A stretch of DNA of 55,698 nucleotides from Nesterenkonia sp. PF2B19 (lineage in GTDB: Bacteria > Actinomycetota > Actinomycetes > Actinomycetales > Micrococcaceae), in NCBI RefSeq assembly GCF_001758425.2, contig NZ_MDSS02000018.1, positions 1 through 55,698 of the forward strand. The letters are read 5' to 3'. Under the pieces are notes generated by a model. That model saw only the letters and a program-made list of their open reading frames with translations. It was not told the origin of the DNA and made no database searches. Each line of letters begins with the position of its first letter. Position 1 is the first letter of the stretch. Position numbers and translations under genes: made by a program. Below, one piece after another: positions 1-55,698 of this stretch.

Positions 1-2
1 CG

Positions 3-98
3 ACCCGCCGACTGCAGTGCGAGATCGAAGAAGCCAGGGCTGCAGCGATGCCAGAGGCCGAATGGATCAAGCTCGACCAGAAGCGCCGAGCCAGCTGA
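3..98 (+). CDS. C-terminal end of an unidentified protein (partial)
   Basis: An open frame enters from the left edge and stops at a TGA at 96-98, giving about 31 residues rich in Glu, Ala, Arg and Lys and ending in QKRRAS. The amphipathic composition looks like a genuine protein C-terminus rather than a shadow, but it is too short to assign. The rest of the gene lies outside the window. No function is claimed. Confidence 0.3.
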   Translation, partial: TRRLQCEIEEARAAAMPEAEWIKLDQKRRAS

Positions 99-380
99 AG
101 CTACGCGGGGATATCTACATGAGGCACGAGGGATCATTTCCCGGGGACTTGACAATGAGGCACCACGGGGTGTCAGCAACATGTCCGGCAGGAGCGCGAT
201 TCCTGGGCGAGAGAAGTCCCACAGGGCCTCGGAGCGAGGCAGGCGGCTCGTCGCCTGAGCTCCTCGGGACGGCGACGACGCCGGCACCCGCCTCCGACCG
301 CCCGGAGTGATGGGCTACGATGGAAGTCGTCCTCGAGCCGCCACGAGGTGCGCCCCGCGGTGCTCCGAGGACCGCATCGC
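99..380. other. Non-coding stretch upstream of tRNA-Lys
   Basis: This interval between the partial gene and tRNA-Lys holds no convincing coding frame. The only open frame across it has an Arg/Ser/Gly/Pro-rich composition typical of out-of-frame high-GC DNA. It presumably contains the tRNA promoter, but I cannot point to clear -35 and -10 boxes. Confidence 0.4.
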
Positions 381-456
381 GGGCCTTTAGCTCAGTTGGT
401 AGAGCATCGGACTTTTAATCCGCTGGTCGCGGGTTCGAGCCCCGCAGGGCCCACCA
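381..456 (+). tRNA. tRNA-Lys (anticodon UUU), CCA encoded
   Basis: Cloverleaf read by eye. The acceptor stem is GGGCCTT paired with AGGGCCC, followed by discriminator A and an encoded CCA at 454-456. The D-arm carries AGCTCAGTTGGTAGAGC, the anticodon loop CTTTTAA places TTT at 414-416, and the T-arm carries GGTTCGAGCCCC. Its 3' half is overlapped on the minus strand by the remnant of a serine integrase, which marks it as a probable integration site. Confidence 0.95.
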
Positions 457-1035
457 GATCGTCGTTGCTCAAACCGCCGACATCATCGGCTTGAGTCCTA
501 CTGAGGCCTTCGCCAGCCTGACGGCGTAACGCGGTGGCCTGGACCTCGAGGTTGAACATGATGTTGAACGGCACCCCTGGCTCCCGTCCACGGCGTCTGC
601 CTCGGTGACGTGAAGCTTGTCGAAGAAGGCCTGGTTCGCGATCCGTCGCAGCGAGTCATCGATGCTGGTGTAGATCGCATGGCAGTCCCTGGCCGGAGCC
701 AGGCAGTGGTCCAGATGTGCCTGGGCTTGTTCATACTCGGTGGCCCCGGCCTCGATCTGTGCCTCTAGGAAAGCCAGGCGTTTGCTGATCCTGTCATGCT
801 CGGCCTTCAACAGGTCCAACGGCACAGCCCCGGCGTAGTGGGCCTGGAGCAGCTTGGTCCGTTCATCCACCAGGCCATCACGCTCGCGCTGGTATGCCTG
901 ACGTTCCTGTCTGTTTGTGGCGCTGAGCCGGTCAAACTCTGCTGTGATCAGTTCCCGCAACGCCGTGATCACATGCTCTGGTACCTGCACCTGCCGGTAG
1001 TAGTCCTCCACCACCCGTTCTACATCAGTGAGATC
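392..1035 (-). pseudogene. Large serine recombinase (integrase), 5'-truncated and frameshifted
   Basis: Read leftward from about 1035, the translation has the charged coiled-coil and C-terminal part of large serine integrases: motifs such as ERDGLVDERTKLLQAHYAGA, PLDLLKAEHDRISKRLAFLE and SLRRIANQAFFDKL. The catalytic N-terminal domain and recombinase/zinc-ribbon parts are absent, because homology stops where the divergent ATPase gene begins (1043). At about 575-590 the frame shifts by one base; in the next frame it continues PFNIMFNLEV and ends GPAGLEPATSGL, with its last ~20 codons read from the antisense of tRNA-Lys, where it stops at 392. The gene cannot make an active recombinase. Family assignment rests on recalled sequence motifs. 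Confidence 0.75.
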
Positions 1036-1042
1036 ATGAGTT

Positions 1043-3607
1043 ATGACGATCGAGAGTGACATCATTACCTGGGCAGTGGACCGCCCTGGATGGCAACAAG
1101 ACGTGCTCGTCGCTCTCGCCAATGGCGAGCAGTACGGGCCGGAGCAAATCACAGACCTCGTTGATGAGGTGGTGGCGGGCAGCAACAATGCGCCGAGCCA
1201 AGAGGCCAAGAGCATCCAGGTGAAGTCCGCTGTGGTCGAGCAGGTCGACCTCGCGGCGGTCGCTGAGCTTCGCGGAGTGAACGCTCTCGTGAGCGGTCAA
1301 CATCTGAGCTTTGCGACAACGGGCGTCACCGTCATCTATGGTGACAATGGCAGCGGCAAGTCCGGGTATGCACGGCTGATCAAGGCAATGGTTAACGCCC
1401 GACACCGGTCCGACATCCTCCCCAACGTCTTTCAGGACTCACCAGACCAACCTTCCGGTGCATTGCACTACCGGGTTGCTGGCGAGGATCACACGCTGGC
1501 ATTCCCCGCCACGCCACCGCCGGAACTGCTGAAGATGAGCTTCTACGATGAGCACTGCGGGGACGAGTATCTCACCACAGCATCGACGATCTCATACCGT
1601 CCCTCGGCACTGACTCTCCTGGACGGTCTCATCCAGGTGTGCGACGAGGTGCGAAGTGAGATCGCGACGCGGATCAAAGCCAATGAAGCTAAGGCTCTCG
1701 CCCTGGATTTGCCGCCGACAACGACAGCAGGTGCCTTCCTGTCAACTCTTACCGCAGGCATAACCACTACACAGGTCGAGGCCGCTACGACCCTGGCCGA
1801 GGGGACGAACGAGCGGCTGGCCGAGGTGCTCAAGGAAGAGGCGAGGCTCGCAGCGACCGACCCACAGAAGGAAAAGACGCGGCTGACGACGCTCGCGAAC
1901 GAAGTCAAGACGTTGGGCAACGATCTGGCTCGGTTACTCGACGTTCTGGGGACAGAGAAGACGACCGCACGGGCAGAACTCCGAGTTGCCTCGGCCGCAG
2001 CGCGGGCAGCCGCGTCGGTCGCGGCAGCGTCCTCGTTCGATGATGAGCCACTGGCCGGTGTGGGTTCGGAGACCTGGCGCCTGCTGTGGAGCGCAGCGCG
2101 TAACTACTCGATCACCGAGGCATACCACGCCCACCAGTTCCCGGTCACCAGCGAGGGCGCGGTCTGCGTGCTGTGCCAGCAGACGCTCGACGATGAGGCC
2201 AAGACCCGCCTCCGTCAGTTCGACCAGTACATGACCGACACCACTGAACGCGACGCCGTCACTGCCGAGCGGAACTTCGCCGCAAGCCTCAGCGAACTGC
2301 AAGCACTGGAGTTCGCGACACCTGTCCGAACCGCTGCTCTCACCGCCTTGGAAGCGCACGACACCCAGCTCGGCGTCGCAGCCACCGCACTTCTCACCAA
2401 GCTTGAGGATCAGCGTGATGCCATCGTGCTACACCTGACCAGCGAGGATCCCACTCCCGCACCACTCACGGTGATCGACGTCCCTGACAAACTCACCGCT
2501 CTTTCTACGAAGCTCCTGGAGCGTGCTGCCGCAACGGATGTGACACAGTTCCGAGCCGCGGTGACTGAACTGAGAGATGAGAAGGCTGAGCTGCAGGCAC
2601 GTGTTCGGCTCTCAGAGTCGGTGGACAAGGTCAAGGCCGAAGTCCAGCGCTTGGGCGAGTTAAAGGACTTGAAGTCGGCGCGCACCGCTGCGGACACGAA
2701 CAGCATCACACAGAAGGCATCTGCGCTCACTCGCGAGCACGCCACCGATCGCATCCTGGACCGTTTCACCCGAGAGACCCAGCGTCTGCGGCTTCAGAAA
2801 GTGACGTTGCAGGATCTTGGCGGACGTAAGGGGCAGCTGAACCAGAAACCGGGCCTGCTGGGCGCCGCCAAAAGTGTAGCTGCACACACCGTGCTCAGCG
2901 AGGGTGAACAGACAGCTCTCGGACTCGCAGGGTTTTTCACGGAGGCGATCTTCGATCAGTCAAAGTCGGCGCTCATCTTTGATGACCCAGTCACGTCCCT
3001 GGACCACGTTCGACGAGACAAGGTCGCCGAACGGCTGGCTCAACTCGCCCAAGACCGGCAGGTGGTGGTCTTCACCCACGATGTCGCTTTCACGGGCGAC
3101 CTTGCCGCGGCAGCAGAGCGAGAAGGTGTTGCACTTACCGAGCGCGCTGTGGAACGCCGCGGAGTCGATCCCGGCATCTGCATCGAGAGCTTCCCATGGA
3201 AGGCGAAGGACTTTGGTTCGCGCGTCACCCACCTCACAAGCGCACTCGCGAAGCTCAAGAATGAGCGCCCTGGCCTCGTTCAGGACGAGTGGGAGGAACG
3301 TGTTGCCACATGGGCGGGATACCTCTCCGAGACCTGGGAGCGCAGCGTGACCACCGAGGTCATGAACCAAGTATTCGACCGCGGAAGTTCACAGGTGCGG
3401 ATGATGAAGTTCCGCCTGCTCGCAGATATCACCAACGCTGACAACCAGGACGTCCAAGACGGCTACGGTGCAACATCACTCTGGGGAAGACGCCATGACA
3501 AGGCTGCTGAGACCAACTACGTTGCGCCCGAACCGGCGGACCTCGAACGCGAACTGACACGCCTGACCGAGTGGCAGAAGCGCGTCCGGAAGTACCTCTC
3601 GAAGTGA
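1043..3607 (+). CDS. AAA family ATPase, RloC/PrrC-like (candidate anticodon nuclease)
   Basis: An 854-residue ABC/SMC-type ATPase of the AAA_13 class. Visible motifs: Walker A GDNGSGKS (100-107), long coiled-coil flanks (~250-330 and ~380-590), a zinc-hook CVLC (375-378), signature LSEGEQ (618-623), Walker B LIFDDPVTSLDH (~644-655) and H-loop THD (678-680). About 170 residues follow the ATPase core, with an ETWERSVTTE segment (763-772) and HDKA (818-821), resembling the C-terminal nuclease region of RloC. In PrrC the catalytic Arg and Glu are four residues apart; here the nearest pair, R767 and E772, is five apart, so nuclease activity is unproven. An in-frame TGA directly precedes the ATG, which fixes the start. 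It heads a three-gene cargo with the 237-aa protein and the HNH protein. Alternative: a defence ATPase using the HNH protein as effector. Confidence 0.8.
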   Translation: MTIESDIITWAVDRPGWQQDVLVALANGEQYGPEQITDLVDEVVAGSNNAPSQEAKSIQVKSAVVEQVDLAAVAELRGVNALVSGQHLSFATTGVTVIYGDNGSGKSGYARLIKAMVNARHRSDILPNVFQDSPDQPSGALHYRVAGEDHTLAFPATPPPELLKMSFYDEHCGDEYLTTASTISYRPSALTLLDGLIQVCDEVRSEIATRIKANEAKALALDLPPTTTAGAFLSTLTAGITTTQVEAATTLAEGTNERLAEVLKEEARLAATDPQKEKTRLTTLANEVKTLGNDLARLLDVLGTEKTTARAELRVASAAARAAASVAAASSFDDEPLAGVGSETWRLLWSAARNYSITEAYHAHQFPVTSEGAVCVLCQQTLDDEAKTRLRQFDQYMTDTTERDAVTAERNFAASLSELQALEFATPVRTAALTALEAHDTQLGVAATALLTKLEDQRDAIVLHLTSEDPTPAPLTVIDVPDKLTALSTKLLERAAATDVTQFRAAVTELRDEKAELQARVRLSESVDKVKAEVQRLGELKDLKSARTAADTNSITQKASALTREHATDRILDRFTRETQRLRLQKVTLQDLGGRKGQLNQKPGLLGAAKSVAAHTVLSEGEQTALGLAGFFTEAIFDQSKSALIFDDPVTSLDHVRRDKVAERLAQLAQDRQVVVFTHDVAFTGDLAAAAEREGVALTERAVERRGVDPGICIESFPWKAKDFGSRVTHLTSALAKLKNERPGLVQDEWEERVATWAGYLSETWERSVTTEVMNQVFDRGSSQVRMMKFRLLADITNADNQDVQDGYGATSLWGRRHDKAAETNYVAPEPADLERELTRLTEWQKRVRKYLSK

Positions 3608-3661
3608 TACCCGATGGTGAGCGACAGTTCCCGCTCACGGAATTGAGCAAGGAGCGACGGC

Positions 3662-4375
3662 ATGTCATCAACCGAGTACCCCTTCCCGGTTGCAGTCTCC
3701 CAACTGGGCGAGCAAGACTCGCGCGAATCTCAGAACGCGCGCGCCGTCCAGTGGCTTCTGGAGCAGCGTGGCGGTTCCGTTATTGTCGTAACGCCGCGGA
3801 AGCAGTTTGACAGCGAGATCCTCAGACGCCTTGCTGCCCGTCCAGGAACCACACACCTCACTTGGCGGGGCTTATTCACCGGCTCGCTCGCGGATCACCG
3901 TGTGCTCTATGCCTGGCCGGACCGGAAGCACCTCAACGACCTTTGGAACGCCGAAGCAGATGCGCTTGTTGTCATTGAGTGGGGGCAGGCCGAGACTGCG
4001 ACGTGGGTCGAAGACACGAACCCGGTGCGACTTCTGCCCGGTCAGGCTTTGCATTCCGCACCTCAGCCGACGTCTGTGGAAGCGGCCGAGCCGTTGCCGA
4101 ACGGTGTCGAAGAGATCTTGGAGCACATCGCTGCCTGGGCTGCCGGATACAACTCGGGACTGAAGTGGAACGAGGAAGACAAGCTCAAGGCGGACATGAT
4201 GAACTGCCCGGAACGATGGGCTCCGATCACCGTTGAGGGAGTTCGAGCCAAGTGCCGTGAGTTGAAGATGCGGCCCAACGATATCGAAACGATCACCGGA
4301 TTGCTGGAACGCAGGAAGCAAGGACGCCGCTTCAACGTGGGAAGCACCTATCGGGACTTCAGGTTCGCGCAGTAG
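3662..4375 (+). CDS. Hypothetical protein of the island cargo (237 aa)
   Basis: I do not recognise the family. The start is well supported: AAGGAG lies seven bases before the ATG at 3662. The N-terminal half (to ~residue 125) mixes hydrophobic strands such as GGSVIVVTPRK and ADALVVIEWGQ in an alpha/beta pattern reminiscent of a Rossmann-like or nuclease fold. The C-terminal half is charged and helical, with a basic tail around VRAKCRELKMRP and ERRKQGRRF that could bind nucleic acid. No signal peptide or membrane segment is visible. It lies 54 bases after the ATPase and 40 before the HNH gene, on the same strand, so an operon is likely. Confidence 0.7.
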   Translation: MSSTEYPFPVAVSQLGEQDSRESQNARAVQWLLEQRGGSVIVVTPRKQFDSEILRRLAARPGTTHLTWRGLFTGSLADHRVLYAWPDRKHLNDLWNAEADALVVIEWGQAETATWVEDTNPVRLLPGQALHSAPQPTSVEAAEPLPNGVEEILEHIAAWAAGYNSGLKWNEEDKLKADMMNCPERWAPITVEGVRAKCRELKMRPNDIETITGLLERRKQGRRFNVGSTYRDFRFAQ

Positions 4376-4415
4376 ACGCGACTCGACCGTCACCGCCGAC
4401 GCAAGACTGAACTTC

Positions 4416-5414
4416 ATGGCAGATCAAGACGCTCACTTCCGCGTCATGGATGAGGCGCTGAAACACCCAGATGGCCGAGCCAAGGGTGGAGAACTTTGCG
4501 TCATCTGTGGAGCGCCAGTGCCGGCGAGCGCCCACTGGGTGCAACGAGACCGACACGTGTGTTCCGGCCGGTGCAACAACCTCCTGCGTCGCCGCTACGG
4601 TCGGGGAAGCGCGAGCCTCAACGCCGAACGAGTGGCGGCGGCGGTCGAAGCCACCGGACCGCGACCGAACCCTCGCAGCAGCGGCCCCAGGGTGTTCCAC
4701 ACCCGTCCGAGTTCCCGCTCGCCCGAACTGCCCATCGAGTGGGAGGGATACGGGCCGCATCCTGGTGATGGGGTCGAGCGCTACGGCATTTTGACCCAGT
4801 ACCTCGTCCAGGACATGCCCGACGGTTACTTCACCTCGCGCATCGTTGTAGCCGTTGCCGAGAGCGGTGACATGTTCGTTGCCGGTGCGACTGATGATGG
4901 CTATTACTCGTCCCTGGTGATTGGACCGCACGGTCCGGGAGGCGAACGCATTGAGGGTCAGTTATTCAGCCGCACCTTCGACATCAACGGCGTCCTGTGT
5001 CAATGGCGCCGCGAGCGGATCACGGATCTACAGCCCGACAGCGTGGACTACTTCTTCTGGGAGTGCTACGCTGCCGTCCCCGTTGACGCACCGGCCTACC
5101 CCGAACCGATGCACTCGCCGCGCTACCGGGCAGAGATGGATCGTCGTCGCCGAGTCAGCAGCAATGCAGCAAAGCACGAGCGACGGGCCCGTTCAGAAGC
5201 CACCATCGAGCGGTTTGATCCAGTGGAGGTGTACGAACGAGACGCTTGGATCTGCGGTATCTGCGAAGAGCAGGTAGATCCACAAGTGCTACACCCCGAT
5301 GCCATGAGTCCGAGCCTGGACCACGTCGTCCCGCTATCGAAAGGCGGAGACCACACCCGAGCGAACTCAGTCCTCGCGCACCTGATCTGCAACGTCCGAA
5401 AGTCGGCTAACTAG
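4416..5414 (+). CDS. HNH endonuclease domain protein
   Basis: A 332-residue protein with an N-terminal Cys cluster (CVIC at 28-31, then C49xxxC53), a middle domain of unknown role (~90-240) and a C-terminal HNH nuclease. The HNH core is readable as CGIC (280-283), LDH (301-303), N317, and HLICN (322-326). HNH proteins of this type cut DNA with a metal ion; the N-terminal cluster may bind zinc. No strong ribosome site precedes 4416, so ATG 4446 is an alternative start. The stop codon lies inside the target duplication of the downstream IS481 element, so the gene end is unaltered. Grouping with an ATPase suggests a defence role (inference). Confidence 0.75.
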   Translation: MADQDAHFRVMDEALKHPDGRAKGGELCVICGAPVPASAHWVQRDRHVCSGRCNNLLRRRYGRGSASLNAERVAAAVEATGPRPNPRSSGPRVFHTRPSSRSPELPIEWEGYGPHPGDGVERYGILTQYLVQDMPDGYFTSRIVVAVAESGDMFVAGATDDGYYSSLVIGPHGPGGERIEGQLFSRTFDINGVLCQWRRERITDLQPDSVDYFFWECYAAVPVDAPAYPEPMHSPRYRAEMDRRRRVSSNAAKHERRARSEATIERFDPVEVYERDAWICGICEEQVDPQVLHPDAMSPSLDHVVPLSKGGDHTRANSVLAHLICNVRKSAN

Positions 5415-5415
5415 A
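5410..5415. repeat. Left target-site duplication of IS481 element (ACTAGA)
   Basis: ACTAGA immediately precedes the left inverted repeat and recurs at 6556-6561 just after the right one. It contains the HNH stop codon TAG. Confidence 0.75.
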
Positions 5416-6430
5416 TGTAGGAGGGCAGGACGTTGGTGACGGGCCCCGGGACGAGGCTGGCAGGAGCTTGACCGTCTGCAGCTGAGTGAGGGCGGTGATG
5501 ATTGTAGTGCTGAACCCAGACTTTCATCGCTTCTCCTCGGGCCGACTCGGAGTCGTAGGTCCTCGCGTAGAGGCATTCGTCGGCCAGGATCCGCTGATAT
5601 CGCTCGACCTTGCCGTTATGCCGCGGCGTGTAGGGCCGGATCCGCTGATGGATCCCGCCGAGGTTGTTCACCGCCTGCGTGAAGGCACCGGCGGCGAAGT
5701 TCACCCCGTTATCGGTGACCACCCTGCCCAGCCGAGTGATGCCTTCTGCCGCGAAGAACGCTCTGGCCTTGTTCAAGAACTCCACCGCGGTGGCGGCCTT
5801 CTCGTCTGGCATCACCTCGGTGTAGGCGATTCGGGTGTATCCAGCAACTGCCGAGTACAGGTAGGTGTAGCCGCCGATCTTGTGGCCCTGCTTCTTCGCG
5901 GCGCTCTTCGACCGGCTGGCGGCGCGAGCGGCGTCGGAGTCTCGGCCGTGGGCGAACCAGCCGCCGCCATCGGGGACCCGGCCGGCCTTCTTCACATCCA
6001 GGTGCACCATCGCCCCAGGGGCGGTGGCGGTGATCGTGCCGGGCTGCCGGTTGGACTCGTCGATGTGGCGGCGCCTGTTGATCCCCAGGTGCTTGAACCA
6101 GCGGCCCACGGTGCGTGGGTGGATGCCGAAGCCGTGCTCTCTCTCAAGCTCGACGGCGATGCGGGAGGCCGCCCACTTATGCTCCCGGCGCCAGGTCTCG
6201 ATCAGCTCCACCACCCAGTCCGGGGTGGCATCCGGCGATGTTTGCGGCCGCGACGAGCGGTCGTGGAGGCCGTCCTGGCCGTGGTGCTGGTAGCGCTTGT
6301 GCCATTTCGACAGACAGGCTCTCGAGACTCCGGCTTCAGCCGCGACGTGGGCCAGCGGTCGTCCGTTCTGGATGCGGCCGATGAGGCGGAGTCGTCCTTC
6401 CGGGGTCAGTGGCGCGTTATCGTGGGGCAT
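5411..6430 (-). CDS. IS481-family transposase
   Basis: A 339-residue DDE transposase. Residues ~10-60 form a helix-turn-helix (LAHVAAEAGVSRACLSKWHKR), followed by a second DNA-binding region, then the rve integrase core. The core shows MVHLDVKKAGRV with the first Asp, GRVVTDNGVNF with the second, and HNGKVERYQRILADE with the catalytic Glu. The ATG at 6430 is the natural start and length is normal for the family. The last sense codon and the TAG stop are completed by bases of the duplicated target (5411-5415), outside the element proper. Confidence 0.92.
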   Translation of the reverse strand: MPHDNAPLTPEGRLRLIGRIQNGRPLAHVAAEAGVSRACLSKWHKRYQHHGQDGLHDRSSRPQTSPDATPDWVVELIETWRREHKWAASRIAVELEREHGFGIHPRTVGRWFKHLGINRRRHIDESNRQPGTITATAPGAMVHLDVKKAGRVPDGGGWFAHGRDSDAARAASRSKSAAKKQGHKIGGYTYLYSAVAGYTRIAYTEVMPDEKAATAVEFLNKARAFFAAEGITRLGRVVTDNGVNFAAGAFTQAVNNLGGIHQRIRPYTPRHNGKVERYQRILADECLYARTYDSESARGEAMKVWVQHYNHHRPHSAADGQAPASLVPGPVTNVLPSYI

Positions 6431-6555
6431 CGAGGAGCAGGCTCGCTTTCGCTGATGACGGTTCTTTCGCGATTACCCATCATGCCGCGGAGAGGGCCTG
6501 CTCCTCTTCTTGGCTCATCCCGTCGGTGCTGTAAACAACGTCAAGCCCCACAACA
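5416..6555 (-). mobile_element. IS481-family insertion sequence, 1140 bp
   Basis: Ends were located by comparing flanks. The left end begins TGTAGGAGGGCAGGACGTTG and the right end, read inward on the minus strand, begins TGTTGTGGGGCTTGACGTTG; both then share a TnAC-like end, with GGGC and GACGTTG blocks aligned. Both tips start with TGT. The element is flanked by ACTAGA on each side, a 6-bp target duplication. It carries one transposase gene on the minus strand and appears complete, with a recent precise insertion. Confidence 0.8.
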
Positions 6556-6561
6556 ACTAGA
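6556..6561. repeat. Right target-site duplication of IS481 element (ACTAGA)
   Basis: Identical to the six bases at 5410-5415. Removing the element and one copy restores a continuous sequence running from the HNH stop into AGCCCCTCG. Confidence 0.75.
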
Positions 6562-6623
6562 GCCCCTCGAATCCACGTTCTCCGCAACCTGGGTCATGGA
6601 CTGGTCCAACAAGGGTTTCGCAC

Positions 6624-6923
6624 CTACTTCGACTTTCGTCGCGTGTGTTCCCAAACGGTTGCCCGGTGAATACCGAAGCGCTTCGCTATCGACAGCACGC
6701 TCTCACCGCCCTCACGAGCAGTTCGAATAGCATCTACTTCCTTCTCCGTCAGCGGCGTTCGATTACGCCGACTAAGGTGTGCGACGACATCTGGCTCCGT
6801 TTCCGCGGCCAACTCTGAGTCATCCACATCGCCCCACTTCGCCTGTTCCCAAGCGGAAATAAGCCGCTCCAGGCGACGTTGAGTGTTTGGATTGGTTCCA
6901 CTGCCGTCCACCAGATCGTCGAC
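6624..6923 (-). pseudogene. Resolvase-type HTH fragment
   Basis: About 99 residues ending in a Hin/resolvase-like helix-turn-helix: LTEKEVDAIRTAREGGESVL, then SIAKRFGIHRATVWEHTRRK. No start codon with a ribosome site is visible and the catalytic serine domain is missing, so this looks like the 3' end of a small serine recombinase or a related HTH protein. Upstream identity is lost near 6940, where host-like high-GC sequence begins. Base composition is lower in GC than neighbours on the right, fitting acquired DNA. It may mark the right boundary of the tRNA-Lys island. Confidence 0.55.
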
Positions 6924-6987
6924 TGTCAGAGCGCCGACACAGCCGGCTCCCCCTCGGACCTCGATCGGCTGCCGCCGTCGCCGGGTC

Positions 6988-7617
6988 TCATCCCCGTGCG
7001 GCCTGGGCCCTGCCCCGCACGGGATAGCGCAGATGCAGCACGCCTTCGCCTGCGATGACGACGTCAGGATCCTCGAGCAGCAGCGGACCGTCGCTGAAAG
7101 ACCCGAAGAAGGGCTTGCCTCGGCCGAAGATGACGGGCACCAGGTCCATCGCCACGTAGTCCACCAGCCCCAGCTCCAGAGCTTGCCCACCCATATTGCC
7201 GGAGGCGATCCCGATCTCGCCCTCGCCGGCGAGCTCCTGGGCCAGCGCAACGCCGTCCTGGACGGATCCCACGAAATGGAACGGCGCCTCGGGATGCCAA
7301 CCGTCGGGCTTGGGGCGATGCGAGACGACCACGACATGGTCGCTGGCGGGAGCGTGCCCCTCCCAGCCATTCGTGATGTCGAACAGATGCCGTCCGATGA
7401 CCCCCACTGTCTGCCGGCCCCACATGCCGCGCACGTACTCCGCGGAGGCTGCGGAGACCCGGAAGGGGGCGCCGCCATGCACATCAGCATGGGACTCGTC
7501 ATCCTGCAACGGATGGTCACCGGAGAAGTACCAGTCGTGCATCGCGCCGACGTCGTCATCCTCCTTCGCGATGAATCCGTCCAGTGTGACGACATTGTGC
7601 AGGTAGGTCGTGGCCAT
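6988..7617 (-). CDS. Dihydrofolate reductase (RibD C-terminal) family protein
   Basis: A 209-residue protein starting MATTYLHNVVTLDGFIAKED, the opening of stand-alone RibD-C/DHFR-fold reductases, with LVDYVAMDLVPVIFGRGKPF near the end, typical of this family. These are NAD(P)H-dependent reductases of uncertain substrate; the gene is not a proven folA or ribD. The ATG at 7617 is chosen because GGAG lies about eight bases upstream and conservation starts there; an upstream in-frame extension is not credible. It is divergent from an HxlR remnant, a regulator class often next to such reductases. Confidence 0.85.
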   Translation of the reverse strand: MATTYLHNVVTLDGFIAKEDDDVGAMHDWYFSGDHPLQDDESHADVHGGAPFRVSAASAEYVRGMWGRQTVGVIGRHLFDITNGWEGHAPASDHVVVVSHRPKPDGWHPEAPFHFVGSVQDGVALAQELAGEGEIGIASGNMGGQALELGLVDYVAMDLVPVIFGRGKPFFGSFSDGPLLLEDPDVVIAGEGVLHLRYPVRGRAQAARG

Positions 7618-7780
7618 CGTGTGCTCCGTCCTCAGTCGCGCGGTGTGGAGTGATGGATGAGCTCCTGGGCGTGGCCGTGGAGGGTGCGCTGCCCGATGGG
7701 CTCGCGTCACAGACACATCACGCCACCTTCATTGAGGGAAGCCTGCATGCGGATCTGATGTCAAGGATCGTCCTGTTACC

Positions 7781-7975
7781 ATGCCGAACCGGGAAAACGG
7801 ACAGTGCTGCGGACTGGCGCGCGCCGCCGAGATGGTCGGGCGCCGATGGACCCTGCTGATCCTGCGGGACCTGCTGGTCGGACCTCAGCGATACTCGGAT
7901 CCCGCCGGCGCACTGCCCGGCAACCCCTCCCACCTGCTGTCCACCCGGCTGACCGAGCTGGCGCAGGGTGTTCTG
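7781..7975 (+). pseudogene. HxlR-family regulator, truncated N-terminal piece
   Basis: The translation CCGLARAAEMVGRRWTLLIL, then RDLLVGPQRYSD and HLLSTRLTELAQ, is the N-terminal winged-helix half of an HxlR regulator, including the early Cys that serves as a sensor in some members. Similarity fades after ~65 residues into Pro/Ser-rich sequence, and the frame runs into the HhH-GPD gene without a stop. The wing and C-terminus are lost. Probably it once regulated the divergent reductase at 6988-7617. The fusion is unlikely to be functional. Confidence 0.6.
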
Positions 7976-8062
7976 ATCTCCCCACGGCCGCCCTCCTCGT
8001 CCTCACCTCCACCCACGGCCGAGCTCCATGACGCGGACTCCGCCACCTGGCATCATGAACTC

Positions 8063-8644
8063 ATGGCTCACCTGCACCTCACCGGAGAACCTGCGGCCGA
8101 CGACCTGCTCTCGAAGGACCCCTTCGCCCTGCTGACCGGCATGCTCCTGGACCAGCAGGTCGCCATGGAGGTCGCGTTCGCAGGACCCCAGAAGCTGCAC
8201 GAGCGCCTCGGCACCTTGGACCCGGCGACCATCGCCGACTACGACGCCGAGGAGTTCACCGCGGCCTTCCGCGAGAAGCCCGCGGTGCACCGCTTCCCCG
8301 GCTCCATGGCGAGCCGCGTGCAGAAGCTGGCCGAGGCTGTGGTGGACGACTGGGACGGCGACGCCGCAGCGATCTGGACCCACGACGCCCCGTCCGGCCC
8401 CGAGGTGCTCAAACGCCTCAAGAAGCTGCCCGGCTTCGGGGAGCAGAAGGCGAAGATCTTCCTCGCACTGCTGGGCAAGCAGCTCTCCTTCGACGGCGAG
8501 GGCTGGCGGGAGGCCAGCGCGCCCTACGGCGAGGCAGATGCCAAACGGTCAGTGGCCGACATCTATGACCGAGAATCGCTGCTCGAAGTCCGCGAGACCA
8601 AACGTGCCGCCAAAGCCGCGGCCAGAGCCGAGAAGTCCAGCTGA
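8063..8644 (+). CDS. HhH-GPD-type base excision DNA glycosylase
   Basis: A 193-residue protein with the helix-hairpin-helix LKKLPGFGEQKAKIFLALLG that defines the HhH-GPD glycosylase superfamily, preceded by the helical LLTGMLLDQQVAME. Such proteins remove damaged bases; this short actinobacterial family is uncharacterised as far as I know. I start at ATG 8063 (MAHLHLTGEPAADDLL), where family-like sequence begins. The longer open frame from 7781 adds the HxlR remnant. No strong ribosome site precedes 8063, so translation might depend on the upstream frame. The tail is Ala/Arg/Lys-rich. Confidence 0.8.
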   Translation: MAHLHLTGEPAADDLLSKDPFALLTGMLLDQQVAMEVAFAGPQKLHERLGTLDPATIADYDAEEFTAAFREKPAVHRFPGSMASRVQKLAEAVVDDWDGDAAAIWTHDAPSGPEVLKRLKKLPGFGEQKAKIFLALLGKQLSFDGEGWREASAPYGEADAKRSVADIYDRESLLEVRETKRAAKAAARAEKSS

Positions 8645-8681
8645 CCTTCGGGGTTCCGGGAGCATACGAACACGTGACGCC

Positions 8682-10142
8682 TCACTCCAGGAAGTAGGCG
8701 GCGATCTTCGCCTCGGTATCCAGGACCTCGTCCGGCGCCACACCGAGCTCCATGGCGAGTTCCACCGACCCTTCCAAGGCGACTTCCGGATCCGGGGAGA
8801 ACGCGCGATCCAAGATCTCGAGGTAGCGCGTCATGGCGGAGTCCAGGGCCTTGAGCAGCTGGTGGTGCTGCGCGGTGTGCTCGGCCGCCAGTCGCCGTCG
8901 GTGCCGGGCGCTGCGCTCGACCAGAGCCGCTTCTCGCGCGGCCAACGTGGAGGAGGCCGCCCGGTGCATCACCGTTCCCACCGTGTTGCCGATCACGGCC
9001 CCCAGGACCGGCACCGGGATGAGTGCCTGCCCTACGATCGAGGACAGGGCGCTGAGGGAGGCATCCACAGAGATCAGTTCAGCGTTCTCGAGGAATCGCA
9101 GCTCGTCGATCTTCCCGGCGCGCAGCTGGTGAGCCTGTTCGGCAATTCCGAAGGCGGCCGTCGCGACCGAGCTGGCCACGGCCGCCGGGGCGGCGGTGAC
9201 GTTGGTGAGCGCGTAGAGGCTGATCCCACGGACGGAACCGGTGAGGGCGCCGGCGGCGGTGCCGGAGGTGACGTCGATCCAGTCCTGCTCCGCGAAGTCA
9301 TGGAATCTCTTACCCTCCCGACGCTTAGCGGTCAGGGCCCGGACGAAGGAGATCCCACCCTCTGTTGCCGCCGCGGTGGCGGCCGCCTGTCCTGCTTGGC
9401 GCACAGACGGGCGGTTCCTCTGCCGCGCCCCCTCGCGTTCCAGCAGGTCTGTGGCGCGCAGGCCCTCTCGCTCTGACTCCAAAGTCGTGTCGTAGACCTG
9501 CCGCTGCACCTGGTCGTATCTCATCGTGGAGGGTTCGATCGACTCGATGTCGATGACGCCGTCGCTGAAGAAGTCGCGGATCCGTTTCCAGTCGGCGAAG
9601 GAGGGCCCTTCAGCGACGCGCGAAAGAGTCCTCCCGGCCTCCTCCGCGGGCATCTCATACAGAGCCCGGATCGTCTCGTAGTGGTCCAGAGGCACCTGGT
9701 ACTTCCCACCTTGCGCGAGGAAGTCGGGATACCTCCGCAGGTGTTCGGCGATCGCGCCGAGCCCGAGGCGCCCTCCGGAGGCGACGAACTTCTGCTGGAT
9801 GCCGACACCCTCGCGCACCAGGTCCACCGCGCCGTTGTCATCGATCCACTGATACACCGCATGTCGGCCCCGGACCTGGCTGCGAGCATTGCCGATCCCC
9901 ACCTCGGCGATTTCAGCGATGAACCCGTGCATCCCCTTCACCCCGCCCCGATTCGTGGACACCACATCCTGGGAGATGGTCTCCAACGCGTGATCGATGC
10001 TGGCCAGCGCGTCGCTGAGATGCACGTCCTGCTGCTGGAGATCACTCAGCAAGGCACTCAGACGGCACCCGTTGATGTGCTCCACCCATGCTGCGACGGC
10101 CTGCGCCTCAGCACTCGTCGACTGCCTCTCGGTCTCATCCAT
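8682..10142 (-). CDS. Unknown protein with glycine/alanine-rich membrane-type segments (486 aa), module gene 2
   Basis: I cannot name the family. Residues ~60-160 form a strongly patterned soluble domain: STNRGGVKGMHGFIAEIAEV (62-81), IDDNGAVDL, GVGIQQKFVASGG, and a HLRRYPDFLAQGGKYQVP stretch. I recall similar blocks in other bacteria but not a function. Two Ala/Gly-rich hydrophobic stretches follow, about 292-335 and 360-392 (with ALIPVPVLGAVIGNTVGTVM), then a charged helical tail. The ATG overlaps the upstream gene's TGA by eight bases, implying translational coupling. A membrane-active effector or toxin-like role is possible but speculative. Confidence 0.75.
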   Translation of the reverse strand: MDETERQSTSAEAQAVAAWVEHINGCRLSALLSDLQQQDVHLSDALASIDHALETISQDVVSTNRGGVKGMHGFIAEIAEVGIGNARSQVRGRHAVYQWIDDNGAVDLVREGVGIQQKFVASGGRLGLGAIAEHLRRYPDFLAQGGKYQVPLDHYETIRALYEMPAEEAGRTLSRVAEGPSFADWKRIRDFFSDGVIDIESIEPSTMRYDQVQRQVYDTTLESEREGLRATDLLEREGARQRNRPSVRQAGQAAATAAATEGGISFVRALTAKRREGKRFHDFAEQDWIDVTSGTAAGALTGSVRGISLYALTNVTAAPAAVASSVATAAFGIAEQAHQLRAGKIDELRFLENAELISVDASLSALSSIVGQALIPVPVLGAVIGNTVGTVMHRAASSTLAAREAALVERSARHRRRLAAEHTAQHHQLLKALDSAMTRYLEILDRAFSPDPEVALEGSVELAMELGVAPDEVLDTEAKIAAYFLE

Positions 10143-11148
10143 CGCCGGTCGGCTCCGGGTCGACGCGAGCGCCGAGCAGGACCGCGCAGGCCTTGGCGCT
10201 GTTGACCAGCGCCGCGAGGCGGGCCTGCTGTTCGTGGGGCAGAGCGAGGAAGTCGGCGTCGGTGAACCTGACAGCCCGGCGGTAGCTCGTCATCAGCTGC
10301 TCCCGGAGCAGCGCCGTCCGCTGGAGGATGTCCTCCAGCTGGGTGTCTATCATCCTCACCGTCGCGGTGTTCTGCTCGACTGATGCCAGCGCCTCCCGTC
10401 TCGCCTCACGGGTCGTGTGCTTCTTCCTGGCGAACAGCGCGATCGATGTCAGCACGGTAGCGCCCGCCACCGTCCATCCGATGGGTCCCGCCAGTGCCAA
10501 CAAGGCACTGCCGGCGGCAGTGCCGCCACCACCGGCGGCCACTGCGCCGCCGCCCAACCAGGCCAGGGCCGCATTCGAGGCCGCCGCACCAGACAGCGTC
10601 GAGATTGCGGTGCCCGTCGAAGCGGTGCCGAACGTCGTCGCCACCCATATCGCCGCCGTCGGGGCCATGCTGGCCACGGCGGCACCTGCCGCGAATCCGG
10701 CTCCTGTGCCGACCGCCGATCGTCGCGCCGCCTCCACGTCGTCCTGAGCAAACTGCTCCGCCGCCACGAATCTCGCCCGGTGGAACTCCATGGCCTCGAC
10801 GTCCGCGTGGAAGGACTTCGGAGTGTGGGCGATGGAGTTGATCAGCTCCTCGGTCAGCTGGATCAGATCGGCAGCGCGCTCCCGCTGGCGCAGCAGAGCG
10901 ACCCCCTTGTCGCTCATGGAGGTGAAGGCGCCGTTATACGCTGCGATGGCCTCCTCGTATGGGTCGGGGGCCTTCTCGATCAGCCGCTCCGCCGACTCCG
11001 CGGCCGAGCTGCTGAGCCCGCCGAGCTGACCCACAAGCTGGGCAGAGCTCCCCCGGAGGACCCGTCCGATGCTCCCCACGGTCCTGCCGAGCGTGGCCTT
11101 GGCATCGTCCTCCCCGGTCTGTCCGACCATCGTGATCTTCCCCCTCAT
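10135..11148 (-). CDS. Unknown glycine-zipper-like membrane protein (337 aa), module gene 1
   Basis: The first gene of a two-gene unit. A charged helical N-terminal region (through EKAPDPYEEAIAAYNGAF and MEFHRARFVAAEQFAQDD) is followed by a long Gly/Ala-rich hydrophobic block in mid-protein, with GTGAGFAAGAAVASMAPTAA, AWLGGGAVAAGGGGTAAGSA and LALAGPIGWTVAGATVL. A Lys/Arg-rich helical C-terminus follows. The repeated small residues resemble membrane-inserting glycine-zipper proteins. GAGGTG lies five bases before ATG 11148; ATG 11130, also preceded by a purine run, is an alternative, and a start at 11184 exists. No family recognised. Confidence 0.72.
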   Translation of the reverse strand: MRGKITMVGQTGEDDAKATLGRTVGSIGRVLRGSSAQLVGQLGGLSSSAAESAERLIEKAPDPYEEAIAAYNGAFTSMSDKGVALLRQRERAADLIQLTEELINSIAHTPKSFHADVEAMEFHRARFVAAEQFAQDDVEAARRSAVGTGAGFAAGAAVASMAPTAAIWVATTFGTASTGTAISTLSGAAASNAALAWLGGGAVAAGGGGTAAGSALLALAGPIGWTVAGATVLTSIALFARKKHTTREARREALASVEQNTATVRMIDTQLEDILQRTALLREQLMTSYRRAVRFTDADFLALPHEQQARLAALVNSAKACAVLLGARVDPEPTGDG

Positions 11149-11216
11149 GCATGCACCTCTCTGCACGAGGATAGCGATCATCACCGACAGACGAACCCCC
11201 GTTAGCTTCTAAGGGC

Positions 11217-11520
11217 ACCGCTTCTCCGGCAGGATAAGTGGTGTTGTCCGGTCCGGCTCCTGGGCATGATCGTTTGCCCCCAGTCAATGTGATGATCCGG
11301 GGGGTGTTGTCACCCAGGAGCTGGTCACGGGCGGATCGTGGATCGCTGATAGAGGCACGACAGTCCCACTCCTTGAGGACTTGTTTTCTAACGTGGATGC
11401 CGAGCATGACCCGCCCACCGACTCACCCCAGGTCCTGGGCCGCGGACCGGATGACTGGCCGCGCTGAGCGCTTTGCCCAGGGCGGTGACGAGGATTCACA
11501 CCGAAGAGGAGATACCGCTC
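11217..11520 (+). ncRNA. Structured IS110 leader, candidate bridge RNA
   Basis: About 300 non-coding bases precede the IS110 transposase. They hold a 9-bp inverted repeat (GCTCCTGGG 11256-11264, CCCAGGAGC 11313-11321) and a direct repeat GGTGTTGTC at 11240-11248 and 11303-11311. IS110-group elements encode a bridge RNA in the non-coding end before the transposase, with two internal loops that pair to donor and target DNA. Position and structure fit, but I could not resolve the loops or exact RNA ends. Confidence 0.4.
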
Positions 11521-12768
11521 ATGGCCTGGGATCTTCAGGACTTCGCGCTGTTCATCGGCCTAGACGTCGGCAGAACCGAACATCACGCCACCGCACTGAC
11601 CCGCACCGGCGAGAAGGTCTACGACAAGGCACTGCCCAACGACGAGACCAAGCTGCGGCAGCTGCTGACCGAGCTGACCGATAGCCATGGCCGGGCGCTG
11701 CTGGTCGTCGATCAGCCCGCCACCATCGGGGCACTGCCGGTCGCGGTGGCCAAAGAAACCCCCGAGGTCGAGGTGGCGTATCTGCCGGGGCTGACCATGC
11801 GCCGGATGGCTGACCTGCACGCCGGCTCGGCCAAGACCGATGCCCGGGACGCGTTCATCATCGCCGAGACAGCCCGCACCATGCCCTCAGCGCTGCGGCA
11901 GATCGCCGCCAGCGACGAGCAGATCGCCGAGCTGGCGGTGCTGGCTGGCTTCGATGATGACCTGTTGGGCCAGACCACCGCGACCCGGAACCGGCTGCGC
12001 GGGTTACTGACTCAGACCCACCCCGGGTTGGAGCGAGCTATCGGATCGCACCTGCACCACTACGGGGTCCTCGATGCTCTGGCCGCCTGGCCGACCCCGC
12101 AGAAGCTCAAGGCCGCTGGCCGGGGGCATGTGCGCAACAGGATCAAGAAGCACAATCCTCGCCTGGCCGAGAGGATCACCGAGGCGATCTTCACCGCCCT
12201 GGATGCCCAGACCGTCGTGGTCGCTGGCACCGGGGCTGCGGCCACGATCATCCCGATCCTCACCAACCAGCTGAAGGACCTCTACACCCAGCGGGCCCAC
12301 GTGCTGGCCCAGGTCGAGGCACTGGTGGAGGCCCACCCTCTTGCCCAGGTCCTGACCTCGATGCCCGGAATCGGGGTCAGGACCGCCGCTAGAATCCTCA
12401 CCGAGGTCGTCGGCAAGAACTTCAAGACTGCCGGTCACCTCGCTTCCTACGCCGGGATCGCCCCCACGACCCGGCGCTCCGGGACTTCCATTCGCGGGGA
12501 GTTTGCCAACCGCGCCGGGAACAAGAGACTGAAGTCCACTCTGTTCAACAGCGCCTTCGCCTCATTGCACCACGGGCCTTCACGGGCCTACTACGACAAG
12601 AAGAGAGCCGCTGGGAAGACTCACAAACAGGCCGTCATCGCCCTCGCTCGTCGCCGTCTGGACACTCTCTACGCCATGCTGCGAGACGGCACCTTCTACC
12701 AGGAACCAGACAACGCCCGCGGAGGCTCAGGCCACGCCCTCGCGGCTTGACGAAAACCATAGAGGCAC
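11349..12768 (+). mobile_element. IS110-family insertion element (boundaries approximate)
   Basis: The transposase is flanked by two copies of ATAGAGGCAC, at 11349-11358 and 12759-12768, which I take as likely element ends or core repeats; IS110 elements lack true inverted repeats. If the structured leader at 11217-11348 belongs to the element, the left end lies further left. It sits between the membrane-protein module and the PLP-enzyme gene. Confidence 0.55.
11521..12750 (+). CDS. IS110-family transposase (DEDD recombinase)
   Basis: A 409-residue protein. The N-terminal RuvC-like domain starts FIGLDVGRTEHHATAL with the first catalytic Asp, and SAKTDARDAFIIAE supplies the later Asp residues. 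The C-terminal Tnp/transposase_20 domain shows TSMPGIGVRTAARILTEV and SYAGIAPTTRRSGTSIRG, the latter with the Ser region used in recombination. ATG 11521 is preceded by GAGGAG about ten bases upstream. Length is normal and the gene looks intact. Confidence 0.93.
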   Translation: MAWDLQDFALFIGLDVGRTEHHATALTRTGEKVYDKALPNDETKLRQLLTELTDSHGRALLVVDQPATIGALPVAVAKETPEVEVAYLPGLTMRRMADLHAGSAKTDARDAFIIAETARTMPSALRQIAASDEQIAELAVLAGFDDDLLGQTTATRNRLRGLLTQTHPGLERAIGSHLHHYGVLDALAAWPTPQKLKAAGRGHVRNRIKKHNPRLAERITEAIFTALDAQTVVVAGTGAAATIIPILTNQLKDLYTQRAHVLAQVEALVEAHPLAQVLTSMPGIGVRTAARILTEVVGKNFKTAGHLASYAGIAPTTRRSGTSIRGEFANRAGNKRLKSTLFNSAFASLHHGPSRAYYDKKRAAGKTHKQAVIALARRRLDTLYAMLRDGTFYQEPDNARGGSGHALAA

Positions 12769-12871
12769 CCCCCGGAGTCCGCGGATGACGTCCGGCAACA
12801 TGCCGTTGACCTGATGCCCTCTATCATCGGAGCACACGGCCTGCCGACACCCGGAAGGACACCACCCGATC

Positions 12872-15681
12872 ATGATCAGCAATGGCGCTGACCACCCCGC
12901 ACCCCCGGAGACCCCTGCCTCCGGCTCCCGCACCGCCGACGGCGCGCCCCCGCGCCACACGTCTCCGCGCCGCACCGCGTCCTGGACGTCGGCCCTGGAG
13001 CGCGACCCGGGGATGCCGGCGAGCACCTGGCGGCTGCGCAGCGACGCCTGGGAGTATCTGCGGTTCGCGGTGAAGCGCCTGGCACTGGGCAGCGACGACG
13101 TCGAGGTCCTCGCCTCTGACAGCGAGATCCACCGCTCCCTGCGCGCTCTGGAGACCATCGAGATGTACTGGGCCGGCTTCGGCCAGCGCTATGTGCGCAC
13201 CATCGGCGAACTCCTGGAGGACGGCGACTACCGCACCGCCTTCGACCTGATCGGCCGCGTGGTGCACCGGCTGCGCGGCGACACCGTGCCGGATGAGCCC
13301 CGGGACGAGCACCTGGAGGAGCCTGAGCGACCCGAGACCACTTCGGACCCGGATCCGCGCCCGCGGTTCGAGGTGCTGATCATCGACGAGACCACCGCCG
13401 CCGATCGAGACACCATCCGTTCCGAAGGGCTGCGGCTGCGCTCGCCCGCCGACGCGTTCACCTATGAGTTCGTGGTCGTGCCCTCCGCGGACGACGCCGT
13501 CGCCGCGGTGCTGACGAATCCGCACATCCTGGCCTGCGTAGTGCGTCCGGGGTTCAGCGAGCACACCCACCAGCCGCTCAGCCGCGACCTCCGGGAGACC
13601 ATCGCCCTGGCCCGCTCCCAGGTGTCCGAGGGGTCGGCGTCGTCGCAGAGCCAGCTGGCCTCGGTGCAGCGGGTGCTGCGCCTGGCGGACACGCTGGCCG
13701 CACTGCGCCCTGAGCTGGACCTCTACCTGATGGCCGGCGCCCACCTGGAGGAGCTGGCCGGGGCGCTCACCCACCGCTTCCGGCGGGTCTTCTGGCGCGA
13801 GGACCAGCTGGAGCTGCACTTGTCCCTGCTGCGCCGTGCCTCCCACCTGTATGACACGCCGTTCTTCACCGCCCTACAGGACCACGCCCGCCGCCCGGTC
13901 GGAGTCTTCCATGCGCTGCCGGTGGCTCGCGGAGGCTCCGTGGTCTCCTCCCAGTGGATCAAGGACCTCGCGGAGTTCTACGGGCTGAACCTGCTGCTGG
14001 CCGAGACCAGCGCCACCTCCGGCGGGCTCGACTCCCTGCTGGCGCCCACCGGCACCATCAAGAAGGCCCAGGACCTGGCGGCCCGGGCCTTCGGCGCCCG
14101 GCAGACGTTCTTCGTCACCAATGGCACCTCCACCGCGAACAAGATCGTCCACCAGGCGCTGACCGCACCGGGCGACGTCGTGCTGGTGGACCGCAACTGC
14201 CACAAGTCCCACCACCATGCGGTGGTCCTCACCGGAGCGAAGCCGGCCTATCTGGAGGCCTACCCGCTCAACGACTTCGCCTTCTACGGGGCTGTGCCGC
14301 TGGACCGCATCAAGCAGCTGCTGCTCGACTACCGGGCCGCCGGGCGCCTCGACGAGGTACGCATGGTGACCTTGACCAACTGCACCTTCGACGGGATCGT
14401 CTACGACCCCGAGCGGGTTATGGCCGAATGCCTGGCCATCAAACCGGACCTGGTGTTCCTGTGGGACGAAGCGTGGTTCGCCTTCGCCGCATTCCACCCG
14501 GTCACCCGGCGTCGCACCGCCATGAACGCGGCGAAGAACCTGGAGGAGCGGCTGAAGTCCCCGGCCCATGCCGCCGCCCACCGGGCCCAGCAGGAACGGC
14601 TGCACGACGCCGACGGCGCCCCCGCCCCGGACGAGGTCTGGCTGGCCGAGCAACTCATCCCCAGCCCGGAGGCCCGCATCCGGGTCTACGCCACCCAGTC
14701 CACCCACAAGACGCTGACCGCCCTGCGGCAGGGCTCCATGATCCACGTCTACGACCAGGACTGGGAGCGGGAGGCCGAGGAGTCCTTCCATGAGGCGTAC
14801 ATGACCCACACCTCCACCTCGCCCAACTATCAGATCCTCTCCTCCCTGGACATCGGGCGCCGTCAGGTGGAGCTGGAGGCTACGCGCTGGTGCAGCGCCA
14901 GCTGGACCTGGCCTCCAGCCTGGCCCAGACGATCGCCCGCCACCCGCTGCTGCGCCGCACATTCCGTGTGCTCACCGCCCACGACCTCATCCCGGCCGAG
15001 CTCCGAGGAGTCGGCAGGCCCATGCCGCTGCGCCACGGGCTGGCGCCCCTGTGGGAGGCCTGGGCCCATGATGAGTTCGTCGTCGACCCCAGCCGCATCA
15101 CCATCGAGATCAGCCGCACCGGCGTCGACGGGGACACGTTCAAACACGAGCACCTGATGGACCGGTACGGCATCCAGGTCAACAAGACCAGCGGGAACAC
15201 GGTGCTGTTCATGACCAACATCGGCACCTCCCGCAGCGCCATCGCCTACCTGATCGAGGTGCTGGTGAAGCTGGCCGAACGCTTCGACGACGCCCTGTCC
15301 CGGCGCCACCCCGACGACCGTGCCACGCCCGAGGAGCCGCTGCCCCCGCTGCCGGACTTCAGCGCCTTCTCCCCGGACTACGCCACTGATGCGACGCTTC
15401 CCGACGGCGACATGCGCACCGCGTTCTTCGCCGGGCAGCAGCGCCGGAACACCGAGCATGTGTTCCCGGAGGAGCTGCGTGCCCGGGTCGCCGCCGGCGA
15501 GCGCCCGGTCTCCGCCGGCTTCGTGACCCCCTACCCGCCCGGCTTCCCGGTGCTGGTGCCCGGACAGGTCATCACCAGCGACGTGCTGGAGTTCATGGCA
15601 GTGCTCAGCACCCGCGAGGTCCACGGCTATGACCCGCACCGGGGCTACCGGATCTTCGCGACGCCGCCGTCGGACGTGTGA
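12872..15681 (+). pseudogene. Orn/Lys/Arg decarboxylase-type PLP enzyme, one-base frameshift
   Basis: A ~936-residue PLP enzyme interrupted at about 14,880. The first frame carries an N-terminal receiver-like/wing region (~60-250) and the PLP domain: FFVTNGTSTANKIVHQA binds the phosphate, LVFLWDEAWFAF carries the cofactor-ring Asp, and YATQSTHKT contains the Schiff-base Lys near residue 613. After GRRQVELE the frame is lost; adding one G in the run GGAGGC restores YALVQRQLDLASSLAQ and the C-terminal domain down to 15,681. The most likely role is decarboxylation of a basic amino acid. Because both halves are well preserved, the indel may be a sequencing error. Confidence 0.8.
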
Positions 15682-15721
15682 CGAACCTCACGCCGCCGCG
15701 CGCCGCCACTCAGCGGCGGGC

Positions 15722-16645
15722 TCATCGGCGCGGCAGGGAGGAGGCGCCGTCAGAGACGCGCGCCATCCGCCGCGAGATCGCCGCGGCGAGCGCCGTCGCC
15801 GCCTCCGGCACCTTGTGCAGGTTCAGCACCGGCTCGAACAGTTCTGCCTCCAGCAGCACGATGCCGTGCTGGGCGCTGGTGACCAGGTCGACTCGGGCAT
15901 AGAGCGGGGACTCCGCCGGGGAGGCGGCGTCGATGGCGGCCATGACCTGGTGGGCGAAGGACGCCTCGGCGGCAGTGGCCTCCACCGGCTGCGGGTCTTC
16001 GGAATACTCGCCGCCGGCCAGTCCCCCGCCGCGGGCCAGGATCGCGCCTTTGCTGATGGTGTGGGTGTGCTGCCCGTCGATGAAGTACAGCGCCTTCTCC
16101 GCGCCCGCGGAGAGTTCCGGCACCTCCGGTTGGATCATCACGGTGCGTCCTGCCGCCAGGATCTGCTCGCCCAGGCGCCGGGCGTCGTCGCTGGAGGCCT
16201 GCAGCAGCCCAGTGTGCAGGGCGCCGGCGGAGACCGTGGGTTTCAGCACGATCCAGTCGTCGTCGTGGGCGGCCAGGGCTGCGTTCAGCTGCTCAGCAGT
16301 GTCCGCCCACCGGGTGGGCACGGTGGACACCCCGTGGGACTCGAGGTCCCGCAGGTAGACCTTGTCCAGATTCCAGTCCACCAGGGCCGGGGTGTTCAGC
16401 ACCGGCACGTGTCGATGCGTCTCATGCAGCCAGGCGCGGATCTCATCCTCCCTCCAGGGGTAGTCCCAGGGACTGCGCAGCACCAGGAGGTCGTAGTCTC
16501 CCTCACCCGGGGTGTGGGCGTGCCAGACCACGGGGGTGGCCCGCAGCCCGGCGGCGCGCAGCGCGGGCAGCAGCACCTCGGTGTCCGGGTCCTGCACCCC
16601 CGGCTGGTACTGATCGGTCACGACGACGCCGACATGTGCGGTCAC
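15722..16645 (-). CDS. ATP-grasp domain protein
   Basis: A 307-residue protein opening VTAHVGVVVTDQYQPGVQDP, with LLVLRSPWDYPW, a Lys-bearing WIVLKPTVSAGALHTG segment and a C-terminal acidic ATP-grasp metal site around YARVDLVTSAQHGIVLLEAE. ATP-grasp enzymes join a carboxylate to an amine, thiol or imidazole; glutathione-synthetase-like sequences of this type have no firm substrate. GTG 16645 is preferred because GGAGG lies six bases before it; the longer frame to 16,687 lacks such a site. It converges on the PLP enzyme with a 40-base gap. Confidence 0.82.
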   Translation of the reverse strand: MTAHVGVVVTDQYQPGVQDPDTEVLLPALRAAGLRATPVVWHAHTPGEGDYDLLVLRSPWDYPWREDEIRAWLHETHRHVPVLNTPALVDWNLDKVYLRDLESHGVSTVPTRWADTAEQLNAALAAHDDDWIVLKPTVSAGALHTGLLQASSDDARRLGEQILAAGRTVMIQPEVPELSAGAEKALYFIDGQHTHTISKGAILARGGGLAGGEYSEDPQPVEATAAEASFAHQVMAAIDAASPAESPLYARVDLVTSAQHGIVLLEAELFEPVLNLHKVPEAATALAAAISRRMARVSDGASSLPRR

Positions 16646-16748
16646 GGTCCACCTCCGCTGATCCTCGGGACGCCTCGGCAGGATCACGACGCCGGGCCTC
16701 TCGACGATACAACGGCGGGCGGCACCGCCGCCCGCCGAGTCCTGCGCC

Positions 16749-17830
16749 TCACTTGTCTGCGGCCAGCACAGCGGCGCGAGCGGCGACCGCCCCCTGTGTG
16801 GGGGCGACGGCGATCAGACCGTCGTAGAGCTGCAGGAGCCGGCCCGTGTCCAGCCTCCCGGTGCGCTTCCGATCGCCATGGACCGACTGGATGGCCGCCT
16901 CCAGCTGGAAGCGGCCCAGCGGCGCGCCGAGCCGGTGCGCCCGGTGCAGGAACGCCTCAGCCTGCCGGATCAGCCGGGAGTCCCAGAGGGCGGTGTCCTG
17001 CTCCTGGATGGGCGGCCACGGCTCTGAGGCACGGGCCGGAGCGCGCGACTGGGCGAAGGTGAGCAGCGCGGCCAGCCCCCACGCCTCGGGCTCGTCTCCC
17101 AGCAGCTCGGCGACCAGCACCGCCAGCCACCGCGCCTCGTCGGCCAGCGACTCCCGGACGCGTCGCGCTGGTCGAGCCAGTCACTCGCATACGCCCCGTA
17201 GATGGCCTCCAGGACGGCAGCCAGCCGGGCCAGCATGTCCTCACGGGTGGGGATATGGAAGGGGATGCCGGCGTCGCGGATGCGCCGCTTGGTGCGTACC
17301 AACCGCTGCGCCATCGTCGCCGTCGGGACGCCGTAGAGCCGTGCGACCTCTGCGGCGTCGCAGCCGAAGACGACCTGCAGCATCAGCGGAGTGCGCATGG
17401 TCTCTGCGATCGTCGGGTGGGCGCAGGCGAAGAGCAGCTCCAGACGCTTGTCCGGGATCCTCTCGACGTCGACCGCGTCCAGCCGCGCCGTGCTGTCCTC
17501 GGACTGGACATCGGCCACCTTGGCATCCATCGGCACTGAGCTCCGGGCCGCCGCAGAGCCCAGGTGGTCCCGAATCCGGTTCCTGGCGACCGTCATAAGC
17601 CAGGCCTCCGGGCGCTGCGGCACGCCGGTCTCCGACCATGTGCGCAGCGCCCGCTCGAAGGCGTCGGCCAGGCCGTCCTCCGCCAGGGCGAGGTCCCGCA
17701 CTGCGGCCGCCAGCAGGGCGAGCAGCCGTCCCCGGGACTCGGCGGCGAGGCGCTCCACCGCCTCGCGGGCGGACCCCGGGACTGGGTCGTGGGTGGCGCC
17801 GTCCTCCGCCGGAGGCTCGCTCTTCTGCAC
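16749..17830 (-). pseudogene. ECF sigma factor with C-terminal extension (ECF42-like), one-base frameshift
   Basis: Sigma region 2 is seen as LALAEDGLADAFERALRTW and EAWLMTVARNRIRDHLG, region 4 as CDAAEVARLYGVPTATMAQR. A long C-terminal extension ends in helical TPR-like repeats (LLTFAQSRAPARASEPWPPI, LHRAHRLGAPLGRFQLEAAI), typical of ECF42-type factors. The frame breaks near 17,160; adding one base there gives one protein of ~360 residues. The GTG at 17,830, with AAGGA eight bases upstream, is the likely start. The YCII/DGPF gene ends 20 bases upstream, the usual partner of this sigma group. Either a recent inactivation or a read error. Confidence 0.8.
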
Positions 17831-17850
17831 GGACTCGTCCTTGGGGCCTG

Positions 17851-18237
17851 TCAGCCTCCCGGTGCGTCGCCCAGCCACTGGCTGTCGACGAAACGGGTGG
17901 CCACCGGCCGGATCTCGATACGCCCCCATTCGACGGCCGGCGCCCGGCCCGCCCAGGCGACGGCCTCGTCGAGATCCGCCACCTCCACGGTGACGATGCC
18001 GCCCAGGCGCTCCTCGCCATCGGCGAAGGGGCCTTCCTGGATACGGAGGTCTCCTGGTGAGCCGGAGACCGACGTCGTCGCGTGGGTGTCATGCAGAACC
18101 TCCAGACCGCGCAGCACGCCGGCCTCTTCGAGCGACGTCGCGTAGGCGTCGAACGCCCTCATCCCTTCGGCGAGCTGTTCCTCAGTGAGCTCTCCGGGGG
18201 CGGGCTCCGGGTAGTAGAGCAGCAGGGTGCACCGCAT
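17851..18237 (-). CDS. YCII-related (DGPF domain) protein
   Basis: A 128-residue protein with MRCTLLLYYPEPAPGELTEE at the start, IQEGPFADGEERLGG (the DGPF-type motif) and IEIRPVATRF near the end. DGPF proteins are encoded next to ECF42-type sigma factors and are thought to take part in their signalling; the biochemical role is unknown. ATG 18,237 is preceded by AAAGGA at about ten bases. It ends 20 bases before the sigma gene start, so the two are probably co-transcribed. Confidence 0.88.
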   Translation of the reverse strand: MRCTLLLYYPEPAPGELTEEQLAEGMRAFDAYATSLEEAGVLRGLEVLHDTHATTSVSGSPGDLRIQEGPFADGEERLGGIVTVEVADLDEAVAWAGRAPAVEWGRIEIRPVATRFVDSQWLGDAPGG

Positions 18238-18348
18238 GGCCACCACGTCCTTTCGTCGGTTCCCATCACGGCAGGAAGATGTCATGAGGGGAAGATGCTG
18301 TGACACAGTGATGACGATCGGGACGGGACCGAATCGACACCTGAATCG

Positions 18349-18744
18349 TCAGTCGTCCAGTTGGGCCCGCCAGACCGGCCAGCCCCAGCACAGGCAGAAC
18401 GGGTGCCCGGCCGGGTCGGCGTACACCTGGAATCCGGTGGCAGCGTCGAGGTCCTCGGCCGCCTCCAGCAGCTCCGCTCCGAGCCCCATGACCCGCTCAT
18501 GCTCGGCCCGAATGTCCTCCACATAGAGGTCCAGGTGCATCTGCGGCGGCTGGCCGTCCGGCCACTCAGGCCTCACATGGTCCGGGGCGTGCTGCACGGC
18601 CAGCGGGTAGTCGCCGTCCACCTCCACCTCATACCAACTGGGATCAGAGGGTCTGACCCGGCCCCCGTACACGCCGGCCCAGAAGGAGGCGACTGTGGCG
18701 ACGTCGTCGGCGTCCAGGACCACGATCTGCTGCGCGAATCTCAT
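18349..18744 (-). CDS. VOC family (glyoxalase/bleomycin-resistance fold) protein
   Basis: A 131-residue single-domain VOC protein: MRFAQQIVVLDADDVATVAS opens the first beta-alpha unit, QMHLDLYVEDIRAEHERVMG carries the mid-protein His/Asp strand, and VYADPAGHPFCLCW closes the fold. The C-terminal PAGHPFCL pattern is usual in the VOC_6/glyoxalase-like group. Substrate unknown. The start at ATG 18,744 follows AGGAT; sequence upstream is not family-like. Confidence 0.83.
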   Translation of the reverse strand: MRFAQQIVVLDADDVATVASFWAGVYGGRVRPSDPSWYEVEVDGDYPLAVQHAPDHVRPEWPDGQPPQMHLDLYVEDIRAEHERVMGLGAELLEAAEDLDAATGFQVYADPAGHPFCLCWGWPVWRAQLDD

Positions 18745-18830
18745 GGACGCATCCTGACATCCACGTGCGGGCCGGGTCCCGGGCTGCCGCCCGGTCTCGC
18801 CCACCCCCGGCTGTCAGCATCGCCGGGACG

Positions 18831-19238
18831 TCAGCGCTGGTTGATGCGCACCATGGCGCCACCGGGGTCCCGCACGGCGCAGTCCCGCACGCCCCAGTCC
18901 TGATCCATGGGCTCCTGGATGACGTCGGCGCCGCCGGCAGCCAGGGACTCGAAGAGCCCGTCCACGTCGTCGGTGGCCAACGTGACCGCCGCGAAGGCGC
19001 CTTTGGCCATCAGCGAGCGGATGGCGGCGAGCTCCTCCTCGGTGATGCCCGGGTCGAGACCCGGCGGGTGCAGCGCGATGGCGGTCTCCGGCTGGCCGGG
19101 AGGGCCCACCGTGAGCCACCTCTTGTCCTCATAGGAGACGTCCTGCCGCACCTCGAAGCCGAGCAGGTCACGGTAGAAGCGCAGGGACGCCTCCGGGTCC
19201 AGATGGGGCAGGAACGCGTGCTGAATGGTGATGTTCAT
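18831..19238 (-). CDS. VOC family protein
   Basis: A 135-residue VOC protein: MNITIQHAFLPHLDPEASLR, FYRDLLGFEVRQDVSYEDKR, and AVRDPGGAMVRINQR at the end. It follows the AraC regulator after ten bases, a common pairing (AraC plus VOC), and the two are probably one transcript. ATG 19,238 is chosen; GTG 19,247 is an alternative three codons earlier. Enzymatic activity is unknown. Confidence 0.83.
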   Translation of the reverse strand: MNITIQHAFLPHLDPEASLRFYRDLLGFEVRQDVSYEDKRWLTVGPPGQPETAIALHPPGLDPGITEEELAAIRSLMAKGAFAAVTLATDDVDGLFESLAAGGADVIQEPMDQDWGVRDCAVRDPGGAMVRINQR

Positions 19239-19248
19239 GGAGCTCACA

Positions 19249-19716
19249 CTACGGAGCGGGCGCCTGTCCAGCTTCTCGATTCCTGATCACTTCTCCACCT
19301 CGGGCCCGACCCCGGCGCGGCCGGCTGATCTGCTTGGCCACACAGGGCGGCAACCCCCGCAATGACGCCGCCGCCCGCCGTCGATACTCGCGGGGCGGCA
19401 TACCCACCAGCTCGGTGAACCGGGTGGAGAAGGTGCCCAAGGATGAGAACCCGACCTCGAAGCAGATCTCGGTGACGCTGAGATCCCCACGTCGCAGCAG
19501 CGTCATGGCGCGCTCCACCCGGCGGGTCATCAGGTAGGAGTACGGCGACTCCCCATAAGCGAGCCGGAACTGCCGGCTCAGATGCCCCGCCGAGAGATGG
19601 ACACCCCGGGCGAGACTCTCCACGTCCAATGGCTGGGCATAGTCCCGGTCGATCCGATCACGGACCTGACGCATCAGCACCAGGGTGGCGTGACGATTCT
19701 CAGCATCCCGGACCAT
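19249..19716 (-). CDS. AraC family transcriptional regulator (DNA-binding domain only)
   Basis: A 155-residue protein composed mainly of the two helix-turn-helix units of AraC/XylS regulators: LDVESLARGVHLSAGHLSRQ and LSVTEICFEVGFSSLGTFST, with the family signature FTELVGMPPREYRR. It lacks an effector-binding domain and ends in an Arg-rich tail. The ATG at 19,716 lies three bases after the stop of an upstream VOC gene, and another VOC gene follows after ten bases. Likely it regulates this small VOC operon. Confidence 0.88.
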   Translation of the reverse strand: MVRDAENRHATLVLMRQVRDRIDRDYAQPLDVESLARGVHLSAGHLSRQFRLAYGESPYSYLMTRRVERAMTLLRRGDLSVTEICFEVGFSSLGTFSTRFTELVGMPPREYRRRAAASLRGLPPCVAKQISRPRRGRARGGEVIRNREAGQAPAP

Positions 19717-19719
19717 CGG

Positions 19720-20106
19720 TCACCCCACGGGCGCGATGCGGGCCCGCAGCAGGCAGAAGATGTTGCCCTCGGGATCCTGCAGGACGTGCCATTCCTCCTG
19801 ACCGGACTGCCCGACATCGGCGGGACGAGCCCCGGCGGCCAGCAGCCGGTCCAACTCGGCTGCCTGGTCCCGGTCGGTGGCGTTGAGGTCGAGGTGCAGC
19901 CGCGGAGCGTCCACTGGCGTCAGCTCGTCCCGAGGGCTGAGGATGATGGTGGGCTGGGAGCCTCCGAACCCGTCCCGGGCGCCGATCTCGATGCTGCCGT
20001 CGCCGGGGCGGTCCAGGACCACGAAGTCCAACACCTCGCACCAGAACTCCGCCAGCCGCTCCGGCTCCCGACATTCCAGCACCAGCTCACCGATCCTGCA
20101 CGCCAT
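19720..20106 (-). CDS. VOC family protein
   Basis: A 128-residue VOC-fold protein: MACRIGELVLECREPERLAE, FWCEVLDFVVLDRPGDGSIE, APRLHLDLNATDRDQAAEL and LQDPEGNIFCLLRARI. The GNIFCLL ending is characteristic of the glyoxalase-like group. AAGGAGGGG precedes ATG 20,106 by seven bases, a strong ribosome site. It is first in the VOC-AraC-VOC operon. Substrate unknown. Confidence 0.86.
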   Translation of the reverse strand: MACRIGELVLECREPERLAEFWCEVLDFVVLDRPGDGSIEIGARDGFGGSQPTIILSPRDELTPVDAPRLHLDLNATDRDQAAELDRLLAAGARPADVGQSGQEEWHVLQDPEGNIFCLLRARIAPVG

Positions 20107-20311
20107 GCGCAGCCCCTCCTTCGTCTCGTCACGGCCGTCCGGCGCCCCCGGGCGGCCTGGCAGCATCCTGCCACGTCCCGAGAACCCCAGGGAATGGGCC
20201 ACCGACCCTGCTGCGGCAGATGCCGCCCCCGGTAGCCTGGGGATGCGGGCGACGACGACGCAGCGTCCCACCCGCTGCTCAGCTCGTCCGGCACGCTCAG
20301 GAAGTGACCCG

Positions 20312-20716
20312 ATGGCTCCCACGGTCGACGACGTCCGCACCCTGGCCCTGTCCCTGCCCGAGGTCGTGGAAGGCACCTCGCACGGGCATCCCCAGTGGTC
20401 GATCCGGGGTGCGGCCTTCGCCTGGGAGCGGCCGTTCACACAGGCCGACATCCGGCGCTTCGGCGATGAGACGCCGCCGTCGGGCCCGATCCTGGCCGTC
20501 CGCGTGGATGACCTCGGGGAGAAGGACGCTGTCCTCGGCTCAGGGGTCCCGGGCCTGTTCAGCACCCCGCACTTCGACGGCCACCCCTCCGTGCTGATCC
20601 AGCTGGACGCGGTCAGCGGCGAGGATCTGCGCGTGGCACTCGAGGACGCCTGGTTCGCCTGCGCGCCCGCGGACCTCGCCGAGGAGTTCCTGGGCCGGCG
20701 TCGGGACAGACGCTGA
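20312..20716 (+). CDS. MmcQ/YjbR family DNA-binding-fold protein
   Basis: A 134-residue protein starting MAPTVDDVRTLALSLPEVVE, then GTSHGHPQWSIRGAAFAWER, with ALEDAWFACAPADLAEEFLG near the end, the conserved pattern of the MmcQ/YjbR family (a small fold related to DNA-binding proteins, no firm function). ATG 20,312 is taken because the family begins there. It is convergent with the fhs gene, with a long palindrome between. Confidence 0.82.
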   Translation: MAPTVDDVRTLALSLPEVVEGTSHGHPQWSIRGAAFAWERPFTQADIRRFGDETPPSGPILAVRVDDLGEKDAVLGSGVPGLFSTPHFDGHPSVLIQLDAVSGEDLRVALEDAWFACAPADLAEEFLGRRRDRR

Positions 20717-20724
20717 TCCGCATC

Positions 20725-20790
20725 GAGTTGGTCTGGAGTGTGCGGTACTCGACTCGATCGAGTCGAGTACCGCACACTCCAGACCAACTC
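20725..20790. terminator. 66-bp perfect palindrome between convergent genes
   Basis: The left arm begins GAGTTGGTCTGGAGTG and the right arm is its exact reverse complement; the 33-base arms meet at the centre TCGA without a loop. It begins nine bases after the MmcQ/YjbR stop and lies 51 before the fhs stop, so a bidirectional terminator is the simplest role. There is no T tract, as is common in high-GC actinobacteria. Confidence 0.6.
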
Positions 20791-20840
20791 ACGGGAAGGA
20801 CGCTCACGGGAAGGGAGAAGGGAGCTCGCTCGCCGAGACG

Positions 20841-22634
20841 TCAGAAGAGCCCGACGGCCTGCCCATCGGCGTCGATGCCGATGCTCTCCGCCGCCGGGGA
20901 GGAGCCCAGACCGGGCATGGTCTGCATGGTGCCGCAGATCGGGTAGACGAATCCGGCCCCGGCGGAGAGCCGCACCTCCCGCACCGGCAGCCGCCAGCCG
21001 CTGGGCGCCCCCACCAGCTTCGGGTCCGAGGACAGCGACAGGTGGGTCTTGGCCACGCACACCGGCAGCCGCCCGTATCCGGCCTCGGTGTAGGCGGCGA
21101 GGTCCTTGGCGGCCGCCGGCGAGAGGTCCACGCCGTCGGCCCCGTAGACCTGCGTGGCGATGGTCTCGATCTTCTCCACCAGCGGCGCCTCGTCGGAGTA
21201 AAGGAACCGGAACTCGCTCGGCTCCTCCGCAGCCTCGGCCACCGCATCGGCCAGGTCCGCGGCGCCGGCGCCGCCGTCGGCGAAATGCGTGGACACCGCA
21301 CACCGCGCGCCCTCCTCGGCGGCCACCTGCGCGATGACCTCGTGCTCGCTGGGGAAGTCCGTGGGGAACGCGTTGACCGCCACCACGGGGGTCACCCCGT
21401 GGCGGCGGATGATCCGCAGCTGCGCCCGCAGATTCTCCGCGCCGGTGCGCACGTCCTCCGGGCTCTCCCGCAGCATCCCCTCGGGCAGCGGCCGCCCAGC
21501 CACCACCCGGTGCCTGCCGGAGTGCACCTTCAGTGCCCGCACGGTGGCCACGACGACGGCTGCGTCCGGCGCCAGTCCGGAGATCCGGCATTTGATGTTG
21601 AAGAACCGCTCCGCACCCATATCCGCGGCGAAGCCGGCCTCGGTGATCAGGTAGTCGGTGGCCCGGCCGCCGATCAGGTCCGCCACCACCGAGGAGTTGC
21701 CGGTGGCGATGTTGCCGAAGGGCCCACAGTGCACCAGGGCAGGCGTGTGCTCCACGGTCTGCAGCAGGTTGGGGCGGATGGCCTCCTTGAGCAGCACCGT
21801 CATGGCGCCGGCGGCTTTGATGTCCTCGGCGGTGACCGGCTCACCGTCACCGGTGGTGCCCACCACGATCCGTCCCAGCCGGGCCCGCAGGTCCTCCAGT
21901 GAGCGCGCCAGGGACAGAGTGGCCATCACCTCAGATGCCGCCGTGATGTCGAAGCCGGTCTGGCGGACCGGCCCGTTCGCCGTCGGCCCTCCCCCGGCGG
22001 GCCCCAGGCCGGAGACGATCTGCCGCAGGGAGCGATCGTTGACGTCCATGACCCGGCGCCAGGTGACCCGCTCCGGATGCAGCCCGGAGGGGCTGCCGCG
22101 GTGCAGGTGGTTGTCCACCATGGCGGCCAGCTGGTTGTGCGCCGCGGTGACCGCGTGGATGTCGCCGGTCAGGTGCAGGTTGAGCCGCTCCATGGGCACC
22201 ACCTGGCTCCACCCGCCGCCGGTGCCGCCGCCTTTGATCCCCATGGTCGGTCCCAGGGAGGGCTGCCGGACGGCGACGGCGGCCCGTCGGCCCGTGCGCG
22301 CCATCCCCTGGCTGAGCCCCACCGCAGTGGTGGTCTTGCCCTCACCCAGCGGGGTCGGAGTGATCGCTGTGACCAGGATGTACTTGGCCTGCGGGCGGTC
22401 CGCGAGACGATCGATCGCGGCGAGGTCCACCTTCCCGACGCCCCGCCCGTAGGGCTCGATGAGGTCCTCGTCCAGGCCCAGCTCAGCGCCGATCTGATGG
22501 ATGGGTCGCAGCTCGGTCCGCGAGGAGATCCCCAGGCTGTCCTGGGCGCTGAGCGGCACGGCCCCCTGACCGTTGCCACGAGCGCTGGCCTCCGTGCGGC
22601 CCTCGTCGGATCCGGTGTGACGGGTGGTGGTCAT
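20841..22634 (-). CDS. fhs: Formate-tetrahydrofolate ligase
   Basis: A 597-residue protein of normal length for this enzyme, which makes 10-formyltetrahydrofolate from formate, ATP and tetrahydrofolate. Visible: ATP-binding TPTPLGEGKTTTAVGLSQG (~90-108), RQPSLGPTMGIKGGGTGGGW, HLTGDIHAVTAAHNQLAAM, VMDVNDRSLR, TGFDITAASEVMA, and the C-terminal GAGFVYPICGTMQTMPGLG. AAGGAGGG nine bases before ATG 22,634 supports the start. Upstream is a GcvT-type demethylase on the same strand, so it probably handles one-carbon units released by demethylation. Confidence 0.96.
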   Translation of the reverse strand: MTTTRHTGSDEGRTEASARGNGQGAVPLSAQDSLGISSRTELRPIHQIGAELGLDEDLIEPYGRGVGKVDLAAIDRLADRPQAKYILVTAITPTPLGEGKTTTAVGLSQGMARTGRRAAVAVRQPSLGPTMGIKGGGTGGGWSQVVPMERLNLHLTGDIHAVTAAHNQLAAMVDNHLHRGSPSGLHPERVTWRRVMDVNDRSLRQIVSGLGPAGGGPTANGPVRQTGFDITAASEVMATLSLARSLEDLRARLGRIVVGTTGDGEPVTAEDIKAAGAMTVLLKEAIRPNLLQTVEHTPALVHCGPFGNIATGNSSVVADLIGGRATDYLITEAGFAADMGAERFFNIKCRISGLAPDAAVVVATVRALKVHSGRHRVVAGRPLPEGMLRESPEDVRTGAENLRAQLRIIRRHGVTPVVAVNAFPTDFPSEHEVIAQVAAEEGARCAVSTHFADGGAGAADLADAVAEAAEEPSEFRFLYSDEAPLVEKIETIATQVYGADGVDLSPAAAKDLAAYTEAGYGRLPVCVAKTHLSLSSDPKLVGAPSGWRLPVREVRLSAGAGFVYPICGTMQTMPGLGSSPAAESIGIDADGQAVGLF

Positions 22635-22772
22635 CCAGGTGTCCCTCCTTGAGGCGCGCTGGTCGGCGCCGACGTCGGTGCCCGGCCGGTGCGACCGGAA
22701 TGGACGTGACGGGGTGGTCGGCTGAGACTACGACGCCGCGGTCCGCCGCGGCCAGACTCGCCGCCAGCGGGT

Positions 22773-24023
22773 TCAGTTCTCCGTGGCCGGATGCCCGTTG
22801 CCCGCGACGAACGCCTGCTTGGGCGTATCCTTGGTGGGATCCACGAACGGCTTGGGCACCACCACGGCGGGCACGATGCCGGCCGGAGTCTCGATGTCCA
22901 GCTCCGTGCCGATGTCGCTGAGCTCGGTCGGCACCATCGCGAAGCCGATGTTGCGCTCCAACCGGGGGGAGAAGCAGGCGGAGGTGACCTCGCCGACGCG
23001 TTCTCCTCCTCGCCAGACGGGGAAGGCCTCGATCATGGAGCCGTCGTTGAAGGTGCCCAGCGGTGCGCCGCCGATCTCCACCCCGGCCAGACGACGGCTG
23101 ACACCCTGCTCCTTGATGCGGGTCAGGGCCGCCTTGCCGATGAAGTCGGCCTCCTGTTCGAGATCCACCATCCAGTCGTATCCCATGCCGACTTCGAAGG
23201 GGTTGGTGTCGAAGGTGATGTCGCAGCCGTGGGCGAGGATGCCGGCCTCGATGCGCCGCATATGGCACGGCCCGATGACGCGCATCCCGAACGGCTCGCC
23301 GGCCGCCCAGACGGTCTCCCAGAGCCTGACGCCGTCGCGGGAGGCGTTCTTGACGTAGATCTCGAAGCCCAGCTCCGCGGTGTACCCGGTGCGGGAGACG
23401 ATGACCTCCATGCCGTCCAGCTCATACTCCTGGAGCCGGTAGTAGCCGATGTCGAAGACGCCGTCGCCGAAGATCGCGGCCATGACCTGCCCAGAGAGCG
23501 GGCCCTGGACCTGGACGGGGCCGATGTCGGCCTCTTCGACGGTGACGTCCAATCCGGAGTTGATGGCCAGCCCGCGGGCCCAGAGCAGGATGTCGCTGTC
23601 GGCCAGGGAGAGCCAGAAGTGGTTCTCTCCGAGGCGGAGCAGGACGGGGTCGTTGAGGATGCCGCCGTCCTCGCCGGTGATGAATACGTACTTGCACTGT
23701 CCGACCTCACACTTGGTGAGGTCACGCGGGACGAGCATGTTGGTGAACTCGAAGGCGTCAGGTCCGGTGATCTCGATCTGCCGTTCCACGCCGACGTCCC
23801 ACAGGGTCACCCCGTTGAGCAGCGCCCAGTACTCGGCGACCGGATCGCCGTAGTGCCGGGGGTGATACGTGTGGTTGTACACGCTGTACATCGCCACTCC
23901 ATGCCGCCGCGACGCCCAGAAGAACGGTGATTTCCTCAGGCGCGGATACAGCAGGATCCGTGGGTCCGGGACGACGGCGCCGAGGCCGTCGTCGAGGGTC
24001 AGCGGGCCTTCATCGAGCGTCAT
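22773..24023 (-). CDS. GcvT-family aminomethyltransferase-like demethylase
   Basis: A 416-residue protein with the T-protein fold: MYSVYNHTYHPRHYGDPVAE, WDVGVERQIEITGPDAFEF, SLADSDILLWARGLAINSGL, and the Gly-rich RTGYTAELGFEIYVKNA, then the C-terminal barrel with GEVTSACFSPRLERNIGFAM. It most resembles DmdA-like or demethylating GcvT relatives that pass a methyl group to tetrahydrofolate, rather than a glycine-cleavage T protein, because no gcvP or gcvH lies nearby. GGGGAGG lies just before ATG 24,023. The IclR gene is divergent and may control it. The substrate cannot be read from sequence. Confidence 0.85.
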   Translation of the reverse strand: MTLDEGPLTLDDGLGAVVPDPRILLYPRLRKSPFFWASRRHGVAMYSVYNHTYHPRHYGDPVAEYWALLNGVTLWDVGVERQIEITGPDAFEFTNMLVPRDLTKCEVGQCKYVFITGEDGGILNDPVLLRLGENHFWLSLADSDILLWARGLAINSGLDVTVEEADIGPVQVQGPLSGQVMAAIFGDGVFDIGYYRLQEYELDGMEVIVSRTGYTAELGFEIYVKNASRDGVRLWETVWAAGEPFGMRVIGPCHMRRIEAGILAHGCDITFDTNPFEVGMGYDWMVDLEQEADFIGKAALTRIKEQGVSRRLAGVEIGGAPLGTFNDGSMIEAFPVWRGGERVGEVTSACFSPRLERNIGFAMVPTELSDIGTELDIETPAGIVPAVVVPKPFVDPTKDTPKQAFVAGNGHPATEN

Positions 24024-24066
24024 GGGATCCTCCCCGGCTGCCACATCTTCGGGACACTTCCAGCAT

Positions 24067-24077
24067 GACACTGTGTC
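24067..24077. promoter_or_regulatory. Palindrome in the demethylase/IclR divergent promoter
   Basis: GACACTGTGTC is a perfect 5-1-5 palindrome between the two divergent genes, 44 bases from the demethylase start. Its position suits an IclR-type operator, but it does not match a consensus I know, and other sites are possible. Confidence 0.3.
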
Positions 24078-24167
24078 GCGTACCACACAATAGGTTGCGC
24101 CCTGCGCGACGGTGCCCCTTGCCCTGCGAGGCCGACCGCGTCATGCTCGAAAGGGATGAGGCCTGCC

Positions 24168-24977
24168 ATGAACGCCCCGACGAGTCCGGAGAACGCCACC
24201 GCCCCGACGCATCGCCCCCCGGGGGCACCGGTGAGGTCCGTGGACCGCGCCCTGACCGTGCTGAGCATCCTGGCCCGCGACGGCGAGGCCACCCTCAGCC
24301 AGATGGCCCGGGAACTGGGAGTGCACAAGTCCACCGTGGGTCGCCTGGCCGAGGTGCTGGTCCACCATGACCTGGTCGAGGCTCCCGACGGCGCCGGCGG
24401 GTACCGCCTGGGCGTGGGCTGCCTGCGGCTGGCCGGCGCCACGGCGGCGCGGCTGGACCTCTCCCTGGAGGCCCAGCCCGTGTGTGACGAGCTCTCCGCC
24501 CAGATCGGCGAGACCACCAACGTGGCCATCACCCGCGACGGCGTGGCCATCAACGTCTGCCAGGCCGAGGCTGACACGGCCGTCGCCATGCGCAACTGGA
24601 TCGGCCAGCACACCGCCCTGCACGCCACCTCCAACGGGAAGGTGCTGCTGGCGCACCTCTCGGAGGAGGACCGGCACGCCGTGTTCGACGCCGGCTTGGA
24701 GCCCTTCACCGCGCACACGCTCACCCGCCCCACCGAGCTGACCGAGGAGCTGCAGCGCATACGCGGCCGCGGCTGGGCCTACGCCGTGGAGGAGTACGAG
24801 GAGGGGCTCAACGCGGTGGCGGCCCCCGTCTTCGACCACAGCGGCGCCGTCGTCGCCGGGATCAGCGTGGCCGGCCCGTCCTACCGTCTGCCGCCGGACC
24901 GGCTCCCGGACGTCCGGAGCGTGATCCAGGCCGCCGACACCCTGTCGAGGCGCCTGGGCCACGGCGGCCGTCGCTGA
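24168..24977 (+). CDS. IclR family transcriptional regulator
   Basis: A 269-residue regulator. The N-terminal winged helix (SVDRALTVLSILARDGEATL, then QMARELGVHKSTVGRLAEVL) is followed by the IclR effector domain with IGETTNVAITRDGVAINVCQ, IGQHTALHATSNGKVLLAHL and YEEGLNAVAAPVFDHSGAVV. GAGG lies six bases before ATG 24,168; ATG 24,156 is possible. It is divergent from the demethylase-fhs genes and convergent with the oxidase gene, so it is the natural regulator of this demethylation cluster; the ligand is unknown. Confidence 0.92.
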   Translation: MNAPTSPENATAPTHRPPGAPVRSVDRALTVLSILARDGEATLSQMARELGVHKSTVGRLAEVLVHHDLVEAPDGAGGYRLGVGCLRLAGATAARLDLSLEAQPVCDELSAQIGETTNVAITRDGVAINVCQAEADTAVAMRNWIGQHTALHATSNGKVLLAHLSEEDRHAVFDAGLEPFTAHTLTRPTELTEELQRIRGRGWAYAVEEYEEGLNAVAAPVFDHSGAVVAGISVAGPSYRLPPDRLPDVRSVIQAADTLSRRLGHGGRR

Positions 24978-24979
24978 CC

Positions 24980-24996
24980 GCCGGCGAAACGCCGGC
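24980..24996. terminator. Short hairpin after IclR gene
   Basis: GCCGGCG, loop AAA, CGCCGGC: a seven-base-pair GC stem starting three bases after the IclR stop, between convergent genes. Weak T tract, so efficiency is uncertain. Confidence 0.5.
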
Positions 24997-25038
24997 TCCT
25001 CCCCGACCTGGCACCCGGCCTGTCAGCCCTTCAGCCCT

Positions 25039-27590
25039 TCAGCCCTTCAGCCGACGATGCTCCGGATCGAAGGGCGCCGTGCGGCCCACGGTCAGCACCT
25101 CGGCCGGCAGCCGCACCCCCAGGTACTCCACCAGCAGCTCCGTGCCGAGCACCGCGCGCTCGGGCGGCAGGTAGGCCAGCATCACGTATCGCCCCAGCGA
25201 CGGCGCCGGGCCCGCGCTGGTGACATAGCTGCGCCGCCCGCGGCCGTCCACCAGGGGTGAGCCGTCGACGTCGAGCACCGGCTCATTGCCGGTGGGGAAC
25301 CGCGGCTCCGCGGCCCCGACGCCGGTGAGCGCGAGGGTGCACAGCACGGCGGCGGGCTCCTGGGCGCGGGCCGCAAGGTAGGCACCCTTGCCGAGGAAGT
25401 CCGCCTCCTTGACTGTCGGCAGCGCGAGCCCGGCCTCCACCGGGTCCCGCTCCGGGGTGAGCTCCGCGCCGAAGAGCCGATGCGCCTTCTCCAGCCGACC
25501 GGTGGTCCCATAGACCCCGCCCCCTGCGGCGATCAGCCCGTGTGGCCGCCCGGCCTCCCACAGGGCGTCCCACAGCGGCAGCCCGTGCTCGGTGGGCAGG
25601 TGGATCTCCCAGCCGAGGTCGCCCACATAGGAGATGCGCACCATCAGCGTCGGGATCCCGGCGAGCACCACCTCCCGTGCCGTGCCGAAGCGGAAGCCGT
25701 CAGCCGAGACGTCGTCGTCGGTCAGCGATGCGACGATGTCCCGGGCACGCGGCCCCCAGAGACCGATCGCGCAGGTCGCCGAGGTCAGATCCTGGATCTC
25801 GACGCGCCCGGCGTCGAGCTCAGCGGCCAGATGACGGCGGAACCAGGCCAGGTCCCGGGCGCCGTCGGCGGCTCCGGTGATGACCCGGAAGTGCTGCTCC
25901 CCCAGCCGCACGATGGTCAGATCCGAGCGGAAGCCGCCGCGGACATCCAGCAGCGGAGTGTAGGTGACCCGTCCCACGGGCCGGTCCGCATTCGCCACCG
26001 CCATCCGCTGCACCCCCTCCAGCGCCGCCTGGCCGGTGACGTCGAAGACGCTGAACGCGGTGAGGTCGAACATGGCTGCGTGCTGGCGCATCCTCAGATG
26101 CTCGGCCTCGATGATCGGTGACCACCAGCGGACGTCCCATTCGTGGACCCGGTGGTCGATCCGGCGCGCATACTCCTCCACCAGAGGCGCGTTGGCCGCG
26201 TACCACTGCGGCCGCTCCCAGCCCGAAGCCTCGAAGAACTCCCCGCCCAGCGCCTGGGTGCGCGGATGGAACGGACTGGTGCGCATCGGGCGACTGCTTG
26301 CCCACTGCTCACGCGGATGCGCGATCCCGTACACCTTGGGGAAGCCCTCAGCCGCCCGGGCCCGCACGTGGCGCCGGGTGCGGGCATAGGGCGGGAAGCG
26401 GGTGACATCGGCCCCATGGACGTCCACCTCGGAGGCCCCGTCGGTCATCCACTCGGCCACCGCCCGCCCGACGCCGGGTCCTTCCTTGATCCACACCGCC
26501 GCCGCGGACCACAGGCCGCGGACCTCCGCGGTCTCTCCGAGCAGCGGCGCACCGTCCGGGGTGAGGGAGAGCAGCCCGTTGATCGCCTGGGTGACCTCCA
26601 CGCCGTCGCGGCCCTGCTCCCCCAGCAGCTCCGGGTAGAGCTGCCGGGCATGGGCCAGCTGCGGGGCGAAGTCCTCTGCGGTGAAGGGCATCTGGGTGGG
26701 CGAGGCCTGCCCTGGGGCACCGAAGGGCGGGATCTCGTCGGGCTCGTGGAGGATCGGCCGGTGCGCGTAGGAGCCGACCTCCAGATCCGGTCCGCGCTGT
26801 CGGGCGTACATGCGGGCGTCCATGTCCCGGACCAGCGGCAGGGAGATCCACTCCTCGGTGGCGGCCAGCTCCGGAATCGGCCCGAGGTCCATCATCTGGT
26901 GCACTGCGGCCACCAGCGGGATGCGGGCATCCGCCAGGGCGGCGATCCGGGGACTCCAGACCCCGCAGGCGACGACGACATGCTCCGCCTCCACCCGGCC
27001 GTGATCCGTGACCACCGCGCGGATGCGGCCCGGCACCCCGCCGTGCGGGCCGGCGTCGACCTCCAGCCCGGTCACCTCCGTGCGGTCGGCGACGGTCAGT
27101 GCCCTGCGCTCCTCGGCCCGGGCGCGCAGGAGCTCCGCGGCGCGGACGCGTCGTCGATGGCACCGGTGGGCGTGTGGAAGCCGGCCAGCAGCAGATCCTC
27201 GCGGATGTGGGGCATGAGCTCGCGGACGCGGGCGGGGCCGATGAGCTCGGCCTCCACGCCCCAGGCGGCCGCCGAGCTCATCCGGCGACGCAGCTCCTGC
27301 AGCCGCTCCGGAGTGCGGGCCACCTCGATCCCGCCGCGCTCGGTGAGCACGCCCAGTGCCCGGTACTGCCGCAGCGAGTCCAGGGTCAGCTCGGTGATCT
27401 CGCGCGAATGGTCCACGGGGAACACGAAGTTCGAGGCATGGTCGGTGGAGCCCCCGGGCTCCGGCAGAGGGCCCTTGTCCACCAGGAGGATGTCCCGCCA
27501 GCCGAGCTCGGCGAGATGTCGCACGATCGAGCTGCCGACGATGCCGGCCCCGATGACGACCACCTGTGCGCTGTCTGGAATGCTGACCAT
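25039..27590 (-). pseudogene. FAD oxidoreductase/GcvT fusion (sarcosine or dimethylglycine oxidase type), one-base frameshift
   Basis: About 850 residues when repaired. The N-terminus (MVSIPDSAQVVVIGAGIVGS) has the FAD dinucleotide motif GAGIVG, then a DAO fold ending near SAAAVWIKEGPGVGRAVAEW. A second half is a GcvT-type folate domain with FDLTAFSVFDVTGQAALEGV, ISYVGDLGWEIHLPTEHG and a C-terminal barrel. This matches sarcosine/dimethylglycine-type oxidases, which oxidise an N-methyl group and transfer it to tetrahydrofolate. At about 27,150 the frame slips by one base, between TPTGAIDDAS and AAELLRARAEERRAL. It is convergent with the IclR gene. Substrate not determined. Confidence 0.82.
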
Positions 27591-27886
27591 CGCTCTCACC
27601 ACCATTGCCGGGCGATGTCTGTGCCCCGATGATAGTGCCGCGCTCCGGGGCCTGGCCATGGTGGATCGGAGCGGGGTGCGGGGCGGGGTTCGGGACAGGG
27701 TTCGGGACAGGGTTCGGGGCAGGGGTCGGGGTGGAGTGCGGGGCCCCGACGCGACGACGCTCATCGCCCACCCGAGCCGACTCCCGTCATACATGGCCCT
27801 CCTGCGGCGACGAGATTACGCTGAGCCAGGACGATGAGGGGCGGGGACGGCCACAGCCTCCCGCACGCCCGGAAGGAAGAGGACCT
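27591..27886. other. Divergent intergenic region with GC-rich tandem repeat
   Basis: About 300 bases between the oxidase and the DUF2510 gene hold no credible gene. The notable content is a 12-bp tandem repeat at 27,686-27,721 and G-rich flanks. Promoters for both neighbours must lie here, but I cannot assign boxes. Confidence 0.5.
27686..27721. repeat. Three tandem copies of a 12-bp G-rich unit
   Basis: GGGTTCGGGACA occurs twice exactly and a third time with one change (GGGTTCGGGGCA). Related G-rich steps continue on both sides. It could be a slippage tract or a regulatory array. Confidence 0.7.
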
Positions 27887-29014
27887 ATGACTGCACCCGC
27901 CTCGGGCTGGTATCCGGACCCCGAACAGCAGGACCAGCTGCGCTACTGGGACGGCCAGCAGTGGACCCCGCACCGGACGCCGATGCCGCACCGCACGCCC
28001 CCGTCCGGGCACGCCCAGGCCGCGGGGTTAGGCCAGTCTCGCCAGCCCACCGGGTACGGGCAGGCCGCCGGGTACGGTCAGCCTGCCGTACCCGGCCAGC
28101 CCAGCGGATACAGCAGCCATTCCGGGTATGGCCAGCAGCCGGGCCACTCTCAACCTCCCGGCCACCCCGGACAGCCCCCGCATGACCAGCGTCCGCCCTG
28201 GGAGCAGCAGCCGGCGCAACGCTCCTCCGGCCGCGGCCTGATCATCGGGCTGGGGCTCGGCATCGGGCTGTTCCTGGTCCTCGTCGTCGTCCTCGTCGTG
28301 GTCATCGTCTCGCGCATCGGAGCCGACGAGGACACCACCACGACCACGGGGCCGGAGCGACCCCAGGAGAACCCCGAGACCCTCTCCGTCGACGACTCCG
28401 TCACGGTGCACGTCCCCGACGACGCCGAGACCCGCCTGCAGCTCAGCGTCGAAGAGGCCGGCCTCTACCACGTGGCCACGCAGAGCGAGCAGGGCACCGA
28501 CCCGGTCCTCGCGCTGCAGGACGCCGACGGCACCGAGATCGCCTTCGCCGACGACGGCGGCACCGACTCCCCCAACGTCATGGACGGCGGATTCGAGACC
28601 GCCTTGGTCCCGGGCGAGTACGACGTGGTGGTCACCAAGTTCTCCGGCGACCCCGCTGAGGTGACAGTGACCACGGAACAGATCGCCGTCGCCGAGCAGC
28701 TCGAGGACGGGGAGCACACCGTGGAGGCTGCCGCGGACGCCGCCTGGCTGGCGACCGTCGACGTCCCGGACGGAGCCCGCGTGGTGCTCGACGTCCGGGG
28801 CGACGACGGAGCAGACCTGGTCCTCGACGTCGTGCTCCCCGACGGCTCCGAGGAGCGCAACGACGACCGCAGCGTCAGAGATCCGGAGTCGGACAGCGTG
28901 CTGGACCCGTATCTGGAATTCGACGTCGACGAGGGCGGGGTCCTGACCATCATGGTCTCCGGCTCCGGCTCCGGCGCCGCCTCCGGCACCATCAGCATCG
29001 AGGTCGAGGACTGA
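27887..29014 (+). CDS. DUF2510 domain membrane protein
   Basis: A 375-residue protein. Residues ~7-29 form a DUF2510 domain (GWYPDPEQQDQLRYWDGQQW), followed by a Gly/Gln/Pro/Tyr-rich low-complexity linker (~38-115), one membrane helix (117-144) and an acidic extracellular region (~145-375) with repeated beta-rich units such as LQLSVEEAGLYHVATQSE and VPGEYDVVVTKFSGDP, reminiscent of pre-peptidase C-terminal domains. It is probably a single-pass cell-envelope protein with the N-terminus in the cytoplasm. GGAAGGAAGAGG precedes ATG 27,887. Function unknown. Confidence 0.82.
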   Translation: MTAPASGWYPDPEQQDQLRYWDGQQWTPHRTPMPHRTPPSGHAQAAGLGQSRQPTGYGQAAGYGQPAVPGQPSGYSSHSGYGQQPGHSQPPGHPGQPPHDQRPPWEQQPAQRSSGRGLIIGLGLGIGLFLVLVVVLVVVIVSRIGADEDTTTTTGPERPQENPETLSVDDSVTVHVPDDAETRLQLSVEEAGLYHVATQSEQGTDPVLALQDADGTEIAFADDGGTDSPNVMDGGFETALVPGEYDVVVTKFSGDPAEVTVTTEQIAVAEQLEDGEHTVEAAADAAWLATVDVPDGARVVLDVRGDDGADLVLDVVLPDGSEERNDDRSVRDPESDSVLDPYLEFDVDEGGVLTIMVSGSGSGAASGTISIEVED

Positions 29015-29147
29015 ACGGTCGACGATTGAACGGTCCAGGATTCATCGGCCCTGCCGACCGGCCCCATCAGTCCCCGTGAGCAGACACACGGGAACCGGAT
29101 CCGAGAACACAGTTGACCGCAGCGACTTCCAGGGGGACACTGGGAAT

Positions 29148-29314
29148 GTGCCGGGCTGCAGGTAACCCCCGGGCTCCAACCTTTAGCCGCTTCGAGCGGC
29201 CACGCGCCGTGAGGCGTTCCCAGCCCGGCACCCCAAACCACATAGCGGACGCGCCCTCAGCAGGCACCGTCGTCAGCTCTGAACCCGCCCATGCCCTGAC
29301 ATGCGGCGGGTTCA
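29148..29314 (+). ncRNA. Riboswitch-like structured leader before phoU-like/pit
   Basis: An outer 11-bp helix (GTGCCGGGCTG 29,148-29,158 with CAGCCCGGCAC 29,221-29,231) closes an 84-base domain with at least one inner hairpin (GCCGC-TTCGA-GCGGC). Some 48 bases later a second hairpin, TGAACCCGC with GCGGGTTCA (29,280-29,314), resembles a terminator. The arrangement, aptamer-like domain then hairpin then gene, suits a riboswitch or attenuator for the genes starting at 29,460. I could not match it to a known class. Confidence 0.4.
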
Positions 29315-29459
29315 CCTGTCTGCAGAGCCCGCCGAGCCTCCCAGATCTGACCCATGACCCCGGATCCCGTCGCGGAGCCACCGACACAATCGATTCATCT
29401 TCCCGCTATACACTCTCCACGGACATCGCTTCACCGGGAGACCAGATGAGGACCACGGC

Positions 29460-30074
29460 ATGAACGCACGACGACAGCGCCACTCGCAGGCGGTGGAGCT
29501 GCTGACCGACATCGGCCGGGAGGTCCGGACCGGGGTCAACCTGCTGTCCCAGCTGCTGGGCATGCCCGCCGCCGACCGCCGACCGCTCCGCGAGGAGCTC
29601 ATCGGCCTGGAGGGCACCGCCATGGACCTCCATTTCAACCTGATGACGCATATCCGCAGCGTCTTCCTCACCCCGCTCCCCCGGGAGGACATCTACGCCC
29701 TCTCCCAGCTGCTGAACCGCACCCTCGAACATGTGGTGGCCGCCGGAGATCTCATCATCGCCCGGGAGAACCTGGTGCTGCCGCGCCAGAGCTCGGACCA
29801 GCTGGAGACCATGGGCCGTCAGGTGGACCTCACGATCGACGCGCTGGCCCGGCTCGACGACTTCGACCACCTCGAGGAGTACTGGATCCAGATCCAGCGG
29901 CTCACCAAGCAGGCCAATCGCACCCACCGGGAGTGGCTGATCTCCTCCGACAGCGCCTTCCAGCCCAACATCGCACTGCAGCAGGCGCAGATCGCCAGCG
30001 CGATGCTGCAGGCGGTGGAGTCGCTGCGGATGGTCAGCACCACGGCGGGGTCGATCATCGTCCGGGAGTCCTGA
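29460..30074 (+). CDS. PhoU-like (DUF47) protein associated with Pit transporter
   Basis: A 204-residue all-helical protein: RRQRHSQAVELLTDIGREV, MDLHFNLMTHIRSVFLTPLP, REDIYALSQLLNRTLEHVV and TIDALARLDDFDHLEEYWIQ. The FLTPLPREDIYALS motif is the hallmark of DUF47/PhoU-like proteins, which lie beside Pit phosphate transporters and probably modulate them. The pit gene begins ten bases downstream, so the two form an operon. ATG 29,460 is taken as start; a structured leader lies upstream. Confidence 0.87.
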   Translation: MNARRQRHSQAVELLTDIGREVRTGVNLLSQLLGMPAADRRPLREELIGLEGTAMDLHFNLMTHIRSVFLTPLPREDIYALSQLLNRTLEHVVAAGDLIIARENLVLPRQSSDQLETMGRQVDLTIDALARLDDFDHLEEYWIQIQRLTKQANRTHREWLISSDSAFQPNIALQQAQIASAMLQAVESLRMVSTTAGSIIVRES

Positions 30075-30084
30075 GGCCCGCCAC

Positions 30085-31103
30085 GTGGAGATCCTGCTGC
30101 TCGTCCTCATCGTCGTCGTCCTGCTGCCCAACCTTTTCGTCGCCGGCATGCACGACGTCGCCAACTCCATCGCCATCCCCACCCGCACCCGAGCGCTGAC
30201 CCCGCGGATCGCGACCCGGCTGGCCGCCGGGGCCAACGCGTTGGGAGTGCTGATGACCATCCCGCTGGGAGTGCACCTGTTCTCCTGGTTCGACTTCCCG
30301 CGGATGGACCCGCAGATGGTCCTGGGCGTCCTGCTGACCTCACTGATCTCCCTGCTGGGATGGAACCTGTGGACCTACTTCCGGGGGGTGCCGACGTCGA
30401 CGACCCACGCCCTGCTGGCCGCACTGATCGGCGGCGCCCTGGCCTCGATGATCCTCGACGGTACGGACTCCAGCGCGGTGCTCGGCCTCCCGTGGGCGGC
30501 CCCGCTGGCCACCCTGCTGCTCTCCCCGCTGGTCGCCTTCGGCCTGGCCTATCTGCTGGTGTTCCTGGCGGTGCGGGTCGCCCGGGGGGCGGATCCCGAC
30601 GCCGTCAACGAGACCAGCCGGACCGTGCAGGCGGTGTGCGCCGGGCTCACCAGCCTGGGCACCGGCCTGCAGCAGGGACAGCGGTTCGCCTTCATCCTGC
30701 TGCTGGCCCTTCCGGCGGCGAACATCGACCACTCCGGCGCCTGGATCCCCGTCGCCTACGTCTCTTCGCGCTGCTCATCGGGCTGGGCTGCCTGACCGGC
30801 GGGTGGCGCATCGGCCACATGCTGGGCCACCGACTGGTCACCATCGACCCGCTGCGCGGCATGGTCTCCACCACGACCACCTCGGCGCTGCTGTTCGTCG
30901 GCTCCATGGCGATGTCGCTGCCGCTGTCGACCTCCCTGACCGCGGCCTCCTCGGTGATCGGGGCCGGGTCCAACCAGCGGTTCGCCACCGTGAACTGGCC
31001 ACAGGCGATCCGGCTCTTCGCCTACTGGGCGGTGACCCCTCTGGCGGTCGGTGCGGCCTCCGGGGTCCTGCTGCTGGCACTCTCTCCGCTGCTGGAGTAC
31101 TGA
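30085..31103 (+). pseudogene. pit: Low-affinity inorganic phosphate transporter (PiT family), one-base frameshift
   Basis: About 339 residues of a polytopic PiT permease. The first half has the family motif GMHDVANSIAIPTRTRAL and GVPTSTTHALLAALIGGALA; the second has PLRGMVSTTTTSALLFVGSM and VIGAGSNQRFATVNWPQA. PiT proteins carry phosphate with metal ions by proton or sodium coupling. The frame breaks at about 30,762; one extra base after TACGT restores LFALLIGLGCLTGGW. GTG 30,085 starts the gene ten bases after the PhoU-like stop. The break may be an assembly error, since both halves are well conserved. Confidence 0.82.
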
Positions 31104-31122
31104 CGCCCGGCACGCCCTGCCC

Positions 31123-31193
31123 GTTGGCCCCGGAACAATTGTCGGAATACGCGCACTTAAGCGAGGTTTAGCGACAATCCCTCCGGGGGCAAC
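31123..31193. terminator. Long imperfect hairpin between convergent pit and pstB
   Basis: GTTGGCCCCGG (31,123-31,133) faces CCGGGGGCAAC (31,183-31,193), and inside them ATTGTCG faces CGACAAT. It lies in the 105-base gap between two converging phosphate-transport genes and is a probable bidirectional terminator. Confidence 0.45.
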
Positions 31194-31208
31194 CCAGGGC
31201 GGAGCCGC

Positions 31209-31988
31209 TCAGCCGAACCGGCCGGAGACGTAGTCCTCGGTGGACTTCTCCTTCGGGTTGTTGAAGATCGTGGAGGTGTCGTCATACTCGATGAGCTTCC
31301 CCGGCTTGCCGGTGCCCGCGATGTTGAAGAACGCCGTCCGTTCGGAGACCCGGGCCGCCTGCTGCATGTTGTGCGTGACGATGACGACCGTGTACTCCTC
31401 CTTCAGCTCGGCGATGAGGTCTTCCACCGCAAGCGTGGAGATCGGGTCCAACGCGGAGCACGGCTCGTCCATGAGGATCACATCAGGCTTCACCGCGATG
31501 GTCCGGGCGATGCACAGCCGCTGCTGCTGACCGCCCGAGAGTCCCGACCCGGGCTTGTCCAGGCGGTCCTTGACCTCGTTGAACAGGTTCGCCCCGCGCA
31601 GGGACCGCTCGACGACGTCGTCGGCCTCCGCGCGGGAGAGCCGCGTCCCGTTGAGCCGGTACCCGGCCAGCACGTTGTCCCGGATGCTCATGGTGGGGAA
31701 TGGGTTGGGCCGCTGGAAGACCATGCCGACCATGGTCCGCACCGTCACCGGGTCCACCCCGGGGCCGTAGATGTCATCGCCGTCCAGCAGCAGCTTCCCG
31801 GAGACGGTGGCCCCCGGCAGCACCTCATGCATGCGGTTCAGACTCCGCAGGAAGGTGGTCTTTCCGCAGCCGGACGGGCCGATGAACGCCGTCACCGACC
31901 GGGAGGCGATCTCGATGCTCACCCCCTCCACGGCGAGGAAGTCGCCGTAGTAGACGTTGAGGTCCTTCGCCTCGATGCTCTTGGACAT
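31209..31988 (-). CDS. pstB: Phosphate ABC transporter ATP-binding protein PstB
   Basis: A 259-residue ABC ATPase of typical PstB length. Walker [12 protein letters not shown] (~36-46), signature [16 protein letters not shown], Walker [21 protein letters not shown], and the PstB-typical [20 protein letters not shown] and [20 protein letters not shown]. It powers high-affinity phosphate uptake with PstA, PstC and PstS. It is the last gene of the leftward pstSCAB operon, about 116 bases after pstA. Confidence 0.96.
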
Positions 31989-32104
31989 GTCTCACTCTCT
32001 CACTGGATCGGCGCCGGGTGTTGCCCGGCAGGATGAGGGCCTGATCGGCGCTCCGGGCAGCCCCGCCCGGTCTGTCAGTGGCCCGTCTGTCAGCGCCCGG
32101 TCTG

Positions 32105-33388
32105 TCAGCGGCCCGTCTGCTTCGGCGCGAAGACCTTGGCCACCAGGCGGGCGATCAGGTTCAGCAGCATGACGATGATGATCAGCACCAGAGCCGCCGC
32201 CCAGGCCCGCTGATGCGACGGGTCCGAGAAGTTCGGGGAGGTCGGGTTCTGGAACTGACGATAGATGTACACCGGCAGTGCCGTCATCCATCCGGAGAAC
32301 AGGTTCCAGTTCACGTTCACCACGAACCCGGCGGTCACCAGGATCGGAGCGGTCTCCCCGATCACCCGTGCGATCGCCAAGGTGACGCCCGAGGCGATGC
32401 CGGAGATCGCCGTCGGAATCACCACCTTCAGGATGGTGCGCCACTTGCGCACCCCCAGCGCATAGGAGGCCTCCCGCAGCTCGTTGGGCACCACCCGCAG
32501 CATCTCCTCCGTGGTGCGGACCACCACCGGGATCATCAGCACCGAGAGCGCGATGGCCGCAGTGATGCCCATGGTGGAGCGGATCCCGCCGAACGCCCCG
32601 GTGAGGGTGTTCACGGTGGAGAGGAACCACGCCATGGCGGCGCCGGCGAACAGACCGGCCACGATGGACGGAATGCCCGTCATCACGTCCACGAAGAAGG
32701 TGATCGCCCGCGCCAGGGGGCCGCCGCGCGAGTACTCCACCAGGTAGATGGAGGTCAGCAGGCCGATGGGCACCGAGATGACCGTCGCGGCGATGGTGAT
32801 CAGCAGCGACCCGATGATCGCATGCCGGATCCCGCCCAGCACCGCGGCCCCCTGCTCCTGGGACGCCTGGTCGATGGTGCCGTCGATGCCTCGCATGTCC
32901 GAGGCGAAGAAGCCGGGCTCGATCAGCCCGGGAAGCCCCACGGAGACCACCGACCAGATCACCGAGACCAGCGGCAGCAGCGCCGTCAGGAACGCCAGAT
33001 GCACCAGATTGGTCCAGAGCCCGTCGGTGGCCTTGCGCCTGCCCACCCGAAGACGGGTGACCACATAGCTGACGATCACATGCAGCACCGCGGTGAGCAC
33101 CAGCCACAGCGGCACCGAGAAGCCCGGCAGGGCGCTCACGGCCGCGGCGACGACGGCGGATCCGGCCAGCACCGCGAGCCAGGTCCAGCGAGGAAGGGTG
33201 TTCCGGGTCAGTCGGCTGCGCCGTCCGGCGAGGTCCCCGGCGGACTGTCCCGGCGCGTCATCGGAGCGGGACCCGAGGGTCGGGGCACCCGGCGTCTGCA
33301 CGGTGGCGGGTGTCGGGGCAGGTGTGGAGGCGGAGGCGTCGTCGTCGCGACGCTCCCTCTGCTGAACGGAGTTCGGGGTGTCGGCCAT
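32105..33388 (-). CDS. pstA: Phosphate ABC transporter permease PstA
   Basis: A 427-residue membrane protein, longer than usual because of an N-terminal polar extension (~1-70). Membrane helices include LAVLAGSAVVAAAVSALPGF and AIIGSLLITIAATVISVPIG; the EAA-like loop for PstB contact is NELREASYALGVRKWRTILK, followed by ETAPILVTAGFVVNVNWNLF, typical of PstA. The ATG at 33,388 overlaps the pstC TGA (TGATG), so translation is coupled. It forms the channel with PstC. Confidence 0.95.
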   Translation of the reverse strand: MADTPNSVQQRERRDDDASASTPAPTPATVQTPGAPTLGSRSDDAPGQSAGDLAGRRSRLTRNTLPRWTWLAVLAGSAVVAAAVSALPGFSVPLWLVLTAVLHVIVSYVVTRLRVGRRKATDGLWTNLVHLAFLTALLPLVSVIWSVVSVGLPGLIEPGFFASDMRGIDGTIDQASQEQGAAVLGGIRHAIIGSLLITIAATVISVPIGLLTSIYLVEYSRGGPLARAITFFVDVMTGIPSIVAGLFAGAAMAWFLSTVNTLTGAFGGIRSTMGITAAIALSVLMIPVVVRTTEEMLRVVPNELREASYALGVRKWRTILKVVIPTAISGIASGVTLAIARVIGETAPILVTAGFVVNVNWNLFSGWMTALPVYIYRQFQNPTSPNFSDPSHQRAWAAALVLIIIVMLLNLIARLVAKVFAPKQTGR

Positions 33389-34397
33389 CAGTTGGCTCCT
33401 GAGAATTCCTTGTGGCGGCTGACGATCCACCGGGCGGTCATGTTCACGATCAGGGTGATGACGAACAGCACCAGGCCGATGGCGATCAGCTGAGCCTGCC
33501 GCTCGGAGCCCGGAGGGGCCTCCGGGAAGCCCAGGGCGATCTCCGCCGGGATGGTGCTGTTGCCCGCCGAGATCAGCGAGGCCGAGAGCGGTCCCGCCGA
33601 GAGCACCAGCGCCACCGCCATCGTCTCTCCCAGCGCCCGTCCGAGCCCCAGCATGACTCCGGAGATGATGCCGGCCCGGGCGAAGGGGAACACCGCCATG
33701 CGGATCATCTCCCAGCGGGTCGCTCCCAGCGCGAGCGCGGCCTCCTCATGGAGCTTCGGGGTCTGCACGAAGATCTCCCGGGACACCGAGGTGATGATCG
33801 GCAGGACCATCACTCCCAGCACCACTCCGGCGGTGAAGATCGTGCGACCCGTCTGCGAGGGCGCGTCCCCGAACAGCGGGATGAAGCCAGGTGTTCGTGC
33901 AGCCACGTGTAGGCGGGCACCAGCGCCGGCCCGAGAAAGCTCATCCCCCAGGCGCCGTAGACCACCGAAGGGATCGCCGCCAGCAGGTCGATCACGTATC
34001 CGATGGACTTGGACAGCCGCGGCGGGGCGAAGTGCGAGATGTACAGAGCGACGCCGACCGCCACCGGGGTGGCCAGCACCAGCGCGATCGCCGAGGCCAC
34101 CACGGTGCCGATCACCAGCGGATAGGCGTACTCCAGGAACGCCCCGATGATGAGCCCCTCCTCCTCCCGGTAGACCGCGCCGGTGGAGTTGGCGGTGAGG
34201 AACAGGGCCACGAAGGCCAGCACCACCAGGATGGCGACGCCCGCCCCCAGCGCCAGGCCGGAGAACACCCGGTCACCGAACACTCCCCCGGAGTCAGAGG
34301 TGGTCAGCGAATTATGTCTGTTCTCCCGATCGGGTGCGGCCGCCACGGCCGTCCCGGGGGTGGGTGACTCGTCCGAGCTGGTCACAGGATCTCCCAT
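33388..34397 (-). pseudogene. pstC: Phosphate ABC transporter permease PstC, one-base frameshift
   Basis: About 336 residues when repaired. The first part has a polar N-terminus, GLALGAGVAILVVLAFVALF, FGAFLEYAYPLVIGT-like residues (IIGAFLEYAYPLVIGTVVAS) and AIPSVVYGAWGMSFLGPAL; the second has GFIPLFGDAPSQTGRTIFTA, KLHEEAALALGATRWEMIRM (EAA loop) and RALGETMAVALVLSAG. The frame breaks at ~33,889, where one extra C in the GCC run joins TWLHEHL to GFIPLFG. Because the other pst genes are intact, a sequence error is likely. GTG 34,427 is an alternative start. Confidence 0.85.
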
Positions 34398-34478
34398 CAG
34401 AGCATCACAGGTGTCAGTGGTGCGCACGCCGCCGGGCGAGCACCGTCGTCGTCGGCTGCACCGCGCAGGTCAACGGAC

Positions 34479-34522
34479 GGACCCCGGAGGAGGGCGCCAT
34501 GCGGCGCCCGCCACCGGGGTCC
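34479..34522 (-). terminator. Hairpin between pstS and pstC
   Basis: GGACCCCGG (34,479-34,487) pairs with CCGGGGTCC (34,514-34,522) around an inner GGGCGCC/GGCGCCC stem. In binding-protein operons such intercistronic hairpins attenuate downstream genes or protect the upstream mRNA, giving more PstS than permease. Confidence 0.5.
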
Positions 34523-34537
34523 CGGATCAGTGGCCGG

Positions 34538-35665
34538 TCACTCGGCCGCGCTGATCTGGTCGAGGGCCTCGAGCGCCTGGTCGCGCAGCTCATCCGACAT
34601 CGGGGCGTTGCCCGCGGCCGACTCGGCGGTGGACTGGCCGTCCTCGGAGACCACGTACTCGCCGAACGCCTTCACCAGGTCCACGGTCTCCTGCTCCGGG
34701 TACTCGTTGCAGAAGATGTTGTAGGCCACCAGCACGATCGGATACGCGCCGGACTCCTCGGTCTCGCGATCCAGCTCGACAGCCATGTTGTTCGGCGCCT
34801 GACCCTCCACCGGGCTGGAGGAGGCGACCGCCTGCGCGGCGGCCTCCGGGGAGTACTCCACATACTCCTCGCCCACCTGGACGGCCACCGAGTCCAGACC
34901 GCCGATCTGTGAGGCGTCGGCATAGGTGACGGCGCCGTCGGTGCTGGTGGTCAGATCCACCACGCCGGAGGTCTGCTGGGCCGACTCCGAGGAGACCTCC
35001 GCCGGCCAGGCGCCGTCGGCCTCCCATTCCCAGACGTCGGGGGCCGCGGCCTCCAGGTACTCGGTGAAGTTCTCGGTGGTGCCGGAGTCGTCCGCGCGGT
35101 GCACCACGGTGATCGGGGTGTCCGGGAGGTCCAGATCCGGGTTGTGCTCGACGATCGCCTCGTCGTCCCAGGAGGTGATGTCCCCGGTGAAGATCCGCGC
35201 TAGGGTGTCAGCATCCAGGTTCAGCGTGCCGTCGATGCCCTCGACGTTGTACGCCGCGGCGATCGGCGAGATGTAGGACGGGATGTGGAACGCGCCGTCG
35301 GGTCCGCAGACCTCCTGCGACTGCTCCCACTCGCCGTCGTCCATCGCCGCATCGGAGCCTGCGAAGTCATACTCCCCGCCCAGGAAGCCCTCCCGACCGG
35401 AGCCGGAGCCCACCGAGGCATAGTTGACCTGCGCCTCAGGGGCCACGGAGGTGAAGCCGTTGGTCCAGGCGGTCATGGCCGCCTCCTGGGCCGAGGAGCC
35501 GCCGCCGGAGAGCGTGCCCTGGACCTCCGAGGTCTCCCCGCCGTTATCGCCGTCTCCGCCGGCGGCGTTCTCGCCACCGGGGTTGTTCGCCTCGCCGCAG
35601 GCGACCAGCGCCAGCGACGCCACGGACAGGATGGCCGCCGCGCGACCGTAACGATGAAGCTTCAC
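34538..35665 (-). CDS. pstS: Phosphate ABC transporter substrate-binding lipoprotein PstS
   Basis: A 375-residue secreted lipoprotein. The GTG at 35,665 starts a basic signal peptide (MKLHRYGRAAAILSVASLAL) with lipobox LVAC and Cys23; AGAGAGGA lies just upstream. The mature domain has the PstS phosphate-binding features: LSGGGSSAQEAAMTAWTNGF, ASVGSGSGREGFLGGEYDFA, TGDITSWDDEAI and VVHRADDSGTTENFTEYL. It captures phosphate at the cell surface for PstCAB. A PHO box lies ~200 bases upstream. The acidic, Gly/Asp/Glu-rich linker after the Cys suits a cell-wall-spanning tether. Confidence 0.95.
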   Translation of the reverse strand: MKLHRYGRAAAILSVASLALVACGEANNPGGENAAGGDGDNGGETSEVQGTLSGGGSSAQEAAMTAWTNGFTSVAPEAQVNYASVGSGSGREGFLGGEYDFAGSDAAMDDGEWEQSQEVCGPDGAFHIPSYISPIAAAYNVEGIDGTLNLDADTLARIFTGDITSWDDEAIVEHNPDLDLPDTPITVVHRADDSGTTENFTEYLEAAAPDVWEWEADGAWPAEVSSESAQQTSGVVDLTTSTDGAVTYADASQIGGLDSVAVQVGEEYVEYSPEAAAQAVASSSPVEGQAPNNMAVELDRETEESGAYPIVLVAYNIFCNEYPEQETVDLVKAFGEYVVSEDGQSTAESAAGNAPMSDELRDQALEALDQISAAE

Positions 35666-35862
35666 GTCGTCCTCTCTCAGGTGTTGACTGCCAGGCGGAG
35701 CCGATCGGCTCCTGCTCGGTGTCCCCGCGCAGATGCGGGACCGGCATGATGCCAGGGGTGGCATCGTGCCAGGGGCCCGGACACAGTCATGCCGCGGACC
35801 GAGAGCCACAGTAGGGACAGCAGGTGACGGAACGGCCGGAACGACGTGACCAGAGCGCGCGC

Positions 35863-35884
35863 ATCCGGTGAACGCTCGGTGAAC
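35863..35884 (-). promoter_or_regulatory. PHO box (PhoP-type binding site) upstream of pstS
   Basis: On the pst strand two 11-base direct repeats lie head to tail: GTTCACCGAGC then GTTCACCGGAT. This matches the repeat length and GTTCAyc start of the PHO box known from Streptomyces PhoP. It lies in the gap between pstS and the divergent acetyltransferase, ~200 bases before the pstS start. Confidence 0.7.
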
Positions 35885-35927
35885 CACGGCACACGCCCTG
35901 GCCCGGGGCCGGTCGTAGACTGGGGCG

Positions 35928-36473
35928 ATGACCTCCACCGCGCCGGCCGGTCCCCAGGATCCGGCCCACGACACCTTCAGCATCCGGCCCGCCCGCACCC
36001 CTGATGTGCAGCGGATCGTGGACCTCTCGCAGCCGCTGGTGGAGCGACGCGTGCTGGTGCCCAAGGAGAAGGTCGCCTACTTCGAGTCCCTGCAGGAGTT
36101 CCAGATCGCCGAGTCCGACGCCGGCGAGCTCATCGGCTTCGGCGCCCTCCACGTCATGTGGGAGGACCTCGCGGAGGTTCGCACCCTGGCCACCCACGAC
36201 TCCTGGCGCGGCCACGGCGTCGGCTCCGCCCTGCTGCGCCGACTGGTGCAGCAGGCCCGCGAGATCGGCGTCAGCCGGGTGTTCTGCCTGACCTTCGAGG
36301 TGGAGTTCTTCACCCGGCACGGGTTCACCGTCATGGAGCAGCAGGACGCCGTGCCGCCCGAGGTCTACTCGGAACTGCTGCGCTCCCACGACGAAGGTGT
36401 GGCCGAGTTCCTGGACCTGGCGCGGGTGAAGCCCAACACGCTGGGCAACACCCGGATGATCCTGCACCTCTGA
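35928..36473 (+). CDS. argA: Amino-acid N-acetyltransferase (short ArgA-type GNAT)
   Basis: A 181-residue GNAT protein: FSIRPARTPDVQRIVDLSQP, LVERRVLVPKEKVAYFESLQ, LATHDSWRGHGVGSALLRRL (acetyl-CoA loop, variant R-G-H-G-V-G), VFCLTFEVEFFTRHGF. This arrangement, in particular FFTRHGF followed by a VPPEVYSELLRSHDEG stretch, fits the stand-alone N-acetylglutamate synthase family of actinobacteria (first step of arginine synthesis), which lacks the kinase-like domain. ATG 35,928 is the only plausible start. It is divergent from pstS. The gene symbol is used by family analogy. Confidence 0.8.
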   Translation: MTSTAPAGPQDPAHDTFSIRPARTPDVQRIVDLSQPLVERRVLVPKEKVAYFESLQEFQIAESDAGELIGFGALHVMWEDLAEVRTLATHDSWRGHGVGSALLRRLVQQAREIGVSRVFCLTFEVEFFTRHGFTVMEQQDAVPPEVYSELLRSHDEGVAEFLDLARVKPNTLGNTRMILHL

Positions 36474-36486
36474 ACCGACGCCGCCC

Positions 36487-36518
36487 TGCGCGGGTGGGCA
36501 GGTGCGCGGGTGGGCAGG
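36487..36518. repeat. Two tandem copies of a 16-bp unit
   Basis: TGCGCGGGTGGGCAGG occurs twice in succession between converging genes. It is a short tandem duplication with no hairpin. Confidence 0.8.
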
Positions 36519-36525
36519 TCTCAGC

Positions 36526-37905
36526 TCAGCGCGGCGGCTGCGTGCCCTCTCCCGGGGCGTCGGGACCGTCCGGGGCGGCGCCGTCGTCGTCCTCTTCGAA
36601 CGGCTCGTGCTGCCAGGGATCCTGCGGCTGGGGCTTCCGCTCCGCCCGTTCCGCGCGACGCTCGGCCTTCACGATCCGGATCCGCCCGGTGAGCGTATCG
36701 CGCCGACCCAGCGCCGGCAGATGCTCCTCAGCCTCCTCATGGGTCAGCCCGGCGGCCTCCATGACGTCCACGATCATGGTGCGCAGCATCAGCACCACCG
36801 ACTCCCCCTCCAGGGTGTCGATCTCCAGCCGGGTCGGGTGCAGGCGGGTGGCCACCGCCGCCAGCCCATGCTGGGCCGCCTCCATCCGCTCCGCCGAGGC
36901 CGGCCCCGGCTCGGACACCGCCCGGGCCAGCATGTGGACGGCGTCGGCGAGCTCGTCCAGCAGCGCGGACAGACTGGTCGTGGCGTCGTCGTTGAGGGAG
37001 GCGTTGTCCACCATGGACACCGCCCGCCGGGTGATGACCCGCATGGACCGCACCGCCAGGTCCATCTTCTCGGTCAGCCGCCCCATCCTGCGCACGTAGT
37101 GCCGATGCCGCCGGTAGGCCGGCGAGTAGCGGGTCAGCTCCTGGGCCGAAGACACGGCGGCCTCGGCGTCGTCGATCTGCGACTGGATCCCCCGGCAGCG
37201 GATCAGCGCATGCCAGGCCTCCCGCGACTCCGACGTGCGGATGGCCCGGGCGGTCTCCCGCAGCGCCAGCACCAGATCGTCCACCACTCCGCGCAGCTCA
37301 CGGATCGGCTCGCGCCGCGGGTCCTTCGGCGTCAGCAGGGCGATCAGCATGGCCACCGTGCCGCCTAGGATCGCGTCCGCACTGCGCGAGAACGGACCCA
37401 GCAGCCCGCTCTCCGGAGCCGGGATCAGCACCACGAGCAGCGCTTGCAGGCCCATCTGCATGGCCAGCAGCGAGGAGTTGTCCAGCAGCCGGGCCAGCAT
37501 CACGGAGATGAACAGCACGAACGAGGCCGTCACCAGGCCGGCCCCGAAGATGTGCAGCACCATGTCCCCGATGAAGATGCCCAGCGTGCAGCCGGCGGCG
37601 ACCTCCACCACCTTGCGCAGCCGGGGCTCCTTGGTGAACCCGAGGGCGATCATGGCCGCGACCGCGGCGAACAGCGGGCCGTCATGGCCCAGCAGCGTCT
37701 CCGCCAGCGCGAAGGAGCCGACGCCGGCGATCGTCATCTGCAGGGCCGGGACCACTGAGCGGGCCCGCGCGGATCCCGCCGGACCGGGCGCGGGCCACGG
37801 CGAAGCGCCGAGCTCTGCGAGGTGCTGCCGCAGCGACGCGCCCGTCCCCGACCGGCCCGTGCCGGCGGGGTCCTGGGGGTCCGAGGAGTCCGCAGCTGTG
37901 CTCAC
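36526..37905 (-). CDS. FUSC/aromatic-acid-exporter-like membrane protein
   Basis: A 459-residue protein. The N-terminal half carries about six membrane helices (VVPALQMTIAGVGSFALAET, LFAAVAAMIALGFTKEPRLR, VVEVAAGCTLGIFIGDMVLH, GLVTASFVLFISVMLARLL, and two more). The KEPRLRKVVEVAAGCTLGIF segment is typical of the FUSC/ArAE half-transporter group. A long cytoplasmic helical region (~220-400) and a charged acidic tail follow. It probably exports small organic acids or similar compounds; substrate unknown. GTG 37,905 is the start (LRQHLAELGASPWP follows). Confidence 0.8.
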   Translation of the reverse strand: MSTAADSSDPQDPAGTGRSGTGASLRQHLAELGASPWPAPGPAGSARARSVVPALQMTIAGVGSFALAETLLGHDGPLFAAVAAMIALGFTKEPRLRKVVEVAAGCTLGIFIGDMVLHIFGAGLVTASFVLFISVMLARLLDNSSLLAMQMGLQALLVVLIPAPESGLLGPFSRSADAILGGTVAMLIALLTPKDPRREPIRELRGVVDDLVLALRETARAIRTSESREAWHALIRCRGIQSQIDDAEAAVSSAQELTRYSPAYRRHRHYVRRMGRLTEKMDLAVRSMRVITRRAVSMVDNASLNDDATTSLSALLDELADAVHMLARAVSEPGPASAERMEAAQHGLAAVATRLHPTRLEIDTLEGESVVLMLRTMIVDVMEAAGLTHEEAEEHLPALGRRDTLTGRIRIVKAERRAERAERKPQPQDPWQHEPFEEDDDGAAPDGPDAPGEGTQPPR

Positions 37906-37968
37906 CCTTCGAGTCTATGCTCTCCCGAGCCTGTGATCAGGGGGCATGTGGCCGAGGCCATGTGGCGC

Positions 37969-38970
37969 TCATGCGGCATTGAGGCCCGCGATGAGCACCA
38001 GCACGCTGAACGCCAGGAAGGGCAGGAACAGCAGCACGTGCAGGAACATATGACCCTTCATCACCGCGATGAACTCGCGCAGGAACGCGCTGGGCACGTA
38101 GTAGCGGGCCGTCTTCGCGCCGGTGACCTCCGCGCGCATGCCCGCCTTCCGAGACAGCAGCGCCGCCCGCAGCACGTGGTAGTTGTTGGTGACCGCCAGC
38201 AGCGGACCGGAGCGACCGGCGTCGTCCTGGATCTGCTGGGAGAACCGCAGGTTCTGTGCGGTGTTCACCGCCCGGTTCTCCGGGATCACATCCTCTGCCG
38301 CCGCGCCCTGGCCCAGCAGATACTCGGCCATGGCCTCGCCCTCGGGGCGGGACTCGTCCGGCCCCTGCCCGCCGGAGGGGATGAGCAGCGGCTTCTGCTC
38401 GGACTGCCGGTAGATCTCCAGGGCACGGTCCAGGCGCGCCTTCAGCAGCGGCGGCACCCCACCGTCGATGAGCCGCGACCCCAGCACCACGACGGCGGCC
38501 GGGTGCTCCTGGTGCGTCATCCGCCCGTAGGCCGCCGCGTAGCTCAGGAAGATCACGAAGGCGGCGCCCGCGTAGCCGGTGGCCAGGAACAGCAGGACCG
38601 CCAACGTGATCAGGTACGGGTCCCCGGTGACGACGAGGACGACGGCGATCACCGGCAGTGCTGGGATGGCCAGCCCCGCCAGCAGGGAGAGCATGTTCCC
38701 CAGCCGGCGGCCCTCACGGCGCAGCATGGTGACCCCGTTGGCGATGAGGAAGCCGCTGAGCACCAGCACGCTGGCCGGCAGCAGCAGCACGATCAGCAGG
38801 GTGACGAACCCGAAGCCGGGGACCACCTGGGTGAGGATCTCCACCACGCCCAGCAGGGCGCAGCCGACCGCGGCCACGAGCGCGACACCGTTGCGGAGCA
38901 TGCGCCGGTCCCTCCGGCGGAAGTGCAGGTACACAGCTCCGAAGAGTACGGCGAGGATCAGCATGAACAC
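37969..38970 (-). CDS. YdcF/SanA-like membrane protein (DUF218)
   Basis: A 333-residue protein with about five N-terminal membrane helices (e.g. LLLPASVLVLSGFLIANGVT, LAVLLFLATGYAGAAFVIFL), then a DUF218 domain: AAVVVLGSRLIDGGVPPLLK, LLIPSGGQGPDESRPEGEAM, VIPENRAVNTAQNLRFSQQI and LLAVTNNYHVLRAALLSRKA. DUF218 proteins such as SanA and YdcF are linked to envelope barrier function; activity is unproven. Starts at GTG 38,970 or ATG 38,964. A C-terminal membrane helix (MFLHVLLFLPFLAFSVLVLI) closes it. Confidence 0.83.
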   Translation of the reverse strand: MFMLILAVLFGAVYLHFRRRDRRMLRNGVALVAAVGCALLGVVEILTQVVPGFGFVTLLIVLLLPASVLVLSGFLIANGVTMLRREGRRLGNMLSLLAGLAIPALPVIAVVLVVTGDPYLITLAVLLFLATGYAGAAFVIFLSYAAAYGRMTHQEHPAAVVVLGSRLIDGGVPPLLKARLDRALEIYRQSEQKPLLIPSGGQGPDESRPEGEAMAEYLLGQGAAAEDVIPENRAVNTAQNLRFSQQIQDDAGRSGPLLAVTNNYHVLRAALLSRKAGMRAEVTGAKTARYYVPSAFLREFIAVMKGHMFLHVLLFLPFLAFSVLVLIAGLNAA

Positions 38971-39030
38971 GGGGCCAGCCTAGCGGGGCGGGCGGGGGTG
39001 GTGAGGCGGGCCGCCGTCGTCGCACCGTCC

Positions 39031-39100
39031 GTTCTGCACACCAGAATCACGTCTGCACAGCCAGATCTGGCGGGGCAGACGTGATATCGGGGTGCAGAAC
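39031..39100. repeat. Copy A of a 70-bp palindromic repeat flanking the DUF559 gene
   Basis: Begins GTTCTGCACACC and ends CGGGGTGCAGAAC. Arms ATCACGTCTGC and GCAGACGTGAT pair around the inner palindrome CCAGATCTGG. It starts 14 bases downstream of the DUF559 stop codon and matches copy B (40,340-40,409) in the same orientation. Confidence 0.85.
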
Positions 39101-39114
39101 GCGCCAATCACCGA

Positions 39115-40274
39115 TCACCGGGCGCGAGGCACTCCAGCCTGCAGCAGCTTCCGACGGAGTCGCTCGGGCCGCAGAATGTCCTCCCAGATGATCCGGGCGA
39201 CGCCGAGGCCCAGCGCCCGGAGGCCGTCCTCACGGTGCTTCTCCGCCTCGAGGGCCTCCACCGGGCTCACCCCACTGAGCTCCTGGGACCTCCGGTACTT
39301 GACCATCCCGTCAAACTCGGCGACGACACCCTCCCAGGCGAAGTCCACACGCACACGCCGCCCGTCGGGCAGAACGACCTCACGCTGCAGCTCCGGGGCG
39401 TGGAAGCCCAGTTCCCGGATCAGGCTCGTACCGCGGACTCCCCCGGGGACTCGGCGGCAGGGTCGGCGAACTCCACGGCCCGAGCCCACCGTGCCCGTCG
39501 GCGGTGCGTGCGCAGATACGGCTCCCACTCGACGAAGTCGTCCAGCACGAGGGTCCGCTCGGAGGTGATCCGACCCGCCAGCACGGCGTCCAGAATCACC
39601 GCCGCCTCAGCCAGCGAGGACTCCGCCACGGTGTCCAGAACAGCGAAGGCAAGCGGTTCGACGTCGGCACTTTCCGGGCCGCCCTGCAGCCACGGATGCA
39701 CACCCAGTCCCAGGGGCTCGCGCGGCACCGCGTGCTCCCCGCGCCGGACTCTGACCTGCAGATCCTCACGACCGATGCCTTCGGGCAAGGCGGCCCCGAG
39801 GCGCCGGAGGGGGATCGGCTGCAGGTCACGGCCACTGAGCGGTCTGCCCCGCGCGCCGGCCAGCTCCTGGTGATCCGCCAGCAGGCGAGCGACGACGGCG
39901 GCATCGGCCGTCCCGGTGAGCGGGCCAGCCCGCCTCCGCCCCACGCGTCCACGCCGGGTCTCCCGGACAGTGATCTCTCCCGGAGTGCGCAGCAGAGGGA
40001 CACCCCAGAGGGCGAGCGCCGAGCCGCGACAGAAGAGTGGCGAGGCTGCCGCCGCCATGGCGCCGAGAGCCATGAGATGTCGGTCCCACGACGGGGCGCT
40101 GAGCCAGTGCCCGGGCTCGATGTAGACGCCATGGGCAAGGCGCAGCATCTCGCCACGACGCACCGCCGACGACCATCTGTTGCTCCGATGGGCCCGGTCC
40201 TCACGGGGCACATCTGCGACGCAGAGCAGGCGCACAGGATCGCGTGACGCGGACGTGACAGTGTGCGTGAGCAT
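39115..40274 (-). pseudogene. AbiEi-like N-terminus plus DUF559 nuclease-fold protein, one-base frameshift
   Basis: About 386 residues when repaired. The N-terminal part resembles AbiEi-type antitoxin winged helices: SAVRRGEMLRLAHGVYIEPG, FCRGSALALWGVPLLRTPGE. The C-terminal DUF559 domain has a Vsr-like nuclease core: VDFAWEGVVAEFDGMVKYRR, EKHREDGLRALGLGVARI. The frame breaks at ~39,440-39,446 in CCCCCGGGG; one added G on the coding strand joins EFADPAAESPG to GVRGTSLIRELGF. ATG 40,274 is the chosen start. The gene is bracketed by two 70-bp palindromic repeats, so it may be part of a repeat-linked element; function is inferred. Confidence 0.75.
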
Positions 40275-40339
40275 GCCTTCCACTGTGGCCGATTCAGAGA
40301 GTCAGTGGGGCCGTGTGGGTGCGCCCTGTGGAGAACGCC

Positions 40340-40409
40340 GTTCTGCACACCGACATCATGTCTGCACAGCGAGATCTCGTGGGGCAGACGTGATACCGGG
40401 GTGCAGAAC
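40340..40409. repeat. Copy B of a 70-bp palindromic repeat flanking the DUF559 gene
   Basis: Same length and orientation as copy A (39,031-39,100) and identical at both ends (GTTCTGCACACC, CGGGGTGCAGAAC). The inner palindrome is CGAGATCTCG instead of CCAGATCTGG, so two paired bases changed together. It lies 66 bases upstream of the DUF559 start. Confidence 0.85.
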
Positions 40410-40441
40410 CGACGGGGCAGAACGGGTCCACCGCGTCGCCC

Positions 40442-41149
40442 TCACTTCAGCGTGAACCGGTGCGGCTCCGAGGTGATCCCGCCCAGGCTCACCGTCAGCT
40501 CGTAGGCCCCGGGCTCGAGCTCCACGGGCTCGGTGCAGCTCGCGGACGAATCCGAACGGGGCCAGCTCAGCTGCGCCCGTTCCTGCTGGCCCGGTTCCAT
40601 CGTGAGCTCATAGGAGTCCGCCTCGCCGCCGCACTCCGTGGTGGTGAAGACTTCGCGTCCGGCATGGGAGACCGTGAACTCCTGCTCGGCGGTGCCGACG
40701 TCGAGGGTGCAGTCCTCGTCCCCGACGTTCTGCACGGTGAGGATCAGCAGCGGCGCCACGGCGGCCGAGTACTCGGCGTCGTCAGTGTCGGCGGTCACCC
40801 GAATGTCGCCCGGAGCGCAGTGGCCCTCCGGGACGTCGTCGGTGTCCGGGTCGGACCCTGCGTCTGAGTCCTCCTCCGAGTCCGCATCTGAGTCCTCCTC
40901 GGAGGCGGCACCCTCATCAGAGCCCTCGTCCGAGTCCGACTCCGAGCCGGATCCGCCCTCAGTGTCGTCCTCCTGCTGCGCCGTGGGGTCGTGCGGGTCC
41001 TCATCCACCAGCAGCGCGAAGATCGCCGAGCCCGCCCACCACAGGCCCACCAGGACCACCAGGAGCAGCGCCCCGACCACGAGCCGGCGTCGCCGATACA
41101 CCGCGGCGGACTGGCGCCTGGGCATGCGGCGCGGACCTGGGGAAGCCAT
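40442..41149 (-). CDS. Membrane-anchored protein with acidic linker
   Basis: A 235-residue protein: basic N-terminus (RRMPRRQSAAVYRRRR), one membrane helix (~23-47, LVVGALLLVVLVGLWWAG), an Asp/Glu/Ser linker (~48-110) and an extracellular beta-rich domain (~110-235) with four to five Cys (e.g. HCAPGD, EDCTLD, TTTECGG, SSASCTEP). The final VELEPGAYELTVSLGG segment suggests an Ig-like or DUF4232-type fold. Function unknown. ATG 41,149 is chosen because the basic/TM pattern starts there; ribosome site weak. Confidence 0.75.
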   Translation of the reverse strand: MASPGPRRMPRRQSAAVYRRRRLVVGALLLVVLVGLWWAGSAIFALLVDEDPHDPTAQQEDDTEGGSGSESDSDEGSDEGAASEEDSDADSEEDSDAGSDPDTDDVPEGHCAPGDIRVTADTDDAEYSAAVAPLLILTVQNVGDEDCTLDVGTAEQEFTVSHAGREVFTTTECGGEADSYELTMEPGQQERAQLSWPRSDSSASCTEPVELEPGAYELTVSLGGITSEPHRFTLK

Positions 41150-41241
41150 GCGCACCAGGGTATCTCCGCGTCCTGGACGCATCCCGCCCACGCCACTCGG
41201 AGACGGGTGTGATGTTCACCGGCCGCCCCGTCGCGCGGCTG

Positions 41242-41703
41242 TCAGGCCGTCAGCCGTCCGACGAGCTCCTGCACACGGCGGCGGATGTCGTCGCGGACCA
41301 GCTCCATGCGTTCGCGGCCCTCGATGCCGCGCAGGCTGGGCTCGTCGGTCTCCCACCGCTCCACCAGCACGCCGTCGGGCTGCGGCACCTGAGCCTCGGC
41401 GCCGAGGACCACCACATGCCCGGCACGGCGCATCATGTCCTCGGTGAGCAGGGTGGGAGTCTCGCCGGTGATGTCCACGCCGAGATCCTGCAGGACCTCG
41501 GCCGAGAGGGCGTTGACCGCCGCCCCCGGTGCGGTGCCGGCGGAGGCCACGCTCACCGACGACGGCACCCCGGCCGCTTCCAGCTCGCGGCGCATCAGTC
41601 CCGCGGCCATCTGAGACTTGCCGCCGTTCTTCACGCAGACGAACAGCACGCCGTCGGAGGGCCGGTCGGCACGCTGGACGGCGGGATCGGGTGTGATGCT
41701 CAT
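41242..41703 (-). CDS. arsC: Arsenate reductase-like low-molecular-weight phosphatase family protein
   Basis: A 153-residue protein with phosphate-loop VLFVCVKNGGKSQMAAGLMR, where the usual CX5R Arg is Lys (C-V-K-N-G-G-K). Further motifs: SAGTAPGAAVNALSAEVLQD, GVDITGETPTLLTEDMMRRA. This variant loop is found, as I recall, in mycothiol-dependent arsenate reductases of actinobacteria; the Lys makes the assignment tentative. Its ATG overlaps the arsR stop (ATGA), so it is coupled to arsR in one operon. The Acr3-ArsC operon is divergent. Confidence 0.8.
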   Translation of the reverse strand: MSITPDPAVQRADRPSDGVLFVCVKNGGKSQMAAGLMRRELEAAGVPSSVSVASAGTAPGAAVNALSAEVLQDLGVDITGETPTLLTEDMMRRAGHVVVLGAEAQVPQPDGVLVERWETDEPSLRGIEGRERMELVRDDIRRRVQELVGRLTA

Positions 41704-42098
41704 GCGGGCTCCAGGGGAGAGTTCGGGTGCGGTGGGACGATCCCATGGCCGACAGCGTGGGCGATGCTCTCCAGCGCCCCGTCGACGACGGCGTAGTAGG
41801 ACCAGACACCGCGCTTCTCCCGCGTGAGGAGGCCGGCGTCGACCAGGATCTTCAGGTGGTGTGAGACCGTGGGCTGCCCCAGGTCCAGCGGGCCGGTGAG
41901 GTCGCAGACGCAGGCTTCTCCGCGGGCGTCGGCGGCGACGAGCGCGAGCAAGGTCAGGCGGTTGGGGTCGGCGAGGGCCTTGAGCCGGGCGGCGAGCTCG
42001 ACGGCCGCCTCGGCGTCGAGTGCGGGCGTGCCAGGCTGGGGAGTGCAGCAGCTCGAGGTCTCGCCGTCGGCCTGGTCCGACGTGAGGGAGAGAGTCAT
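41700..42098 (-). CDS. arsR: ArsR/SmtB family metalloregulator
   Basis: A 132-residue repressor. Helix-turn-helix LGQPTVSHHLKILVDAGLLT; metal-sensing CVCDL in EACVCDLTGPLD, plus a Cys pair near the N-terminus (SSCCTPQPG) that may add ligands. ArsR proteins release DNA when As(III) binds. GGAGG lies five bases before ATG 42,098. Divergent from acr3, it sits where it can control both promoters, and its stop overlaps the arsC-like start. Confidence 0.9.
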   Translation of the reverse strand: MTLSLTSDQADGETSSCCTPQPGTPALDAEAAVELAARLKALADPNRLTLLALVAADARGEACVCDLTGPLDLGQPTVSHHLKILVDAGLLTREKRGVWSYYAVVDGALESIAHAVGHGIVPPHPNSPLEPA

Positions 42099-42185
42099 GG
42101 GTCCTCCGACTGGTGAGGGGCCACGGGTGGTCAGTCCGCGACGCCTGGTGACATCGACGCGCAGAGACACCCCCGAGCACCGACA

Positions 42186-42240
42186 TTGACATTCTTCGAT
42201 GCCCCTGACGATACTCGGACCATCGATGGTTGTCGATGCC
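42186..42240 (+). promoter_or_regulatory. acr3 promoter with probable ArsR operator
   Basis: TTGACA (42,186-42,191), 18-base spacer, GATACT (42,210-42,215), followed by CATCGATGGTTGTCGATG (42,221-42,238), an imperfect inverted repeat across the expected start site. A repressor there would block transcription of acr3-arsC. Confidence 0.5.
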
Positions 42241-42322
42241 GTCGTCTCACCCTCTGCGGTGCCCCCTCCACGGAAGCGCCGCAGACCCTGAAACCCTCCT
42301 CCACCCAGACCTCAGGAGCACC

Positions 42323-43498
42323 GTGTCGCAGAGCACCACCTCGGCCACCGCCTCATCAGCACCGCCGGACGCCTCCGGCGTCGTCGCGAAGCTGTCACTG
42401 CTGGACCGATTCCTGCCGGTGTGGATCATCGCCGCCATGGCGGTCGGTCTCGGCCTGGGCGCCGCAGCACCAGGCTTCGGTGAGGCGCTGGAATCGTTCA
42501 AGATCGCCGGGGTGTCCCTGCCCATCGCCCTGGGACTGCTGATCATGATGTACCCGGTGCTCGCGAAGGTCCGCTACGACGAGACCGCCACCGTGATCGG
42601 CGACCGGAAGCTGATCATCACCTCGCTGCTGATCAACTGGCTGCTCGCTCCGGCGTTCATGTTCGCCCTCGCCTGGCTCTTCCTGCCGGACCTGCCGGAG
42701 TACCGGACCGGGCTGATCATCGTGGGGCTGGCCCGCTGCATCGCCATGGTGCTGATCTGGAACGACCTCGCCTGCGGGGACCGTGAGGCCGCCGCCGTGC
42801 TGGTCGCCATCAACTCGGTGTTCCAGGTGATCATGTTCGGAGTGCTCGGCTGGTTCTATCTGCAGCTGCTGCCCAGCTGGCTGGGACTGCCCACCACCAG
42901 CGCCGAGTTCTCGGTGGTGGCGATCACCGTCTCCGTGCTGGTGTTCCTGGGGATCCCTCTGGTGGCCGGATTCCTGACCCGCACCCTCGGCGAGCGCGCC
43001 CGCGGACGCGACTGGTACGAGGAGACGGTCCTGCCGCGCATCGGCCCCTGGGCCCTGTACGGTCTGCTGTTCACCATCGTGGTGCTCTTCGCCCTGCAGG
43101 GCGACCAGGTGCTGAGCAGTCCACTGGACGTCGCCCGGATCGCGCTGCCACTGACCATCTACTTCCTGGTGACCTTCGGCGCCTCCATGCTGATCGGCTG
43201 GCTTCTGCGCCTGGGCTACGAGCGCTCCACCACGCTGTCCTTCACCGCGGCGGGGAACAACTTCGAACTGGCCATCGCGGTGTCCATCGCCACCTTCGGT
43301 GCCACCAGCGGTCAGGCGCTGGCCGGGATCGTCGGCCCGCTCATCGAGGTGCCCATCCTCGTGGCGCTGGTCTATGTGGCCCTGTGGGCGCGCCGCTGGT
43401 TCGCGACGTCGACGCCGGCCGCCGTCGGGGCCTCACCTGAGACGCCGCGCCCCTCCCCTGCTGACACCCCTGCTGAGACTCCTGAGAGGACCCGCTGA
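42323..43498 (+). CDS. acr3: ACR3 family arsenite efflux transporter
   Basis: A 391-residue polytopic membrane protein with about ten helices (e.g. FLPVWIIAAMAVGLGLGAA, VSLPIALGLLIMMYPVLAKV, KLIITSLLINWLLAPAFMFA). The conserved functional Cys is in GLARCIAMVLIWNDLACGDR, and GNNFELAIAVSIATFGATSG is typical for ACR3. It exports arsenite driven by the proton gradient. Start at GTG 42,323, with AGGAG five bases upstream. Its stop overlaps the next arsC start (TGATG). Confidence 0.94.
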   Translation: MSQSTTSATASSAPPDASGVVAKLSLLDRFLPVWIIAAMAVGLGLGAAAPGFGEALESFKIAGVSLPIALGLLIMMYPVLAKVRYDETATVIGDRKLIITSLLINWLLAPAFMFALAWLFLPDLPEYRTGLIIVGLARCIAMVLIWNDLACGDREAAAVLVAINSVFQVIMFGVLGWFYLQLLPSWLGLPTTSAEFSVVAITVSVLVFLGIPLVAGFLTRTLGERARGRDWYEETVLPRIGPWALYGLLFTIVVLFALQGDQVLSSPLDVARIALPLTIYFLVTFGASMLIGWLLRLGYERSTTLSFTAAGNNFELAIAVSIATFGATSGQALAGIVGPLIEVPILVALVYVALWARRWFATSTPAAVGASPETPRPSPADTPAETPERTR

Positions 43499-43914
43499 TG
43501 ACCCGCGAGAACCACAAGCCCACCGTCCTGTTCGTCTGCGTGCACAACGCCGGCCGCTCCCAGATGGCCGCGGGTTTCCTGCGGGAGATCGCCGGCGACG
43601 ACGTCGTCGTGCACTCTGGCGGCACCCAGCCGGCCGACCAGGTGAACCCGGTGGCCGTGGAGGCGATGGCCGAGGTCGGCATCGACATCTCCACCCGCGT
43701 GCCGGACCAGCTCTCCCCGTACACCGTCCAGGAGTCGGACGTGGTGGTCACCATGGGCTGCGGGGACGACTGCCCGTTCTACCCGGGCAAGCGCTACGAG
43801 GACTGGCAGCTGGACGACCCGGCCGGCCAGGGCATCGAGGCCGTGCGGCTGATCCGCGATGACATCCGGGCCCGCGTGGAGGAGCTGGTAGCCTCGCTGC
43901 GCACCCCGGCCTGA
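43498..43914 (+). CDS. arsC: Arsenate reductase (thioredoxin/mycothiol-type, LMW phosphatase fold)
   Basis: A 138-residue reductase with the complete phosphate loop FVCVHNAGRSQMAAGFL (CX5R), HSGGTQPADQVNPVAVEAMA, and DVVVTMGCGDDCPFYPGKRY, which carries further Cys residues for the disulfide cascade. It reduces arsenate to arsenite for export by Acr3. Its ATG overlaps the acr3 TGA, so the two are translationally coupled. Distinct from the Lys-loop ArsC in the divergent operon. Confidence 0.92.
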   Translation: MTRENHKPTVLFVCVHNAGRSQMAAGFLREIAGDDVVVHSGGTQPADQVNPVAVEAMAEVGIDISTRVPDQLSPYTVQESDVVVTMGCGDDCPFYPGKRYEDWQLDDPAGQGIEAVRLIRDDIRARVEELVASLRTPA

Positions 43915-43920
43915 GGCCGC

Positions 43921-43954
43921 GTCGCCCCGCGTCGCCCCACGTCGCCCCGCGTCG
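43921..43954. repeat. Tandem GTCGCCCCGC repeat before mutY
   Basis: Three 10-base units (GTCGCCCCGC, GTCGCCCCAC, GTCGCCCCGC) plus GTCG, just after the arsC stop and 22 bases before the mutY start. Confidence 0.75.
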
Positions 43955-43975
43955 ATCGTCCGTAGAATCGCAGGG

Positions 43976-44939
43976 ATGCCTGAGACCACTCTGCCTGATG
44001 ATGCGGCCCTCGCCGAGGCCCCGATCCCGCCGGCGCCGGAGGACGTGCACACCCGGGTGATCGACTGGTTCGCCGAGGCCGCCCGGGACCTGCCGTGGCG
44101 CCGCCCGGAGTGCACCCCGTGGGGTGTGCTGGTCAGCGAGATCATGCTGCAGCAGACCCCCGTGGTCCGGGTGCTGCCACGCTGGGAGGAATGGCTGCAC
44201 CGCTGGCCCACGCCCGCCGCCTGCGCGGCCGCGCCGAGCGCCGAGATCCTCACGGTCTGGGACCGGCTGGGGTATCCCCGGCGGGCGCTGCGCCTGCAGG
44301 CCGCGGGCGGAGGCGATCGTGGACCGGCACGGCGGCGAGGTCCCGGCGAACCCGGAGGCGCTGCGCGCCCTGCCGGGGATCGGCGAGTACACGGCCGCCG
44401 CGGTGTCCTGCTTCGCCTTCGGGATCCCGGAAGTCGTGGTGGACACCAACATCCGTCGGGCGCATGCCCGCATCTTCACCGGCGTCGCCCTGCCCGGACA
44501 GACCTACACGGCTGCCCAGCGGCGGCTCGCCCGTGACCTGATGCCGGACACCGATGACGACGGCGGGCGCCGCGCCTGCGCCTGGAACGCCGCCACCATG
44601 GAACTGGGGGCACTGATCTGCACCGCCCGTTCCCCGCAGTGCGCGATCTGCCCGGTGGCCGACCTGTGCGCGTGGCGGACGGCTGGTTCCCCGCCGCCGA
44701 CCGAGGAGCAGAAGACCCGCGGCCAAGCCTGGGCGGGCACAGACCGGCAGGTGCGCGGGGCGATCATGGCGGTGCTGCGCCGCGGTGAGCCGGTGCAGGC
44801 TGAAACCCTGTTGGCCGGACTGCCGCTTCCGGAGGCCGAGGACGACCAGCGCCGCCGCTGCCTGGACTCGCTGGTGCGGGACGGCCTGGCGGAGCGGCGC
44901 GGCGACATCGTGGCGCTGCCGGGAGTGCTGGGCGGCTGA
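43976..44939 (+). pseudogene. mutY: A/G-specific adenine glycosylase MutY, one-base frameshift
   Basis: About 320 residues. First frame: RVIDWFAEAARDLPWRRPEC, LVSEIMLQQTPVVRVLPRWE with the catalytic Glu. The frame breaks at ~44,300 after RLQAA; removing one G in the GGG run joins AEAIVDRHGGEVPANPEAL. The second frame has the helix-hairpin-helix LPGIGEYTAAAVSCFAFG, the Asp in VVVDTNIRRAHARIF, and the 4Fe-4S ligands C-x6-C-x2-C-x5-C in ICTARSPQCAICPVADLC. MutY removes adenine from A:8-oxoG pairs. Both halves are fully conserved, so the insertion may be an error. Confidence 0.87.
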
Positions 44940-45111
44940 GTGTCGCCGCGGCGCCGCCGGCTGCAGGACCTCCAGCCTGCCCGGCCGCTCCGGCCTCCGT
45001 TGTGACCCTCCGGCGTGCCGGGTAGGCTGGCCGTTCAGCTCGTCGAGGGAGGGGCGAGCCGTGGCGCCTTCGGCTCCGCGCATCGCACTCGACCTGAGGA
45101 TGGGGACCTGA

Positions 45112-45614
45112 ATGAGGCACGACCGTTGCTGGCAACGTCGAGGAACGGTGGCCGGATTCGGGATCGCCACCGTCCTTGCCCTCAGTGGCTGTGGCATCTT
45201 CGCTCCGGAGGACACGGTCGACGAACAGGACTTCGAGGATTCCGTCAGCGCGGCGGAAGACGGTTCGATCGTCCTCGAGTCGGACATCCTCTTCAGCGCC
45301 AACAGCTGGGAGCTGCCGCGGGGTGCTGACGTGCTGATCGCGGAGCTGGCGGAGGCAGTCCCGGACGACGCCGAGGTCCACATCATCGGCCACACGGATT
45401 CCCGGCCGATTGGCCAGAGCGATGAAGACCTCACCAATGAGGAGCTCTCCGAGAGGCGCGCGCAGTCGGTGGCCGACGCCTGAGTGCGGAACGTGATGAT
45501 CTCGTGCTGACGATCGAGGGACGGGCCGACACGGATCCGGCGGTGGAAGAGGACCCCACCGAACCGAGCACGTACGCCGAGAATCGTCGCGTGGAGATCC
45601 AGTTCGCGGACTGA
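45112..45614 (+). pseudogene. OmpA-like domain lipoprotein, one-base frameshift
   Basis: About 167 residues when repaired. Signal peptide with basic start (MRHDRCWQRR) and lipobox LSGC (Cys27), acidic stretch, then an OmpA/MotB-like domain: ILFSANSWELPRGADVLIAE, VHIIGHTDSRPIG, EELSERRAQSVADA. The frame breaks at 45,479; adding one C restores ALSAERDDLVL and a tail ending YAENRRVEIQFAD. OmpA-like domains bind peptidoglycan. It is unusual in a Gram-positive but known as a lipoprotein form. It lies between mutY and radA. Confidence 0.7.
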
Positions 45615-45676
45615 TCCGTGTCGGCTGTCGGGCATGACTCGCGGCGGCCCGACTCTCGCACTGCGCGCCGCCGGGC

Positions 45677-47116
45677 TCAGTTCTGCGCGGCTCCCGCGCG
45701 CGACGACGCCTGTGCTGCGCCGCCGTCGAACAGCAGCGCCATCGCCTCCGGCAGGGAGCCGATCTCCTTCACCGTCATGCCGGCGGGGATGTCGCTCGTC
45801 GAAGCCCCGCGGGGCACGATCGCATGGGTGAATCCGAGCCGCTGGGCCTCCTGCAGGCGTCGCTGCAGCCCGGGAACCTGCCGCACCTCCCCGGCCAGGC
45901 CCACCTCTCCGAAGGCGAGGAACCGGTTGGGCAGGGGCTTCTCCAGCGCGGCCGAGGCCACGGCGAGCGCGATGGACAGGTCCGCGGCGGGCTCCGTGAT
46001 CTTCACGCCCCCGACGGTGGCCACGTAGGTCTCCGACTTGAACAGGGTGGCCAGCCGGGCGCGCCGCTGCAGCACGGCCAGCAGCATCGAGACCCGGGAG
46101 GAGTCCAGCCCGGAAACAGCCCGCCGGGGTTGGGAGGCCGGGGACTCGGCCACCAGGGCCTGCACCTCGGCGGTCAGCGGGCGCCGACCCTCCAGGGTGA
46201 TGGTGATGCAGGTGCCCGGGACGCGCTCTGTCATGGCAGAGACGAACAGACCGGACGGGTCGGCCAAGGAGGTCAGCCCGCCCTCGTTCAGATCGAAGCA
46301 GCCGACGTCGTCGGTCGGGCCGTAGCGGTTCTTCACCGCACGCAGCAGACGCAGCCGGGAGTGCCGGTCCCCCTCGAACTGGCAGACCACGTCCACCAGG
46401 TGCTCGAGCATGCGGGGCCCGGCGATGTTGCCGTCCTTGGTCACGTGGCCCACCAGGATGGTGGTCATGTTGCGGCGCTTGGCCGCCTCGATCATCGAGG
46501 CGGTGACCTCGCGGATCTGAGTGACCCCGCCGGCCGCACCCTCCACCTCCGCCGAGGACAGGGTCTGCACCGAGTCCATGATGGTCAGCTGCGGGGAGCT
46601 CTGGTCGATCTGCCCCAGCGCCTGCCCCAGGTCCGACTCCGCAGCCAGATACAGCCCTTCAGCCATGGCGTCGATGCGTTCGGCCCGCTTCTTCACCTGC
46701 GCGGCGGACTCCTCGCCGGTCAGGTACAGCACCGGCTGGTCCGGGTGGGCCTGCGCGACGGCGGAGGCCACCTGCAGCAGCAGGGTCGACTTCCCGACGC
46801 CGGGCTCCCCGGCCATCAGGATCACCGCCCCGGGCACCAAACCGCCGCCGAGCACCCGGTCCAGCTCCCCGATGCCGGTGGCGCGGAACTCAGCTACCGA
46901 CGCGTCGACGTCGCCGATGGCCTGAGCGGGGGCGGCCAGGTTGGAGGCGGCGGTGGTCCGCGCGGTGACCTGCTCCTTCTCCTCCACCGTGCCCCAGGAC
47001 TGGCACTCCGGGCAGCGGCCGACCCATTTGACGGTCTGCCAGCCGCACTCGGAGCACTCGAAGGTCGAGGCGTTCTTCGCCTTGGACTTGCTGCGCGTGG
47101 AGGTGCGGGTGGCCAT
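45677..47116 (-). CDS. radA: DNA repair protein RadA
   Basis: A 479-residue protein with the four-Cys zinc finger (CSECGWQTVKWVGRCPECQS), Walker A GEPGVGKSTLLLQVASAVAQ, the RadA motif VKNRYGPTDDVG (usually KNRFG) and a C-terminal LonC-like domain with DLSIALAVASAALEKPLPNR and AFGEVGLAGEVRQVPGLQRR. RadA is a DnaB-type helicase acting on recombination branches. ATG 47,116 (MATRTSTRSKSK) is chosen; the longer frame to 47,146 is not family-like. Often linked to disA in relatives, which is absent here. Confidence 0.95.
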   Translation of the reverse strand: MATRTSTRSKSKAKNASTFECSECGWQTVKWVGRCPECQSWGTVEEKEQVTARTTAASNLAAPAQAIGDVDASVAEFRATGIGELDRVLGGGLVPGAVILMAGEPGVGKSTLLLQVASAVAQAHPDQPVLYLTGEESAAQVKKRAERIDAMAEGLYLAAESDLGQALGQIDQSSPQLTIMDSVQTLSSAEVEGAAGGVTQIREVTASMIEAAKRRNMTTILVGHVTKDGNIAGPRMLEHLVDVVCQFEGDRHSRLRLLRAVKNRYGPTDDVGCFDLNEGGLTSLADPSGLFVSAMTERVPGTCITITLEGRRPLTAEVQALVAESPASQPRRAVSGLDSSRVSMLLAVLQRRARLATLFKSETYVATVGGVKITEPAADLSIALAVASAALEKPLPNRFLAFGEVGLAGEVRQVPGLQRRLQEAQRLGFTHAIVPRGASTSDIPAGMTVKEIGSLPEAMALLFDGGAAQASSRAGAAQN

Positions 47117-47236
47117 GGGGACCACGGTATCGCGACCAGGTGACACGTTCTGAGCGGGTCAGTACGAGGTCAACAGCCAAGGTCCCTGGTGCGGCCGGTT
47201 CAGAGGGGGCCCGTAGGCAACCTGGCCCGCAGCCTC

Positions 47237-47290
47237 TTGACATTCCGACAGAGCAACCTTTTCAATGTAGTTGTCTCTTAATTAAGGGAA
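47237..47290 (+). promoter_or_regulatory. Promoter region of the ArsR-SRPBCC-VOC operon
   Basis: TTGACA (47,237-47,242), an AT-rich stretch with TTCAAT at 47,261-47,266 as possible -10, and the 10-bp palindrome CTTAATTAAG (47,277-47,286) just before the ArsR gene, a plausible autoregulatory operator. Confidence 0.45.
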
Positions 47291-47297
47291 GGGCAAA

Positions 47298-47660
47298 ATG
47301 GCCTCCTCCGATCCTCTGAGTCTCGTATTCGCTGCGCTCGCAGACCCGACCCGACGCGCGATCCTTGCACGGCTGACACAGGGGCCGGCAACGGTCGGCG
47401 AAGTGGCCGAACCGTTCGCCATCAGCGCTCCTGCGATCTCCCAGCACCTGAAGGTGCTGGAGCGCGCAGGGCTCGTCACCCGCACCACGCACGCTCAATG
47501 GCGAACCCTCACGATGCAGACCCAGCCGCTCGACGCAGCATCGGCCTGGGTGGAGGAGCACCGTCGCGAGTGGAGTCTGCGCCTCGACCACCTCGACGCA
47601 CATCTGAAGACCATGGCGACCCGACCGACGTCCGACGACAGGAAGGAAGCACAGTCATGA
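47298..47660 (+). CDS. ArsR family transcriptional regulator
   Basis: A 120-residue winged-helix protein: LVFAALADPTRRAILARLTQ and AISAPAISQHLKVLERAGLV. No Cys metal ligands are visible, so this belongs to the non-metal ArsR group that accompanies SRPBCC proteins. GGGAAGG lies just before ATG 47,298. Its stop overlaps the start of the SRPBCC gene (ATGA). A palindrome CTTAATTAAG lies directly upstream, perhaps its own operator. Confidence 0.92.
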   Translation: MASSDPLSLVFAALADPTRRAILARLTQGPATVGEVAEPFAISAPAISQHLKVLERAGLVTRTTHAQWRTLTMQTQPLDAASAWVEEHRREWSLRLDHLDAHLKTMATRPTSDDRKEAQS

Positions 47661-48127
47661 CCACGACGGACACCGCGGCAGGAGAGATCCCTCAGTTCTC
47701 CATCATCCGCACCTTCGACGCCCCGCAGGAACTCGTCTGGCGTGCGTGGACCGAGGAGGCTGAACTCGCAGGCTGGCTGCACCCCTTCGGGGTGACCACC
47801 GAGAGCGTGTCGTTCGACGTCCGAGTGGGCGGGCGGTACCGGTACACGATGATCAACGAGGAGACCGGCCAGCGTTTTCCGACGGGAGGTGAGTATCTCG
47901 AGGTGAAGCCGATGCACCGACTCGTCTTCACCTGGGGCGACCCTGATGCTCCTGCCGACGCAGCGCCGGTCATCACGCTCACGCTGATCCCACACGGCGA
48001 GCACACCGAGCTGGTCTTTCACCTGCGCGGGTACGACGGCCAGCCCGGCGACGGCTTCGTCTACGACGGTTGGGACGAGGCACTGACCAACATCGGCCGC
48101 CACCTGCTCAGGGAGAGGCTGGGCTGA
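47657..48127 (+). CDS. SRPBCC (AHSA1-like) domain protein
   Basis: A 156-residue protein: FSIIRTFDAPQELVWRAWTE, LAGWLHPFGVTTESVSFDVR, VGGRYRYTMINEETGQRFP and a C-terminal helix FVYDGWDEALTNIGRHLLRE. This is the START-like hydrophobic-pocket fold; ligands are unknown. The gene overlaps the ArsR stop, and the three-gene order ArsR-SRPBCC-VOC is a common unit in bacteria. Confidence 0.9.
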   Translation: MTTTDTAAGEIPQFSIIRTFDAPQELVWRAWTEEAELAGWLHPFGVTTESVSFDVRVGGRYRYTMINEETGQRFPTGGEYLEVKPMHRLVFTWGDPDAPADAAPVITLTLIPHGEHTELVFHLRGYDGQPGDGFVYDGWDEALTNIGRHLLRERLG

Positions 48128-48130
48128 ATC

Positions 48131-48568
48131 ATGTCGATCACCATGGACAACATCGGCATCGTCGTCGAGGACCTGGATCCGGTGATCGCGTTCTTCGGTG
48201 ACCTCGGTCTGGAGCTGGAGGGCCGCGCGATGGTCGAGGGTGAATGGGCTGGGCGCTGCACCGGTCTCGGCGATCAGCGCGTCGAGGTCGCCATGATGCG
48301 AACCCCCGATGGACATGGCCGCTTGGAGCTCTCTCGATTCCTCGTCCCGGATATCGCCCAGGATCATCGAGACGCTCCTGTCAATGCACTGGGCTACCTC
48401 CGCGTCATGTTCGACGTCGAGGACCTGGACGAGACACTCGCTCGTGTCGAGAGGCATGGCACGCAGCTTGTCAGCACCCAGATCGTCCGGTACGAAGACG
48501 CCTACAGGCTCTGCTACATCCGCGGGCCTGAGGGCATCCTCGTCGGACTCGCGCAGAGCCTCAGCTGA
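48131..48568 (+). CDS. VOC family protein
   Basis: A 145-residue VOC-fold protein: MDNIGIVVEDLDPVIAFFGD, LGLELEGRAMVEGEWAGRCT, GYLRVMFDVEDLDETLARVE and YIRGPEGILVGLAQSL. The PEGILVGL ending matches glyoxalase-like members. It lies three bases after the SRPBCC stop and completes the operon; its end overlaps the convergent membrane gene by eight bases. Function unknown. Confidence 0.87.
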   Translation: MSITMDNIGIVVEDLDPVIAFFGDLGLELEGRAMVEGEWAGRCTGLGDQRVEVAMMRTPDGHGRLELSRFLVPDIAQDHRDAPVNALGYLRVMFDVEDLDETLARVERHGTQLVSTQIVRYEDAYRLCYIRGPEGILVGLAQSLS

Positions 48569-50139
48569 GTCGTGCGAGACCACGGCGCAGCATCGGCAGC
48601 TCACGACGACCGGCCGCGGGCACCCTCAGCGGCATGGGCGGTTGAGGGTGCGCCCCGTAGGCAGGGTCGGTGCGCATCTGCTCCAGCAGGCGAGCGAGCT
48701 CACGGATGTCCTGCCGACGTCGTCCGAGGTCATGCTGGCGCGCCCAGACGTACAGTCCCATGCCGAGCGCTCCCAACACAGCGCCGGTGATCAGCAGCCA
48801 GGGCCCGTCCGAGGTGAGGGACACCAGCAGCGTCACGACGGCGGCGAGGCCGGCGGACGCCGCCGTCGTCTTGGCCAGCCGACGCGGATTCCGCCGCCAC
48901 GCGTCCTCGACGCTCGGCGGCAGCACCGCGCTGTCCTGGACCACACGGACGGGGTCCTGGTCGGGGTCATACGGTCCGTGCCCCTGGCTGACGCCTTCGA
49001 TCGTCGGCGCGTGCCGAGCCGGAGCCCCCACGGCGCGCTGCCACCAGTTCGTATAGAGCACCGCCGCGGCGTGACCGGCCGGAGAGCCCGGCGCGAGCTG
49101 CCGACGCGCAGCAGCGCGGCGCCGCCGGAGGTGGAGGTCATGTGCCGCGCTGTGGAGGAGGATCAGCAGCACGGCCACCGGGCCGAGCACGATGAACAGG
49201 ACCGCGAAGACGGTGAACAGCCGCTCCGCGGCTCCCTCCTCGGGGGTGACCAGCAGGCCGACGAATCCGACGACGGCCGCTGCGGCGGCGAGTGTCCCGA
49301 GAACACCGGTGAGACGCCGTATCGTCCTCATCCCGGCGGCAGCGACCTCGACGTCGAGAGCGACGTGATCCATGGTGATCCGGAACCCGGTCCGACGGGT
49401 GCCGGACCGCCGGGGACTGGACAGCCGGGGACTGGGCCGCCGCGTCAGAGGGCTGCGGACTGTGCCGATGCTGCAGCGCCTGCCGGGCCGCAGGGCTGAG
49501 GAACTGCTCCACGGGCCCCGCATGGGCGTCCCAGCCGGGTTCGAGCCTTCCGCCGTCGTGTCCCTGCTGCCGCAGGACGGCGACGTGGCGCAGCATCTCC
49601 GCGCGCCGCCACTCGTCGTCCCAACGTCTTCGCGGATCGGCCCAGGGCCCCTCGGATCCCAGCGCACTCAACGGCAACGACTGCAGGAGACGCTCGTAGG
49701 CGGTCAGCGCAGCCCGATCCATGCCGTCACCCCGACGCCCCACCAGGAGGATCGGCACCTGGGGGCCGGGATCCGTCGCCAAGACGTGAGTGACGGCGGC
49801 ATACCGTGACGCGCCCGCACGTGCCCCCGCCTCGATCCGCAGGGGACGCACGGCGCCGAACGGATGCTCCTGACGGCCGACGCGGATCATGCCCTGTGAG
49901 AAGTCCACCGCGACGGTGGGGCCCGACCACCCCAGGATCAGACGGAGCACCCCGTACACCGCGCCCCACATGAGGACTCCGCCGACGCTCGCCGGCAGCC
50001 GCTCGAAGCCCTGGACCGCCAGGACGATGGTCACCGTCACTCCGCACACGAAACCCGCCGTCCGCGGCACCCAGCGCCGCGCGCGAGGGCTTCGCTGCAG
50101 CAGCACCTCCCCAGACCGGGAGCTCGGCGAGTAGGTCAT
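48561..50139 (-). pseudogene. Membrane protein with PH-like region, probably one frameshifted gene
   Basis: Two overlapping open frames appear to be one ~525-residue protein. The first (from ATG 50,139) has two membrane helices (AGFVCGVTVTIVLAVQGF, VGGVLMWGAVYGVLRLILG) and a PH-like region (VAVDFSQGMIRVGRQEHPFG). After about residue 250 it turns Arg/Ser-rich, typical of a wrong frame. The second frame resumes FRITMDHVALDVEVAAAGMR and gives four more hydrophobic segments down to 48,561. The shift lies near 49,400-49,440, where CCGGGGACTGG is repeated. Alternatively two genes, the second starting at ATG 49,374. Confidence 0.55.
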
Positions 50140-50288
50140 GGCATGAGACCTTACCGAGTCTCTGGGGTGGACGAGCAGGGGGCGTCCCGGAGGCGACCCT
50201 CCCGGCGTCGGCGCTCTCGTCCGGGATGCGCAGCTAGGCTCAGACACCACACCCCTCTCCGTGAAGCCTCACCGCCTGGAGCACGCCG

Positions 50289-51231
50289 ATGTCCGAGCCG
50301 CGCGCCGACACTCCCCCACGCCTCAGCCTCGCCGCCCGCCTCATGCCCGCGGCCATGCGACTCCGGCGGGCGAATCGGCACTACCGCACCCGCGAGCATG
50401 TGCGCCGGCACCTGGAGGAGCTGACCGTGCGGCCGCGTCCCGCCGGCCCTCCGCGCAGGATCCGCGGCGACGTCGTCGTCATGGCGCTGGGAGCGCGGCT
50501 GGCGGATCCACACCCTCGCACCGCAGGGTGAGCCCCGCGGGACCGTGCTGTACCTGCACGGCGGCGGCTGGGTGCACGAGGCCGCGCCGACGCACTGGCG
50601 GTGGGTCCAGCGCCTGGCTGCGGAGGCGCAGGTGCGGGTGGTCATGCCCGCCTACCCGCTGGTCCAGGAGGGCGGCACGGGGGCCACGGTGGTGCCGCGC
50701 GTGGCCGACCTCGCGGCAGAGCTCTCCGCCGACTCCGGTGAGCCCGTCATCCTGATGGGCGACTCCGCAGGCGGCTCCATCGCCCTCTCCGTGAGCCTGA
50801 CGCTCGCCCAGCAGGAGCGGCCGGCGGCGCTGACCGCGCTGATCTCCCCGGCCCTGGACCTGCGGTTCAGCAACCCGGAGATCGACGCCCGCCAACCGGA
50901 GGACCCGTGGCTGGTCAAGAAGGGTCAGCTCGAACTCTCGGAGCGGTGGATCGGCGAGCATGGGGAGGACCCCCTCCTCAACCCCTTCCTCGGTGACCTG
51001 ACAGGCATCGGTCCGCTGCTGGTCTTCAGCGGCACCCGAGACATCCTCCACCCTGACACCCGGTTGTTCATGCAACGCGCCACAGACGACGGCGCCGACG
51101 TCGAGTACCACGAGGAGCCCGGCCACCTGCACGTCTACCCGCTGCTGCCGACCCCGGAGGGGAGGCGGGCACGGCGCAGGATGGTCGACGCCGTGCGGCA
51201 GGCGACGTCGAGCACCGCCCCGACACTCTGA
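50289..51231 (+). pseudogene. Alpha/beta hydrolase (steryl acetyl hydrolase-like), one-base frameshift
   Basis: About 313 residues when repaired. The N-terminal frame is MSEPRADTPPRLSLAARLMP; near 50,480 one base too many breaks it, and RWERGWRIHTLAPQGEPRGT continues in the next frame. Then TVLYLHGGGWVHEAAPTHWR (HGGGW oxyanion motif), ILMGDSAGGSIALSVSLTL with nucleophile Ser in GDSAG, SGTRDILHPDTRLFMQRA with the Asp and HLHVYPLLPTPEG with the His. This is the hormone-sensitive-lipase-like group. Substrate unknown. Confidence 0.78.
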
Positions 51232-51305
51232 GCGCCGCTCCCAGGCGGACCCCGTACCATACGGTCGGGCGATCGCGGCCCGGCACCGGGGCCGCCGTCG
51301 TCGTC

Positions 51306-51803
51306 ATGACCCGTTCATCCCAGACCCTCAGGAGAGGCGTGTTCCGCTCCCCCAAGATCTTCTTCCGCGTCCTGGCGATCGCCGAGGCGATCTCCTGGAC
51401 CCTGCTCATCGGCGGCATGATCCTGCGCGCCACCCATGGCCTCGACGTCGCCGTGACCATCGGCGGCGGCATCCACGGCTTCGTGTTCCTCGCCTATGCC
51501 GCCACCGCGGTGATCGTGGCGAAGAACCAGCGCTGGAGCGCCGGCCCGGCCGCCACCGCCATCATCAGCGCGATCATCCCCTACGCCACCGTCCCGGTGG
51601 ACATCTGGCTCAAGCGCAGCGGCCGACTGGACGGACCGTGGCGCCTCCACGCCGGCGAGGACCCGCGCGACCACAGCTGGCATGACCGGCTGCTGCGGGT
51701 GCTGCTGAACCGGCCGGCGCTGGTCGGCGGAGCGCTGGCGGTCGGCGTCGTCGTCGTGTTCGTCGGACTGCTGGTGGCAGGGCCGCCCGTACCGAAGGGC
51801 TGA
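51306..51803 (+). CDS. DUF3817 membrane protein
   Basis: A 165-residue protein: FRVLAIAEAISWTLLIGGMI, VTIGGGIHGFVFLAYAATAV, AAIISAIIPYATVP-like residues and a C-terminal helix (LVGGALAVGVVVVFVGLLVA). The RVLAIAEAISWTLLIGGM and GGGIHGFVFLAY blocks are the DUF3817 signature, a short actinobacterial and firmicute membrane family of unknown role. ATG 51,306 is the start. Confidence 0.85.
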   Translation: MTRSSQTLRRGVFRSPKIFFRVLAIAEAISWTLLIGGMILRATHGLDVAVTIGGGIHGFVFLAYAATAVIVAKNQRWSAGPAATAIISAIIPYATVPVDIWLKRSGRLDGPWRLHAGEDPRDHSWHDRLLRVLLNRPALVGGALAVGVVVVFVGLLVAGPPVPKG

Positions 51804-51854
51804 CGCCCGGCCGCGAGCGGCCCGCTCACAGCTGAGGTCTGCACCGTCCACGCA

Positions 51855-51902
51855 CGACAGCGGGGGCCGAGTTCCTGGGATGGAACTCGGCCCCCGCTGT
51901 CG
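51855..51902. terminator. Strong hairpin between DUF3817 gene and clpC
   Basis: CGACAGCGGGGGCCGAGTTCC (51,855-51,875) pairs perfectly with the arm at 51,882-51,902 around the loop TGGGAT, a 21-bp stem between converging genes. Probably a bidirectional terminator. Confidence 0.8.
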
Positions 51903-51931
51903 TTCAGCGCAACGAGATCAGACCTGCCAGG

Positions 51932-54445
51932 TCAGCTCTCGATCGCGGCGGGTTCCTCGGTGCCTTCGATCTGCGGCGCCGGGGTCGTCCAGTCGAAGGT
52001 GAGCTCGCGGTCGTCGCCCTCACCCTTGAGCCCGATGGTGATCTCCGCGCCGTGCGGGATCTCGCCGTAGAGGATCTGCTCGGAGAGCTGGTCCTCGATC
52101 ATGGACTGGATGGTCCGGCGCAGCGGGCGGGCACCCATGGACGGGTCGTAGCCCTTCTCCGCGAGGAACTCGCGGGCCGGCTGGGTGACCTGCAGGGTCA
52201 TGGACTGCTCGGCCAGGCGCTCCCGCAGGCGGTTGACGAACAGGTCCACGATCTTGACGATCTCGGCCCGATCCAGCTGCGGGAACACGATGGTGTCGTC
52301 CACACGGTTCAGGAACTCGGGACGGAAGTGCTGGCGCAGCTCCTCGTTGACCTTGCCCTTCATCCGCTCATAGTTCGTGGCGGTGTCCGTCGAGGACTGG
52401 AACCCGGTCATCACACCCTTGGAGATGTCCTTGGTCCCCAGGTTGGTGGTCATGATGATGACGGTGTTCTTGAAGTCCACCATCCGTCCCTGCGAGTCGG
52501 TCAGACGACCGTCCTCCAGGATCTGCAGCAGCGAGTTGAACAGGTCCGCGTGGGCCTTCTCCACCTCGTCGAACAGCACCACGGAGAACGGACGACGCCG
52601 GACCTTCTCGGTCAGCTGGCCGCCCTCCTCGTAGCCCACGTAGCCGGGAGGGGCGCCGAAGAGCCGGGAGACGGTGTGCTTCTCCGAGAACTCCGACATG
52701 TCCAGGGTGATGAGCGCGTCCTCGTCGCCGAAGAGGAACTCGGCCAGCGTCTTGGCCAGCTCGGTCTTTCCGACTCCGGTGGGGCCGGCGAAGATGAACG
52801 AGCCGGAGGGCCGGTTCGGGTCCTTCAGGCCGGCGCGGGTGCGGCGGATCGCCCGGGACAGGGACTTGACGGCCTCGTCCTGGCCGATGACGCGCTTGTG
52901 GAGCTCCTCCTCCATCCGCTTGAGACGGTCGGACTCCTGCTCGGTGAGCTTGAAGACCGGGATGCCGGTGGAGAAGGCGAGGACCTCGGCGATCAGGTCC
53001 GCGTCGACCTCGGCGATCTCATCCATGGAGCCCGACTTCCAGGCGTCCTCCTTCTGCTGGCGCTCGTCGACGAGCTTCTGCTCCTTGTCGCGCAGCGAGG
53101 CGGCACCCTCGAAGTCCTGGGCGTCGATGGCGGCCTCCTTCTCCCGCCGGACGTCCTCGATCTTCGCGTCGTACTCCTTCAGCTCCGGCGGCGCGGTCAT
53201 CTTCTGGATGCGCAGCCGGGCGCCGGCCTCGTCGATCAGGTCGATCGCCTTGTCCGGGAGGAAGCGGTCGTTGATGTACCGGTGGCCCAGGGACGCGGCG
53301 GCCTCCAGGGCCTCCTCGGTGATGGACACCTTGTGGTGGGCCTCGTAGCGGTCGCGCAGCCCGCGCAGGATCTGCACGGTGACCTCCACCGAGGGCTCCT
53401 CCACCTGGATGGGCTGGAAGCGGCGCTCCAGGGCGGCGTCCTTCTCGATGTGCTTGCGGTACTCGTCCAGCGTGGTGGCACCGATGGTCTGAAGCTCACC
53501 ACGGGCCAGCATCGGCTTGAGGATGTTGGCGGCATCGATGGCGCCCTCGGCGGCTCCGGCCCCGACGAGGGTGTGGATCTCGTCGATGAACAGGATGATG
53601 TCGCCGCGGGTGCGGATCTCCTTGAGGACCTTCTTCAGGCGCTCCTCGAAGTCACCGCGGTACCGGGAGCCGGCCACCAGCGAGCCGAGGTCCAGCGTGT
53701 AGAGCTGCTTGTCACGCAGGATCTCCGGGACGTCGTTGTTCACGATCGCCTGGGCGAGACCCTCGACGACGGCGGTCTTGCCGACGCCGGGCTCACCGAT
53801 GAGGACCGGGTTGTTCTTGGTGCGACGGGAGAGCACCTGCATCACGCGCTGCCGCTCGTAGTCACGGCCGACCACCGGGTCCAGGGCGGCCTCCCGCGCG
53901 GCGGCGGTGAGATTGCGGCCGAACTGGTCCAGCACCACGGAGCCGGAGGGCTGCCCTTCGGTGGCCCCCTGCCCGACGCCGGCGCCGGCCTTCTCCTGGC
54001 CGCCGCCCTGGTAGCCGGACAGCAGCTGGATGACCTGCTGGCGCACCTTGTTCAGGTCGGCGTTGAGCTCCACGAGCACCTGGGCGGCGACGCCCTCGCC
54101 CTCGCGGATCAGGCCGAGCAGGATGTGCTCGGTGCCGATGTAGTTGTGGCCCAGCTGCAGGGCTTCGCGCAGCGAGAGCTCCAGGACCTTCTTGGCGCGC
54201 GGAGTGAAGGGGATGTGGCCGCTGGGCGCGTTCTGCCCGGGGCCGATCTTCTCCTGGACCTTCTCGCGGACCCCGCCCAGCGAGATGTCCAGAGACTCCA
54301 GGGCCTTGGCGGCGACGCCCTCACCCTCGTGGATGAGTCCGAGCAGGATGTGCTCGGTGCCGATGTAGTTGTGGTTGAGCATGCGGGCCTCTTCTTGGGC
54401 CAGCACAACCACTCGCCGTGCGCGGTCTGTGAATCTCTCGAACAT
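51932..54445 (-). CDS. clpC: ATP-dependent Clp protease ATP-binding subunit ClpC
   Basis: An 837-residue unfoldase. ClpN repeats: [20 protein letters not shown] and [14 protein letters not shown], which recurs. First AAA+ with Walker [17 protein letters not shown], Walker [16 protein letters not shown]; a UVR motif around [18 protein letters not shown]; second AAA+ with [20 protein letters not shown]. The C-terminus has [20 protein letters not shown]. ClpC feeds substrates to ClpP. ATG 54,445 is preferred to GTG 54,457 because GAGGAG lies ~10-12 bases before it and conservation begins MFERFTD. Confidence 0.97.
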
Positions 54446-54566
54446 GGCCAATGACACTCCTCGCGTTGATGCTCACTCTCGATGCTACGGGGGTGTGACC
54501 GCTTTGGGGCGCCTGTTCGCCACCGGGGAAAGTTCGGTCCGGGTAGGGCCCTTCCCGCGCGGATCG

Positions 54567-54617
54567 TCTCTCTGTGAGAGATCGTCCCTAAATCAGGGAC
54601 GATCTCTCACAGAGAGA
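54567..54617. terminator. 23-bp stem hairpin upstream of clpC
   Basis: Arms 54,567-54,589 and 54,595-54,617 are exact reverse complements (TCTCTCTGTGAGAGATCGTC...) around loop AAATC. The stem nearly extends five more pairs. It lies after the Gfo/Idh stop and before clpC, both leftward, so it probably terminates the former. Confidence 0.7.
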
Positions 54618-54640
54618 GATCCCTGCACCGATCCGCCGCC

Positions 54641-55578
54641 TCACACCCTCGCCGGCGGTGTCAGCGCCGCGCGCACCGAGGGCCAGGCGGCCAGTCGTGC
54701 CCGGACATCGCCACGGGACTCGATGGCGAGCGCCTGCCGCCAGGCGTTGTCGAGCACCTCGTCGACCCGCACGCGCCCGCCGCGGGAGGCCGATTCGACG
54801 GCGGCCTCCACCATCGCCAGGCTCATGATGTTCTGGTGGACCTCGCCCATCGGCGCTGTGCCGCCCGGGCCGGCCTCCAGGGCGTCCAGGAACTCCACCA
54901 GCGCCCCGGCGATGCCCTCCCCCGGCGCGACGGCGCCATCGTCGGCGTCGGCGTCACCGAACCTGCCGCTGACTGCCTCCGGCGCGCGATCTGGGGCGTC
55001 CGCCACCGGCGCCTCCTCGCCGTCCCAGACGGCCGTGCCGTGTTCGGCCGAGAGCCGCCACGACCCGTTCCAGGAGGTCTCCTGCCCCGGGCTGCACCAG
55101 CTGCCGGTGTAGACGAACCGGGAGCCGCCCTCCATCTCGAAGATCGCGCTGGCCGCGGCGTCGCCGTCGTACCAGGACCACGGCGGGTTGAACTCCTCGC
55201 AGTACACGGACACCGGTTCGGCGTCGAGCAGGAACCGGGCGGCGTCGAAGGGGTGGATGGCCATGTCCACAAGCAGCGGGTGGACCATCCGCTCCCGGAA
55301 GCCCCCGAAGCGGGGAGCTTTGAAGAACTCGGTCACCAACGCGCCCGGCGCGCCCAGGCCGCGCGCCTGCGCACGGAGGGTGAACAGCTGCTGGTTGTAC
55401 CGGCGCGACTGGCTCACCATGAACAGCTGTCCGGTGACCTCCGAGGCGGCGGCCAGGGACAGGGCGCGGGGCAGCGTGTCGGCCACGGGCTTCTCCCCCA
55501 GCACCGGCAGCCCGGCCGTCAGCGCCGCCGTGGTGACCGGGTGGTGGCGCGCGGGATCGTCACGTTCACCGCCGCCTG
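54641..55578 (-). pseudogene. Gfo/Idh/MocA family oxidoreductase, 5'-truncated
   Basis: Contains the middle and C-terminal parts of a Gfo/Idh/MocA dehydrogenase: HHPVTTAALTAGLPVLGEKP (the EKP motif), LFMVSQSRRYNQQLFTLRAQ, MVHPLLVDMAIHPFDAARFL with the catalytic-type His/Asp. The NAD-binding first ~70 residues are missing. Upstream sequence reads VNVTIP in another frame before HHPVTT, so an indel sits near 55,555, and at ~55,580 the sequence changes to a GntP-type permease on the other strand. The enzyme cannot bind NAD as it stands. Sugar specificity unknown. Confidence 0.7.
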
Positions 55579-55595
55579 GGCGCCGGTCCGCTGCT

Positions 55596-55698
55596 GGCCA
55601 CGCCGTCGGCGCCGTCGCGCTCATCCTGCTGCTCATCATCCGCTTCAAGGTCCACGCCTTCATCACCCTCGTGGTCGTCTCGGCCTTGACCGCGATCG
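55596..55698 (+). CDS. GntP family permease, 5'-truncated and running off the window
   Basis: The frame reads GHAVGAVALILLLIIRFKVH then AFITLVVVSALTAI, the first membrane helix and loop of GntP/gluconate permeases (IIRFKVHAFITL). The codons before it do not form a start; GAGPLLAT in an adjacent frame suggests a one-base indel at ~55,600. The normal start is missing and the gene begins at the junction with the Gfo/Idh fragment. The remainder is outside the window. Confidence 0.55.

Follow-up and report, generated by a model that had tools for sequence, protein, structure and literature searches.

Several described systems come close to the locus considered here, each in different respects. The REPIN-RAYT pairs (TnpA-REP, or 'REPtron') consist of a gene for an HUH tyrosine transposase flanked by its own palindrome, with one repeat sequence per protein lineage, a gene that seems not to multiply, and hundreds of palindrome copies dispersed between genes, for which a placement near 3' ends has been reported (PMC3733652). 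The EDxHD homing endonuclease I-Bth0305I apparently dimerises on a very long target, just short of 60 bp, according to PMC3943268. Type IV antitoxins of the AbiEi and Rv2827c kind carry an N-terminal winged helix and are described as binding paired 23-bp inverted repeats near their own promoter, through which they autoregulate (PMC7319586).

The window, by which we mean the whole 55,698-nucleotide stretch of Nesterenkonia sp. PF2B19 DNA that was analysed, is contig C44 of a 3.70-Mb genome in 134 contigs. Judging from sequence comparison, it probably contains a gene for a protein with a winged helix and a nuclease of Vsr/EDxHD fold, bordered by two copies of a palindrome that its product would recognise. 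The two palindromes (39029-39101 and 40338-40410, neither assigned a strand) are imperfect, about 72 bp long and start 1309 bp apart; they are 89% identical in direct register and 81% in inverted register, and the bracketing of the gene pointed out by the initial annotation is real. In the first copy, the half-site TTCTGCAC (39032-39039) is followed at a distance of 19 bp by GTCTGCAC (39051-39058), and both are then mirrored (39073-39080 and 39092-39099). The second copy has the same register, with half-sites at 40341-40348, 40360-40367, 40382-40389 and 40401-40408; all these half-site positions were read by eye. The unit lies between a DUF218 gene (37969-38970, minus strand) and a DUF4232 gene (40442-41191, minus strand), which also mark the empty orthologous site in the related genome G021. 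An equivalent palindrome pair with the same neighbours surrounds an intact orthologue of 389 aa in G029. Further along the window, an arsenic-type cluster (41242-43914) comprises an ArsR-like ORF, a low-molecular-weight phosphatase ORF (LMWPc, named from a domain match) and an ACR3-like transporter, the transporter and the ArsR-like ORF being named from reading the ORFs.

The nuclease gene of the window is broken. Its N-terminal part (287 aa; 39420-40283, minus strand) encodes, by homology to relatives, an AbiEi-like winged helix and a middle domain, while its C-terminal part, a 137-aa ORF in another frame (39115-39528, minus strand), carries the motif RVDFAWEGVVAEFDGMVKY and a putative Vsr/EDxHD-type nuclease domain, whose fold is assigned via relatives. 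The frameshift, located between 39420 and 39528, may be a sequencing error in the draft assembly; the reading frame is open in the G029 orthologue. An alignment of 49 relatives reveals a C-terminal part in which D, W, E, F, D, K and Y residues hardly vary, and from which the nuclease motif pattern D..E-x-D-G-x-x-K was read. The AlphaFold model of one relative, L077 (pLDDT 90.2, pTM 0.89), was used for a fold search against the PDB, in which nothing reached an E-value of 0.001. Within that limit, the nuclease part resembles the catalytic domain of I-Bth0305I (3r3p; probability 1.00, E 5.6e-3, target TM-score 0.72), which is thus among its nearest solved folds although weak by E-value, and less closely Vsr (1cw0; probability 0.69, E 0.68). 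AbiEi (6y8q) and Rv2827c (1zel) were retrieved with probabilities of 0.94 and 0.91, respectively; ranks 1 and 3 of the search were occupied by Toxoplasma gondii mitoribosome proteins with TM-scores of at most 0.22.

Profile searches gave a similar picture for the N-terminal region, with the best PADLOC AbiEi model matching 27 of the 49 family members at E<=1e-5 and Pfam AbiEi_4 (PF13338) matching 21 of them at E 0.01. Both the AbiEi-like winged helix and the Vsr-type nuclease fold proposed by the initial annotation thus hold up as predictions, and according to the model the protein has an AbiEi-like winged helix ahead of its Vsr/EDxHD-like nuclease domain. The DUF559 label given to the gene fared otherwise: the motif and the predicted fold are like those of DUF559 and Vsr proteins, but PF04480 matches just one of 49 members (E 0.0045), and neither gene piece of the window matches any Pfam family at E 0.1. 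The flanks of the lone PF04480 gene in the PF2B19 genome gave no informative gene call. NCBIfam searches of the family returned nothing informative, and sequence searches of the PDB returned just two unrelated matches (E 0.1 and 0.25). The called neighbours, in the window as in G029, include no recognisable AbiEii nucleotidyltransferase toxin gene. An origin from a phage or plasmid was considered and rejected: there was no DNA match and no confirmed relative in viral contigs, and by protein (tblastn) the family was found on 2 of 72,556 plasmids and in none of 50,697 phages. The nuclease gene itself seems not to multiply within genomes, the best within-genome identity being 52% (81 pairs among 73 fetched genes).

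The association of this gene family with palindromes extends well beyond the window, to actinobacterial relatives of Nesterenkonia and Arthrobacter. A scan of contigs representing one genome per species identified at least 79 named actinobacterial loci, mostly in Micrococcales, among the best 80 matches; after dropping four genes that lacked 300 bp of flank, and with one locus holding two genes, 76 genes were available. Counting a local score of at least 36 between the left and right flanks as a match, the flanks matched at 39 of these 76 nuclease genes versus 4 of 841 other called genes from those loci (Fisher 1e-42, among the matches listed), which leaves 37 of the 76 listed nuclease genes without a flank match at the threshold used. 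A long palindrome was present within 300 bp of 49 nuclease genes against 88 of the others, and on both sides of 8 against none, again among the matches listed. Within the genus, where some Nesterenkonia genes are common to both sets, the flanks match at 43 of 74 loci (41 of 72 once two duplicate entries are removed). Ten further genus matches, several of them fragmentary and none belonging to the three clades used below for co-occurrence, have matching flanks in three cases. Two of the four flank-matching control genes lie at L097 18465-19391 and L107 5091-7193. The partnership may be wider than Micrococcales, because Gordonia soli (L128), outside that order, has a long palindrome 65 bp past its relative of the gene (10366 onward).

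The palindromes themselves differ from lineage to lineage. Those of 73 flank-matched genes fall into 56 clusters, 48 of which have a single member. A palindrome is common to 30 of 52 gene pairs with at least 60% protein identity, compared with 3 of 2576 pairs below that value, and protein identity correlates with palindrome sharing (Mantel r 0.62, with 0 of 2000 permutations as high). On the sequences compared, there is an own version of the palindrome for each protein lineage.

Dispersed copies follow the distribution of the cognate genes. Three families were counted in 30 genomes of the genus, namely the window type, T60 (the type of locus L060) and T47 (the type of L047), and they amount to 2-14 copies per genome, mainly where the cognate gene is present. 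Counting copies in the genome and its relatives, as the initial annotation had proposed, gave nine of the window type in PF2B19, four in G029 and none in the 28 other genus genomes. T60 palindromes occur in 8 of the 30 genomes, with the fewest places in G008 (2) and the most in G018 (14), and T47 palindromes in six, one of which has a single 28-bp match. With kinship left uncorrected in all three comparisons, T60 palindromes are found in 6/6 genomes with a gene of the cognate clade versus 2/24 without (Fisher 5e-5), T47 palindromes in 5/6 versus 1/24, the latter being the weak 28-bp match (Fisher 2e-4), and window-type palindromes in 2/2 versus 0/28 (Fisher 2e-3). The exceptions are G003 and G008, which have T60 palindromes without a T60 gene, one G003 copy looking like a remnant, and G019, which has a T47-clade gene and no T47 match. 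A fourth family, the L109 type, occupies 15 places in Galactobacter caseinivorans (79-100% alike to the query) and has no match in the genome of G. valiniphilus. The repeat-nuclease partnership suggested by the initial annotation is well supported, and strongly so because flank matching, co-occurrence and lineage-specific palindromes all point to it.

T60 copies are often paired at 0.4-1.3 kb (in G018, G022, G023, G024, G019 and G011), and several of these pairs bracket one ordinary gene. On contig C94 of genome G000 (L014, 4062-4132 and 4861-4928), two window-type palindromes lie about 800 bp apart with no clear gene between them; besides the palindrome, they have about 110 bp of flank in common (182 bp at 87%), as if the copy took neighbouring DNA along.

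What is conserved in the palindromes are blocks rather than base pairs. Among 32 T47 copies, GCGTTTTACC, CG.G and TACC are almost invariant, as are their mirrored counterparts, and most bases between them vary and are unpaired; variable pairs match at 0.457, compared with 0.466 after shuffling. The corresponding values are 0.414 versus 0.476 for 14 copies of the L109 type, and 0.672 versus 0.654 for 13 copies of the window type, in which 36 of 500 shuffles were as high and an indel shifts two copies partly out of register. The covarying hairpin described in the initial annotation survives as far as its starting observation, since the cores of the two window copies are indeed distinguished by a paired change; as a general property it was rejected, with pair compensation absent or near the shuffled level in three palindrome families. 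A search of the palindromes for known RNA families gave sub-threshold matches only. Between species, orthologous T47 sites are 98.1% identical in the blocks and 73.0% in the spacers (19 pairs), with alignable flanks at 88.7%, in a comparison that covers the T47 family and whose blocks had in part been defined from these very copies. When the blocks were defined from the G008 copies alone, the values over six other pairs were 92.3% and 76.9%.

A second regularity is the repetition of half-sites. At a threshold of at least 7 of 8 bases, the half-site recurs at a lag of 19 bp in 30 of 73 genes; by cluster, the repeat is present in 23 of 56, the other 33 having none at that threshold. Other lags are rarer by gene (18 bp in 8 genes, 22 in 5, 20 in 3, and the rest of the 15-24 range in 0-2, n=73), seven other lags are found in 0-1 of 56 clusters, and after shuffling the 19-bp lag is seen in about 1 of 76, in a set that counts three genes twice. 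We read the conserved blocks as the footprint of protein recognition of double-stranded DNA through four contacts; double-stranded DNA, not a hairpin, would be the form bound, because the symmetric blocks are conserved and the half-sites are repeated at 19 bp. The four-contact reading fits what the sources cited above report, in view of the nearly 60-bp target of I-Bth0305I and the paired repeats bound by AbiEi-type proteins. We consider it likely that the protein recognises the palindrome.

Regarding movement, the copy on contig C92 is missing at the orthologous G029 site, the whole unit is missing between DUF4232 and DUF218 in G021, where a 60-bp gap is found, and G022 lacks the palindrome at one T60 site that is occupied in four relatives. 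Such single empty sites are compatible with gain and loss alike; those inspected showed no target duplication. The palindrome is kept in 258 of 267 orthologous-site comparisons, a figure biased by the fetching of mainly palindrome-bearing regions, so movement is rare, and the persistence of copies over long times suggests that they serve the host. The nuclease may plausibly be what mobilises them.

The placement of the copies bears on several explanations at once. Based on rough, script-made gene calls for 60 copies from five genome/family sets, 25 lie between convergent, 23 between tandem and 9 between divergent genes, with 2 inside a called gene and 1 at an edge, against 38 convergent, 102 tandem and 28 divergent among 168 neighbouring gene pairs taken as a baseline. 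Accordingly, 48 of the 57 placed copies have a 3' end on one side or both, and 40 of these 48 are within 35 bp of it. Such positions, many of them between convergent genes, are what ordinary transcription terminators that are alike by chance would occupy. This explanation is nonetheless very improbable, given that three families have no base-pair compensation, that nine placed copies are divergent, that the left-right flank matching is specific to the nuclease gene family, and that a pattern scan of 38900-40600 found two terminator-like sites, both inside the gene and none at the palindromes. The initial annotation had set its proposal against palindromes equally frequent, as ordinary terminators, after unrelated genes; half of that picture is seen, as most of the 60 copies do lie beside unrelated genes, yet palindromes and nuclease family are linked all the same. 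The same preference for 3' ends is shared with REPs, and the palindromes might be REP elements that a RAYT moves, the nuclease gene being only a bystander. We find this hardly credible: the RAYT domain PF01797 is missing in 29 of the 30 genus genomes, including PF2B19 and all those with the three counted palindrome families, its sole match being in G009, and no GTAG tag was noticed by eye in the palindromes. Because PF01797 is missing and hairpin compensation fails, the locus is not a member of the REPIN-RAYT systems. The likeness drawn by the initial annotation persists in layout and copy behaviour, but not for the reason it gave, which was covariation.

A decaying transposon or a MITE of some other transposase, carrying the nuclease as cargo, would account for the absence of the whole unit at the orthologous G021 site and for the duplicated flank of the C94 copies. 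It is nevertheless quite improbable, since dozens of unrelated palindromes share the layout around one protein family, which is moreover nearly absent from plasmids and phages. A further explanation, which we consider unlikely but not to a comparable degree, is that the protein is a regulator with many operators: an AbiEi-like protein that autoregulates and also binds dispersed sites, shaping transcription ends or nucleoid structure, with its nuclease serving elsewhere (in defence, for instance) while the palindromes spread by other means. The autoregulation reported for AbiEi and Rv2827c, the preservation of T47 blocks at orthologous sites and the many copies adjoining 3' ends agree with it. 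Against it stand the many loci with palindromes flanking the gene on both sides, the nearly invariant residues of the nuclease motif, and the recent spread suggested by the contrast between the two Galactobacter genomes.

The explanation that we favour, a nuclease that recognises and disperses its own palindrome, can be laid out as follows. Protein units would bind four half-sites on double-stranded DNA, arranged as two direct pairs, each spaced 19 bp, in inverted orientation; the nuclease would nick or cut at the bound palindrome; and repair or recombination would copy the palindrome, and on rare occasions the gene, into intergenic DNA elsewhere, mostly immediately after a stop codon; the copies would then be retained there. 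Overall, the system would behave like a REPIN-RAYT pair made of unrelated parts. The sequences themselves show the gene-palindrome link, the lineage-specific palindromes, the dispersed copies, the conserved symmetric blocks and the presence or absence at orthologous sites; binding, cutting and copying are what we infer. Whether these loci form an undescribed actinobacterial class, selfish or domesticated, seems to us evenly balanced; its members would join a homing-type (EDxHD/Vsr) nuclease to an AbiEi-like winged helix, recognise a four-half-site double-stranded palindrome with 19-bp spacing, spread the palindrome and not themselves, and display dozens of specificities on one scaffold.

Compared with the described systems, the locus thus shares with REPIN-RAYT pairs a gene flanked by its own palindrome, the intergenic dispersal near 3' ends, a repeat of its own for each protein lineage and a gene that seems not to multiply. 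It differs in having a PD-(D/E)XK/EDxHD-like nuclease, palindromes that measure about 60-75 bp, repeat the half-site at 19 bp in 23 of 56 clusters and conserve blocks without base-pair compensation, and, in the families counted, 2-15 copies per genome. From I-Bth0305I, with which the predicted nuclease fold is shared, it is distinguished by the AbiEi-like winged helix and by a palindromic target present in many copies, and from the AbiEi and Rv2827c antitoxins, whose N-terminal winged helix it shares, by the C-terminal nuclease domain. A literature search found no report of such a nuclease-palindrome pairing, and among the papers on DUF559, judged by title or the start of the abstract, none was about such palindromes.

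If the favoured explanation is true, REP-type repeats with a dedicated enzyme would have two or more origins, based on enzymes unrelated to each other. The pairs of gene and palindrome found in nature, which even in this small sample span 56 palindrome clusters, would constitute a ready table of protein sequence against DNA specificity for a nuclease family, and the gene family would provide a labelled handle on the long-lived intergenic palindromes of actinobacteria.
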